Shown here: positions 1-42,872 of the stretch, piece by piece
Layout: the number at the start of each line of letters is the position of its first letter
How positions within the stretch are numbered: position 1 is the first letter of the stretch
Origin: a virus
Length of the DNA: 42,872 nt
Strand: one strand, 5' to 3'
IMG/VR virus record: IMGVR_UViG_3300023099_000004
Location: 1 to 42,872 of that record
Program-made: the position numbers and the translations under genes
Notes under the pieces: generated by a model
The model's database searches: none
Told to the model about the DNA's origin: nothing
What the model saw: only the letters and a program-made list of their open reading frames with translations

Positions 1-87
1 TGAAAAGGTCGGAAGACTACAGCGGCGAGCATCGCGAGTGGACCGAAGAAGTAACGGTGTACAAGGGCAGCAGTTTCTTCGAGCAAG
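1..87. repeat. Terminal direct repeat, left copy
   Basis: These 87 bases are identical to the last 87 bases of the window. Joining the ends through one copy gives an intact open frame across the join. This is what a circular or circularly permuted molecule gives after assembly. A physical 87-bp terminal repeat is possible but less likely, because the repeat lies inside a gene. Confidence 0.95.
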
Positions 88-296
88 TCGTTAAGGATGT
101 CCTCGCCACCCACCGCCAGCAATCCCTCTTGGCAGCACGGGCGGAGATTGAGGGGCTGAAAGACCCGAATGTCGTTCATGTGAATTTGCTTCGAGGTTCA
201 ATCGCGAGGCCAACCCTCGCGCAAATCATCCACATTTACGGCGCTCAACAACTGCGCGCCGCCCTCTCCACCGATCAGGGCCGGGAGGGGAAATGA
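3..296 (+). CDS. C-terminal part of a hypothetical early protein cut by the window end
   Basis: This is the 3' end of the gene that starts at 42284. Read around the join, the protein is 265 residues. The part seen here (about 97 residues) is charged and helical, has no recognisable domain, and ends in QGREGK. Its stop overlaps the next start in ATGATG, as is usual in this tightly packed early operon. The GTG at 57 is in frame and could be mistaken for a start, but the frame is open upstream of it. Function unknown. Confidence 0.8.
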   Translation, partial: KRSEDYSGEHREWTEEVTVYKGSSFFEQVVKDVLATHRQQSLLAARAEIEGLKDPNVVHVNLLRGSIARPTLAQIIHIYGAQQLRAALSTDQGREGK

Positions 297-562
297 TGCG
301 CCGGGAACTGGATATGCAGTGCCCAATCGACTTTGGGACGACGCCAGACTGCGATTGCCCTTACGAGCATTGGCATGTCGGCCAAGCTGGCACCTGCCTG
401 GACATTCACTTTGAAGCAGACGGTTCGGTCCACGTAACTCTCGATAGCGGGGAATGGGACGCAGAAACCACGATCCACGGTGCCGCCTCGCTGGACGATG
501 TTCGCGATGATGCATTCGTTTGGGCGGCTTCAAAGATCATGGAGAACCCCCATGCCGACTAA
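293..562 (+). CDS. Hypothetical small acidic early protein
   Basis: The product has 89 residues and is acidic, with a Cys/His-bearing N-terminal part (CPIDFG, DCDCPYEHWH) followed by a beta-rich stretch (GSVHVTLDSGEW). A purine-rich GGAGGGGAA stands just upstream. Two ATGs in tandem at 293 and 296 overlap the previous stop, and either could be used. I do not recognise the family. The tandem overlaps show it is translated with its neighbours in the rightward early operon. Confidence 0.7.
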   Translation: MMRRELDMQCPIDFGTTPDCDCPYEHWHVGQAGTCLDIHFEADGSVHVTLDSGEWDAETTIHGAASLDDVRDDAFVWAASKIMENPHAD

Positions 563-803
563 CCGGGAAGCCCAAGGTGAGGTCGAGCCACCGTTTCTGC
601 GCGAGGCTTACATGCAGGCGCAGGCCAAGGAACGCGCGAGACACGATGAACTGATGGCTGCACTAGACATGCTCCGGTGGGCCAGAGCCGCGCTTGATAG
701 TGGCTACCGCTCAACTCGGCACAAGCAGGAAATCGCCAAGATTGATGCGTTTTTCGCCGCCCTCAAAGCCCGCGCCCAAACACAGGAACCCGATCATGGA
801 TAG
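552..803 (+). CDS. Hypothetical helical early protein
   Basis: The product has 83 residues, is mostly alpha-helical and is rich in Ala, Arg and Glu. I chose the ATG at 552 because GGAG lies 8 bases upstream and the start overlaps the previous stop. The frame is open further upstream, but only as a shadow of the previous gene. No motif is recognised. The 3' end overlaps the next start at 796. Confidence 0.65.
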   Translation: MPTNREAQGEVEPPFLREAYMQAQAKERARHDELMAALDMLRWARAALDSGYRSTRHKQEIAKIDAFFAALKARAQTQEPDHG

Positions 804-1278
804 CAACAAACTGGCGGCCAAATTCCACGAAACATACGAACGCCTTGCACCCTTGTTTGGCTACGAGACGCGCGCTGAAACAAGGGCTTTTGACCCAAGC
901 AGCGCGAACGGGAAGTTGATGATTGCCGTTTGTGCAGACATGCGCGCCACCCTCACCCAGCAGCCCGCCGAGCAAATTGCAGATGGCGCGTTGGGGGTTA
1001 CTCAGAGGGATAGGGCAGCATCTGCGCATTTAGCAAAAGTCGTCGCCATATTGATGGCGCGACAAGGCGTTCCTGGCAGCGTTGAAGAAGATTCATTCGA
1101 TCGATTTTTCGCCCGTCACGCCCAACAAGCCCGCGCACAGGCGCTGGAAGAGGCGGCAAGGATCTGCGATGGATATGCAGAGAACGCCGGCGGATTACAA
1201 AGCTACATCCAAGCCTGCCGCCACAACGCCTCCGCCATCCGCGCGCTACAGCCCCATGGGCAAGGCGGTGGGGAATGA
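796..1278 (+). CDS. Hypothetical phage protein of the HETYERLAP type
   Basis: The product has 160 residues. It begins with a stretch containing FHETYERLAPLFGYETR and NGKLMIAV, a pattern seen in small uncharacterised phage proteins. It has a basic middle and ends with a helical EEAARICDGYA segment common at the C-termini of phage accessory proteins. I chose the ATG at 796, with AGGAA upstream, over the frame's earlier start at 694, because the region before it encodes the previous gene. The role is unknown. Confidence 0.7.
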   Translation: MDSNKLAAKFHETYERLAPLFGYETRAETRAFDPSSANGKLMIAVCADMRATLTQQPAEQIADGALGVTQRDRAASAHLAKVVAILMARQGVPGSVEEDSFDRFFARHAQQARAQALEEAARICDGYAENAGGLQSYIQACRHNASAIRALQPHGQGGGE

Positions 1279-1676
1279 GAAAGGATATGGGCGTCCAGCA
1301 AGCTGACGGGCTCTCGCAAGCCGAGCCTACCGTCTCGGCCCTTCGGGCTTCGATCCCTGACGCGGATAGAGCGACATGGTTTTGCAACCGTGGGGAATTT
1401 TGGGGCACTCTCAATCAATATACCCTTTGCGCAAAATGTGGGAAAAGAGAAACCAAGCGTCATGATGAACCTCTCCATTGGGGAGCCGTGTTCACATCGA
1501 AACTTCATTATCTTTGCGATGATTGCTTTGCCTCACTGCCAGCGCAAGCGATTGAAGCGCGAAGCGGCGAGACGACAGGCTCGACCGAAGGCGAAAGCGC
1601 GGTCCGTCAGGATGCGCCCACTCAATCACCCCCACCCATCCAGTCAGTGGATCAGAACCAGGGAGAGGGATTGTGA
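1275..1676 (+). CDS. Hypothetical zinc-ribbon-like protein
   Basis: The product has 133 residues. Two cysteine pairs, CAKC near residue 52 and CDDC near residue 81, could bind one zinc ion. The N-terminus is variable and the C-terminus is polar and Pro/Gln-rich, so the likely folded part is residues 35-95. The start overlaps the previous stop by four bases (ATGA). Family and target are unknown; a DNA- or protein-binding role is only a guess from the cysteines. Confidence 0.65.
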   Translation: MRKDMGVQQADGLSQAEPTVSALRASIPDADRATWFCNRGEFWGTLNQYTLCAKCGKRETKRHDEPLHWGAVFTSKLHYLCDDCFASLPAQAIEARSGETTGSTEGESAVRQDAPTQSPPPIQSVDQNQGEGL

Positions 1677-1933
1677 CGGATTTCACCCCACATGAAAGCA
1701 AGATCATCGGTATGATGATGAAGGCCAGCCAGACGCTCCCAGACGATATGTGGGCAGTGGCGGCAGTTCAGAACCTCGCCTGCCTATATGCCAAGATCGA
1801 GCCGCTGCTGTTGGAAGACGAACGGGCCATGATGATAGGCATCGGCGGCTATATCGCGCACCAGGGTAAGGCTGAAATGTCTGCCGAGATCCAGGCGAAA
1901 ATGGCCATAGCCGACGCACGGGGGAAACTATGA
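1673..1933 (+). CDS. Hypothetical helical early protein
   Basis: The product has 86 residues, rich in Met, Ala and Leu, and looks fully helical. The GTG start at 1673 overlaps the previous stop in GTGA, and GGGAGAGG lies just upstream. No transmembrane segment or known motif is visible. It is one link in a chain of translationally coupled genes that leads to the integrase. Confidence 0.65.
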   Translation: MTDFTPHESKIIGMMMKASQTLPDDMWAVAAVQNLACLYAKIEPLLLEDERAMMIGIGGYIAHQGKAEMSAEIQAKMAIADARGKL

Positions 1934-2055
1934 CCCAACCCCAACGCATCTGGCGCAGGGCCGTAAAGCTCCACAAGGCAGGCTATAAACGCCATGCCCG
2001 CATACTCGCTCAACTAGCCTCTGAGGCTGATACTATAAGGGATGAGGCGGGATGA
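1930..2055 (+). CDS. Small basic hypothetical protein, 41 residues
   Basis: The product has 41 residues and is strongly basic in its first two thirds (RIWRRAVKLH, YKRHARIL) and acidic at the end. It is coupled on both sides by ATGA-type overlaps, which supports translation despite its length. A helical nucleic-acid-binding peptide is possible. Excisionases are often small, basic and next to integrases, but no winged-helix pattern is visible, so that role is not assigned. Confidence 0.55.
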   Translation: MTQPQRIWRRAVKLHKAGYKRHARILAQLASEADTIRDEAG

Positions 2056-2336
2056 CGGCACATTCAATCGCATCGAAATGGCGCAGAGCCCTTCGCAACG
2101 GCACCGGTGCCAAATTCACAAATGAACAATTGCGCGAGATGGCCGAATATGGCGGCTTGCGCTTGATAACCCAGGTTGAAGTTGACGAACTATGTCCAGA
2201 ACGGAATCCCCCTACGTCGTCGGAGAATTCTGGCTCGACAAGCGCCGCGACGGCAAGTCGACCAACTGGCAGATCACCAACTACAAGGCCGGTACTCGAC
2301 AGATCGTCTATCGCAGCACTCACACGACATGCCTAG
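2052..2336 (+). CDS. Hypothetical protein overlapping the integrase start
   Basis: The product has 94 residues. Residues 1-50 look like a real helical protein (SKWRRALRNGTGAKFTNEQL, then EMAEYGGL). From about residue 48 the gene shares DNA with the integrase gene in another frame, and that tail is low-complexity Ser/Thr/Arg. The start overlaps the previous stop. Size and position fit a small excisionase-like or regulatory protein, but no family motif is visible. The 145-bp overlap may be real or may mean the protein is usually shorter. Confidence 0.5.
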   Translation: MTAHSIASKWRRALRNGTGAKFTNEQLREMAEYGGLRLITQVEVDELCPERNPPTSSENSGSTSAATASRPTGRSPTTRPVLDRSSIAALTRHA

Positions 2337-3472
2337 ATGAAGCCAAGTCGCTCATTGATGCCCACCATTCCGAGCATCAGGCCAAGCAGCCTCAGGAAGC
2401 GCATGACGCGCGGGTTATCCCGCTGATGATGACCTATTGGACCGAACGCGGCAAGAAGGCGGTCAAGCCGGACCAGATCGCCAGTTCGCTGCGGCAGTTC
2501 ATCGGCTTCCTGGAACAGGACGAGGCAGGCTTTAACGCCGTGGTGACCGACCTCACCCCCTCGCTGTTCGAGCGGTTCCGGGAATGGCGCATGGGCCCAC
2601 ACCAATACAGCGTGTCTTGGCGCGATCAGCTTTACAATCACAGCTCCAAAGGCGTGAAAGGCGAAAGCGTCCAGCGCAACCTTGACGACATTCGCGCAGC
2701 CATCATCCACGCAGAGAAGAACCGCCGCGTTCCGATGGCGCCAAAGATCCCGGCGCTGGAAGAACGCTATCGCTCACCGGCGCGGGATAACCTGCTGTCG
2801 ATCGAGCAGCTGGGGCGCATCTATTGGTACAGCCGTCACTTCCCCGACATGCTCCGCTATTTCACGCTGATGCTCGGCACGGGCACCCGTCCGGAAGCTG
2901 CAGCCAAGTTCGATGCCTCACGCCAATATGACGACAGCAATGGTTTGATCGACACCCAGAACCCCGACGCGCCGCTGACGAAGAAGCGCAATCAGTTCAT
3001 CCCCGCCATTCGCCCCCTGAGGCCCATCCTGCGCGCTTGGGCTGTGGATGGGGCAACACCTGCCAAGTCTCGCAAGACAGCCTGGCGGACCATGAGAGCG
3101 GCGCTGGGGCTAACACCAGAGACGGTGGCAAAGGATATCCGCCACACGGTCGCGACATGGCTCTATTCGGACCACACCGTGCCTGAGCGGCAGACCAGCG
3201 AATTGCTTGGCCATGCCGGGCATCTGGCGCGCACCACTAAGAACTATGCGAAGTACCGGCCCGACAGACTGAAGGACGCGACTCGTTCGCTGTCCACCTT
3301 GTGGCTTGCGGTGAGTCGGGAAGCGCGGGCTTATGGCGCTGTCCATTTGTTGTCCACCGTGGGGCAGAACAGCAAGATCACCGTTGCCAAACGCGGTGAA
3401 AAATGCAAGGATTTGTGCCAGAAATCCATGGTGGGCGGTGACGGGCTCGAACCGCCGACCCTCTCGGTGTAA
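2192..3472 (+). CDS. int: Tyrosine-recombinase integrase
   Basis: This 426-residue site-specific recombinase would integrate and excise the phage at a tRNA gene. The N-terminal part resembles an arm-binding domain (WQITNYKAGTRQIVYRS), followed by a SAM-like core-binding helical domain around residues 70-200. The catalytic domain shows GTGTRPEAAAKF with the first Arg, DIRHTVATWL with the second Arg and His, LLGHAGHLARTTKNYAKY with the late His and the nucleophile Tyr. The usual first His of the HxxR box is Lys here. The last 14 residues (VGGDGLEPPTLSV type) are encoded by the tRNA-derived attachment core. The start has only a weak ribosome binding site, so expression may depend on coupling to the upstream gene. 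Confidence 0.93.
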   Translation: MSRTESPYVVGEFWLDKRRDGKSTNWQITNYKAGTRQIVYRSTHTTCLDEAKSLIDAHHSEHQAKQPQEAHDARVIPLMMTYWTERGKKAVKPDQIASSLRQFIGFLEQDEAGFNAVVTDLTPSLFERFREWRMGPHQYSVSWRDQLYNHSSKGVKGESVQRNLDDIRAAIIHAEKNRRVPMAPKIPALEERYRSPARDNLLSIEQLGRIYWYSRHFPDMLRYFTLMLGTGTRPEAAAKFDASRQYDDSNGLIDTQNPDAPLTKKRNQFIPAIRPLRPILRAWAVDGATPAKSRKTAWRTMRAALGLTPETVAKDIRHTVATWLYSDHTVPERQTSELLGHAGHLARTTKNYAKYRPDRLKDATRSLSTLWLAVSREARAYGAVHLLSTVGQNSKITVAKRGEKCKDLCQKSMVGGDGLEPPTLSV

Positions 3473-3474
3473 AG
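3429..3474 (-). other. attP: attP core: 3' half of a tRNA-Val(UAC) gene
   Basis: On the minus strand this reads as the 3' half of a tRNA. It has an anticodon loop TTTACAC (anticodon UAC), variable loop, T stem-loop GGCGG-TTCGAGC-CCGTC, acceptor 3' strand ACCGCCC, discriminator A and CCA. Upstream of the anticodon loop the cloverleaf cannot be completed, so this is a fragment. Integration here would rebuild a host tRNA-Val gene. The fragment overlaps the integrase stop, which is classical for integrases that target tRNA genes. Confidence 0.85.
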
Positions 3475-3485
3475 GATAGGATGCT

Positions 3486-4028
3486 ATGACAATGCCTAGT
3501 TTTCCGTCACCTGCTGATGGAACGGAACCCGACTCAAACGAGAACAAAGCGAGAGTTGCTGTCCATTCGCAGTCCACCCAAGACGCAGATGAAATGAGTG
3601 CGGACAAAGCGAGTTTGGAGCCTTGCCCGTTCTGTGGTGGCGAGCAGCCTTATGTTTGGATTTACCGAGATAAGACAGTGATTTCTGCCCTCACCCCTGA
3701 GTGGCATGTTCACTGTAAATCCTGCAATATCCAAATAAGCGCGACCAGAAAGGGGGAGGCAATCAGCCGCTGGAATACCCGCCCCTCCGGTTCAGCAGAG
3801 TTGAGGGAGGGTTTGAATTGGCAACCGATCGAGACGGCCCCGAGAGACGGAACCTCTATTCTCGTTTGTGTGACGCACAACACCTGCGATCACACGTGGG
3901 AAACAGTCCAATGGATTGATTGGGCGCGAGGGGCTTACATATGGCCAATATATCAACAGCGCATTGATATACCGTTCCCGCCCACCCACTGGATGCCCCT
4001 TCCCCCACCACCCGGAGAAGATCAATGA
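3486..4028 (+). CDS. Lar-type zinc-ribbon plus DUF551 protein
   Basis: The product has 180 residues with two parts. Residues about 44-100 match the Lar restriction-alleviation family: CPFCGG, then WHVHCKSC, then AISRWNTR. Residues about 112-175 match DUF551: WQPIETAPRDG at the start and THWMPLP at the end. Lar of the Rac prophage alleviates type I restriction, so anti-restriction is a reasonable but unproven role. The start at 3486 follows AAAGGATAGG; an ATG at 3594 just before the Lar part is an alternative. It lies directly beyond attP, so it would sit at one end of the prophage. Confidence 0.75.
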   Translation: MTMPSFPSPADGTEPDSNENKARVAVHSQSTQDADEMSADKASLEPCPFCGGEQPYVWIYRDKTVISALTPEWHVHCKSCNIQISATRKGEAISRWNTRPSGSAELREGLNWQPIETAPRDGTSILVCVTHNTCDHTWETVQWIDWARGAYIWPIYQQRIDIPFPPTHWMPLPPPPGEDQ

Positions 4029-4294
4029 CACCGCTAGAACGTGCTGTGAGGGCTTTGAAGAATTGGCACGAATTGGCTGATCTAATTGATGACCCGGAAG
4101 ACACTTCTGAGCTTGCTCTGGAGGCTTCCTACCGAGGCCAAGCCCGCACCGTCCTTTGGGCAATTAGGGAACCGAGCGATCTTGCGGTTACCGAGGGAAT
4201 TACTGCCTCCCTAAATGCTGGGCAAGGCGTTGAGCCTGAAACAACGACTGTCATCTATCAAGCAATGATAGACAGCGCATTGGGAGAACGTTGA
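4025..4294 (+). CDS. Hypothetical acidic helical protein
   Basis: The product has 89 residues, acidic and helical, with no motif I recognise. The start overlaps the previous stop (ATGA) and the stop overlaps the next start (TGATG), so three genes downstream of attP form one coupled unit. Codon use looks like that of the flanking genes. Function unknown. Confidence 0.65.
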   Translation: MTPLERAVRALKNWHELADLIDDPEDTSELALEASYRGQARTVLWAIREPSDLAVTEGITASLNAGQGVEPETTTVIYQAMIDSALGER

Positions 4295-4557
4295 TGGCCG
4301 ACGGCGACAGGCGGAAGATCGAAATCAAGTGCGATCCAAATCACCTGAGACTAGTCCTTGCTTATCTCGGTAGGCAGGAACCTTCTTACGACCGCACCGA
4401 TGTTAGCGGCGCTGTGGATTTTTTCCGCTGGTTGGTTGAGGTCGTGATTGATGGCGAGATTTGCTGCATTTCGGCCCACGATGGGCATGTGGTGCTTGAC
4501 GTTCTTCATCTCCGAGACGCCGAAGGATTGCCAAATCTACCGATTCCACAACCCTAA
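4294..4557 (+). CDS. Hypothetical protein, last gene of the post-attP cluster
   Basis: The product has 87 residues and alternates beta and alpha segments (KIEIKCDPNHLRLVLAYLG, FFRWLVEVVIDGEICCI). I chose the ATG at 4294, which overlaps the previous stop, over the TTG just before it; GGGAGAACG lies upstream. The stop overlaps the stop of a convergent minus-strand gene in CTAA. No known domain recognised. Confidence 0.65.
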   Translation: MADGDRRKIEIKCDPNHLRLVLAYLGRQEPSYDRTDVSGAVDFFRWLVEVVIDGEICCISAHDGHVVLDVLHLRDAEGLPNLPIPQP

Positions 4558-4802
4558 TCCCTATTCCTCGGCCCCCAATCAACCCGCCTTCCTCCGCATC
4601 TGGAGCAGCGTAATCGCCGGGCCAGCGCGGGGAGTGATCGGGGCGATTCCATCAAATGCCTACGGGTGTGCGGTCTATCTGCATGGGTAACGAGATAGCG
4701 TGGTGGAAGCTCTGCCTGATGCCCGCAATCCAGGCATTGGACAAACATGTTGTAGCCAAAGCGTGACAGTGAGCCTGTGTCAGTGAATCGCTTGCTGGAC
4801 AT
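4554..4802 (-). CDS. Zinc-ribbon protein with LARRLRCSRCGG motif
   Basis: Two cysteine knuckles, CLDCGH and CSRCGG, frame a helical stretch with SLPALARRLRCSRCGG and WGP near the end. This arrangement is typical of small zinc-ribbon proteins that are common in Sphingomonadales genomes. The frame is open further up to a GTG at 4913, and an ATG at 4748 is another candidate. None has a clear ribosome binding site; 4802 is a compromise. It runs against its plus-strand neighbour. Role unknown, possibly nucleic-acid binding. Confidence 0.5.
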   Translation of the reverse strand: MSSKRFTDTGSLSRFGYNMFVQCLDCGHQAELPPRYLVTHADRPHTRRHLMESPRSLPALARRLRCSRCGGRRVDWGPRNRD

Positions 4803-4920
4803 GTGCCGGGCATAGAACGTTTGGGGAACGTGCGCGAGGGTGGGCTTGACGGATTCGGCTGTATTAGATAGGCTTGATGAAGGGCGATCAGTTCTGATAC
4901 AAACAGGACCCACCCTTCTT

Positions 4921-5103
4921 CTGAGGGATTGAACCGCCCTCAGTCGGCTGCCTCCGCAGGCAAAGGTTCACCCGATCAAGCGCAAGCTCAGTTGGGTATC
5001 GTTGGGAGAAGCGGGAACTTCTCCCGGCAGCAAAGCACCCGGAGGCGCAGAGCACCAACATCCCTGTCCGCAGGGATGATGCCCAACCGTAAGGCGGCAT
5101 CAT
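4921..5103. ncRNA. Candidate structured RNA region with a possible pseudoknot
   Basis: About 180 bases without a convincing gene hold a row of perfect stems: 4921-4927 with 4937-4943 (7 bp), 4949-4953 with 4958-4962 (5 bp), 5004-5011 with 5018-5025 (8 bp), 5059-5066 with 5071-5078 (8 bp), and 5079-5083 with 5096-5100 (5 bp). The loop of the first stem (TGAACC, 4930-4935) is complementary to GGTTCA at 4965-4970, a possible pseudoknot. GTTGGG at 4991 can pair with CCCAAC at 5082. The strand is not decided and no RNA family is recognised. The rest, to about 5310, holds more short stems but no gene. Confidence 0.4.
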
Positions 5104-5316
5104 GCGCTTCCGGGGTTGCTCTTTTCCGTGGTGATGATAGCTTGTTGGCGCTGCGGCGGCGCTGAAAGCAGAAGCGCGGAGAGCGAGAAAACTGACGAGC
5201 ATTTTCGCTTTCGACAATGACGCTAAGCGGGTGTGGCCGAAAAGGATGCATCCGGGCTATGCGGGAACCATGGATAAACCGTTTAGTCGCAAGCCAGAGT
5301 AGCGACTGGCCCGCAG

Positions 5317-5361
5317 CTACTCCCCCGCCGTCCCAATCCAATCCCTCAGCCACAACAGTCG
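5317..5361 (-). pseudogene. Remnant copy of the Rz1 3' end
   Basis: Read on the minus strand, this stretch encodes RLLWLRDWIGTAGE followed by TAG. It closely matches the real Rz1 C-terminus (RLLWLRDFIRRAGD, stop) encoded about 150 bp away. Upstream of the Arg codon the similarity ends. It looks like a duplicated or recombined tail of the spanin gene, left after the late-operon end was exchanged. Confidence 0.55.
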
Positions 5362-5373
5362 GGAAAGACCGGC

Positions 5374-5398
5374 AACTATCCGGAAATTCCGGATAGTT
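5374..5398. repeat. Perfect 25-base inverted repeat
   Basis: The arms AACTATCCGGAA and TTCCGGATAGTT flank one central A. It lies 65 bp beyond the end of the late operon. No T-run follows on either strand, so it is not a textbook terminator. A protein-binding site or a recombination site is possible. Confidence 0.6.
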
Positions 5399-5462
5399 CG
5401 CCCAGCGCTTATGGCATTAAATTCAAAGTATTAATCGAGTTGACCGGCATATCCTGCCCAGG

Positions 5463-5741
5463 TCAATCCCCTGCCCTCCGAATAAAATCCCTGAGCCACA
5501 ACAGCCGCGCGTTGGCGTCATCCAGCGCCTGAGCCAGATCAGCGATCAGTTCCGCATTCTCCCGGTCACTCAGGCACGGCACACCATCGCACACAGCTTC
5601 CCCATCAGGGACAGTAGGGAATGCAACAGGCTCGGCCCGCTCAATCGGTGGCAGCACCAGTTCTGTTCGCCCGCTCACGCAGCCGGTCAGTAACAGCCCG
5701 GGACACAGGCCCAACAGGATTGATTTCATCAGTGTCGGCAT
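5463..5741 (-). CDS. Rz1: Outer-membrane spanin lipoprotein (Rz1-like)
   Basis: The product has 92 residues with a lipoprotein signal: hydrophobic LLGLCPGLLLTGC with the lipobox Cys at residue 21. The mature part is Pro-rich near its start and helical at its end. Together with the inner-membrane spanin it would fuse the inner and outer membranes in the last step of lysis. The gene starts out of frame inside the upstream spanin gene (101-bp overlap), the usual overlapping Rz/Rz1 arrangement. It is the last gene of the late operon. Confidence 0.8.
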   Translation of the reverse strand: MPTLMKSILLGLCPGLLLTGCVSGRTELVLPPIERAEPVAFPTVPDGEAVCDGVPCLSDRENAELIADLAQALDDANARLLWLRDFIRRAGD

Positions 5742-6033
5742 CGGAGATAGCCTTTCTCAGTTCTGCGTCCTTGGCCTGATTGGCGGTCTGACGCTCGGCA
5801 TCCTTGGCATTGGCATCGCGTTCGGCTTTGACCGTCGTTTCAGCCACATCGGCGCGGGATTGGAGGCGGTCTGTTTCGATGACTGATCGATCGTGGAAGT
5901 GCAGCCAGAGAAGCGCTAGGCCTACAAGCACGAGGCAGACGCCAAAGCTGAACACATAGGGCGCGGCTTTCTTGGCGACATTCTCACCTACGCCCATGCC
6001 CAGCAGCTTTGCTGTGATCCATGCGAAGATCAT
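5641..6033 (-). CDS. Rz: Inner-membrane spanin (Rz-like)
   Basis: The product has 130 residues with one membrane segment (VFSFGVCLVLVGLALLWLHF) near residues 27-46. A long charged coiled coil follows (DRLQSRADVAETTVKAERDA and beyond), the periplasmic shape of an i-spanin. I chose the ATG at 6033 with GGTGGA upstream; a TTG at 6051 in the same frame is the alternative. It would pair with the lipoprotein encoded in the overlapping frame to disrupt the outer membrane. Confidence 0.75.
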   Translation of the reverse strand: MIFAWITAKLLGMGVGENVAKKAAPYVFSFGVCLVLVGLALLWLHFHDRSVIETDRLQSRADVAETTVKAERDANAKDAERQTANQAKDAELRKAISDADTDEINPVGPVSRAVTDRLRERANRTGAATD

Positions 6034-6034
6034 T

Positions 6035-6361
6035 TCATTCCACCCATTCAAATTTGCTGTCGAACACAGATTCTGCCTCAGGGCCGGTCAGCAATTCCCG
6101 GCGGAGGATTTCAGCCACATATGAAGGGAAGAGTGATCGCGGGATGGAGGAGTGCTCATCATCCCAATGGAGGCCGATACGGTATCCGTCCCGGGTCAGG
6201 CCAATAACCATACAGCCCATAAGCTCAGGATCCGCACTGATAGCGCGTGAAAATTCCATCAGTTTGGCGCCCGCGTCGTTTTCAGGTTCCGGTGGCCCAG
6301 AGATAACGCGGAACTCGAAGCCCGTGGCCTTCATGCGAACTTTGCCAATTCGACCGCTCAT
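6035..6361 (-). CDS. Hypothetical protein within the lysis cassette
   Basis: The product has 108 residues, a soluble alpha/beta protein (FEFRVISGPPEPENDAGAKL, then GCMVIGLTRDG). No signal peptide or membrane segment. It overlaps the upstream holin-like gene by four bases and nearly touches the spanin gene, so it is expressed with the lysis genes. A role in lysis cannot be read from the sequence. Confidence 0.7.
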   Translation of the reverse strand: MSGRIGKVRMKATGFEFRVISGPPEPENDAGAKLMEFSRAISADPELMGCMVIGLTRDGYRIGLHWDDEHSSIPRSLFPSYVAEILRRELLTGPEAESVFDSKFEWVE

Positions 6362-6624
6362 TTCACCTCTCCTTCCGCCTCGATCGCCTTGGACTTGGCG
6401 ACGTTACGGTCCTTCAGTGCGATGGCGCCGGCTGTTGCGCCGATGCAGGCAGCAAGGCCCGCGGGGAATGCCAGCGAGAATTCGGTCAGTGATACGTCCT
6501 GGATCACGCCAATAGCCATGAACGCGGGCGCGGCCACGACGTAGACAAGCGTTCCAGAGGCCCCCAGAACGCGCTGGACCTCATAGGTGCCGCCAATGCC
6601 CTTGAGGGCTTCGAGAATGCTCAT
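6358..6624 (-). CDS. Holin-like small membrane protein
   Basis: The product has 88 residues with two hydrophobic stretches, LVYVVAAPAFMAIGVI at about 26-41 and FSLAFPAGLAACIGATAGAI at about 49-68, and a charged C-terminal tail. Two membrane segments and this size fit a class II-like holin that would let the endolysin reach the cell wall. It overlaps the endolysin stop by four bases. No family motif proves it; other small membrane proteins nearby (7336-7722, 7726-8220) are rival holin candidates. Confidence 0.6.
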   Translation of the reverse strand: MSILEALKGIGGTYEVQRVLGASGTLVYVVAAPAFMAIGVIQDVSLTEFSLAFPAGLAACIGATAGAIALKDRNVAKSKAIEAEGEVK

Positions 6625-7319
6625 GCCCAGCCTCCTGCCACCAGAGCGGCGCGGAACTTCTCGGCATGGCCTGCGATCAGCGCCGCCTTGTCCGTGCCAT
6701 TGATGATCCTGCGCGCCGCGGTAAATTCAGCCAGTGTCCCGGCGTCCGACTTGATGTAGTCCGACAGGCCCTTGCCGGTGAACGCGCCCGTTTCCATCCC
6801 GCGCACCAAGATGGCGGTGGCGTATTCAGGTTTGAGCGCCAGGTTGAAATCCTTCAACAGCGCGCCGTTGAGGCCCAGTTCCTTGTCGGCCCATTCGTAA
6901 TTGCGGTCCCATGTGAGCTGCACTAGTCCGCGGCCATGCTGAGACTGCCCGTATTTGCCCGGCTTGGCGTAAGGCCTCCCCTTCCCGCGCCCCCATTCCT
7001 CGATCGGCTTGAGCAGCGCTTCATGCCATGCCGTAGCGAAACCATAGGCGAGCCAGCCAAGCGGCCAGTGTGCCGCGGCGCTCAGCAGGTCATTGATCGT
7101 TTCGACCTGGGTGTTGTCCAGTGGCCCGGTCAGTTTGCGCACCGCGGCGAAGAAGGCTTCAGGGTTGTGGATCCTGCGCAGCTTTACTGCAGGTGCCCGC
7201 CCCGCCCGCAAATCCCACATCACCGCCAGTTGATTGATCAGCGGGACTTCATCCGCCATGAATTGCTGGCCCGGCGCTTCAGGGCGCAGAACTTTGACTA
7301 TTCTGTCAGCGGTGGTCAT
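6621..7319 (-). CDS. Endolysin, glycoside hydrolase family 19 type
   Basis: The product has 232 residues. From about residue 52 it follows the phage GH19 lysozyme/chitinase-like pattern: FFAAVRKLTGPLDNTQVETI, WLAYGFATAWHEA with the likely catalytic Glu at 100, HGRGLVQLTWDRNYEWADKE, and ARRIINGTDK near the end. It would cleave cell-wall glycan at lysis. There is no signal peptide, so it needs a holin. I set the start at the ATG at 7319, with AGGGTAGG upstream; the longer frame beyond it is a shadow of the next gene. Confidence 0.85.
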   Translation of the reverse strand: MTTADRIVKVLRPEAPGQQFMADEVPLINQLAVMWDLRAGRAPAVKLRRIHNPEAFFAAVRKLTGPLDNTQVETINDLLSAAAHWPLGWLAYGFATAWHEALLKPIEEWGRGKGRPYAKPGKYGQSQHGRGLVQLTWDRNYEWADKELGLNGALLKDFNLALKPEYATAILVRGMETGAFTGKGLSDYIKSDAGTLAEFTAARRIINGTDKAALIAGHAEKFRAALVAGGWA

Positions 7320-7335
7320 GTTCCTACCCTTCGTC

Positions 7336-7722
7336 CTAAGGCGCTTCCCGCGCGTCCTTGATCGTCTTGGCCACGACTGTTTCGACACTCTGCGCACCTT
7401 GGCGCATGGCGTGAATCGTGCCCCACAGATCGGCATTTTCCCGGCGGATCTGGGCCATCTCCACGCGAAGCTCTTTCTGCCCTTCCATGCACTCGTCATG
7501 GCGGGCATCAGCCTGCGCCAACTGCGCTTCAAATCGCTTGGCTTGGGCGTCGAGCAGTGCTTCTGTCCGAACCTCAATGCCGGACTGGCGGCGCTCGAAA
7601 GCATCCAGCACAGACGGCAAGGCTTTCCAGAAACCCAAAAGGAGCGCCACCATTACGGCCATCCAGCGCACCCATGATTGGACGCCCTCCGAGGGGATGA
7701 ATTGGGCGATCCAGGCTTCCAC
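7336..7722 (-). CDS. Membrane-anchored coiled-coil protein
   Basis: The product has 128 residues with one membrane segment (WVRWMAVMVALLLGFWKAL, about 17-35) followed by a long charged helix (residues 40-115) that looks like a coiled coil. The single anchor plus coiled coil resembles phage proteins annotated as holin-associated or spanin-like. It lies directly upstream of the endolysin. The exact role is not clear. Confidence 0.65.
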   Translation of the reverse strand: MEAWIAQFIPSEGVQSWVRWMAVMVALLLGFWKALPSVLDAFERRQSGIEVRTEALLDAQAKRFEAQLAQADARHDECMEGQKELRVEMAQIRRENADLWGTIHAMRQGAQSVETVVAKTIKDAREAP

Positions 7723-7725
7723 TAC

Positions 7726-8220
7726 TTACGACCGTTCTTTTTCTGACGGTGCTGCTTGAGCCGCACGAAAAACATGGTCGCCATCGACATGGCCATGAGA
7801 CAGAAAATCGACAATTGCCCCTCCACCCAGCATATAGAATACTGCCAATTGCCCCAGGAACAGGGCGTCTAAAAACATGCTGTAAGAGGCGAAATTCAGC
7901 CCCAGATACTGGTGCGCCACATGCAGGCAGACTTGTGCGAAGATCAGGCTCCACAGCGCCTTGCCCCACCAGCGATCGCGGGCGACAACCCCGATCACCG
8001 CGGCAACCGCCAGATCGGTCATTGCCCAGATGTCGGAATAGCTCAGCCAGGTGAAAACGTGGGCAGGCGCGAACCTGGTCCATGACGACACGAACAGCAG
8101 CCATCCGCCCAATATGGCGAGGCCCGACACAATGGCCGGGCCTCTGTCATTGCGGCCGGCGACGAGAGAGGCCAGCAAGGCCCCCATCAGCAGCGCGACG
8201 TAGATCATGCTGAAAGGCAC
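7726..8220 (-). CDS. Multi-pass membrane protein
   Basis: The product has 164 residues with about four or five hydrophobic helices (MIYVALLMGALLASLVAG, AIVSGLAILGGWLLFVSS, MTDLAVAAVIGVVA, FLDALFLGQLAVFYMLGGGA). The C-terminus is charged. It sits between the tail hydrolase and the lysis genes, so it could be part of the lysis cassette. No family recognised. Confidence 0.65.
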   Translation of the reverse strand: MPFSMIYVALLMGALLASLVAGRNDRGPAIVSGLAILGGWLLFVSSWTRFAPAHVFTWLSYSDIWAMTDLAVAAVIGVVARDRWWGKALWSLIFAQVCLHVAHQYLGLNFASYSMFLDALFLGQLAVFYMLGGGAIVDFLSHGHVDGDHVFRAAQAAPSEKERS

Positions 8221-8221
8221 C

Positions 8222-8350
8222 TTACGGCTTCGGCGGATTTGGCGGGGGGCGGGTGTTGCCGGTGCCGCCTGACTTCTTCGTCACTGCAGCTTTGCGCTTG
8301 GGTTTCGGGTCCGGCTGTGTTGGCTTTCCTGAGCCTCCTGATTTACGCAT
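8222..8350 (-). CDS. Small Lys/Pro/Gly-rich protein, 42 residues
   Basis: The product has 42 residues made almost only of Lys, Pro, Gly, Thr and Ser. A loose repeat is visible: KSGGSGKPTQPDPKP, then KKSGGTGNTRPPPNPPKP. The ATG at 8350 has AAAGGAA seven bases upstream, which is why I prefer it to the longer frame. It is disordered; many phages of alphaproteobacteria carry such small proteins near lysis genes. Role unknown. Confidence 0.5.
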   Translation of the reverse strand: MRKSGGSGKPTQPDPKPKRKAAVTKKSGGTGNTRPPPNPPKP

Positions 8351-8372
8351 GTCGGTTCCTTTCGTGGGGGGA

Positions 8373-9536
8373 TTAGCGTGAAAGCATCTTGGTGAGATTG
8401 GCGATCTCAACTTCACCGACCTGCAGGATGCTTCCAATGCCAGTGTTGCCGAGCGAGACGCGCAGCTCGATCAGATCTGAAGTCGTGGTCTTTAAGACCC
8501 CAACATAGCGCGCAAGGGCATGGGAATATGTCAGGGTCTTGGTCAGCTCACCCGCCCCACCCGGCCCGCCGGAAATACCGCCGCCGCCTGCAAGCGTGAC
8601 ACTTGCCGTGGCCCCGGAAACGAAGTTGGGGAACGCGCAGGCAAGCGAAACCAGTATTTCATCACCCGCCTGATGCTTCCCGGTTATGCGCCGGAAGATC
8701 AGTGGTGTCCCGCCAGATGCAGAGTTTGATGTCATCTGGATAAACTTGCCGCGATGGCCCGTAGGCGCATCAATTACGTCATACGTTGGCGGCGTTCCCC
8801 CTGATTTTGTCCATCCCGTGAACGCAACGTTGGGGGTTGTGCCGCTGTTATCGGTGAGCAGCTGATTACCGCCCGAAATCAGATAGTCCGATGCATCAGC
8901 AACAGAAGCGCGCGGTACGAATAGTTCGGTAAAAGTCGCGCCGATAAGCAATGACCGAAGCGCCACAATAGCCGTATCGCTCGCCGCATCGTTGGGATGA
9001 ATACCATCGGATATACCAGTCAGCCATGCGCCTGTGGTTGGCTCCACCAACTCAATCCAGGGATCGTAGAAAGGAATCCCATATTCCGCGCACAACAGCA
9101 TTTCGGCCCAACGGTAGGCCTCAATAATGCCAGGCGAAGCATTCCGCGGCGTTGCCGCCACCACGGCGGGAAGAATGCCACGGCCAAGGAAATGTTCGAT
9201 CATTATGCGGTAGTTGTCGAAGTGAGTGCGCACTGTCGCGCCAGCACCCGCGTCGTTCGGACCTTCAAGGATCAGAACCATATCGCAGCCCACCACGGCG
9301 GACATACGAGCAACCATTTGGGTGGAGTTTTCACCCCCAACGCCGTAGTTGGGCGCTAGTTGGAACAAGCCAGATGTGCGCACTGCCGCGTCAATGATGT
9401 TTCTGCCGCCACCCTGCACAATGGAATTGCCAAAGCCTGAAACACGCAACGGGCGACCGAGCCAGAAGCGCTGGCGATCAGGTGAGGGAGAAACCCCCAG
9501 GCGGATCAGGGATTGGGTATTTTGGAGCCGTGCCAT
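8373..9536 (-). CDS. SGNH/GDSL-type hydrolase fused to a tail-type C-terminal domain
   Basis: The product has 387 residues. Residues 30-200 hold the SGNH blocks: GFGNSIVQGGG with the nucleophile Ser38, GVGGENS as block II, GPND at 92-95 as block III, and DGIHPN at 177-182 with the Asp/His pair. The C-terminal half (about 215-387) is beta-rich, Gly/Thr-rich and fibre-like. Placed among tail genes, it probably removes acyl groups from a surface polysaccharide during adsorption. That is inference from the fold and place. The last gene before the lysis block. Confidence 0.8.
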   Translation of the reverse strand: MARLQNTQSLIRLGVSPSPDRQRFWLGRPLRVSGFGNSIVQGGGRNIIDAAVRTSGLFQLAPNYGVGGENSTQMVARMSAVVGCDMVLILEGPNDAGAGATVRTHFDNYRIMIEHFLGRGILPAVVAATPRNASPGIIEAYRWAEMLLCAEYGIPFYDPWIELVEPTTGAWLTGISDGIHPNDAASDTAIVALRSLLIGATFTELFVPRASVADASDYLISGGNQLLTDNSGTTPNVAFTGWTKSGGTPPTYDVIDAPTGHRGKFIQMTSNSASGGTPLIFRRITGKHQAGDEILVSLACAFPNFVSGATASVTLAGGGGISGGPGGAGELTKTLTYSHALARYVGVLKTTTSDLIELRVSLGNTGIGSILQVGEVEIANLTKMLSR

Positions 9537-9565
9537 ACTGTATTTCCCACACTTTTGAGCGGCGG

Positions 9566-9736
9566 TTACTCGCCGTTGTCGCTGCCCACAGATTCAAGTA
9601 TCGGCTCATCGCCATCGAAGATTTGCTCTTCACCGTCGTAGAGATAGCTGTAGCCTGGCGGAGCGCCCGCCCCGTGCCCGCCGGCGCCCAGCCCCCCAAG
9701 GCCGATGAAGCCATTCATGCGGGGCAGGAATGTCAT
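9566..9736 (-). CDS. Small Gly-rich hypothetical protein
   Basis: The product has 56 residues. It has a Gly-rich stretch (GFIGLGGLGAGGHGAGAPPG) followed by an acidic tail (DGEEQIFDGDEPILES). The ATG at 9736 overlaps the stop of the upstream gene (ATGA), which decides the start over the longer frame. Probably a minor virion or tail-tip component; this rests only on position. Confidence 0.5.
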   Translation of the reverse strand: MTFLPRMNGFIGLGGLGAGGHGAGAPPGYSYLYDGEEQIFDGDEPILESVGSDNGE

Positions 9737-10017
9737 GGGGCGTCCACGGCGATCTTTGCGCCGTCCGAGAGGGATACGATTTCTACATGCCCCGCAGGCC
9801 AATATTCGCCGTTAGCGGCGTTCGTGAGAGAGCTATCCCCGAACCGGACAATGCACTCCGAAGTGGCAGCCACGCGCCAAAGGCCGGGTGAAGTCAGTGC
9901 CGAAGATACCGCGGCGTTGGCCACTACCACTGCGTTGCCAGTCTGCTTTCCGCGCACATCAATGCCCGCGCCATTCTCCACGATGCGTTGGCCGTGCGGC
10001 GTTGCTCGAATTGCCAT
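9733..10017 (-). CDS. Hypothetical small structural protein
   Basis: The product has 94 residues, beta-rich, with phrases common in phage virion accessory proteins (CIVRFGDSSLTNAANGEYWP, then AGHVEIVSLSDG). A good ribosome site (AAGGGGTGAG) precedes the ATG. It is coupled to the next gene by a four-base overlap and separated from the upstream fibre genes by a terminator hairpin. Role in the virion unknown. Confidence 0.65.
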   Translation of the reverse strand: MAIRATPHGQRIVENGAGIDVRGKQTGNAVVVANAAVSSALTSPGLWRVAATSECIVRFGDSSLTNAANGEYWPAGHVEIVSLSDGAKIAVDAP

Positions 10018-10039
10018 TTCTCACCCCTTCTCTGGACGT

Positions 10040-10063
10040 AAAAAAGGGCCCCGGAAGGCCCTC
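10040..10063 (-). terminator. Intrinsic terminator within the late operon
   Basis: On the minus strand AGGGCC, a six-base loop TTCCGG, then GGCCCT followed by a run of T. It follows the gene ending at 10089 and precedes the gene starting at 10017. Confidence 0.75.
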
Positions 10064-10088
10064 GTGTTTTGCAATTGTCGGTCGGTTC

Positions 10089-10592
10089 TCAGATTGCGTT
10101 CGCCGAGATAAACAGCGCATCGATCTGCGCGTCAGTCAGGCCCAGCGCCGTGCCTATTGCGGCAATCAGCGGGTGGTCCCGGCGAAACTCTGCTGCGTCC
10201 GCCCATTCGATCTGAGCATCCAAAGGCAGCAGCGCGATCTTGCTTTCAGCCTCCGCCAGCAGCCCACCAGCGTGGAGTGCCAGCTTGGCCTGGCGCCGCG
10301 TAACAGCTTCGGGAACACTGGGCGCAAGGTCGACCAGTTTCCAGTTCCAACCCCACTTGCCGCCTTGCTGTGCAATTCCATCCCGCTCGGCGATCTTGCC
10401 GGTCGGAACCTCCGGGGGGTTACGCGGCTCTACTGTGACGAAGCCTTGAGGTAGTTCCACTTCTGACAGGTTCAGCGGTGGGCAGTATTCGAAGTTCTCT
10501 TCGTCAGATGCCGCCTCAACAGCCGCAATCATCTGCGCGCGGGTCACGGGATAAGTGATCTCGCTGCCCACTACTTTTGCCAGTTCTGTCAT
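10089..10592 (-). CDS. Tail-fibre-associated protein, possible fibre assembly factor
   Basis: The product has 167 residues. The C-terminal half (RRQAKLALHAGGLLAEAESK, then LPLDAQIEWADAAEFRRDHP, ALGLTDAQIDALF) follows a pattern seen in small phage proteins encoded just after tail fibres. The N-terminal half is Pro/Glu-rich. It overlaps the upstream fibre gene by four bases. A chaperone or structural role next to the fibres is likely, but not proven. Confidence 0.6.
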   Translation of the reverse strand: MTELAKVVGSEITYPVTRAQMIAAVEAASDEENFEYCPPLNLSEVELPQGFVTVEPRNPPEVPTGKIAERDGIAQQGGKWGWNWKLVDLAPSVPEAVTRRQAKLALHAGGLLAEAESKIALLPLDAQIEWADAAEFRRDHPLIAAIGTALGLTDAQIDALFISANAI

Positions 10593-11239
10593 GCTCGCTT
10601 AACTCCGATCAAATAGCCGGCGCCGTTCCCGCCTGAGAGAGAGCGGGTGCTTGTTCTGGTTCCGGTAGAACCGGCCTGAATTTCTTCGTAAAAGCACTGC
10701 ATGGCGCTACGGACCCCCGTGCCCGGGTCATTAGTTGCGGGCGTTGTCGCGGTCATTCCAGATGGGGTAGTAAACGTGGGTATGCCGCTGGAAGTTTGAC
10801 CGTAAAATGCCGCAATAAGGATTCCGGCGGGTGCGGTAATCGCTGGTGCAGCGATCGCTGCATTACCATTCGCCCTGGCGATTGCCCCCACAGAGTCATA
10901 AGCCGCGCGACGAAACGCAAGGATTTGAGCAGCCCCAACACTGACTGAAGACAGAGTAGTGAATGTATAGGAGCCCGGCTCTGATGCTGTCGCAATCTTT
11001 GTCGCCAATCTGACCGAGTTACCGCCTGAAGCATCCTCCAGGATCTCAGACCATCCCGTGTCTCCGGTCCATGTCGTGGATGTATGGTCACCCATCACCG
11101 CGACCAGTAAGTCTCCCGCCCTCACACCAGAGACAGCGGGAACCACCACAGTGGTTTGTTGGCCGTTGGTCGTGCTGTTGGAGTATCCGACCAGTTCGAG
11201 CGGCCCGCCCGTCATCAACAGCTTGCGCGCGCCGAACAT
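10589..11239 (-). CDS. Tail-tip or receptor-binding-type beta protein
   Basis: The product has 216 residues, rich in Gly, Ser, Thr and Ala. It has alternating beta strands and an ending (SLSGGNGAGYLIGVKRA) of the kind found in phage appendage proteins. I chose the ATG at 11239, which overlaps the stop of the fibre gene (TGATG), over a longer frame. It may form a distal part of the fibre. Residues about 17-150 resemble a jelly-roll-like domain, but I cannot name a family. Confidence 0.6.
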   Translation of the reverse strand: MFGARKLLMTGGPLELVGYSNSTTNGQQTTVVVPAVSGVRAGDLLVAVMGDHTSTTWTGDTGWSEILEDASGGNSVRLATKIATASEPGSYTFTTLSSVSVGAAQILAFRRAAYDSVGAIARANGNAAIAAPAITAPAGILIAAFYGQTSSGIPTFTTPSGMTATTPATNDPGTGVRSAMQCFYEEIQAGSTGTRTSTRSLSGGNGAGYLIGVKRA

Positions 11240-12921
11240 CAGAGATTGGCCATCGCTTGGGCTGCATCCCAAGAGGTTCCATCGACGCATTCGAACACGA
11301 ATTTGTCGCGCTTGCCGTTAACGCTGGTTGGGGTCGGGGCCGAGCCGCCAACCCATCGACGCGCGCCGCCTGCCCATGACAGCGTGTGCGCACCGCCATA
11401 ATCCACCGTGATGACAAAGCTTTTGCCCGTTGCAGGCGTCGGCAGCGTGATTGTCGCATTGCCGTTCGTGATCAGCCGAAATTGGGTGCCATTGGCCAGA
11501 TTGGGCGAAAGGGCGGCTCCCGTGGTCGCAGCGGGAGCGGTTTCAGTGTAACCAGTAATCGTCAGATCGGACGCTGTGCCGCCGGTCGATGAAACGGCGC
11601 CGATCGTTACCCTTACCGCCGCCCCGTCTGCATCGTCCAGAATGGTGCGCGCAAAGGCTGAAAGGTCAGTGACAGCCGCGGTGCCCGAGCCGGTGAAATA
11701 CGGCAATTTGTTGGCGGCAGATGTAAGCCCGGCAATTGCAGCCAGATCAGCGTCATAGGCCTGAACATTGGTGCCGATAGCCAGGCCAAGAGTTGTTCGC
11801 GCAGTAGATGCATCCGCATCATCGATCAGGCTGCGACCAAAGGCGCTCAGATCGGTTAGCGCAGCTGTTCCCGAACCCGTGAAATATGACAGCTTGTTTG
11901 CCGAAGAGGATAGCCCGGCAATTGCCGCCAGATTACCGTCCAGCGTTGCCAGTTGCCGGGTTACACCCCCAACGCGAAGGAATGGCGCGGCACCAGTAAC
12001 CCACATGTCGCCATTGACCGGCGAGGTCGGAGCGGTCCCAGGCTGGATATTCAGGCCAGCAGCCCCAGACCCTGACGCCATTGTCGTCAGCGTTGAAGTC
12101 AGCGTCCCGCCGGTGAAGGTGCTGCCGAACGGGCCAACATAGACCAGCGCGCCGCTCGTCTTTTCATAGACAGCGCGGATGTTACTGTGGGTTTCGTCCA
12201 CCAGCACAACCACGACCTGGCTTTCCGGGATGTTTGCAACATCATCGTCAGCAGCGGTGTAAGTGGCATAGATATATTGCCCTGCCGTGGCGATTTCGGC
12301 AGCGGCCTGCGCTTCTGCTGCATACCCACCGGCTTCTTGTGCGGCTGCCTGAGCCTCTTCCTTGTGACCCTTGGCCAGCGCGGCGTCGGTGTCGGCAATG
12401 AACTCCCATCCATTGGGGCCAGTCGACCACTTGAACAGCCCCGCATTGGGGACAGTGGCCGAAGTGTGTGGGTCAGTATGGGTGCCAGCATCCGAAGGAA
12501 CGGTAGCCCAATCCCCCGGGGCCCCGGTTACTGCCGCAAGTTCAGTCCAGCCCTCATATGGTGTAGCGAAGGCATAGCTTTCAGCAAGGGACGCCGCAGT
12601 CTGGGCATCGACAACCGCCTGCTGGATTTCTTCCGATGCTGCGCCCCACATGGAAACGTAGCGGATCGCGCGCTGGAAGATGCCGTTATCGTCGTAAATC
12701 CGCAGGCTGTAGGTGCCATCGACCACGAAAAAGTCATAGTTGCCGACTTCATCCGTCACCGCGCGATTGGCGATGCCTGACACAGTCGAGATCGGCGTCT
12801 GGTTCTCATCCGCATAGATCGGCTGAACCGTCGTACCATCGGAAAGCCGGACGCATTCCACTTGCCAACCAACCAGGCCGTCGCCCTTCTGATTGGTCAC
12901 AACTTCAAAATAATGGAACAT
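11239..12921 (-). CDS. Tail fibre protein with internal repeats
   Basis: The product has 560 residues. Residues 1-95 form a beta domain ([20 protein letters not shown], then YADENQTPI and [15 protein letters not shown]) typical of the virion-attached end of podovirus fibres. An Ala-rich helical stalk lies near residues 105-210. Two copies of a repeat of about 50 residues follow, at about 328-378 and 390-440, both with [20 protein letters not shown] and DLSAF. The C-terminus is beta-rich ([18 protein letters not shown]). It should mediate adsorption to the cell surface. Confidence 0.8.
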
Positions 12922-12931
12922 GGCCGGCCCC

Positions 12932-13483
12932 TCAGTAGTAATCGCAGATATAGGTCAGCGAGATGCCGTAGATCGTGCCGCCCGGGCCGATATCGGTCTT
13001 GACCAGGTTGCCCGCCGTGTTGTTCGCCAGCATCTTCGTGCCCCACAGGAAGTCACTGTTGGCATCGAGATAGAATGCCACTTCCTCGCGTTCGATCAGC
13101 AGGCTGCCTGCGATTGATGGGCCAATGATTGCGACCGAGCGGTAGCCGGTGACGTTGCGCGCGGCATACGGCAGGCCCGTCAGCTTGATCCGCGAAGATG
13201 CCTGAAGCGCGGTTGTGGCGGACCAGCTGACTGTGCCAGAAACATGCACTAAATTGCCGGTACGCCAGAACCGCGCGACATTGCCGCTGCCCATGGTGGC
13301 CACATTGCCCAGGCTGTCGACCAGACTGAGGTTGCAGGTGCCGTCCTCGAAGAAGTCACGGATTTGCGCCATCAATTCCCGGTCGGCATTGTTCAGATTG
13401 CCCGGTGAGCAGCCTTCCCCGATATCGATCGCGCCGATCGTGGTGTTGTTGTTAGCCGTTGCCGACCAGTCGAGAATGGAGAT
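12932..13483 (-). CDS. Tail protein with an apparent non-canonical start codon
   Basis: From the first ATG the protein has 146 residues, but the frame upstream clearly codes: [20 protein letters not shown], then [14 protein letters not shown] before MAQIRDFF. This is the usual N-terminal phrase of phage tail proteins (W-A-NN-G-IAEG-NN-RELMAQ). No ATG, GTG or TTG lies in that part. A perfect AGGAGG at 13489-13494 (minus strand) stands 5 bases before ATC at 13483 and 11 bases before ATT at 13477, so an ATC or ATT start is implied (184 or 182 residues). A terminator lies just upstream. Fallback starts are TTG 13375 and ATG 13372. Confidence 0.7.
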
Positions 13484-13502
13484 ACGCGCCTCCTGAAACG
13501 AG

Positions 13503-13525
13503 AAAAGCCGCCCTGTTGGACGGCT
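13503..13525 (-). terminator. Intrinsic terminator upstream of the tail module
   Basis: On the minus strand AGCCGTCC, loop AACA, then GGGCGGCT followed by TTTCT: eight pairs including one G-T. The stem is nearly the same as that of the terminator at 23938-23963. Confidence 0.7.
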
Positions 13526-13551
13526 GTTGGAAATGTGGTAGGTGGCCCCGC

Positions 13552-13845
13552 ATGAGCCTTGGATGGATTATCTTCTGGAAATCGGTGATCGTCAGTATCT
13601 GGGCGCTTATCGTTGAGCGCTGGGCAGCTTACAAAAAAACGAAATCCCCGGATCAAGTAGAACGATACGAGAAGATCGAGAAATACGCGAAACGCACAAT
13701 GTGGACCGCGGCGTTGGTTTTCTTCATCGCAGGATGGGGTATTACATACCTCATGATTACTGGTCCGGACCCTATGGACCCCGGTCCCCCGCCCCCACCA
13801 CTAGCGGCACCCCTGCCGAGCCAAACAGGCGCGACCGGTCACTGA
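13552..13845 (+). CDS. Plus-strand small membrane protein inside the minus-strand late operon
   Basis: The product has 97 residues with two membrane segments, LGWIIFWKSVIVSIWALIV at about 3-21 and MWTAALVFFIAGWGITYLMI at about 49-68. A charged loop with Lys/Glu repeats lies between them and a Pro-rich tail follows (DPGPPPPPLAAPLPSQ). I chose the ATG at 13552; the frame is open upstream. It runs opposite to all its neighbours and overlaps the 3' end of the 844-residue virion gene by 74 bp. This is the layout of a separately expressed accessory (moron) gene. Promoter not identified. Confidence 0.6.
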   Translation: MSLGWIIFWKSVIVSIWALIVERWAAYKKTKSPDQVERYEKIEKYAKRTMWTAALVFFIAGWGITYLMITGPDPMDPGPPPPPLAAPLPSQTGATGH

Positions 13846-16306
13846 TGGCACGACCCACGCGCTTCGCGGCATTATTGCGAGATGATAGCCCGGCAGTAAT
13901 GAACTTCTGTCCGCCCCGCGTCCCACCCGCGGCCAACAGAGCCGCCACCGCAGCCGCATAAGGCGACATTTCAGTGTCGAGCGCATAGTCGGCGCCAACA
14001 GCCCCGCCGCCCAGAAGCCCGGCTCCGATGGCATTTACAGCAAGTCGGTCAACGGTCCCGCTGTTGGGAACGGTGGACGGCAGGATTTCCTGCCCCTGCA
14101 AGCCCAACTCCTTCATTGCGCTTCCGCCGTACTTCTTTTCCGAAGCGCGGGCGGCGGCAATCAACTGGCTCGGAACGAACACTTCCGCCTCGCCAGCCTG
14201 GGTGCCGATCTTGGCGCGGTCCAGCGAAGCATCTTCTATGATCTTGAATTGCTTGTTCGCCAAGTTTGCAGCGTCTAGTCCTTTGACTACATCTTCGCCG
14301 CCAGCGCGCTTCAATTGGTCGGTAAGGGCGTCCATTCCAGCAGTGACGGCCTGCCTATAATCGTCTTCGTAACCCTGGAATCTCTCTGGCGGGTTTTTGC
14401 GAGTCGCCTTGAGCGCGCGCATTGCTTGCTGGTAGCTATTTCCAGTCATAGCCCCAGCATCGGTCATGGGCTGAACGCGAGCCTTGAGAATGTTGCCAAG
14501 GTCTTTCCGCCGATCCGCCGGCAGCGCCATCCCCTTGGCAACAGCAGCGTCGATATCAGCAGCAAATTGCGCGTCGAAAGGAGTACTCACACCTGCAAGG
14601 GTGTTTGTGTAAGCATCGCTCACCGCCCCGCCGAGCTGGTCCACGCCTTCACTACCAATGGCAGATGGCTTGAACCCGATTGGGGCCCCGGCTTCATCAA
14701 AGGCCGCACGGTTGAAGTCGGCAAAAGCATCAGACTGCCGGCGCTGGATCATGTCCCCAATGATAGGAGCGGAGGCCAGCTTATCTTCAATTCTGCTGGC
14801 CATGGGTCCGAGAACGCGACCGCCCGTCAAAGCTATTCCCCGCTCTTTTAAAGCTTGAGCAGCCGGGCTGATTGCCGCGCCCTCAACAGCTTTACCCAAT
14901 GCTTTGCCAACGAATTGGCCTCCAACTGAACCAATAGCCCCTTCAACACCGCTAGTTATGGGGTCGCCTTCAGTTACTGCGCCATACCCAGCGCTATAGG
15001 CCGTATCGGCCGCTAGATTGCGCCCGAATTGCGCCTTGGCCCCGCCGCCTAGAATGTTTTTTGCCGCTGCGAATGGGGCCCGTTCGACAATCCCACGCCC
15101 AACCTTGCCGATGGCCGATGTGCCTAGCATCGTGCCTGCCATCTGCCCGCCTAGAGTTGACCAAGGGTTATCCTCCTCCAGGGCTGCGAACTGATCCCCT
15201 GTCAGGGCTTTCACACCACCCATAGACATACTGTCAGTAAAGCCAGCAATGCCTGCCCCTACGGGGTTGGAAATAGCGCTGTTCCGCAGCCACTCAACAT
15301 CCCCCATCTCGCGCTCAGGGCCGGTGATCAGGGGGTTAATCGTGGTCCCGCTCTGCATCGCCTTCTGGGCTTCTGTGGCCCACGAGCGATAGGCTTCAGT
15401 GTTTGCCGGCAAGCCATACTTCTGATCAAGCCCGGTGCGGAAGGCCGCATAGGCATCAGGATCGAGATTGTTGAAGTTCTGCGACCACCAGGCAAGGTTT
15501 TCGGCCTGCATCTCCGGTGGGATGGGGACTCTCGTACTTTCGGCGCCGAATGCCGCCGCTCCGGTGTTATCCTGCGGGATGGCGCGCGATTGCGTCATCG
15601 CATTGGGCTGAGCCAAAGCTTCGCGGGTGATGCGCGCGCGCTCTTTCAAGTTGCGCAGCTTTTCCCGAATAGCCGCATCGTTATCTGAAGCGCTTGGCTT
15701 ATTGGCATCAATGAACTGCTGAAGTTCCGCGGCGTTCTGGTCGCCTGAACCTTCAATGCGGAAAGCTGCGCGACCCAATTCACCCAAGCCGGCAGCTGCA
15801 CTATTGAATGCCTGATTTTCGCCGGTCGGAAAGTAGTCTTCAAGGCTCCAGATGCCACTGGTGGACCCTGGACCCTTTTGGAACAGATCTTCGACGCGCT
15901 TGATCTGGGCCTCAAGCGCCGTAAGGTTGGTCAGCTTCCCGCGCGCAGCCTCACTCATGCCGCCGCTGGCGTCCAGTGGACCTTGATAGCCGGGGATAGG
16001 TACGGCGGCCGACCCGTCGGTGTTCCACATGTAGCCGGGCGGGAGGCCCGCGGTGGAGCCCTCCCCCTGCGCTTTTTTCACTGTGTACGGCAGTGTTGCC
16101 TGGGTGACCTGATTGTCGAGAACCTGGCCCTGCGTGTTGGTCTGGGTTGCCTGAATATCAGTCTGGACCTTCGGGCGCTCAAGATCGAACGTCGGGTTCG
16201 CGGGTGGGCCAGCGGGTTGTGCATTTTCGTAGCCAACGACCTGCCAGCGCCCATCGGCGGTGCGTTCATAGATTACGCCATCCTTGGCGCGGCGTTCACC
16301 AGCCAT
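13772..16306 (-). CDS. Large internal virion / DNA-ejection protein
   Basis: The product has 844 residues. The first 120 are polar and Gln/Pro/Gly-rich, followed by long helical regions (SEAARGKLTNLTALEAQIKR; LREKLRNLKERARI type near 215). A middle section with small-residue and amphipathic segments (ALGKAVEGAAISPAAQAL) could insert in membranes. Size, composition and place just after two other internal-type proteins fit a podovirus ejection protein that helps the DNA cross the envelope. No lysozyme motif is seen. The start overlaps the previous stop (TGATG). Confidence 0.65.
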   Translation of the reverse strand: MAGERRAKDGVIYERTADGRWQVVGYENAQPAGPPANPTFDLERPKVQTDIQATQTNTQGQVLDNQVTQATLPYTVKKAQGEGSTAGLPPGYMWNTDGSAAVPIPGYQGPLDASGGMSEAARGKLTNLTALEAQIKRVEDLFQKGPGSTSGIWSLEDYFPTGENQAFNSAAAGLGELGRAAFRIEGSGDQNAAELQQFIDANKPSASDNDAAIREKLRNLKERARITREALAQPNAMTQSRAIPQDNTGAAAFGAESTRVPIPPEMQAENLAWWSQNFNNLDPDAYAAFRTGLDQKYGLPANTEAYRSWATEAQKAMQSGTTINPLITGPEREMGDVEWLRNSAISNPVGAGIAGFTDSMSMGGVKALTGDQFAALEEDNPWSTLGGQMAGTMLGTSAIGKVGRGIVERAPFAAAKNILGGGAKAQFGRNLAADTAYSAGYGAVTEGDPITSGVEGAIGSVGGQFVGKALGKAVEGAAISPAAQALKERGIALTGGRVLGPMASRIEDKLASAPIIGDMIQRRQSDAFADFNRAAFDEAGAPIGFKPSAIGSEGVDQLGGAVSDAYTNTLAGVSTPFDAQFAADIDAAVAKGMALPADRRKDLGNILKARVQPMTDAGAMTGNSYQQAMRALKATRKNPPERFQGYEDDYRQAVTAGMDALTDQLKRAGGEDVVKGLDAANLANKQFKIIEDASLDRAKIGTQAGEAEVFVPSQLIAAARASEKKYGGSAMKELGLQGQEILPSTVPNSGTVDRLAVNAIGAGLLGGGAVGADYALDTEMSPYAAAVAALLAAGGTRGGQKFITAGLSSRNNAAKRVGRAISDRSRLFGSAGVPLVVGAGDRGP

Positions 16307-17049
16307 CAGTTGCCACCCCCAAGATTACGCGCCTTCCAAGCGGCGAACTTCTGCTCGCCCTGCTGTGGCCCGAATGTGTTGATCAGACTCTGCCGGATGC
16401 TGGCAATTTCCTGAGGCGTAGGCCCACTTGCCGGGCCCTGCCATGCAGTTGTCTGGGGGCCATAAGCACCCATAGTTGGGGCTCCGCCACCGCCACCACC
16501 ATCACCGAAAGGATCATCCACGACCGAGCCGAGAGCCGGGCGGTTCTGCTGTGGTGTGTCCACGCGATACCACTGCAGATCAGCGCCTTGGCGCCAAACA
16601 GGGGGATCAACCTTATTCTGGACGGCCTTGCTGAGCATTTCCTGCCCTTGAGGCGACTTCACATCGATGCCAGCGGCAGTCATCAGCCTTTCGATCTCAG
16701 TGGGCTGCGCAGGCTCAGGATTTTCCCGCTTGAACCGCTCTTGCTCTTTCCACTTGTCGATCTCACCCTTACGCTGGGCATCCGCCAAGCGCATCTTGAA
16801 ATCTTCCTGCTGCCGCGCGGCCATCGTGGGTTCGTAAACCGGCGCGGCGCCGTAATAGGAGGCGATGTAATCCGCGACCTTGCCGCCAATGTCCTGAAGC
16901 ATGGAAGGAGGCTTATAGCCCGTCTCTGCTGGCTGCACGGGCTGCTCGATCGCCGGCACGGCGGATTGCTGAGCCTTACCGGCCTCGCCCGCGCCCGGCA
17001 TCATTGATGCAAACATGCCCGCCCGCTTGGGGTTGAACCCGACAGCCAT
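16306..17049 (-). CDS. Internal virion protein, probable ejection component
   Basis: The product has 247 residues. It has a helical, charged centre (ARQQEDFKMRLADAQRKGEI, then KWKEQERFKREN), a Gly run near residue 185 and a C-terminal helical part (SIRQSLINTFGPQQGEQKFA). It is coupled by one-base overlaps to both neighbours. Together with the flanking 397- and 844-residue proteins it forms a three-gene block that matches the ejection-protein set of P22- and Bbp-like podoviruses. The assignment comes from place and composition. Confidence 0.6.
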   Translation of the reverse strand: MAVGFNPKRAGMFASMMPGAGEAGKAQQSAVPAIEQPVQPAETGYKPPSMLQDIGGKVADYIASYYGAAPVYEPTMAARQQEDFKMRLADAQRKGEIDKWKEQERFKRENPEPAQPTEIERLMTAAGIDVKSPQGQEMLSKAVQNKVDPPVWRQGADLQWYRVDTPQQNRPALGSVVDDPFGDGGGGGGAPTMGAYGPQTTAWQGPASGPTPQEIASIRQSLINTFGPQQGEQKFAAWKARNLGGGN

Positions 17050-18242
17050 CAGCGAATCTCCCCGTAATGGACAGTGGCATAGCCGGCCACTGATGCGCCC
17101 AGCGCTTCAGGCTGCATCCACGCCACATCCTGAGCCATGACGCCCATCTGGACATCGTCTTGGCCTGCATAGCGGTAGGTATAGATTGGCAACCCTGCGT
17201 CGGTCTGGCCAACCCGCTGAATATCGCGCTTCAGGCGCGCATCGCTCCATTTGCCAATGGCAGCGCCGCCCAATGTCCCGAGCAAGCCACCCAGGAAGCC
17301 GCCGCTCTCCTTGGTCGTATTCGTGGCATAGGGGCCCAGAATACCCGAAACCCCACCGGCATACTGCGATGCCGCATCAAGAGGCATTCCGGCCGCAACT
17401 GTTGCCGTGTCAAGGATCGTGCCTGCTTGCTGATTTTCCAGACTGGCCAATTGTGCTGCAAGGGCCGCTGCCTGGGCCTTCTGATCAGCCGCGGCTTTCT
17501 GGGCATCCAGTTTGCGGGCTGCCTCTGCCTCTGCTGCTGTTGCCGCCTGTCCGCGCGTGAACTGATTGGCGCTGTCGGAACGACCGGATTCAAACTGTGC
17601 TGCTGCATCCTGACGAGCCGCCAACGACTGATCCGCCGTGTCCATCCGCCCGGTTTCGAGCTTGGCAGCGTCGTCCATGCGACCGGTCTGATAGGTGTAG
17701 TCCTGATAGCGCAGGCCTGTTTCAGCATCCGCCATGCCGCGCCCGACGATATCCGCCAGATGCGAACCACCGGTGAGGCCCCGAGTGCCGCCGCGCGCAG
17801 CCATCGTGTCATAGATGTTGTTGCGGGTCAGGCCCACCATCGCATCAAGGGACGCATTCTGGTTTGCATCGCCGCTCATCAGCGTCTGGAAGTATGACGA
17901 GGGCTTGTAAGTGCTTTCCGTGCCCAGAACGTCGCTCAGATGGCTGTTTGGCGTGTAATAGCTCTGCGCATTGATGATGTTGTTGAGGTTGGAATCGCCA
18001 TTATAGCTGATCGCACCCTGCCCCGCCATAATCCCGCTGGAGTAGTTCTTGGCGATGTTGGAGGTTTCAGAGCCGTTCGTATAGCGGTCAATCATGCCCG
18101 GAAGCAGGCCTTCGACCGTATTCGAGATGCCCTGAATGCGGGGCGCCTGCTGATTGTAGACATTCCCCAGCGTCTTGGCCGCTCCCTCGATTTGCGAGGA
18201 ATAAATCGGCTTTGACGAGGATTCTGATTTTTTCGATCCCAT
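17049..18242 (-). CDS. Virion protein ending in a short S74-chaperone-like segment
   Basis: The product has 397 residues. The middle (about 180-275) is a long Ala/Gln-rich helix with imperfect repeats of the form GRMDxAxxLxxGRMDTADQS. Near the C-terminus WSDARLKRDIQ (Ser333, Lys338) and GVMAQDV match the start of the Peptidase S74 intramolecular chaperone. Only 65 residues follow the Ser, against more than 100 in tail-spike chaperones, so self-cleavage is doubtful. It is probably an internal or ejection protein; such endings are frequent in this class of phage. Confidence 0.65.
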   Translation of the reverse strand: MGSKKSESSSKPIYSSQIEGAAKTLGNVYNQQAPRIQGISNTVEGLLPGMIDRYTNGSETSNIAKNYSSGIMAGQGAISYNGDSNLNNIINAQSYYTPNSHLSDVLGTESTYKPSSYFQTLMSGDANQNASLDAMVGLTRNNIYDTMAARGGTRGLTGGSHLADIVGRGMADAETGLRYQDYTYQTGRMDDAAKLETGRMDTADQSLAARQDAAAQFESGRSDSANQFTRGQAATAAEAEAARKLDAQKAAADQKAQAAALAAQLASLENQQAGTILDTATVAAGMPLDAASQYAGGVSGILGPYATNTTKESGGFLGGLLGTLGGAAIGKWSDARLKRDIQRVGQTDAGLPIYTYRYAGQDDVQMGVMAQDVAWMQPEALGASVAGYATVHYGEIR

Positions 18243-18622
18243 CAGTCGATCTCCGATTTCAGCAAAACCATGCCGTTTTCCAGTTCCTGTGCCCGCCAGT
18301 GCGGCAAAAGGCGTTTCCAGCCCCGACGGGCTTCAATTCTCAGTGTCATGCCCCTGTGGGCCGGAAATGACCGCATGGCCGCTTCCCATGGCCCGATGCA
18401 CTCGCCGGCCCGGCACCCATCAGGGCCAGTTGCCAGAACTTCGATTTCATTGTCCGTATTGCCCAACGTCAGAACATGCGCCCGATCGGCTATCCGCCAG
18501 ATGCAGGCCGCGCCTTCAGCAAGCCATTGCTCAACTTGTGGCCAACTGTGCCCGCAGCGCTCGATCGCTTCATTCAGATCACTTCGCGCCGCGTCCGTCA
18601 GTGGGACCGGCCAGACTTCCAT
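18242..18622 (-). CDS. Hypothetical virion-cluster protein
   Basis: The product has 126 residues. It has an alpha/beta pattern with IWRIADRAHVLTLGNTDNEI, ECIGPWEAAMRSFPAHRG and RRGWKRLLPHW. The spacing of these segments recalls GNAT-like phage proteins found between tail and ejection genes, but the acetyl-CoA motif is not visible, so no enzyme activity is assigned. I chose the ATG at 18622, just after the upstream stop, over a longer overlapping frame. Confidence 0.55.
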   Translation of the reverse strand: MEVWPVPLTDAARSDLNEAIERCGHSWPQVEQWLAEGAACIWRIADRAHVLTLGNTDNEIEVLATGPDGCRAGECIGPWEAAMRSFPAHRGMTLRIEARRGWKRLLPHWRAQELENGMVLLKSEID

Positions 18623-18624
18623 TG

Positions 18625-18999
18625 TCAGATCACGAACCAGGCCGTGCCATCGGATTGCAGCGACAGGGTTTGCCACTGCGCCGTCAGCGCCTTGTTCGCC
18701 GCCCCATCAATGGTTTCGGATCCGCTCCCATCGACCGTGACGTTATTGGCGGAGGCGTCCACTTTCTTGACCGTGATCCGCGACGCGTCACCCGCAAGCG
18801 GCAGTGTCACCGTGAAGGCTCCGCCCGCTGCGTCGGCAAGGATAAGATTATCGTCCGCAGTCGCTGTGTAAGCCCCTGTCGCCGGGGTAGTGCTTGCCTC
18901 CAGGCCGGAAACCCTACGCCCCAGGCTGGACAGTTCATCTGCCACCCTGCGTGGCCAGTCTCCCTTATTGGACGTACGCGGGATTGGCCTAGCGCTCAC
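18625..18999 (-). CDS. Small beta-rich structural protein
   Basis: The product has 124 residues. The N-terminal 35 are basic and helical. The rest is a beta-rich repeat-like domain (YTATADDNLILADAAGGAFT, then RITVKKVDASANNVTVDGSG and TIDGAAN), a phrase often found in phage appendage and head-decoration proteins. It overlaps the nozzle-like gene by 11 bp. Likely a virion component. Confidence 0.65.
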   Translation of the reverse strand: MSARPIPRTSNKGDWPRRVADELSSLGRRVSGLEASTTPATGAYTATADDNLILADAAGGAFTVTLPLAGDASRITVKKVDASANNVTVDGSGSETIDGAANKALTAQWQTLSLQSDGTAWFVI

Positions 19000-20398
19000 C
19001 TGCCGGCTCCAGCTGCAATTCCATGCCCTTGGCGTATGTCCATGTTGCGCCCGGCGCGAAGCTCCAGGTCAACTTCATGTATTTCCCGCGCGCCCTGATC
19101 GGCATCAAGCCGCTGGCACGAAGGCTAGCCGTATTGCGGACAACACCAGCATCACCGATGCGCTGGCGGCAATCGACGGTGATCATCTGCCCGCTCAATC
19201 CATCGGTGATCGGCCTGATCGCCGTCAGCCGCGAAACCGCCCCATTGCCATACTCGCCAAAGCCGAAGCCGAATGTGGCGCCCAAGGATGGACCTGTCAG
19301 CGTCTGCACAATGCGGTCGGTCACAAGAAACAGCTTCAAGCCGCCCCGAAAACGATCATCATCCAGCGAATACGGAATCGTATCGATATTCGTATAGGTT
19401 ACAGCCAGTTCTTCGAGCGTCGTGGGAGCAGCCAGACCAAAGAACATGGCATCGAACCGCAACGTCGAGGTGGACCACCGCTTGCGCTCGAAGTGATATT
19501 TCAGCAGCAGGCCGGGGTTCCCTGGAACCGCCCAGATCACCAGATTGTTGGCCGGATCGATTGCCGTCCACAGGCGCTCGTATTCCTCCTGACTGACCCG
19601 GCGCGCGAACCATTCATCGACCTGATCCTGCCCGATAGGGATAGGCTCTTGTCCATCCACCAGAGCCATGAACCCGCTGTCCGACAGGAAAAACACCCAC
19701 CGGCCATATTGAGCAACACTGGCTTTCGACACGCACCCGACATTGGGCGTGATTTCGTCATAGGCGAAAGGGGTCTTATCCTCGCCTGTCAGGCTCATCC
19801 GAACCAGACGAGTGCGTTGCAGGATCACCCCGAACTCGCCGCCCGCAAATCCCATGATCTCACCGCCGGTAAGCATGGGTTGAAACCCGGAGCCCTGTTC
19901 TCCCACGGTCCAAACGGTGTGGTCGTTAAAGCCTGAATTATAAACGTAATTCTTCTCGTCAGCGCCCACATTAGCAATGATCAGGTAATCCCCGACCAGC
20001 CCCGTGAACTGTCCTGCCGGCGCGCCAGTGAGGGTCGCGGCGGTGCTGGCCTGCAGGTCAATCACTTTCGTGCTGATCCCGTTCACCGCAATGCCGTAAT
20101 CCCCGAACTGGGTGAAGCGCCATTGGGTTACGGAAAGCCCGGTCAGCAGATTGTCCCATGTCCCGGCGTCAAACAGTTCAAGTCCGTTGGTCGTGCCTGC
20201 CACCAGATGCGAAGTCCCGGTGTAGTCAACGAATGATGCCCCGCCTGCAAATGTAGCTGGCAGCGCGCTGGAAAAGTCCACCGCACCCATCACTGGTCCG
20301 TAACCGTCCGCTTTCGGATAGGCGTTGTCACATACATCCAGCCCCGCCCCATCGTCCATGTCAGGCAGGAAGGCCGGAAGCGCGAGAGCGAGTTTCAC
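18989..20398 (-). CDS. Tail nozzle / packaged-DNA stabilisation protein-like
   Basis: The product has 469 residues, almost entirely beta. It has repeated blade-like segments (WRFTQFGDYGIAVNG, VWTVGEQGSGF, RWVFFLSDSGFMALVDGQ, NNLVIWAVPG) that suggest a beta-propeller, as in P22 gp10-type and SU10-type nozzle proteins. It lies directly after the adaptor gene, overlapping it by four bases, the usual order. It would close the tail channel below the adaptor ring. Confidence 0.7.
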   Translation of the reverse strand: MKLALALPAFLPDMDDGAGLDVCDNAYPKADGYGPVMGAVDFSSALPATFAGGASFVDYTGTSHLVAGTTNGLELFDAGTWDNLLTGLSVTQWRFTQFGDYGIAVNGISTKVIDLQASTAATLTGAPAGQFTGLVGDYLIIANVGADEKNYVYNSGFNDHTVWTVGEQGSGFQPMLTGGEIMGFAGGEFGVILQRTRLVRMSLTGEDKTPFAYDEITPNVGCVSKASVAQYGRWVFFLSDSGFMALVDGQEPIPIGQDQVDEWFARRVSQEEYERLWTAIDPANNLVIWAVPGNPGLLLKYHFERKRWSTSTLRFDAMFFGLAAPTTLEELAVTYTNIDTIPYSLDDDRFRGGLKLFLVTDRIVQTLTGPSLGATFGFGFGEYGNGAVSRLTAIRPITDGLSGQMITVDCRQRIGDAGVVRNTASLRASGLMPIRARGKYMKLTWSFAPGATWTYAKGMELQLEPAGER

Positions 20399-21000
20399 AC
20401 GCGCATCTCAGGAAGGCGAGGCCGCGGTGAAGTCGCCCACTTGCGGGCATTGGTATAGGCGCTGACCTGGCCGATCGTGGCCATGAACATCGCCATATAC
20501 TGCTGCGCTGCCAGGGGATGCCCCAGGTGGGCCTCCGCAAAGCTCAGGCAGCCATAGAAATAGATGTCGGGATGCTCATCAAGCAGGGAATTGGTCGGAT
20601 TGCTTTCCGATAGGCTGGAGAACCGCGCGACATACAGGATCGTCGCCGTGGTTTCATCGATCGGCGCGGGCGTCACATGGATCAACCCGGTTTCAATGCG
20701 ATAGCCGGGCTCAGCCAGTTCGGAGACACCGAATTGCGCCAAAGGAATGCCGTCGACTTCAACCTTGCGGATCGTGCGGAAGTTGCCAGGCAATGCCCCA
20801 ACCCCGTCAATGATCGACACAGTGGCCGAAGTCTCAAAATCGTTCAGCGCCAGTTCGCGCTGCATCATGGCTTCAGCCAGACCCACGAAGGTCGGGAAAT
20901 CAGCCGCCAGATCGTCGCGGTCCAGATGCGAATGCACCGCCGCCAACAGACCATCGTAATTGTCGAACGCAATGTTCGCCGGGATCAGGATGGCTACCAT
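20395..21000 (-). CDS. Head-to-tail adaptor protein
   Basis: The product has 201 residues. The pattern YDGLLAAVHSHLDRDDLAAD, FVGLAEAMMQRELALNDFET, ALPGNFRTIRKVEVDG, YRIETGLIHVTPAP and LLDEHPDIYFYGCLSFAEAH matches the adaptor family of podoviruses such as SU10, which binds below the portal ring. No ribosome site stands out. A terminator-like hairpin lies between this gene and the one upstream. Confidence 0.75.
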   Translation of the reverse strand: MVAILIPANIAFDNYDGLLAAVHSHLDRDDLAADFPTFVGLAEAMMQRELALNDFETSATVSIIDGVGALPGNFRTIRKVEVDGIPLAQFGVSELAEPGYRIETGLIHVTPAPIDETTATILYVARFSSLSESNPTNSLLDEHPDIYFYGCLSFAEAHLGHPLAAQQYMAMFMATIGQVSAYTNARKWATSPRPRLPEMRV

Positions 21001-21021
21001 TCACTGTCTCCCGCAAAGTGG

Positions 21022-21047
21022 AAGGGCGGACCCGAAAGCCCGCCCCT
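21022..21047 (-). terminator. Probable terminator between capsid and tail genes
   Basis: On the minus strand GGGCGG ... CCGCCC with a loop containing CTTTCGGG, followed by TTCC and then ACTTT. The T-run is weak, so it may be only a processing or partial termination site. Confidence 0.45.
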
Positions 21048-21053
21048 CGCCGT

Positions 21054-21449
21054 TCAGAGTGTCGGTTCGTTCACTGCCTTGGCGGCAGCGATGTAATCTT
21101 CCTTGGTCTTCAGACCGCGAAGATCGACGCCCTTGATCAGGCAGAATGCTTCAACCGCTTCCTTGCTCGCGGCGTCGAACGATTCATCCGAAGGGATGAG
21201 GTTCGTCGATGCTTCGATGGCAGCAGCATCCTCGGGAGTGACTTCCTCCCAATCAGCACCCTTGGCGCGATCGGTAACGAACGGATTATTCGCTGGGACG
21301 ATCTTGCCGTTGATGTAGGTGTCAGAGGTCGAAACGTAATGCTTCATCTCGCCCCCCTTGGTTTCAGCCTTGGCCTTGGTGGCGGGCTTGGCAGCGGTAT
21401 CCTTGGCCTCAGCCTTCGGAGCCGCGTCGGTGTTGGGCTTGTCAGTCAT
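21054..21449 (-). CDS. Hypothetical head-cluster protein with a charged N-terminus
   Basis: The product has 131 residues. The first 35 are low-complexity Ala/Lys/Thr (AAPKAEAKDTAAKPATKAKA). The rest is folded and contains YVSTSDTYINGKIVPANNPF and a C-terminal GVDLRGLKTKEDYIAAAKAV segment that resembles a small helical binding domain. It lies between the capsid cement and adaptor genes, where head-completion or minor capsid proteins are found. No firm family. Confidence 0.6.
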   Translation of the reverse strand: MTDKPNTDAAPKAEAKDTAAKPATKAKAETKGGEMKHYVSTSDTYINGKIVPANNPFVTDRAKGADWEEVTPEDAAAIEASTNLIPSDESFDAASKEAVEAFCLIKGVDLRGLKTKEDYIAAAKAVNEPTL

Positions 21450-21462
21450 CGCTCAATCCTCC

Positions 21463-21894
21463 TCAGGCGTTCTGGCGGGCGCCAACGACGCCTGCCGTGA
21501 TCTTGCCAGTGGTCGCATTGCTACCGCCCACGGTGTAGTAGAGGCGCACGTAGCGCTCTTCGACCGAGATCGGCAGGCTGTCAGGCAACAGCGTCTGATC
21601 GCCCGTAAGAGCCAGATTCAGCTCCGCCAGGGTATAGGCTGGCGAAGTCCAAACGGTCTTGGCGGACGAAAAGGCGGCGTTGTCGTCGGTCTGCACCGAG
21701 ATGGCGAGCGACGTCAGCGTGGCGAATGCTTCCACCACATTGATCGTCAGGGGAATCGGCGTCCCGCGACCTGCGCCCTTGTTGCCGGTCCCGCCTGCGC
21801 GAGAGCCAGCCCCAAGGTCGATCAGGTTCGTGGAAGCCGCCGAAGCGGTGATGGCCTGTGCATTGCTGAACTGGCCAGTGGCGTCCATGATCAT
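21463..21894 (-). CDS. Capsid cement/decoration protein, Bbp16-like
   Basis: The product has 143 residues. The opening (DATGQFSNAQAITASAAST, then NLIDLGAG) and the later VEERYVRLYYTVGGSNATTG match the Bordetella phage Bbp16 family of capsid cement proteins, which bind the outer capsid surface. AGGAGATAATACC precedes the ATG at 21894; an in-frame ATG two codons later is an alternative. It follows the major capsid gene directly, as in Bbp-like phages. Confidence 0.8.
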   Translation of the reverse strand: MIMDATGQFSNAQAITASAASTNLIDLGAGSRAGGTGNKGAGRGTPIPLTINVVEAFATLTSLAISVQTDDNAAFSSAKTVWTSPAYTLAELNLALTGDQTLLPDSLPISVEERYVRLYYTVGGSNATTGKITAGVVGARQNA

Positions 21895-21918
21895 GGTATT
21901 ATCTCCTTGCCTGGCCGA

Positions 21919-22938
21919 TCAGGTCAGCGCGGCTTCGGTGTTCAGGATTGCGTCGGTCTCGCGGATCGCAAAGCCCCGATATTTCAGGACTTCCTTGCCT
22001 TCGAGATCGTCCGGCCGCAGTTCCAGCTTGGTGTCGTTGGTGGTCTGCTTGTCCAACGCTTCCATGACGGTCGAGTTGGCGTAGATCACCGTCTTGCCAC
22101 CACCCAGGAACGGGTTTGGCATCTTCGACTGAGCGCCCTTGGCGGATGCGACGCGGCCTTCCATCTTGTAGAGGGCCCGGCGCAGCAGTGCGTAGATATC
22201 GACACTGCCGGCCAGAAGGTCGGAAACATCGATGTTCGCAATGCGGGTGTTGTAGCGCCAGTCGCCGACCATGACCCCAATATCCTGACGGAAGTATTCT
22301 TCCTTCACATAGTAGGGATTGCCGCTGGCGTCGGTCGTGCGCTGCTCGCCCTTGTCCTCGCGGATGATTCCCGCCTTGGAGTTTTCAGGATAGAACAGGC
22401 CAGTCTTGCCGCGGCCCCATGTCACCATCCAGATGGAGGTGTTATCGGAACCGCTGCCGCCGCCGTTTACGACCTGGGTATTTGCCAGCGTGTCGTAACG
22501 TGCAGCCATACCCTTGAACCGCTCAGGCGTCGAAGCCGTATCGCTGTAGAAGAAGTTGGTCTGCACGTCCTGGGACATGCCTTCGATGTGCGCAGCCGCT
22601 TCATCAGCACGGGCCTGGGCCGGGTTCTTCTTGTAGTTCAGCAGGCGAGTGTCGACCGTGGAAAGGCTTTCCACGAAACCGCTGCTGTCTTCGACCTGTT
22701 GTTTGGTGGACTTGCTCTGGGGAATACCCTGATAGAGCTTGCCCCAAGTCGGGGTCGGAAGACCGGTACGGATGACGCTGGTGTTCTTGAAGCCCTGGTT
22801 GGCTTCGAAGACATAGGCGTCCTGCATTACGGGGTTGAGAACCGTCAGCGCTTCGATGACGGGGATGTAGTTCCCGCTCGCATCAACAGACCGGAAGTGG
22901 TCGATGAGCGACGGGAACGAATTGCCGATAGTTGCCAT
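21919..22938 (-). CDS. Major capsid protein
   Basis: The product has 339 residues, an HK97-fold candidate of the Bbp17-like type. Typical stretches are NPVMQDAYVFEANQGFKNTS, RTGLPTPTWGKLYQGI, ADEAAAHIEGMSQDV, WMVTWGRGKTGLFYPENSKA and GDWRYNTRIANIDVSDLL. The first 100 residues would form the N-arm and E-loop. It lies between the scaffold and cement genes, with a good ribosome site (AGGAGG) before the ATG. It forms the icosahedral shell. Confidence 0.88.
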   Translation of the reverse strand: MATIGNSFPSLIDHFRSVDASGNYIPVIEALTVLNPVMQDAYVFEANQGFKNTSVIRTGLPTPTWGKLYQGIPQSKSTKQQVEDSSGFVESLSTVDTRLLNYKKNPAQARADEAAAHIEGMSQDVQTNFFYSDTASTPERFKGMAARYDTLANTQVVNGGGSGSDNTSIWMVTWGRGKTGLFYPENSKAGIIREDKGEQRTTDASGNPYYVKEEYFRQDIGVMVGDWRYNTRIANIDVSDLLAGSVDIYALLRRALYKMEGRVASAKGAQSKMPNPFLGGGKTVIYANSTVMEALDKQTTNDTKLELRPDDLEGKEVLKYRGFAIRETDAILNTEAALT

Positions 22939-22954
22939 GATGGCCTCCTAGGGG

Positions 22955-23923
22955 TTAATCGTTCGGGTAAAGGCTCTTGAGAGGGTCGCTTGACCGCTGC
23001 TGGCTTACTGGCGCCCTGCCCCCTGCCGGTGCAGCACCCACAAAGCGTCCCTGAGCCTCACGAGGCCGTTGGTTGCGCTTCTTGCGGTGGGTGTCCCACT
23101 TGTCGGCTTTTTCCTTCCAGCGCATTGCGCGGCGGATATTGATCAGGTCCTGCGCTTCCGCATTCTTGACCAGACCATCCGCCACATATCCGAGTTCCTT
23201 CACGCCGAAGTCGATGATCGACGACACGAAGGTTTCCTTGTCTTCCGCCTGCGCGAAATCAGGATCGGCCATCAGTGTCTGGGCCCGTTGCTGAACCCAT
23301 TCCTGATGCTGCTGCTGGCTGTGCTGATCGGCCTCGCCCTGGATGCCCTGGATCTGGCTGATCAGTTCCCCGTAATCCTTGGCTTGCTCTTCATGTGCCG
23401 CCTTCAGGAAATGATACCTGTTGGGGTCAGTGTGGAGCAGTTCCTTGGGGGGAGGTTGAGGGGCAAAGACACTCACCACCGCGGCAAGTTGCTTCGCATG
23501 AACCTGCTTCGTCTCGGCCACTTGATCGGCTGCCTGGCGCTCTGCCTGCCGTTGTGTTTCAACAGCCTTAGCCACGCCCTGCTGTGCCGCCTCTTCTCGG
23601 CGCTTGATTGTCGAGGCCACGAAGTCTTGCGCATCCTGGGGGAGTTGCTTGAACTTCTCGCGTTCCTCGGCAGTAAGGCTGGCAGGAACTACAGACGGTT
23701 CGGAATCATCTTCCTCGTCGTCTTCGTCCTGATCTTCCTCCTGATCCTCGGATTCGCCCTCTTCCTTTGCCTGGGGCAGTTCGGGTTCGGGCTTGTCGTC
23801 GGGATAGAGGTTGTTTTCTGCCGCCTCCAGTTGATCGGCCTGCGTCGACACATCGCCATTGTCCGTGGCGGTCGTATCGACCTCGGCCCCGGCAACAGCG
23901 GCTTCTCCTTCGAGATGTACCAC
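22955..23923 (-). CDS. Capsid scaffolding protein
   Basis: The product has 322 residues, with an extremely acidic stretch near residues 50-80 (EDQEEDQDEDDEEDDSEP). A long helical Gln/Ala/Glu-rich centre follows, with a basic C-terminus (WDTHRKKRNQRPREAQGRF). This acidic-helix-basic order is characteristic of phage scaffolds, whose basic tail binds the capsid protein. I chose the GTG at 23923 (GGAG eight bases upstream) because the longer frame would run into the terminator hairpin. It precedes the major capsid gene. Confidence 0.78.
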   Translation of the reverse strand: MVHLEGEAAVAGAEVDTTATDNGDVSTQADQLEAAENNLYPDDKPEPELPQAKEEGESEDQEEDQDEDDEEDDSEPSVVPASLTAEEREKFKQLPQDAQDFVASTIKRREEAAQQGVAKAVETQRQAERQAADQVAETKQVHAKQLAAVVSVFAPQPPPKELLHTDPNRYHFLKAAHEEQAKDYGELISQIQGIQGEADQHSQQQHQEWVQQRAQTLMADPDFAQAEDKETFVSSIIDFGVKELGYVADGLVKNAEAQDLINIRRAMRWKEKADKWDTHRKKRNQRPREAQGRFVGAAPAGGRAPVSQQRSSDPLKSLYPND

Positions 23924-23937
23924 TCTCGCTCTCCAAC

Positions 23938-23963
23938 AAAAAAGCCGCCCGGAATGGACGGCT
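23938..23963 (-). terminator. Intrinsic terminator before the scaffold gene
   Basis: On the minus strand AGCCGTCC, loop ATTCC, GGGCGGCT, then TTTTTT: an eight-pair stem with a clean T-run. It separates the terminase-portal block from the scaffold-capsid block. The scaffold GTG begins only 15 bases after it. Confidence 0.8.
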
Positions 23964-23987
23964 TGCACAACCCTTGCGGGTATCTGG

Positions 23988-24134
23988 TCAGGCTACGCTC
24001 TTGCGCAGTTGCCTGATCTTTCGCGCTCGTTCTTCTTCGACGCGCTCGTTTTCGATCTTCTTCAGGTCTTCCGCGCTGGGCGGATTGTCCTGGGCGAACT
24101 TCAACCGCTCATAGGCGGCGATAAAACCTCTCAC
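23988..24134 (-). CDS. Small charged helical protein, 48 residues
   Basis: The product has 48 residues (starting VRGFIAAYERLKFAQDNPPS) and is almost a single charged helix with many Glu and Arg. The GTG start overlaps the stop of the upstream gene in GTGA, which strongly supports translation. It ends just before the terminator at 23938. Its role in head assembly is unknown. Confidence 0.6.
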   Translation of the reverse strand: MRGFIAAYERLKFAQDNPPSAEDLKKIENERVEEERARKIRQLRKSVA

Positions 24135-24454
24135 AGGCCCAATATTCGGCGCTTGTGGTCGCTGATCTTCCCAATCTGGGTTGCGCGGTCCATTGATGCT
24201 TCAGCGGCCTGCGCGTCCAGTGTCAGAGCTTCAATCTGGGCCAGAACAACACGGGCAATCTTGCGGGCGATCGAAAGCTTTGCGATCTGCCAGCGTGTTG
24301 GCGCCCGCCAGAACCATCCAAACGGGCTTTCTGCCGCCAATTCGATCAGGCGTTCGGTGTATTCCCGCTCGATCGTTTCAAATGCCGGGCGGATAAACTC
24401 TCTCAGGGCGTTTTCGGCCGCCGTGGCACGGGTCAGGCGCTCTTGATGGGTCAT
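24131..24454 (-). CDS. Hypothetical helical protein after the portal gene
   Basis: The product has 107 residues, entirely helical and basic at the end. It carries a Trp/Phe-rich centre (FGWFWRAPTRWQIAKL). It overlaps the portal stop by four bases (ATGA) and the next small gene by four bases. A portal- or scaffold-associated role is possible, but I see no family. Confidence 0.65.
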   Translation of the reverse strand: MTHQERLTRATAAENALREFIRPAFETIEREYTERLIELAAESPFGWFWRAPTRWQIAKLSIARKIARVVLAQIEALTLDAQAAEASMDRATQIGKISDHKRRILGL

Positions 24455-26490
24455 TGGGCCAGACTCCCGCCGGGCGAGAACGTGTCATCGCGCTGGTTCA
24501 TGACCTTGAGCAGCGCCAATTGCGTTTCACGGTCCATCTTTTCCCATGCCAGGCGCTCGTCCGCGATGTTCTTTTCGCGCTTCGTCTCGGCATCCAGGGT
24601 GTTCTTCTCACGCTTCAGCATCATGTCGGCCTGGACCTGCTGAGCCTTTGCCTGTTCCGCCGCGGCGTTTGGATCGGGCTGCTCAGGCATTGGGCCCAAC
24701 TGCGAAGGATCAACACAATACTGGGTCGCGTTGCCCATCTGGAGGGTTGAAACCAGTTGCTTGAACACGTTGAAGGCGTTGTCGTTCGTCACCATGCGCG
24801 GGTCCATCTCGCGCAGTGAACCCATGGCATCGCGCAGGACCATCACCGACTGAAGCCGCTTGTCCCGGCTGCCAGTGCCAAGGCCCACACGGACCCCCAA
24901 TTTCATGTCTTCCGGCCATGTCGACGGGTCAATGTTGCGGAACTCGCCATCGATCTTGAATTCATGCGCCGGCATCTCTGCAATCATCAACGCCAGCTTC
25001 TTTTCGAACAGTTCCGCGATGCCATTGGCGGCATTGCGAGCAACATATTCTTCGATCTGCTGACCGCTGGCCTGCATCAGTGCAGTGCCAGTCGCGGTCT
25101 TGTTCAGGGTGTCTGCATCAAGGCCCTGGTTCAGGCGGGTAATGCCGGTGCGGCTTTCCTTCTCGCCCGCCATGATTTCCATCGCGGTGAAGGCATTGCC
25201 TGCCACAAACGGAATATCCCAAGGCTTAGGCGGTGTAGAACCGGACTTGCCCCGGATGATCGCGCCGGGCGCAACGTCCAGCAAGTCGTCAATCGTGGTC
25301 GGGCCAATCTGGCCCTCGTCGATCCACACACGAGGCGCATTGGACAGATAGAGGTTGTCCATCGCCTGCCGCAACATGTGGCTGCGCACCACTTGGATAT
25401 CCAGCACCTTGTCTGCCAGCGAATGGCCTACAAGGCGGTGTTGCATCGGGAATGGGCACCACAGCGTGTAAGGCTGCATCTTGACCGGGATAACGCCCAG
25501 GATGGTATTGCCGACGCGGTGAACCCGCACCAGCTGCACAGAGCCTTCCCAGAACCAGCGGCAGTATTCCTCGCGCAGGGTGACTACACGGTTCCAGTCA
25601 ACGCGCTGGGCGTCTTCCTCTGTCCATGAACGATCACTGTCGCGCGCATCTTTCAGGGCGCGGGCTTCGCCTGGCTCGTCGCCATAGAGTGTTTCCAGTT
25701 CCTCCGCGGGATAGCCCATCAGATAGAGGTCATAGATCGACTGACGCGACCAATCCCCGCAATAGGGCGACTTATCTAGCGTCCGCGTATCAGGGGAATA
25801 GAAGAACTGTTCGTTCGGAATCGCCGCGTCCCGGAACTCTGGTTCATCGGGAACGGTAATCACCGCGTCATAGATCTGCACCGGCTGCCCAAGATCATCG
25901 ATCTCGTAATGCAGCGCAGCACCCATCTCGTCATAGGCTTCAGGAACCGGCGTGGCCGAAACCACATCAAGCCCGCTCAGCTCGTCGGCATTCAATTGGG
26001 CCTGCTCAGTGCGCGTCTTGCGCTCGACCCAGCTTTTCCAGACGCCGATCTTTTCCAGCAGCCCGGCCTTGATGCCATCGTGCAGGATCGAATAGCCGTC
26101 CTGTTCGCGCAGGAAGTTCCAATGGACGCGATCGCCGGCCTCTTGGGCCAGTTCGTCGCTGATGTCCTTCATCTGCTGCTGTGGCTGCTGCTGCCCCTCA
26201 ACGGGCTGCATGGCAGTGGAAGCCATGGCCTGCACCATCACTGGCCGGCGGGGCTCAAACTCGACAAGGCGGTCGCCGCTGACCAGGGTGCGCATCACCG
26301 ATACGGTCATGTAATCGACCACTTCAGCAACGTCCCGGGTCACCAGCTTGGACCGGCCATCCACTTCGTCGCCAAACTGATCACCGCGGTAGAACTCCAG
26401 CGCCGTCTTGCGCTCGTCATTCAATTCGGTGTCGGTGGCGCGGGATTCTTCCTGTTGCAGGAACGTCAGAAGCTCAGGGGCGTCGATCAT
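24451..26490 (-). CDS. Portal protein
   Basis: The product has 679 residues, the size of P22-type portals. Typical phrases are EFYRGDQFGDEVDGRSKLVT, VVDYMTVSVMRTLVSGDRLV, DEPEFRDAAIPNEQFFYSPD, a central part with VRSHMLRQAMDNLYLSNAPR and AGEKESRTGITRLNQGLD. A Gln-rich insertion lies near residue 105 and a long helical barrel at the C-terminus. It would form the dodecameric gate at one vertex. The ATG at 26490 follows AGGAGGGGAATCGC, an excellent ribosome site; the longer frame is a shadow of the terminase gene. Confidence 0.87.
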   Translation of the reverse strand: MIDAPELLTFLQQEESRATDTELNDERKTALEFYRGDQFGDEVDGRSKLVTRDVAEVVDYMTVSVMRTLVSGDRLVEFEPRRPVMVQAMASTAMQPVEGQQQPQQQMKDISDELAQEAGDRVHWNFLREQDGYSILHDGIKAGLLEKIGVWKSWVERKTRTEQAQLNADELSGLDVVSATPVPEAYDEMGAALHYEIDDLGQPVQIYDAVITVPDEPEFRDAAIPNEQFFYSPDTRTLDKSPYCGDWSRQSIYDLYLMGYPAEELETLYGDEPGEARALKDARDSDRSWTEEDAQRVDWNRVVTLREEYCRWFWEGSVQLVRVHRVGNTILGVIPVKMQPYTLWCPFPMQHRLVGHSLADKVLDIQVVRSHMLRQAMDNLYLSNAPRVWIDEGQIGPTTIDDLLDVAPGAIIRGKSGSTPPKPWDIPFVAGNAFTAMEIMAGEKESRTGITRLNQGLDADTLNKTATGTALMQASGQQIEEYVARNAANGIAELFEKKLALMIAEMPAHEFKIDGEFRNIDPSTWPEDMKLGVRVGLGTGSRDKRLQSVMVLRDAMGSLREMDPRMVTNDNAFNVFKQLVSTLQMGNATQYCVDPSQLGPMPEQPDPNAAAEQAKAQQVQADMMLKREKNTLDAETKREKNIADERLAWEKMDRETQLALLKVMNQRDDTFSPGGSLAQ

Positions 26491-27797
26491 GCGATTCCCC
26501 TCCTTACCCTGCTGTAGTCGATGACAACCGCTTCTCGCGGCTCTTCGTAAGCAATGCAGCCAAGCCCAAATGCGTCGGCACTGTGGCTTGCCCAGTCGTG
26601 GTTCGGGCCAAGGCCAATGCCTCGCGCCTCGTCCTTCTTCTCGTGATACCAGCCCAGTGCATCCAGGCCGGCCTTGCACTTGGTTTCGTCAAACCTCATG
26701 CGCGGGAACAGGCGGCGCCCTTCTTCAACACGGGCCATTGCAGCACCGCGCCCCTGGTTAGGGATCACCGTCACATTGTAGCCAGCGTCTCGCAGCGCGC
26801 TCTGATATGAAACGTCGATAACCTTGTCGTGCGTGGCGCCATCATGCGGCAGCCAGATCGATGCCCGGTCAGCCGAATATCCCTGCGTCCGCATCCAGGC
26901 CAGGTGTGCCGAGACAGGCTGCCCCTGCACTTCGTAATGATTGACCCAGCGGATTTCAGACCCAACGAACTGAGCGCACCAGAACACGAAATTGTCAGCC
27001 TTGGCGCCGGTCCCACCGATATCCGCGAACAGGCGGACGATCAGGTTCGGGTCTTCAGCGACGAAACCTATCCGCCCGTCAGCCTTGGTCTTGGCGAGGT
27101 GCTGCGCGAAGTAGGCCCCTTCTGCCACGGTCACATAACCGCCTTCCCAGATATGGTCATACTGCTCCGGCTGCATCCGCAGGCAGTCGAGACGTTCTTG
27201 CTCCAACTCAGCGGTAAACCATGGATTGTCCCGCCAGTTGGCATGGACCACAATCGCACCGGTCGGCTTTTCCTCGCCGGTGAACATCACATCGACCGGA
27301 TCAGTCTTCTTGTTGCGGTTGTAGCTCCACCACATCTGCGAGCCAGGCGCGCGCATTGTCGGGCGCAACAGGTTGATCGACTTCTTCGCGGCGGTGTGGG
27401 CTTCTTCCCACCATGACCGCTTGAACCCCTCCAGCGACTTGATGCTGTCGGCGGTGTAGTTGTTCATGCCCTTGAAGATGATCAGACCATCACCGGGCGT
27501 TGAAACGCAATCCTCGTAAACCTTGAACCCGTCCGCCTCGCCCAAGCCCATGTCGATCAGCTTGGTTTCAATCAGGCGCTTGGCAGATTGAGCCAGATCC
27601 TTTTGCACTTCGCGGATGCAGACCGATAGAAGACCAGCACCAGCACTGTTGCCCGGTTCTGCCAGGCTGTCCTCTACAAGCAGCCCGCCGAAGAAATGCG
27701 ACTTGCCCGATCCGCGTCCGCCATGTGCAACTTTGTCTCGGGCCGGTTCCAGCAGTGGAACGAATATCTCAGCCGTCGGAATGTGGAGGACGGACAA
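26487..27797 (-). CDS. terL: Terminase large subunit
   Basis: The product has 436 residues. The ATPase domain carries the Walker A motif GGRGSGKS at 26-33 and a Walker B-like SWWEEAH near 128-134. The nuclease domain carries FADIGG with a metal-binding Asp near 259 and LPHDGATHDK near 315. It drives DNA packaging and cuts the concatemer. The start is TTG at 27797, because no ATG or GTG lies nearby in frame. It overlaps the small-subunit gene by 29 bp and the portal start by four bases. Confidence 0.9.
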   Translation of the reverse strand: MSVLHIPTAEIFVPLLEPARDKVAHGGRGSGKSHFFGGLLVEDSLAEPGNSAGAGLLSVCIREVQKDLAQSAKRLIETKLIDMGLGEADGFKVYEDCVSTPGDGLIIFKGMNNYTADSIKSLEGFKRSWWEEAHTAAKKSINLLRPTMRAPGSQMWWSYNRNKKTDPVDVMFTGEEKPTGAIVVHANWRDNPWFTAELEQERLDCLRMQPEQYDHIWEGGYVTVAEGAYFAQHLAKTKADGRIGFVAEDPNLIVRLFADIGGTGAKADNFVFWCAQFVGSEIRWVNHYEVQGQPVSAHLAWMRTQGYSADRASIWLPHDGATHDKVIDVSYQSALRDAGYNVTVIPNQGRGAAMARVEEGRRLFPRMRFDETKCKAGLDALGWYHEKKDEARGIGLGPNHDWASHSADAFGLGCIAYEEPREAVVIDYSRVRRGIA

Positions 27798-28155
27798 TTT
27801 CCCGAACCACTTTCTCGACCTTCAGGCCGCCGCTGTGTTCAGTTTCAACCTTGTCGCGCCAGTCATCCTTGAAGCGGTTCTTCATGTTGAAGATGAAGCT
27901 GGTCGCGTTGAATCCTTCAGTCCCGCCGAAGGTTGCGAGCTTACCCTGACGCTCCCACCAAATCTGCGCTTTTTGCTGAGCGCGCTTTACGGCGTCGGAA
28001 AATTCAGGGTGCGCCGAAATCCATTCGTTCAGTGTCTCGCGGTGAATATCGAGAACTTCGGCCATTTCAGCCAGCGTTCCACCGTCTTCACCGACAGTCA
28101 TAACCTTGGCACACATGGCCGGATCATATTTGGAGGGGCGGCCAACACTAGCCAT
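27769..28155 (-). CDS. terS: Terminase small subunit
   Basis: The product has 128 residues. It begins with ASVGRPSKYDP and has a helix-turn-helix-like stretch (TLAEMAEVLDIHRETLNEWI) at about 28-47. It then has the conserved KAQIWWERQGKLATFGG and FNMKNRFKDDWRDKVETEH, typical of terminase small subunits that choose the packaging start. The ATG at 28155 follows AGGAGG at five bases. It is the first gene of the late operon, after a terminator. Confidence 0.85.
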   Translation of the reverse strand: MASVGRPSKYDPAMCAKVMTVGEDGGTLAEMAEVLDIHRETLNEWISAHPEFSDAVKRAQQKAQIWWERQGKLATFGGTEGFNATSFIFNMKNRFKDDWRDKVETEHSGGLKVEKVVREIVRPPHSDG

Positions 28156-28176
28156 GCACACCTCCTGAAACGCAAA

Positions 28177-28198
28177 AGGGCCACCCGAAGGCAGCCCT
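28177..28198 (-). terminator. Intrinsic terminator separating the middle and late operons
   Basis: On the minus strand AGGGCTGCC, tetraloop TTCG, GGTGGCCCT, then TTTTG. Nine pairs with two G-T and a UUCG loop. It ends transcription from the replication operon or limits it. Confidence 0.75.
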
Positions 28199-28205
28199 GT
28201 GATGT

Positions 28206-28220
28206 TGGCGCATTACGCCA
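28206..28220. promoter_or_regulatory. Perfect dyad upstream of the late operon
   Basis: TGGCG, CATTA, CGCCA is a 15-base inverted repeat. It lies in the 104-bp gap between the middle genes and the terminase small-subunit gene, just before the terminator. A binding site for a late regulator is possible; no clear promoter is seen. Confidence 0.3.
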
Positions 28221-28259
28221 CGATCTATTTCCTGCGCATCCCATGAATTGGGCAATTGG

Positions 28260-28796
28260 TCAAGTGGTGAGTTGTCTCAATGCGGTGACAGCCCGATGCA
28301 GGTCAATCGATGCTGCGGCCATCTCCGGCCTTCCTGTGATTATCCTGTCCAACCATTGCGGCCCGCAGTCTGGATTGATGTCGATCACCAGTTGGTCGAA
28401 TGCCAAGCGATAGCGATCTCCCATCGACCCAACGTGAGCCAGGCAGGCGTTCAACCACTTCTCGCGCTTCAGGGTGCGAGCGTCATCAATGTCCACCACT
28501 GCCCCGCCGGTCTTGTCACCAATGGAGCATGTGATCTTCCCACTAGCATATGTTGCCCAATAAGCGTTCGACAGTGCGCGCGCCAAGTCGAGCAGCGCCT
28601 TTGCCTCGTTGCCTTCACCCAGCAGACCAGCGCGATAGGCCCGGCCAATGGCATCGCAGCCATCCTGTCCGTAGAGCGCCTGCATGGCCTGCGCCCGCTC
28701 ATTGCCCTTGTCATAGCTGGGGATGCCAGCCCGTGACAGTTGCCCTGACGCGGTGCGCCTGCCCTGCTTACGCTTGCGTCCTGCTTTCGCCATCAT
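28260..28796 (-). CDS. Conserved hypothetical phage protein upstream of terminase
   Basis: The product has 178 residues. It begins with a basic tail (AKAGRKRKQGRRTASGQLSR), followed by a helical core with CDAIGRAYRAGLLGEGNEAK, ALSNAYWATYASGKI and REKWLNACLAHVG, and ends with LVIDINPDCGPQWLDRIITG. I recall this shape from uncharacterised proteins near terminases in alphaproteobacterial phages, without a function. The tandem ATGs overlap the previous stop, with GGGAG upstream. Confidence 0.7.
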   Translation of the reverse strand: MMAKAGRKRKQGRRTASGQLSRAGIPSYDKGNERAQAMQALYGQDGCDAIGRAYRAGLLGEGNEAKALLDLARALSNAYWATYASGKITCSIGDKTGGAVVDIDDARTLKREKWLNACLAHVGSMGDRYRLAFDQLVIDINPDCGPQWLDRIITGRPEMAAASIDLHRAVTALRQLTT

Positions 28797-29032
28797 TTGG
28801 CTCCCAATTTCACATAAAGCCGCGCCCCATCAGGATGAAGGCATGTATCTAGCATCACCTTTCGTCCTTGATCGGTAAGCAGCCACGGGCCGTAATGTCC
28901 GACCTCGACAAAGCCGCGCTTGATGATCTTCACGTGTTCCTGGCGATGTCGTAAAACGCGACGGACTACACCCCAATCAACTGGCCACTTCCGGGGATAT
29001 GGCGTTCCATCTGCTCGCATCGGTCTTGCCAT
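28793..29032 (-). CDS. Small hypothetical protein, winged-helix-like
   Basis: The product has 79 residues, basic, with WGVVRRVLRHRQEHVKIIKR and VGHYGPWLLTDQGRKVMLD. The helix-strand pattern is like a truncated winged helix, but this is only a visual impression. The stop overlaps the next start. ATG at 29032 is preferred to the GTG just before it. Confidence 0.6.
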   Translation of the reverse strand: MARPMRADGTPYPRKWPVDWGVVRRVLRHRQEHVKIIKRGFVEVGHYGPWLLTDQGRKVMLDTCLHPDGARLYVKLGAK

Positions 29033-29068
29033 CACTCACCCTTCCCCAAATCAAATACCTTCACTGCG

Positions 29069-29428
29069 TCAGAGTGATTCAAGGCGGTCCATAGTACGGG
29101 CTATATCGAGCAAGGTATCAATGAGGTCGGACAGCTTATTGTCCGCCAAGCATACATCCCCGCCTGTGTCTGACTTCTCATGTTTTTGAGCGGATGGCGA
29201 ACCTGGCGAACCAAGAAGGCGCTCGGCTAAAAAAGCTGAACGGCCCTGAAGGCTAAAAGCCAATTCCAGCACTTTGCCGACGCGAATGCTTAGGTTTTGT
29301 ATTCGCCCGCTATCGGCTTCGGCAGTCGTTTCATAGTAGCTAGCTGAGCGGGCGGCCTCTGTGCTTTCACTATCGTCCGGTTTAGACTGCATGTGCTGAG
29401 TCTGGGCCTGATTTTCGTAAGTTTCCAT
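29069..29428 (-). CDS. Hypothetical acidic helical protein
   Basis: The product has 119 residues, acidic and helical, rich in Ser and Glu at the start, with a Leu-rich C-terminus (SDLIDTLLDIARTMDRLESL). Three ATGs stand in a row at 29434, 29431 and 29428. The third is best placed relative to AGGAG. I know no family. It lies between replication and late genes. Confidence 0.6.
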   Translation of the reverse strand: METYENQAQTQHMQSKPDDSESTEAARSASYYETTAEADSGRIQNLSIRVGKVLELAFSLQGRSAFLAERLLGSPGSPSAQKHEKSDTGGDVCLADNKLSDLIDTLLDIARTMDRLESL

Positions 29429-29430
29429 CA

Positions 29431-29634
29431 TCATTCTCCTCTAGGTTTAACCCCGGCCACCTCGGCCAGTATTTCAAGCTGCTCGCGATCAACCCAGCTT
29501 GTCAGCCACTCCCGGTTGATCAGAACGATTGCCCCACCTGATTGCTCGTATGCCTGCTGTGCTGCTCTGCGGGCGTTCTGTGGATCTACATCCCGCATCG
29601 ATGCAGCGTAGGGGGTGAGGCTGGTGCGGGTCAT
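29431..29634 (-). CDS. Small hypothetical protein
   Basis: The product has 67 residues, with RRAAQQAYEQSGGAIVLINR and WVDREQLEILAEVAG. The start overlaps the stop of a 49-residue frame upstream and the stop overlaps the next gene. This coupling is the main support that it is expressed. Function unknown. Confidence 0.6.
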   Translation of the reverse strand: MTRTSLTPYAASMRDVDPQNARRAAQQAYEQSGGAIVLINREWLTSWVDREQLEILAEVAGVKPRGE

Positions 29635-29780
29635 GCGTCCAAGGCCTTCGCCACGTTCGCCAGATATCTTGCCCGTCTCTCGGGCGTGAACTGTGCCAGC
29701 CTGCGTTCCCGGTATTCAGGATCGGGGCGCATGGTCTTTTGCAGACGGCGCCGGATCAGTGCTTTGCGGAACAGGTTCAT
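29631..29780 (-). CDS. Small Arg-rich hypothetical protein, 49 residues
   Basis: The product has 49 residues (MNLFRKALIRRRLQKTMRPD at the start), strongly basic and helical, with RRLAQFTPERRARYLANVAK. Both ends overlap neighbours by four bases (ATGA), so it is coupled. It could bind nucleic acid or a host protein, but there is no motif to show it. Confidence 0.6.
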   Translation of the reverse strand: MNLFRKALIRRRLQKTMRPDPEYRERRLAQFTPERRARYLANVAKALDA

Positions 29781-30013
29781 GATGCCCTCCTGACTGCGAT
29801 GATGTCGTGAGAATCCCCGGTGTCGGTCCAGCGCAACTGCTTGGCCGTGTAGGTATTGCGATCATCCACATCCCCGCAGCGGAACTGCACCTGGAGCTTG
29901 GTTTCCCCTGTGCGTGGCTCACGGCCATGCGTGGCGTGAAAGCCCTCTGCGATCGGAACAGGCGCCTTCTCAGCTTCCCGGTAGGGCTGGAACGCCTTAG
30001 GCAGTGAAGCCAT
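29777..30013 (-). CDS. Small hypothetical beta protein
   Basis: The product has 78 residues, beta-rich (TGETKLQVQFRCGDVDDRNT, then YTAKQLRWTDTGDSHDIIAV). The ATG at 30013 follows GAGGGG and overlaps the end of the helicase gene by 17 bp. This position just after the helicase suggests a DNA-metabolism accessory role, but there is no family evidence. Confidence 0.6.
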   Translation of the reverse strand: MASLPKAFQPYREAEKAPVPIAEGFHATHGREPRTGETKLQVQFRCGDVDDRNTYTAKQLRWTDTGDSHDIIAVRRAS

Positions 30014-31409
30014 CTTGCATCCCCTCAATCCGGTTCGTGTCGCCGTTCAGGAACACGTTGATCTCACCACAGCGGCCAGGGAGGCCCATGCGGACCTTCA
30101 CCACGGTCAGGGTGCCTTCGTTCTTCGTCTTGTCCGGGCGGTGGTAAATCAGGCCGTAGTCGGCTTTGTTCGCCCAATTGGCTGAGCCTGAAACGTCATA
30201 CAGGCCAGGCTTGCCGTTCATGCCCTTCTGGGGCTTCGTGGGATGCGCCACGACCCAGAGCGAGATGTTGTAGCGGCGGGCAAATGACTTCAGCGCCCGG
30301 ATGGCCCTTCCGATATATTCCGTCTCGGTTTCGTGCGGGTGCCGCTTGTGTTCCAGCTCGTTCCAGGGATCGAGAACGATCACCCTCGCCCCATCCCGGA
30401 TCACCGCGATGCGCATCAGGTCGATGTAGCGCTTGAGATCGATCTCTTCGCTTTCGTCCAATGCGTTCGAAATGATGGTTACGTGATGCTCCAGGCGCTC
30501 AATCGCCACGGCGCGGTTGGGATTGTTCGACAGGTCGTTTGTGCCCAGCAGGGCCTTTGCCAGACCGTTGAGCAGGATCGGCTTGGCCATCGTCTCGAAG
30601 CTGGCGATGCAGACCGGTACGCCCTTGCTGACACAGTGGGCAAGGATGGTGTTAATCACCGTCGACTTGCCCATGTTGGAAAAACCGGAGAACACGGTGA
30701 GCGTACCCAGCGCCACGTTCATCAGCGGATTGAGGTCAGTGATACCCGTATCCATCGCCTGAACCTCAACCTCGTCAGGGAAGTCCGAGAAGCGGTGCAG
30801 GCCTTCGACCGGATAGGGCTTTGCCTTGTTGAGCAGTTCGACAACCGCCGGCTGCCCCAGCTTGACCAGGACATCGTTCAGATCCTTGCAGCCCTCAGGG
30901 TATTCGACGAACTTGCAGCGCTCTGCGCCAAGGATCGAACACAGGTCCCGCGCCAGCAGCCGGCCCGGCTTGTCGCTGTCGGTCGCCAGGATGATGGTCT
31001 TGATCTGCTTGAGCTGTTCTTCCGTTTCGTAGAGGTAGGAATACCGCTTGGCGTTGACCGGATCATCCACCTGTTCTGACGGCGCGCCATTGGGGACCGA
31101 GACGACATTGTGAAACCCACAGGCCATTGCGGCCAGGGCGTCGAACTCGCCTTCAGTTATGATCAGGTCATGCGGAGCGGTGGATAGGATTTCGGCGTTC
31201 CACAGGCACAAGCGCCCGCCCTTGTCCATTTCGTGCCGCTTCTCGCTGGTGAGGCGGTACTTGCGGTTCACTACCCGGCCTTCCAGCAGATACGGGAAGC
31301 ACAGCCATTGCCCCCCATGCCGAGCCTGGGTGGACACGCCCATAGCCTCCGCTGGCGTGGATAGGTTGCCGCGCTGGTCCAGCCATTCCTTGTGCCGTTG
31401 GTGTATCAC
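29997..31409 (-). CDS. TOPRIM-helicase, T7 gp4-like (primase-helicase without its zinc domain)
   Basis: The product has 470 residues. The primase TOPRIM fold shows IITEGEFDALA with Glu86 and LATDSDKPG with Asp144/Asp146. The RecA-like helicase domain shows the Walker A motif GFSNMGKST at 242-250, VIVLDPWNE as Walker B and WVVAHPTKP. It would unwind the fork and make primers. The start is GTG at 31409, five bases after AGGAGG. The zinc ribbon that T7 gp4 carries at its N-terminus is encoded upstream in another frame. Confidence 0.87.
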   Translation of the reverse strand: MIHQRHKEWLDQRGNLSTPAEAMGVSTQARHGGQWLCFPYLLEGRVVNRKYRLTSEKRHEMDKGGRLCLWNAEILSTAPHDLIITEGEFDALAAMACGFHNVVSVPNGAPSEQVDDPVNAKRYSYLYETEEQLKQIKTIILATDSDKPGRLLARDLCSILGAERCKFVEYPEGCKDLNDVLVKLGQPAVVELLNKAKPYPVEGLHRFSDFPDEVEVQAMDTGITDLNPLMNVALGTLTVFSGFSNMGKSTVINTILAHCVSKGVPVCIASFETMAKPILLNGLAKALLGTNDLSNNPNRAVAIERLEHHVTIISNALDESEEIDLKRYIDLMRIAVIRDGARVIVLDPWNELEHKRHPHETETEYIGRAIRALKSFARRYNISLWVVAHPTKPQKGMNGKPGLYDVSGSANWANKADYGLIYHRPDKTKNEGTLTVVKVRMGLPGRCGEINVFLNGDTNRIEGMQDGFTA

Positions 31410-31560
31410 CCGTTCCTCCTGAAAATCCGCAGTTGTGGCAAAAATAAACGAAACCGGTCTGGGTCGATGAAACTGAAAGGCAGCGATCGGTTTTGTTCTT
31501 CCGCCGGTGGCTGCACTCTGGGCAAAGCATCTTGCCGGTTCGCTTGGGGAGCCAGGTCAT
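31168..31560 (-). CDS. Primase zinc-ribbon protein in a separate frame
   Basis: The first 49 residues are a clear T7 gp4-type zinc ribbon: CPECSH with Cys13/16 and FCHNCGFSGG with Cys41/44. Beyond this the frame stays open for about 80 more residues of low-quality, Gly/Pro/Arg-rich sequence that overlaps the helicase gene. The start overlaps the initiator stop by four bases. Either a short zinc protein acts in trans, or the ribosome shifts frame near TTTT (31422-31425) into the helicase frame, which has no stop there. Confidence 0.6.
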   Translation of the reverse strand: MTWLPKRTGKMLCPECSHRRKNKTDRCLSVSSTQTGFVYFCHNCGFSGGTGDTPTAQGMAGPARQPIHASGGYGRVHPGSAWGAMAVLPVSAGRPGSEPQVPPHQREAARNGQGRALVPVERRNPIHRSA

Positions 31561-32270
31561 ATGCCCACCACCGGTTCATCCACCGCCTCCTGAACACTGC
31601 GGAGCGCTTGCTGGTGTTTCTTGTTGAGGGCGCCGGAGACGATGTGGAACCAGTTGCCCCGCGTCTTTTCGTCCTGCCCCTTGAGCCAGTCGTCGAGAGA
31701 GCCAAGCTCTGCCTCCAGGTCGCTGATCCCGCTGTAGCGATTGCGCCACCGAGCAAGGTCCGCGTCGTTGAGCTTCACGATCCGACCGAAAAACCCGTAA
31801 TGAGTATTTTCTTCTTTCTTATATTCTTTACCTTCTTCTTCTTTGCCCCGCTGTTGCCCCGCTGTTGCCCCGGTTTCCGTTTCGTCGTTGCCCCGCTCGC
31901 CAGCTTCACGGTCCTGATATTTGGCGTAATTACATATGCTTAGGATGCTTTGACCTTGCCCCGCATTGTGCCCCGCTGTTGCCCCGATTTTTGAACGTGT
32001 TTGAATCATGCCTTCACGGCGTAATTCGGCGATAAAACGGTCAACTTTGGACTTGGACCAGCCCCATGCATCGGCCAGATAACGCTGTGAAAATGATAGC
32101 TCGCCGCGTTCCAGATCGACGGTCTGGCCCTTCACGCGGGCCTTGGTTGCCTTCCAGCAGGCGTTTTCGATCAGCCACACCCAGGCGTCGGCGCGGGAGT
32201 ATTCTCCCTTGAACAGCGGATTGTCCCGCCAGCCCCGGTGGAGCTTGATATACCCGTATTCGCCGCTCAT
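31557..32270 (-). CDS. Replication initiator / helicase-loader-type protein
   Basis: The product has 237 residues. Residues 1-90 have the winged-helix pattern of phage replication proteins: YIKLHRGWRDNPLFK, AWVWLIENACWKA, GELSFSQRYLADAWGWSKSK, VDRFIAELRREGMI. Low-complexity linkers follow (GATAGQQRGKEEEGKEYKKE), then a C-terminal domain with DLARWRNRYSGI and WLKGQDEKTRGNWF, like DnaT/DnaD-type loaders. It lies directly upstream of the helicase frames. The linker region is built from short DNA repeats that look like an origin. Confidence 0.75.
   Translation of the reverse strand: MSGEYGYIKLHRGWRDNPLFKGEYSRADAWVWLIENACWKATKARVKGQTVDLERGELSFSQRYLADAWGWSKSKVDRFIAELRREGMIQTRSKIGATAGHNAGQGQSILSICNYAKYQDREAGERGNDETETGATAGQQRGKEEEGKEYKKEENTHYGFFGRIVKLNDADLARWRNRYSGISDLEAELGSLDDWLKGQDEKTRGNWFHIVSGALNKKHQQALRSVQEAVDEPVVGI
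31801..31985. other. ori: Candidate replication origin: iterons and AT-rich tract inside the initiator gene
   Basis: Seven copies of TTGCCCC (one with GTGCCCC) begin at 31843, 31854, 31865, 31888, 31956, 31968 and 31979 on the plus strand. Five neighbours are spaced 11 or 12 bp, one helical turn. The fuller unit is TTGCCCCGCTG. Directly beside them (31801-31842) is an AT-rich, one-sided pyrimidine tract. Repeats plus an AT-rich segment within an initiator gene is the layout of the lambda O origin. Since 11 is not a multiple of 3, the repeats are read in different frames, so protein repetition cannot explain them. Confidence 0.65.
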
Positions 32271-32446
32271 GCCGCCTTACCCTCAAAGGCGATGTAGAAG
32301 GCCTCGTAGGCGTCCATACGGAGGGTTTTCCACACAGCGTTGTCTGTCAGGCTAGGATTGCGCTGCTCAGCCTCCAGAAGGACTTTGTGAGCCGCCCAAG
32401 CCTCTTGGGCAGTGGTGACGTCCATGGTGATTACAGGGATCGACAT
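32267..32446 (-). CDS. Small hypothetical protein, 59 residues
   Basis: The product has 59 residues (opening SIPVITMDVTTAQEAWAAHK) and ends in MDAYEAFYIAFEGKAA. It is coupled on both sides: the start overlaps the upstream nuclease stop by one base and the stop overlaps the initiator start (ATGA). GAGGAG lies 9 bases upstream. It looks like a small helical protein; function unknown. Confidence 0.6.
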   Translation of the reverse strand: MSIPVITMDVTTAQEAWAAHKVLLEAEQRNPSLTDNAVWKTLRMDAYEAFYIAFEGKAA

Positions 32447-32796
32447 CAGAAGCGCTCCTCTGCAAATCCGCCGCCGAGTTTCTTGCTCTGCTTCTTGAGC
32501 GCAATGAACTCGAACGGGTACATGTCAGCGGCGATCTTGATTTTCGCGCGCGCATCATCCTGCCAGAAGCCTTTGACTTCGTGGCATTCAAGCTGGCCAT
32601 CAGCGCGCATCACTGCAAAGTCTGGCGTGTAGAACGTGTTGTTCGCCAGGCGCAGCTTGACCCCTTCAAACTTGTACCAGAGAACTTCGCCCTGCTGCTT
32701 GCGCGCCTCCAGAACGACGCCATAATCCCGCTCAGTGGCGTTCATCTGGCCTGTTTTCAGCCGTCCTAGCGCAAAGGATGCGTGATTGCCGCGCAT
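32446..32796 (-). CDS. DUF1064-type PD-(D/E)XK endonuclease
   Basis: The product has 116 residues. It shows NATERDYGVVLEARKQQGEV, WYKFEGVKLRLANNTFYTPD and ECHEVKGFWQDDARAKIKIA. The order PD followed by E-x-K (residues YTPDF and HEVKGF) is the catalytic core of restriction-like nucleases and matches DUF1064. Such phage proteins are thought to resolve junctions or trim DNA during replication and packaging. It sits among the replication genes. Confidence 0.78.
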   Translation of the reverse strand: MRGNHASFALGRLKTGQMNATERDYGVVLEARKQQGEVLWYKFEGVKLRLANNTFYTPDFAVMRADGQLECHEVKGFWQDDARAKIKIAADMYPFEFIALKKQSKKLGGGFAEERF

Positions 32797-32799
32797 GGC

Positions 32800-33132
32800 T
32801 CAGGCGCTCCTGGGTGTGTGATTGCAGCCATGATCACCGCGCGTTCCGCAGCGGAAGCATGGATCACGGTCTGTGCGGTGAAGCTCGGCATCAGCCTGCT
32901 TGCGCTCCAGGCGCTGCAGCACTGCGGGCCGGTTCAGGGAATTGCCGGACTGGGGATCAGCGGTTGATGTCGGGTTGTGATGCCAACGGAACTTGCCATG
33001 CCGGTAGGGCGCTGGCGGAAGGCCTTGCGCGCGACGGACATGGTAATACGTGATGGCCTCAAGCAGCATCTGGCTGCCCTTGATCATGCGCTGTTCTTGC
33101 GCCTTGTCTTCGGGGAGTGGACCGATCATCAT
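32800..33132 (-). CDS. Hypothetical Cys/His-containing protein
   Basis: The product has 110 residues, helical at the start (EQRMIKGSQMLLEAITYYHV) and with a possible zinc site at the end (CFRCGTRGDHGCNH). Two ATGs in tandem at 33132 and 33129 overlap the upstream stop. A family is not recognised; a small DNA-binding role is conceivable from the Cys/His cluster. Confidence 0.6.
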   Translation of the reverse strand: MMIGPLPEDKAQEQRMIKGSQMLLEAITYYHVRRAQGLPPAPYRHGKFRWHHNPTSTADPQSGNSLNRPAVLQRLERKQADAELHRTDRDPCFRCGTRGDHGCNHTPRSA

Positions 33133-33548
33133 GCCACCGCCCTCAGGGGCGCCGCCTTGATGCGCAAAAAGTTATCCTCACATTCCGAAATCTCGCGACC
33201 AGCGGGGCTTTCGGGATGATGAGCCTCTGCCTTGGCGCGCAGATATTCCTGCATGACCCGCGCCAGCTCGTCATGATCGACGTCATCCGGCACCTGCATG
33301 ATAACGCGGCCCTCAGGCAGCAGCAGGGAAAGCAGTTCATCTGGGATGACGCCGACAAGCCCATCCACTGCCGTAACGGGCATGATCGTGTCGCCGGACG
33401 CATAGTTGCGAAGGCTGTCGTAACCCAGGCCGCTATCCAGATGGATTGCCTTCAGGGTCAGGCCAAAACGCGAAGGGTCCTGAGCGATGCGGAACATCCG
33501 CTTCTGCCGCTCCCGCATCTGGTCGAGGATCATCGGATTACGCGGCAT
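33129..33548 (-). CDS. Probable helix-turn-helix regulator
   Basis: The product has 139 residues. Residues about 28-66 (FGLTLKAIHLDSGLGYDSLR, then NYASGDTIMPVTAVDGLVGV) fit an HTH segment of the kind found in phage CII-like or Cro-like regulators. A short beta region and charged helices follow. It is encoded in the early leftward operon, so it may control late or lysogenic promoters. That role is inference from fold and place. Confidence 0.6.
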   Translation of the reverse strand: MPRNPMILDQMRERQKRMFRIAQDPSRFGLTLKAIHLDSGLGYDSLRNYASGDTIMPVTAVDGLVGVIPDELLSLLLPEGRVIMQVPDDVDHDELARVMQEYLRAKAEAHHPESPAGREISECEDNFLRIKAAPLRAVA

Positions 33549-34350
33549 GATGTTCTATTGCCTCCGGGCTATTAGTGTCGTCATGAAAGGAAAGATGAAA
33601 AGCAGCCGTGGCGGCGTCACAGTGGATACCGCCACGGCTTCCGGACATTCCCACGCGCTGGGCCTCGGGGAGTTGAGGGGCGCAATGTCCGGATTGGGGT
33701 ACGGAACGGGCGATGCTCAGAAGGACATCGCGGAATGGAATTGGAGTGGCGTTGCGGATACGGACCTTGTCCTTCCCGCCGACCATGGCCATCATGCCGA
33801 TACGGCGGGCCTTGGCGTAACCATGACGTTCAAGGGCGACAGGGTGCAACTTCTGTTCACCCTTGCCCCAGATCAGTTCCGGAAGATCTTCAAAGGCGAC
33901 GCCGCAGACGTACAGCCAGGTCAGCTTGTTCGCGAAGTGGCCGTAGTGGCTCTGGTCAACGCAGCAGGTCCATCCTCCAAACATGTCAGCAGGTACCCAT
34001 CCGCCACTGCGGGGCGGGGCGTTCAAATTGAAGTGCGCCCAAGCCTTGCTGTCTGCGGGATGTTCAATAACGCCGCCCCAGGTGCGGGCAGCGTCAAGCG
34101 AGTGCGCAAAGCAGCCGCCATCATCACCCAGCTTGAACTGGTGAGGTTTGCGGGTGCTGCCATGGAAGAAACGCCCCCAACGCTTGCAGCTGGAATGAGA
34201 CACAACAGGCCAGGGGCCGGCGTATTCGCGTCCGTCGCGATGGATTGTTGTGGAACCGTCAGCGTGATCCTCCCCGTGATAGGGGATGACGCCAGGCAGG
34301 CCGAAATAGCACCCGTTGGTCGTAACATAGAGGGCCGCAACTTGCTCCAC
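33538..34350 (-). CDS. Conserved phage protein of unknown function, possible methylase relative
   Basis: The product has 270 residues. Strong conserved-looking phrases include AALYVTTNGCYFGLPGV, GPWPVVSHSSCKRWGRFF, LGDDGGCFAHSLDAARTWGG, VIEHPADSKAWAHFNLNAPP, WTCCVDQSHYGHFANKLTWL and PELIWG. The order of VV-H-xxC-RWG and VIEHP recalls motifs IV and VI of cytosine-C5 methyltransferases (PCQ and ENV) in a degenerate form, but motif I is not obvious. So a DNA-modifying role is only a suggestion. The GTG start directly follows the upstream stop. Confidence 0.7.
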   Translation of the reverse strand: MEQVAALYVTTNGCYFGLPGVIPYHGEDHADGSTTIHRDGREYAGPWPVVSHSSCKRWGRFFHGSTRKPHQFKLGDDGGCFAHSLDAARTWGGVIEHPADSKAWAHFNLNAPPRSGGWVPADMFGGWTCCVDQSHYGHFANKLTWLYVCGVAFEDLPELIWGKGEQKLHPVALERHGYAKARRIGMMAMVGGKDKVRIRNATPIPFRDVLLSIARSVPQSGHCAPQLPEAQRVGMSGSRGGIHCDAATAAFHLSFHDDTNSPEAIEHHAA

Positions 34351-34665
34351 CTACTCCACCCCCACCGGCAACCCGGCCATCTGTTCGATGACTTCGTGGT
34401 CGAAGGAGTCGGGAGTGTGGGGATTGATCTTGCGAAAATTGGCTGGATTGTAGCCTATGTGCACGCAGGTTGGCGTTTCCAGCTCGCCTTTTGGAAGTTC
34501 ATTGAACTCCAAGTAGGGGCCGTGCTGATCGAAACCGCAGTGACTGACGGTGTAGACACGCCCGGAACGGTATTCTCCGACGAGCCCACAATCCGCGCAT
34601 GGTTTTGCCGCTTGAACACAGAGCGCCAGGTCACCGGCTGCCCACCCCTCGCCCCGCTGGCTCAT
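34351..34665 (-). CDS. Hypothetical small protein, beta-rich
   Basis: The product has 104 residues, with WAAGDLALCVQAAKPCADCG, YRSGRVYTVSHCGFDQHGPY and NFRKINPHTPDSFDHEVIE. This matches a small beta-barrel-like hypothetical family that I have seen in phages of alphaproteobacteria, with no known role. Four cysteines might bind zinc. It is coupled to the upstream nuclease-like gene by a four-base overlap. Confidence 0.65.
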   Translation of the reverse strand: MSQRGEGWAAGDLALCVQAAKPCADCGLVGEYRSGRVYTVSHCGFDQHGPYLEFNELPKGELETPTCVHIGYNPANFRKINPHTPDSFDHEVIEQMAGLPVGVE

Positions 34666-35225
34666 GCTGCCTTGTCCGCAGGCTGGTAGGTGGACATGAA
34701 GGACTTACGGCACTCAATGGCCCATGTCGCATTGATCGGTTCGCCATGCAGATGAGGCGCAGCCAAGTAGGCGTCGGCGGCGGCAATGCGCCCCTGATCG
34801 TCATCCCTGATCATGTTGTATGTGTCGGTCTTGCAGGCGAAGCCCGTGCGCCGAACCATATGCGAAACCCTGAGCGAGTAGCTCAACTGCTTCCCGAAAT
34901 AGGCCGGGCGGGCTTTTACATTCCTGTTGGCAACGAACTTGCCTTCGGGGAGCGTATCAATATCGAACTCGCCAGCGGCAATGTCCGCAATGACAGCCAT
35001 CAAATCCGGGGCGGCGGTGAACCACTCCCGACGCTCGTGAAGGTGGATGAAGCGCGCATGGAAACGGCGCTCAAGATTGGTATCGCCGTCAATCTCCGCG
35101 AGGATTTCAAGGGCGAAGGGCGACCAAGTGCTGAGCGATGCCCTCCGAGTGGAAGGGTTGCGGCTGCATCCAATCTTGATCGGACCGGGCATCCCAACGG
35201 GCTTGATGAAGTAGACCTTCTTCAT
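34662..35225 (-). CDS. T5orf172/MUG113-type GIY-YIG-like protein
   Basis: The product has 187 residues. The N-terminal 70 carry VYFIKPVGMPGPIKIGCSRN, then RRASLSTWSPFALEILAEI, LERRFHARF and HERREWF. This is the T5orf172 variant of the GIY-YIG nuclease fold (YFI-KIG-S-R-L...F). The C-terminal 100 residues are unknown. It is the second gene of the leftward early operon. It might cut host DNA or repair phage DNA, but activity cannot be inferred with confidence. Confidence 0.7.
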   Translation of the reverse strand: MKKVYFIKPVGMPGPIKIGCSRNPSTRRASLSTWSPFALEILAEIDGDTNLERRFHARFIHLHERREWFTAAPDLMAVIADIAAGEFDIDTLPEGKFVANRNVKARPAYFGKQLSYSLRVSHMVRRTGFACKTDTYNMIRDDDQGRIAAADAYLAAPHLHGEPINATWAIECRKSFMSTYQPADKAA

Positions 35226-35404
35226 GCTGCCACCGAGGCGGGCGTATCAGTCGGGGCGATCGCATTGACTGCTCCCAATTGATTGTCCGGAATGGAGTTT
35301 CGCTCCCACCATCCCTGGACGGTGGTGTGATTGCGATGAGCCAGCGATCTAGCGAGTGGGCGGATGCCGCCGCGCTCGGCAATGAGGGTTCGTGCATCGA
35401 TCAT
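35222..35404 (-). CDS. cro: Cro-like small DNA-binding protein
   Basis: The product has 60 residues with one compact HTH: IAERGGIRPLARSLAHRNHT, then VQGWWERNSIP. This is the shape of YdaS/Cro-type regulators that oppose CI. It is divergent from the repressor, with 75 bp between the two start codons, and the first gene of the leftward operon. A TTGACG -35 box lies at 35434-35439 (minus strand), and there is almost no room for a leader. Confidence 0.75.
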   Translation of the reverse strand: MIDARTLIAERGGIRPLARSLAHRNHTTVQGWWERNSIPDNQLGAVNAIAPTDTPASVAA

Positions 35405-35479
35405 GTACGTTACGTACGTCTAGAACGTACGCCCGTCAAGACGCTTGATAACGTACCTACATTTTACGATTACACGTAC
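35405..35479. promoter_or_regulatory. cI-cro intergenic control region with ACGTAC operators
   Basis: A 19-bp site, CGTACGT, CTAGA, ACGTACG, lies at 35413-35431. A shorter overlapping palindrome, GTACGT-T-ACGTAC, lies at 35405-35417. Single half sites lie at 35450-35456 and 35474-35479. A leftward TTGACG box (35434-35439) faces cro, and a rightward TTGATA (35445-35450) with GATTAC 17 bp further faces cI. The operators overlap both promoters. Confidence 0.65.
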
Positions 35480-36214
35480 ATGACGGACCAGCAAAAAATC
35501 GGGGAAATTCTGCTCGAACTGAAAGACCGATCAGGGCTTTCACTAGAGGAAATTGCGCTCGCCTCAGACTATGCCGGCAAGTCCAGTGTCCAGGAGTATT
35601 TCAAACCCACCTTCGAAGGCCCCCTGGGTCGCGGAGCCGCCATAAAATTGGCTAGAGGTTTAGCCGGGCGTGGGTCGCCGCCCATCGTTGCCGATGAAAT
35701 ACTGAATCTCGGACCCGATGCAGCGTCCAACGCGTCCAGGCCCCTTCATTTTGAAGGCTCCTCTTCCAACGTGATGGAGCGCAATCTCCCGATCTATGGC
35801 ACTGCACTAGGCGCATCTGCTTTGTTTGAGGGAGAGGCTGTGGAGCAGACCACTCTGAATCGCGGGGAAATCATCGATTACGTCGAGCGCCCGCAGATGC
35901 TCAACGGAAAGAAGAACGTCTACGGCCTGCATGTGCAGGGCATTTCAATGGAGCCGGTCTACGAGCATGGCGATCTGCTCATTGTCATGAAAGATGCGCC
36001 TTACCGGTCGGGCGAGGACGTTGTGGTCTATCTACGCAACCATGAAGTTGACGATGGTGAGACGGCAGAGAAGGTTCTCGTAAAACGCTTTGTCCGGCGC
36101 ACCGCTGATTATTGGGAGCTGGCCCAATTCGAGCCTAAGCGAACGTTCCGTTTAGCCGCTGCAGATGTGTTGCGAGCCGACAAAGTTCTAAAACTGCGCG
36201 ATTTGCTGTCCTAG
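35480..36214 (+). CDS. cI: CI/LexA-type repressor
   Basis: The product has 244 residues. The N-terminal HTH covers residues 5-45 (ILLELKDRSGLSLEEIALAS, then GKSSVQEYF). The C-terminal peptidase-type domain starts near IYGTALGAS, a probable self-cleavage region. It has the catalytic Ser156 in VQGISMEPVYEHGD and Lys202 in VLVKRF. So it should be cleaved on RecA activation, making the prophage SOS-inducible. I chose the ATG at 35480: it opens the HTH. No ribosome site precedes it, and the promoter lies so close that the mRNA is probably leaderless. Confidence 0.88.
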   Translation: MTDQQKIGEILLELKDRSGLSLEEIALASDYAGKSSVQEYFKPTFEGPLGRGAAIKLARGLAGRGSPPIVADEILNLGPDAASNASRPLHFEGSSSNVMERNLPIYGTALGASALFEGEAVEQTTLNRGEIIDYVERPQMLNGKKNVYGLHVQGISMEPVYEHGDLLIVMKDAPYRSGEDVVVYLRNHEVDDGETAEKVLVKRFVRRTADYWELAQFEPKRTFRLAAADVLRADKVLKLRDLLS

Positions 36215-36603
36215 CTTTTTGGAAGGTCCGAGACCTCGCATTTTTTGTTCCTCCATACAGAGGATCCGTCAGGATAGTTCACCAACTCAGTGCCACAGGC
36301 ACCCCTAGCGGTTGCATCTCGCGCTTTATTGCTGTTCTCGATATCAACGTTGTTATTGAATGTACCGCGCAGACTCTCATGTGAGCTACGAAGCGCATCA
36401 ATCTGCGATTGCAGGCTGACAATCTCGACCCTCATCTCTTTCAAGTCAGCATCATGCTGCATCGTTAACGCGGTATTGCCGTCCGAATAGGCGGTACTTT
36501 CTCTTGCAATTTCGCTAATTTCCTCCCTTGACCACCGCCTCTGGTCGCAGCCAGGAAGCGAAAGAACCGCTAACATTGCGATCAGCCAACTACCTCTATT
36601 CAT
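36211..36603 (-). CDS. Lipoprotein with coiled coil next to the repressor
   Basis: The product has 130 residues with a signal and lipobox (WLIAMLAVLSLPGC, Cys near 19). A coiled-coil region follows (DLKEMRVEIVSLQSQIDALR), then a small Cys-containing end (ACGTELVNYP, RNKKCEVSDLP). It is anchored to a membrane and faces the periplasm. The gene is convergent with cI and shares the CTAG that holds both stop codons. Its place suggests expression in the lysogen, as for superinfection-exclusion lipoproteins. That function is inference. Confidence 0.7.
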   Translation of the reverse strand: MNRGSWLIAMLAVLSLPGCDQRRWSREEISEIARESTAYSDGNTALTMQHDADLKEMRVEIVSLQSQIDALRSSHESLRGTFNNNVDIENSNKARDATARGACGTELVNYPDGSSVWRNKKCEVSDLPKS

Positions 36604-36696
36604 TTTAGCGTCCCCCGTCCCCGTACATGGCATTCTGCAAATGCCTGCGGGTCTTGTCGAGCGATTCTAATAAAGGAATACTCCTGTAAAATCAGG

Positions 36697-36763
36697 AACG
36701 TACGATTTTTCTTTCCGTACCGTACGCTTTTCCCTTTACGCACGTACGTACGTACGCTAATTA
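36697..36763 (+). promoter_or_regulatory. Rightward early promoter with ACGTAC operators
   Basis: TTTACG at 36735-36740 and TAATTA at 36758-36763 are separated by 17 bp, a standard spacing. The spacer is filled by ACGTACGTACGTACG (36742-36756), and further ACGTACG-like sites lie at 36698-36704 and 36716-36726. The same motif marks the cI-cro region, so the repressor probably shuts this promoter too. It stands before the long plus-strand operon that starts at 36802. The gap 36604-36801 holds nothing else I can name. Confidence 0.65.
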
Positions 36764-36801
36764 TCTCCCATCAGCCCAACCGGGCGATGTGGAGAAGTTA
36801 G

Positions 36802-37176
36802 ATGGCGAGCAACTGGCATCAAGGCGCAAAGGCCCGGGCAATCCTGTCCCGCCTGTCAGCCGATCAGGTGTCGATCTATCCTCACCTGCCGACCATCGGT
36901 AGCCGCTGCTATCTGTGGACCGCTGGCGACCTTGACGACAAGCTTGACGCGATCCGCGATGCGGCGATTGAAGCCCGCTACGGCAAGTTCGCTGATGCGC
37001 TGGATCGCCACGCCTATCTGGATGCAATCGAAGGCATCCCCACTGTTCAGGACGTTCTGACCGGACTGTTCGGACGCACCCCTAATCTTGGGTCGCATAG
37101 CACGGATCACGCGAACGAGCTGGCCCGCCAAAGGGTTATCGCCGCCCTGAGCGCTTCGGATCGGGAGGCTGCGTGA
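36802..37176 (+). CDS. Hypothetical first protein of the rightward early operon
   Basis: The product has 124 residues. N-terminal HQGAKARAILSRLSADQ is helical, followed by SRCYLWTAGDLDDKLDAIRD and more helices. GGAGAAGTTAG precedes the ATG. It is the first gene after the operator-bearing promoter, so it is made early on induction. I do not recognise it. Confidence 0.7.
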   Translation: MASNWHQGAKARAILSRLSADQVSIYPHLPTIGSRCYLWTAGDLDDKLDAIRDAAIEARYGKFADALDRHAYLDAIEGIPTVQDVLTGLFGRTPNLGSHSTDHANELARQRVIAALSASDREAA

Positions 37177-37373
37177 TGGGCGCGCCTGCTCCACAATCAT
37201 TCGAATGCCTGATCTTCGATGCGCACCTGCCCAGCATGACCGTGCGCTTTCAGGTCCCAGAAGGCTTCCCGATCGCTGGCGGTGTGTTCCGCATTGAGCG
37301 CATCCGCACCAGCACACCCGAAGATATCGAGAAGTTTGCCCACCTCTCTGATGCCCCGGAGTTCTCGGAATGA
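37176..37373 (+). CDS. Hypothetical small protein
   Basis: The product has 65 residues, beta-rich (FECLIFDAHLPSMTVRFQVP, then GGVFRIERIRTSTP). The ATG at 37176 overlaps the previous stop (TGATG); a GTG just upstream is less likely. No family recognised. Confidence 0.6.
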   Translation: MGAPAPQSFECLIFDAHLPSMTVRFQVPEGFPIAGGVFRIERIRTSTPEDIEKFAHLSDAPEFSE

Positions 37374-37633
37374 ACTACCAATCCCTCACCGGCGACGAAG
37401 CCATGACGGCAGTACGGTTTGCTGATCAGGTGGACAAGCTGATCGCTGACAACGCGCAGGTGTCCATCCTCAATTTCATTCGTTCGGCACTGCCCCAGAG
37501 CATGGATCCGATCATCCCGCCAGAGCCGATGACCAAAACGGTCGCCCGGGTCCAGGGTCACGAAATCACCAAGGCGCGCCTCTTTATGGGTGAACAGCGC
37601 TGGTCCGAACTTGAGAAGGAGTGGGGCGAGTGA
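37370..37633 (+). CDS. Hypothetical helical protein
   Basis: The product has 87 residues, mainly helical (AVRFADQVDKLIADNAQVSI, then HEITKARLFMGEQRWSELEK). Overlaps of four bases at both ends couple it to its neighbours. Function unknown. Confidence 0.6.
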   Translation: MNYQSLTGDEAMTAVRFADQVDKLIADNAQVSILNFIRSALPQSMDPIIPPEPMTKTVARVQGHEITKARLFMGEQRWSELEKEWGE

Positions 37634-37923
37634 GCAAGCCTGAAAACCCGAGTGCGTTCGATCGCGCATGGCTGAACGATCTTCAGCGGCGCGTCAGCAG
37701 CCTCCGCACATCTGGCGAGGATTACCTGGTCCTGTCCGTTGGCGTTCGTGGCCCGAACTTTGACTGCGAGGAAGGCAATGCTGTCGCGACAGTCCGTATC
37801 GGCAATGACACCGCCACCAGTGAGGCGCTGTATCTCGATGACGCTATCCGCCTGGCTCGTGGCAAAATCCAGCGCGAGCGTGCGGCTCGTGAAGCAAAGC
37901 GCGCCAAGGCTGGCCCAGCATGA
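37630..37923 (+). CDS. Hypothetical protein
   Basis: The product has 97 residues, with an N-terminal helix (FDRAWLNDLQRRVSSLRTSG), a short beta part (YLVLSVGVRGPNFDCEEGNA) and a basic helical tail (QRERAAREAKRAK). GTG at 37630 overlaps the previous stop (GTGA) and has GGAG eight bases upstream. No family recognised. Confidence 0.6.
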   Translation: MSKPENPSAFDRAWLNDLQRRVSSLRTSGEDYLVLSVGVRGPNFDCEEGNAVATVRIGNDTATSEALYLDDAIRLARGKIQRERAAREAKRAKAGPA

Positions 37924-38150
37924 GTGTGCGTCAAACCCGCAAGCTGACCATCTATCGCGACGATAGCACGGTGCCGGTTGTCTATGATCGTGTGAAAGCG
38001 GTTTTCTGGACGGCAGGCAATACAATGTTGGTGGTCAGCCGATATGACAGCGAAGAAGGCGACGGCCATCATTACATCCATTGGCCCCGCGAGCGCTTCT
38101 GCTGGTTCAAGGATCAGCCCCAAGCCACCCAAAAGGCAGACCCGGCATGA
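37920..38150 (+). CDS. Hypothetical beta-rich protein
   Basis: The product has 76 residues. It has alternating strands (LTIYRDDSTVPVVYDRVKAV, MLVVSRYDSEEGDGHHYIHW) and a Gln/Lys tail. Coupled by ATGA overlaps on both sides. Small beta-barrel-like; role unknown. Confidence 0.6.
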   Translation: MSVRQTRKLTIYRDDSTVPVVYDRVKAVFWTAGNTMLVVSRYDSEEGDGHHYIHWPRERFCWFKDQPQATQKADPA

Positions 38151-38446
38151 GCGGGGGAACGCCTTGGACGGCGGGACCTTGGGAGGTCGTCGGAGAATAT
38201 TTCGATGTCTACCAACGCGGCTCATCGGAATACATCTGTCAATCGAGTAAGTCTCAAGGCGCTCGCCGTGATGCCAACGCCCGCCTGATCGCCGCCGCGC
38301 CTGAAATGGCTGAGGCTTTGAGGGAAGTCGACCAGCACTTTGGCCCCTTCGCTGAAATCACCATCAACGGCGCACATGACGCAGAAGATGTGCGCGTTAT
38401 CAATTTGGTTCGAACCCTGCTCGCCAAGATCGGCGGTGTGGCATGA
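38147..38446 (+). CDS. Small phage protein with ending RLIAAAPEMAEAL
   Basis: The product has 99 residues. TPWTAGPWEVVGEYFDVYQR near the start and ANARLIAAAPEMAEALREVD later form a common phrase of early phage proteins of unknown role. I chose the ATG at 38147, which overlaps the previous stop, over the longer frame beginning at 38081. Confidence 0.65.
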   Translation: MSGGTPWTAGPWEVVGEYFDVYQRGSSEYICQSSKSQGARRDANARLIAAAPEMAEALREVDQHFGPFAEITINGAHDAEDVRVINLVRTLLAKIGGVA

Positions 38447-38607
38447 CCACCCCCTCCATCCCCTACCCCCGTGGCGTAATCATCACCCCACCAGAGCCTT
38501 ACGAACTGACTGATGCAGAGAAGTTCCGCACCGATCTGACCTGGTTTGTCATGCTGTTCCCGGTCTGGTGCGTTTTGGCGGCTGCATGCGCGGCGGTGAT
38601 GCCATGA
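38443..38607 (+). CDS. Small single-pass membrane protein, 54 residues
   Basis: The product has 54 residues (opening TTPSIPYPRGVIITPPEPYE), with one membrane segment (WFVMLFPVWCVLAAACAAVM). The start and stop overlap both neighbours (ATGA), which supports expression. Small early membrane proteins often affect the host envelope or superinfection, but no role can be shown here. Confidence 0.6.
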   Translation: MTTPSIPYPRGVIITPPEPYELTDAEKFRTDLTWFVMLFPVWCVLAAACAAVMP

Positions 38608-38771
38608 CCGAACTTGACCTGGAAGCCATCATTGTAGGCCTGTCTCAGGATGCAGCCCTTATCGGCTGTGCATCGGCAGACCGGCTGAAACCCCATCAAG
38701 ACCTGATCGAGAACGCGCTGGATGAGCTTACCCGCGCGCTTGAGAAGGCTCGCCAAAGGATAGCCGCATGA
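38604..38771 (+). CDS. Small helical protein, 55 residues
   Basis: The product has 55 residues (TELDLEAIIVGLSQDAALIG, then DLIENALDELTRALEKARQR), entirely helical. Coupled at both ends. Unknown. Confidence 0.6.
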   Translation: MTELDLEAIIVGLSQDAALIGCASADRLKPHQDLIENALDELTRALEKARQRIAA

Positions 38772-39058
38772 CTGACAATCAAGTGACGCTGGAGCCGTCT
38801 GGCCCATTACTTTGGACGGGGCCGCATGGGCTTTCCCTTGGCGGAAGCTACAAAGGAATTAATGAAGCCTCGCTTTCTGGTTATTGGGTACACGATCATG
38901 TCTCCGGAAGGAAGCGCTACAAAATTTACAAAATCGGAGTGACGGAAACGATCGGATCCGCAGGCACTCTTGAGGAGGCTAAGGCGTTTTGCGTTAAGCA
39001 TCTTCTGGACGGTTCCCGCAAAATCCTCGCCGCAATGGACCGCGGAGGTCAATCATGA
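38768..39058 (+). CDS. Hypothetical protein sharing both ends with the junction-spanning gene
   Basis: The product has 96 residues. It opens with TDNQVTLEPSGP and closes with ILAAMDRGGQS. Its first and last coding bases repeat those in the gene at 42284, while the middles differ: here it is SLGGSYKGINEASLSGYWVH and KRYKIYKIGVTETI. This suggests the two genes are mosaic relatives. The four-base overlap with the previous gene sets the start. Function unknown. Confidence 0.65.
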   Translation: MTDNQVTLEPSGPLLWTGPHGLSLGGSYKGINEASLSGYWVHDHVSGRKRYKIYKIGVTETIGSAGTLEEAKAFCVKHLLDGSRKILAAMDRGGQS

Positions 39059-39744
39059 CCGATCGCACCGGCATAGGCGGAAACAACCCGCCCCCGCATG
39101 AAGCCATGTCGATCCATATCCAGGATCTGTTTGCGCTGGTTTCTGACACCACCAGCGGTGGAACCGTCTCGAACGATGAACAGGAAGCCGCCCTTGATGC
39201 CCTGCTGGACGAACTTCGTCAGGCCAAGAAGGATGCCGACACATACCGGGCAGACGAGAAGCGATCGCATGATGAAGCTGGCAAGGCTGTTCAGGCCAAA
39301 TGGAAGCCGCTGATCGATCGCTGCGAAGCCGGCGCTGCTGAGATCAAAGGCCTGCTGACACCCTACCGCACTGCCAAGCAGGCAGCAAAGGATGAAGCTG
39401 CCCGTAAGGCCCGCGAGGAAGCTGAAGAACGCCAGCGCGCGGCTCAGGCAGCCCTCAAGGCATCGGATGATCTGGAAGCTCGGTTTGAGGCCGAAGAACA
39501 GTTGAAGGTCGCCTCAAAGCTGACCGTCGCTGCCAACAGGATCGACCGGCAAGCAACTGGCCTGCGCACCCATTGGGAAGCCGAAGTCACCAACAAGCGC
39601 GCGGCTCTCAATCATTACATCGTGGCCAAGCCTGAAGCGTTTGAGGCGCTTATCCAGACATTGGCTGATCAGGACGCCCGGCATGAAGCCACGCGGCGCC
39701 AAATCCCCGGCGTGATTTTCCACAAGCGCAAACTCGCAGCATAG
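39055..39744 (+). CDS. Coiled-coil phage protein of the recombination cluster
   Basis: The product has 229 residues. It opens with IGGNNPPPHE and has long helices with many Ala, Glu and Lys (KKDADTYRADEKRSHDEAGK and AARKAREEAEERQRAAQAAL). This is a common partner of phage SSB/recombinase genes, but its activity is unknown. Coupled to the previous gene (ATGA); followed by the SSB-like gene after 12 bases. Confidence 0.7.
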   Translation: MTDRTGIGGNNPPPHEAMSIHIQDLFALVSDTTSGGTVSNDEQEAALDALLDELRQAKKDADTYRADEKRSHDEAGKAVQAKWKPLIDRCEAGAAEIKGLLTPYRTAKQAAKDEAARKAREEAEERQRAAQAALKASDDLEARFEAEEQLKVASKLTVAANRIDRQATGLRTHWEAEVTNKRAALNHYIVAKPEAFEALIQTLADQDARHEATRRQIPGVIFHKRKLAA

Positions 39745-39756
39745 GAGCGAATAAGA

Positions 39757-40386
39757 ATGGCTATTCTGGCAACTGATACTGGCGGTGGTGGCGATTTTAC
39801 GCCCATGCCCGCAGGCAATCACATTGCGATCTGCAACATGGTCGTGGACCTTGGCAATCAACTGGTGCGGTCCGAACGCTATGGCGACAAGGTAAAGCGC
39901 CAGGTGTGGATCCGTTGGGAAACGCCGCAGGAAGAAATCACCTTCACCGACAAGGACGGCAACGAACGCACTGGCCCGCGCGTGATCGGTCAGGCCTACA
40001 CCCTGTCGCTGCATGAAAACTCGGCATTGCGTCCCGTTCTCGAAAGCTGGCGCGGGCGCGCATTCACCGAAGAAGAGCGGCGCGGCTTTGACGTAACCAA
40101 GCTGCTCGGCGCGCCGTGCCTGGTCAATGTCATCCACGCGGAAAGCGGCGGCAAGACCTACGCCAATATTGGCAGCGTCAGCCCCCTTCCGAAGGGCATG
40201 GAGAAGCCCGTCAGCAAGATCGGCCTGGTTCTCTACGACGACGAAAACACCGGCACTTTCGATCAACTGCCCGACTGGCTGCAGAAGAAGATCAACGAGC
40301 AGGTCACCACACAAACCCAGCAGTCCACCAGCGGTAGCGACACGGGTGGCTGGGCTGATGATCTGGACGACGACATTCCATTTTGA
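39757..40386 (+). CDS. Single-stranded DNA-binding-type protein
   Basis: The product has 209 residues. The core is beta-rich (NHIAICNMVVDLGNQL, RQVWIRWETPQEEITF, PCLVNVIHAESGGKTYANIG). The extreme C-terminus is DDLDDDIPF, the same kind of acidic tip as in SSB proteins, which binds partner proteins. AGGAGCGAATAAG precedes the ATG. So it very likely binds single-stranded DNA in replication or recombination; the fold itself is not proven. Confidence 0.75.
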   Translation: MAILATDTGGGGDFTPMPAGNHIAICNMVVDLGNQLVRSERYGDKVKRQVWIRWETPQEEITFTDKDGNERTGPRVIGQAYTLSLHENSALRPVLESWRGRAFTEEERRGFDVTKLLGAPCLVNVIHAESGGKTYANIGSVSPLPKGMEKPVSKIGLVLYDDENTGTFDQLPDWLQKKINEQVTTQTQQSTSGSDTGGWADDLDDDIPF

Positions 40387-40451
40387 CCGCGAGGGAGCCG
40401 GGCGGGGTCAACTCGCCCGGTATTCGCTGCAGTTCTCAAGGATAGACGCAC

Positions 40452-40811
40452 ATGCGCATTGATACCCGCCCCAGAAAGAGGAACGCGCCGCGCCCGGCGT
40501 GGAAGGTGCAGACAGCCTTTCACCAGTGGCTGCGCGGGCGCCCCTGCGCATGTGGTGGCCGCAATCCGAAATGCTCCGGAAAGATTCAGGCCTGCCATGT
40601 TCCACACAAGGCAAGCAAGGGCATGGGCACAAAGTCAGATGACCGTTGGGCCATCCCGCTGTCAGAATACTGCCACCTGAACACCCAGCACCAGATTGGC
40701 TGGACTTCATTCTCAAGCAAATTCCTGGGTGGATGGGATCCGCTCGCAATGGCGGAAGCATACTGGCGCTCGTGGGATGGCGACAAGGGGGAACTGGCCG
40801 GTGGCGCATAG
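40452..40811 (+). CDS. HNH-like nuclease, DUF968/YbcO type
   Basis: The product has 119 residues. The pattern is CACGGRNPKCSGKIQACHVP, then KSDDRWAIPLSEYCHLNTQH and QIGW. Cys32, Cys34, Cys41 and His49 plus Cys74 and His80 would give a zinc/metal centre like that of phage Nin-region nucleases such as YbcO. It follows SSB and precedes NinB, as in lambdoid recombination clusters. AAGGATAGACGCAC precedes the ATG. Confidence 0.75.
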   Translation: MRIDTRPRKRNAPRPAWKVQTAFHQWLRGRPCACGGRNPKCSGKIQACHVPHKASKGMGTKSDDRWAIPLSEYCHLNTQHQIGWTSFSSKFLGGWDPLAMAEAYWRSWDGDKGELAGGA

Positions 40812-41271
40812 GATCATTTCATCGCCCGCCGAACTGGAAGCTTTCATGCTCTTGCTGAGCAGCCTCAAGCTGCCGATCACGGTGGAATGGGTGCAAGGTC
40901 GCGATCGGACACGGGACCAGAACGCGTTGCAATGGCTTTGGGCATCAGAAGCCGCCCTGCAATACGGCGATCGCACCGCGGATGAAGTGCAGCGCGAATG
41001 GAAGCTGCGCCACGGCGTCCCGATTCTGCGCGAAGACAGCGCCGAGTTTCGGGAAACCTATGATCGTGTGATCCGCCCCCTGCCATACGAACAGAAGGTG
41101 GAAGCCATGCGCTTCATCGATGTCACCAGCGCGCTGAAGGTGCGCCAGATGGTGCGCTTTCTCGACACTGTCCAGCGCGAGTGCCTGGAAAATGGCCTGC
41201 GCCTGACTGACCCCGATCCACAATTGGCGAGCTACCAGAGCCGCTATCGCAAGGAGGCACAAGCAGCATGA
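40801..41271 (+). CDS. ninB: NinB-like recombination protein
   Basis: The product has 156 residues. IISSPAELEAFMLLLSSLKL, ITVEWVQGRDRTRDQNALQW, LWASEAALQYGD and DEVQREWKLRHGVPILRED match the NinB/Orf family, which loads or helps RecA-type recombination on SSB-coated DNA. I chose the GTG at 40801, with GGGGGA upstream. It overlaps the nuclease gene by 11 bp; the longer frame is a shadow. Together with SSB and the HNH protein it makes the recombination set. Confidence 0.83.
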   Translation: MAHRIISSPAELEAFMLLLSSLKLPITVEWVQGRDRTRDQNALQWLWASEAALQYGDRTADEVQREWKLRHGVPILREDSAEFRETYDRVIRPLPYEQKVEAMRFIDVTSALKVRQMVRFLDTVQRECLENGLRLTDPDPQLASYQSRYRKEAQAA

Positions 41272-41411
41272 TAGCTCAAATCGCCCCAATCAGCAGCACC
41301 GCTACCACCCGTCAGTCGAATGACAGCGCATGGCCCCTTCGCCGCGCTGACGGCACCCGCTGGTGTGATCCACGGAAAGACGAACGCAACGGAAAGGGGA
41401 AGCATTCGTGA
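41268..41411 (+). CDS. Small basic protein, 47 residues
   Basis: The product has 47 residues (IAQIAPISSTATTRQSNDSA, then WPLRRADGTRWCDPRKDERN), basic and polar. Coupled at both ends (ATGA, then GTGA). Unknown. Confidence 0.55.
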   Translation: MIAQIAPISSTATTRQSNDSAWPLRRADGTRWCDPRKDERNGKGKHS

Positions 41412-41932
41412 GCATTGAAACACCCGCGCAAGGGATGAGCGCCGGAACGGATGAGACGCTGGAAGCGGCTCAGGGCGAAACCCGCCAGCCCGGTCCGAAG
41501 GATGCGCCCGGCACCCAGGGTAACCCTACCCCCACAGACGTAAACACGCTGATAGAGCGGTTGGAATACACTGCTAAACATGGCGTTTTGCGAGCAATTC
41601 AAAACGAGAAATACGCCCCGCCTGACGAAGCAGCCCAAGCCCTCCGCGCCATGCAAGCGCGTGTGGGGGAGTGGCAGCCGATTGAGAGCGCGCCTTACGA
41701 GCAGGATGTTGAAATCCGCGTCGGCGGAATGACGTTCCTCGCGCACCTCATTCCAGATGGCTCACTCAGCGGAATCGACCAAACTTGCGACCAGTGGCGC
41801 GCTACGAATGAGGGTGAGCATCCGCCTTGCTGGTCTGGTGGCGCTTGCTGGGAAAGCAACGAAGATGAGGTGTCAAGCCTTCAGCCTGAAGCCTGGCGCT
41901 CCTTCCAGAAGGAGGCGGCCAATGGGATTTAA
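41408..41932 (+). CDS. DUF551-like protein
   Basis: The product has 174 residues. The N-terminal 90 are polar and variable. From residue about 88, EWQPIESAPYEQDVEIRVGG and later WSGGACWESNEDE and LQPEAWRSF resemble DUF551, like the second half of the protein at 3486. The GTG start overlaps the previous stop. The role of DUF551 is unknown. Confidence 0.65.
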   Translation: MSIETPAQGMSAGTDETLEAAQGETRQPGPKDAPGTQGNPTPTDVNTLIERLEYTAKHGVLRAIQNEKYAPPDEAAQALRAMQARVGEWQPIESAPYEQDVEIRVGGMTFLAHLIPDGSLSGIDQTCDQWRATNEGEHPPCWSGGACWESNEDEVSSLQPEAWRSFQKEAANGI

Positions 41933-42107
41933 CGATAGGCGACCCCTATTCGGAGTCAGGGCCTGCCCTACTTGCGCTGAGATAGTGGCCGGGCGGCAGA
42001 TCGAACTGATTGCGCACATGAGAATTAGGCATGGATTGACCCGCCCTGAGGCAAAAGCTGCCATCGCCCGATCCACCCAACAGGAGGCTCAACGCCATGG
42101 GGAGTGA
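41922..42107 (+). CDS. Small C2H2-like zinc-finger protein
   Basis: The product has 61 residues. CPTCAEIVAGRQIELIAHMR followed by IRH gives the Cys2-His2 spacing C-x2-C-x13-H-x4-H of a single finger, then a helical basic tail. The ATG at 41922 has AAGGAGG seven bases upstream and overlaps the previous gene by 11 bp. It may bind DNA. Confidence 0.65.
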   Translation: MGFNDRRPLFGVRACPTCAEIVAGRQIELIAHMRIRHGLTRPEAKAAIARSTQQEAQRHGE

Positions 42108-42294
42108 AACAACGCCTGAAATGCTGGCGATGGCAATCGATCCGGCACTTTGGAGTGAGGACGAGCAAACGGCGCACATGGCGGCTAGCCCGCTTACGGT
42201 CGATAGCGTCCGTCGCATCAGTCTCGAAAACGCTGGCCAGATACTCGAACGTCTCGCCGCCCTCCGCAACGGAGAACACTACCATGACCGCTGA
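42097..42294 (+). CDS. Hypothetical small helical protein
   Basis: The product has 65 residues. It is acidic in its first half (ETTPEMLAMAIDPALWSEDE) and helical later (ISLENAGQILERLAALRNGE). AGGAGG lies 11 bases before the ATG. It overlaps both neighbours by 11 bp. Unknown. Confidence 0.6.
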   Translation: MGSETTPEMLAMAIDPALWSEDEQTAHMAASPLTVDSVRRISLENAGQILERLAALRNGEHYHDR

Positions 42295-42872
42295 CAATCA
42301 AGTGACGCTGGAGCCGGTTGCGTGGATGTATCGTTACGTGGTCCAATACGCCCCGAAGCTTGAGTGCGCCAAGCGACTTCCCGACAAGATCGCTTTTTCA
42401 ATCGCCCGATGGACGGACGCAGAAGCGCGGCATTGGACCGAAACCCCGCTCTACGCCCAACCCGCAATCAACAGCGGTGGCGAGGTGGATCGGATGCGGG
42501 ATGAGGCAGCAAAGGTGGCCTTTCTTTATGCTGACAAGCATCAGGGAAAGCCAGCAGCCGTGCACGCTTGGAAGATTGGCAACGCCATCCGTGCCCTCGC
42601 CGCAATGGACCGCGCGCCGGGGGTGGAAATATGTGGCTGGTGTCGCAAGCCAGTAACTGAGTGCGCAGGCTATGGTCGGCACGATAATGTTTACGGCGAG
42701 CAGTGTGCCCAACCCGAACCGCGCCCGGTTGAGGCTGGGGAGGTGGAGCGGATAGTAGAGCAACTAGGGCCATACCCTCTCAGGCTGAAAAGGTCGGAAG
42801 ACTACAGCGGCGAGCATCGCGAGTGGACCGAAGAAGTAACGGTGTACAAGGGCAGCAGTTTCTTCGAGCAAG
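42284..42872 (+). CDS. N-terminal part of the junction-spanning hypothetical protein
   Basis: The gene continues at base 3 of the window through 296; the whole protein has 265 residues. The first part has EPVAWMYRYVVQYAPKLE and WTETPLYAQPA, a phrase of Ea22-like early phage proteins. A helical part ending in ALAAMDRAPG follows, then a small Cys-rich module (CGWCRKPVTECAGYGRHDN). The ends of the first part repeat those of the gene at 38768. It looks like a modular fusion. Function unknown. Confidence 0.75.
   Translation, partial: MTADNQVTLEPVAWMYRYVVQYAPKLECAKRLPDKIAFSIARWTDAEARHWTETPLYAQPAINSGGEVDRMRDEAAKVAFLYADKHQGKPAAVHAWKIGNAIRALAAMDRAPGVEICGWCRKPVTECAGYGRHDNVYGEQCAQPEPRPVEAGEVERIVEQLGPYPLRLKRSEDYSGEHREWTEEVTVYKGSSFFEQ
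42786..42872. repeat. Terminal direct repeat, right copy
   Basis: Identical to bases 1-87. See the left copy. Confidence 0.95.

Follow-up and report, generated by a model that had tools for sequence, protein, structure and literature searches.

The replication genes of the window

The window, by which we mean the whole stretch of DNA analysed here, is a bacterial-virus sequence of 42,872 bp from IMG/VR (record IMGVR_UViG_3300023099_000004). On its minus strand lies an initiator gene (32270-31557) whose translation gives a protein of 237 amino acids. In the AlphaFold2 model (mean pLDDT 82.7) this protein consists of an N-terminal winged helix (residues ~6-120), a disordered linker (residues 121-157) and a helical C-terminal domain (residues 158-235). 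The helices of the helix-turn-helix are modelled at residues 62-69 and 73-85, and the wing strands at residues 89-93 and 108-112. Residues 61-80 (SQRYLADAWGWSKSKVDRFI; minus strand, 32031-32090) are the predicted reader of the DNA repeats described below, and the informative helix-turn-helix positions in the window initiator are Gln62, Lys73, Ser74, Asp77 and Arg78.

Judged from profile matches, the DNA-binding domain belongs with the phage initiators of PHROG 35955 and 2514, annotated as 'DnaD-like helicase loader'. Both profiles (8.5e-24 for PHROG 35955 and 1.1e-20 for the DnaD-like PHROG 2514) match across the N-terminal domain, and the O-like PHROG 345 matches at 1.8e-5. Foldseek searches with the model retrieved generic winged helices only (CRP, CodY, MarR) and, weakly, the structures 4pql and 4pt7, which we take to be RepA_N initiators; no fold match was found at E <= 0.001. 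A sequence search of solved structures returned no significant relative of the initiator, and a Pfam scan gave no match to the RepA_N domain PF06970. Unlike the window initiator, which matches PHROG 2514 through its N-terminal part, lambda O matches this profile with a region in the middle and at the C-terminus of its sequence (residues 96-297). Given that the two proteins match through different parts, C-terminal modules seem to have been shuffled among different DNA-binding modules.

The stop codon of the initiator gene overlaps, in an ATGA, the start of a zinc-ribbon ORF (CPEC...CHNC; minus strand, 31168-31560), which in turn is followed by a T7 gp4-like primase/helicase with a GTG start (minus strand, 29997-31409), assigned through Pfam (Toprim_4, 3.3e-10; DnaB_C, 7e-10) and PHROG (PHROG 239, 9.1e-76). 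Proteins of the T7 gp4 type combine the zinc-binding, toprim and RecA-like helicase parts in one chain. In the window, toprim and DnaB_C share one ORF and the zinc-binding domain of the primase lies in a separate ORF, out of frame. The helicase frame was shifted by +1 relative to the zinc ribbon in all six cases examined (the window and loci L246, L249, L251, L272 and L280). In L246 and L251 there is no start codon near the homologous helicase start. The zinc ribbon could be either a separate protein made from overlapping genes or the part that a programmed +1 frameshift joins to the helicase; the zero frame has no nearby stop.

The initial annotation regarded the pairing of this initiator with a T7 gp4-like helicase as unusual, a view that did not hold. 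A homologous helicase adjoins the initiator in ~17 of the 89 homologs described below (most have no adjacent helicase), and loci L263 and L286 carry, by sequence, a DnaB-type helicase beside the initiator. In phage P22, gene 18 contains the origin and the next gene, 12, encodes the phage's own DnaB-like helicase; the window likewise combines an initiator with its own helicase, albeit of the toprim/gp4-like type. Considering P22 and the ~17 homologs together, the pairing is not unusual. Among initiators with the window-type C-terminal domain, the helicase is the neighbour in 7/8 cases, versus 9/75 otherwise (Fisher P=2e-5), which is consistent with this domain recruiting the helicase, an association that ancestry could also explain. 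At locus L334 the initiator homolog is followed, by sequence, by a ParA-like partition gene, and L331-L333 have the same layout; this suggests that these elements (Lachnospiraceae, uncultured) may be phage-plasmids with the same in-gene origin module.

Iterons in three reading frames

Seven TTGCCCC-type repeats at 31843-31985, several of them 11 or 12 bp apart, had been annotated inside the initiator gene, and we recovered all of them. Six are exact copies of TTGCCCC on the plus strand (starting at 31843, 31854, 31865, 31888, 31956 and 31979) and the seventh is GTGCCCC at 31968, with start-to-start spacings of 11, 11, 23, 68, 12 and 11 bp in order of rising coordinate. Read on the coding (minus) strand, the iterons are GGGGCA(A), spaced in coding order by 11, 12, 68, 23, 11 and 11 bp, and form two clusters 68 bp apart. 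Cluster I, three GGGGCA copies on the minus strand (31979-31985, 31968-31974 and 31956-31962; spacing 11 and 12 bp), sits within the DNA encoding the wing loop. Four GGGGCAA copies on the same strand (31888-31894, 31865-31871, 31854-31860 and 31843-31849; spacing 23, 11 and 11 bp) make up cluster II, which sits together with a purine tract within the DNA encoding the linker. Two stray GGGGCA copies occur further down the gene (31655-31660 and 31675-31680). As had been noted from the start, the repeats are read in different frames: their phases are 0, 2, 2, 1, 0, 2 and 1, and all three reading frames are used.

Over the whole window, GGGGCA is found 36 times on the minus strand and 6 times on the plus strand, and the excess of TTGCCCC is weak (18 versus 10 expected; 2/100 shuffles). 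The signal resides in clustering and spacing, not in a bare excess of the motif over the window: seven GGGGCA per ~150 bp form the densest 6-mer cluster in the record, the next unrelated 6-mers reaching five. When the codons of the initiator gene were exchanged among identical amino acids, 5000 shuffles gave a mean of 1.71 copies of GGGGCA and a maximum of 6, compared to 9 in the real gene (0/5000), so protein sequence and codon usage cannot account for the repeats. Synonymous shuffles of the window gene and of its homologs rule out chance or codon usage as their source.

Adjoining cluster II is a purine- and A-rich tract on the minus strand (31801-31842), a candidate unwinding region, which the initial annotation described as an AT-rich pyrimidine tract. 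The description was accurate: on the coding strand, the 40 nt past the last iteron have an A+T content of 75% and a purine content of 87.5%, both near the 98th percentile for this gene, and the coding-strand sequence after cluster II is AAGAAGAAGAAGGTAAAGAATATAAGAAAGAAGAAAATAC. The same trend is seen in 72 homologs (A+T 0.63 versus 0.45, P=1.7e-12). GC skew, which had been put forward as a check on the origin, shows a shallow local minimum near 32.3-32.7 kb, but one that is confounded by gene direction.

Elsewhere in the window, the palindrome CGTACG occurs five times within 60 bp (36699-36756) and twice more at 35413-35431; the stretch near 36.7 kb is possibly an operator region.

Conservation of position, not of sequence

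Homologs of the initiator were collected by protein alone, blind to the motif, from 80 viral and 21 genomic loci, yielding 89 distinct domains. A repeated core lies inside the gene in 86/89 of them, with a spacing of 11 or 12 bp in 80; the repeats fall in more than one frame in 81/89 and in all three frames in 69. Spacings of 11 bp were counted 170 times, 12 bp 64 times, 13 bp twice and 10 bp never. The core-picking algorithm favours 11- and 12-bp spacing; simply taking the most frequent 6-mer, whatever its spacing, leaves this picture unchanged. In 59/89 homologs, the count of the best 6-mer lies above that in no fewer than 95% of synonymous shuffles. In several other distant phages, no clear array was found using exact 7-mers.

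The core itself varies by clade (GGGGCA, GGGACA, CGGACA, AACGCA, GACGCA, GCGACA, GGGCCA and others), amounting to at least 16 different iteron cores among ~90 diverse homologs, with the 3' CA mostly retained. All copies in one gene carry the same core across all three frames. In one frame (AGQ) the change of base 4 from G to A is silent, in the others it alters the protein (GA to GT, RGN to RDN), and it is found in all copies despite these differing effects on the protein. Its presence in every copy and every frame is the clearest sign of selection on the DNA rather than on the protein. Such selection had been proposed for the window from the repeats' different frames, and both the shuffles (0/5000) and the joint change of all copies in three frames agree with it. 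It had also been asked whether the 11-bp units persist when the encoded linker changes; the homologs go further, the repeat sequence itself switching by clade. Comparison across the initiator family thus shows, at the level of sequence, repeats selected as DNA whose position is conserved and whose sequence is not.

A complementary scan, blind to protein, searched 2.9 million viral contigs for GGGRCAA occurring three times with a pitch of 11 bp and gave 101 stretches, versus 21 for a reversed-motif control. Among the 101 stretches, all 18 loci that encode a homolog have the array inside the initiator gene on the coding strand; the array was likewise inside the gene at 7/7 homolog-encoding loci in a 12-bp scan and at 1/1 in the reversed control. 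The 12-bp scan gave 112 stretches, and 11 bp is thus not the sole spacing of GGGRCAA in viral DNA. Most stretches from the motif scan hold no homolog of the window initiator. Two of them contain initiators of PHROG 2509 and 9474 (L018 8574-9566 and L032 436-1401) with in-gene GGGACAA arrays at 11-bp pitch. The stretches also include direct-repeat arrays of GGGACAA between genes, some of them near tyrosine integrase genes (L009, L031 and L064; similar arrays in L011, L072, L086 and L102), and the one in L031 adjoins a tmRNA-like 3' end. Possibly, the arrays of L009, L031 and L064 are integrase arm sites that share the 7-mer with initiator iterons.

A second conserved element between the clusters

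The least expected result, new here and absent from the initial annotation, is a second conserved DNA element between iteron clusters I and II (minus strand, 31914-31946; codons 109-119), with the pattern TAACCATCTGTAATTAC...AAATATCAG and, in the window, the sequence ATCCTAAGCATATGTAATTACGCCAAATATCAG. Scanning codon choice along the aligned gene in 61 homologs under 80% identity, we found, apart from the iterons, a single peak; it covers codons 109-119, which encode ITICNYDKYQ. Codon 110 is xTA in 57/61 homologs, versus ~13 expected, irrespective of whether it encodes Ile, Leu or Val. For the two Tyr codons of this peptide the skews run in opposite directions (TAC in 46/61 and TAT in 41/61), which argues for a sequence rather than plain A/T richness. 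Its consensus is xTAACCATCTGTAATTACGACAAATATCAG, the window having CTAAGCATATGTAATTACGCCAAATATCAG. In contrast to the iterons, it is constant across clades: distant homologs, among them those of Lachnospiraceae, Staphylococcus, Enterococcus and Vibrio, have a similar element, and it recurs in phages of Firmicutes, Vibrio and Staphylococcus.

We considered that the element might be a promoter, sense or antisense, and rejected this reading, as inspection by eye for -10 and -35 boxes revealed no convincing -35 or spacing. Compared by eye with the DnaA box and the IHF consensus, the element matched neither, and we found no known site that matches it. Judged by its position, it belongs to the origin proposed below.

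Co-variation of the iteron and the recognition helix

If the repeats are read by the protein encoded around them, the two might be expected to change together. From homolog to homolog, distance in iteron sequence correlates with distance in the helix-turn-helix once that in the rest of the domain is removed (partial r 0.43), a value reached by 0/2000 permutations (maximum 0.39). For the remainder of the domain, with the helix accounted for, the correlation is 0.09, and random sets of 21 columns gave a mean of 0.09 and a maximum of 0.32. The strongest co-varying column is Lys73, followed by Arg78 and Ser74. On a tree built without the helix-turn-helix, where columns are few and many forks unresolved, the core changes at least 25 times. 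In this analysis 12 of the cores were aligned by hand and 15 homologs were left out, and the Mantel test and shuffles remove shared ancestry only partly, the independent well-supported pairs numbering three.

A correspondence between residue and base is most readable at base 4. GGGGCA goes with Gln62 in 10/10 cases and GGGACA with another residue in 26/26; among independent pairs that lie on supported branches, Gln62 and base 4 switch together in 3/3, a number below significance. Counting only cores with G or A at base 4, and with the rule formed on these same data, initiators with Gln62 or Arg77 have G at this base (25/25) and those with neither have A (39/40), the single misfit being L328 (Arg77, base 4 A). 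Out of sample, the rule held for 13/15 further homologs from the motif scan (Fisher P=0.03), the exceptions being L012, whose array is mixed, and L184. Because the iteron sequence co-varies with the encoded recognition helix, the initiator and its site appear to evolve as one portable module.

Relation to known origins

In phage lambda the origin lies inside the O gene, where repeated initiator sites are followed by an AT-rich tract (PMC7466680). In lambda O and ori-lambda, as in the Stx phages P27 and 933W, the repeat array lies between the DNA-binding and C-terminal parts, an arrangement shared by the window, and the lambda iterons flank an A+T-rich, strand-asymmetric tract, which is also present here. 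Lambda has four annotated 18-bp iterons spaced by 20-24 bp, whereas the window has seven GGGGCA(A) at 11, 12 and 23 bp in two clusters, one of them inside wing-coding DNA. In lambda, O is followed by the DnaB loader P, while in the window the initiator is followed by the zinc ribbon and the toprim/DnaB_C primase-helicase. Comparing the window's DNA-binding domain to lambda O gave an hhalign probability of 0.2%, with indirect links only (PHROG 345, 391 and 2514), and profile comparison with P22 gp18 found no detectable homology. The lambda-O-style origin first suggested for this locus therefore stands in part: an origin inside the gene is well supported by comparison of sequences, but kinship is not, there being no detectable homology to lambda O and the repeats having an 11-bp pitch. 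By the tests run, the window's system is outside the lambda O family and the comparison with lambda is an analogy.

Closer relatives are found among DnaD-like phage initiators (PHROG 35955, 2514 and 186), such as those of pCB2047-A and PVL, which share the DNA-binding domain family of the window. SUAG_00025 of Sulfitobacter phage pCB2047-A has, at the corresponding place, in-gene GCGGGACA iterons with a pitch of 11 bp, and a TAAC element. In Staphylococcus phage PVL (L342), orf46 carries seven repeats of the CAACATCAAAA type inside the gene and at the same place; their pitch is again 11 bp, the gap is 68 bp as in the window, and a TAACC element is present. By this resemblance, the origin of PVL may lie within orf46. 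Both differ from the window in their iteron sequences, in their C-terminal domains and in having a next gene without helicase annotation. In the open-access literature, to which our search was confined, we found no description of 11-bp in-gene iterons of this initiator family, and a prior description in subscription journals is possible.

Exchange of an initiator's DNA-binding part together with its site has precedents. In classical work with lambda, phi80 and 82 hybrids, the N-terminus of O and ori reportedly determine type specificity together. The RepA_N initiator of plasmid pSK41, of DnaD-like architecture, binds Rep boxes inside its own rep gene through an N-terminal wHTH domain; in this plasmid family the DNA-binding domain and the origin are exchanged as one block, and in the chimeric rep of pPR9/pUSA03, pPR9 took a phage-type N-terminal domain with its origin, and the mini-replicon works (PMC5703833). 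In the window, in-gene repeats are present, the wHTH fold is predicted and the structural match to 4pql/4pt7 is weak. The window initiator differs from the plasmid ones in giving no match to PF06970 and in coming from a phage. For PLE RepA and ICP1 Odn, the DNA-binding domain of the initiator varies together with the iteron origin, the two forming a specificity module that can be exchanged (PMC8263062), although in that case the origin is intergenic, the iterons are semi-palindromes of ~30 bp and the domain is a different one.

A probable origin inside its own initiator gene

Taken at the level of sequence, the array is very probably the phage's theta-type replication origin, embedded in its own initiator gene. 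The N-terminal winged helix of the initiator would bind the seven GGGGCA(A) iterons, one per ~11-bp turn, in the two clusters, and the bound initiators would form a nucleoprotein complex. The purine- and A-rich tract by cluster II would be opened next, whereupon the C-terminal domain could pass the site on to the primase/helicase that the phage encodes directly downstream. Comparable steps are known in lambda, P22, pSK41 (PMC5703833) and PLE (PMC8263062).

Food for discussion is whether the array could instead be an autoregulatory operator, through which the initiator represses its own operon while replication starts elsewhere. The CRP-, CodY- and MarR-like fold matches of the winged helix would suit a regulator, and direct repeats spaced by one helical turn are bound by many wHTH regulators, such as Apl (PMC7498355). 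We nonetheless deem this unlikely, as the array lies at least 285 bp into the gene, beside an A/T-rich tract and with a primase/helicase downstream, and the same layout is an origin in lambda, P22 and pSK41; autoregulation could also coexist with the origin role. A somewhat smaller chance goes to the repeats being bound by some other protein, of the host or of the phage, instead of the encoded wHTH. That GGGRCAA arrays also occur in two other initiator families (L018 and L032) and between genes near integrases (L009, L031 and L064) would fit such a reader, yet a third-party reader does not predict a repeat sequence that co-varies with the recognition helix of the same gene.

Two further readings are barely credible. 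The encoded linker is of low complexity (GATAGQQRGKEEE), and a Gly/Gln-rich protein repeat written in look-alike codons might mimic iterons; this is refuted by copies that encode different peptides in three frames, by the synonymous shuffles and by a base-4 change that occurs in all copies and is synonymous in one frame only. Just as remote is that the array consists of integrase arm-type sites: similar GGGACAA arrays in other phages (L031) do have integrase genes on one side and putative attachment sites on the other, but the array of the window is within the coding sequence of an initiator in a replication module, as it is at 18/18 homolog-bearing loci.

Returning to the in-gene origin, we tentatively suggest, at rather less than even chances, that origins of the DnaD-like family are two-part: freely switching iterons read through a simple helix code (e.g. 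base 4 by Gln62 or Arg77) and a constant TAACC(A/G)T..GTAAWTAYGA...TATCAG that is in place across phyla and takes part in initiation family-wide. Candidate readers of the constant part would then be the helicase, some protein of host replication or transcription, or a face of the initiator that itself stays constant.

A few model phages and plasmids are known to have in-gene iteron origins, and here ~90 diverse homologs share the layout. The second conserved element offers a concrete and testable component of the origin. Phage origins might be predicted from sequence by looking for a wHTH initiator and then for an 11-bp ladder flanking the ICNYxKYQ codons. Finally, the correspondence between residues and bases makes a joint change of specificity in initiator and origin directly testable, and we can begin to read which residue of the protein goes with which letter of the DNA.
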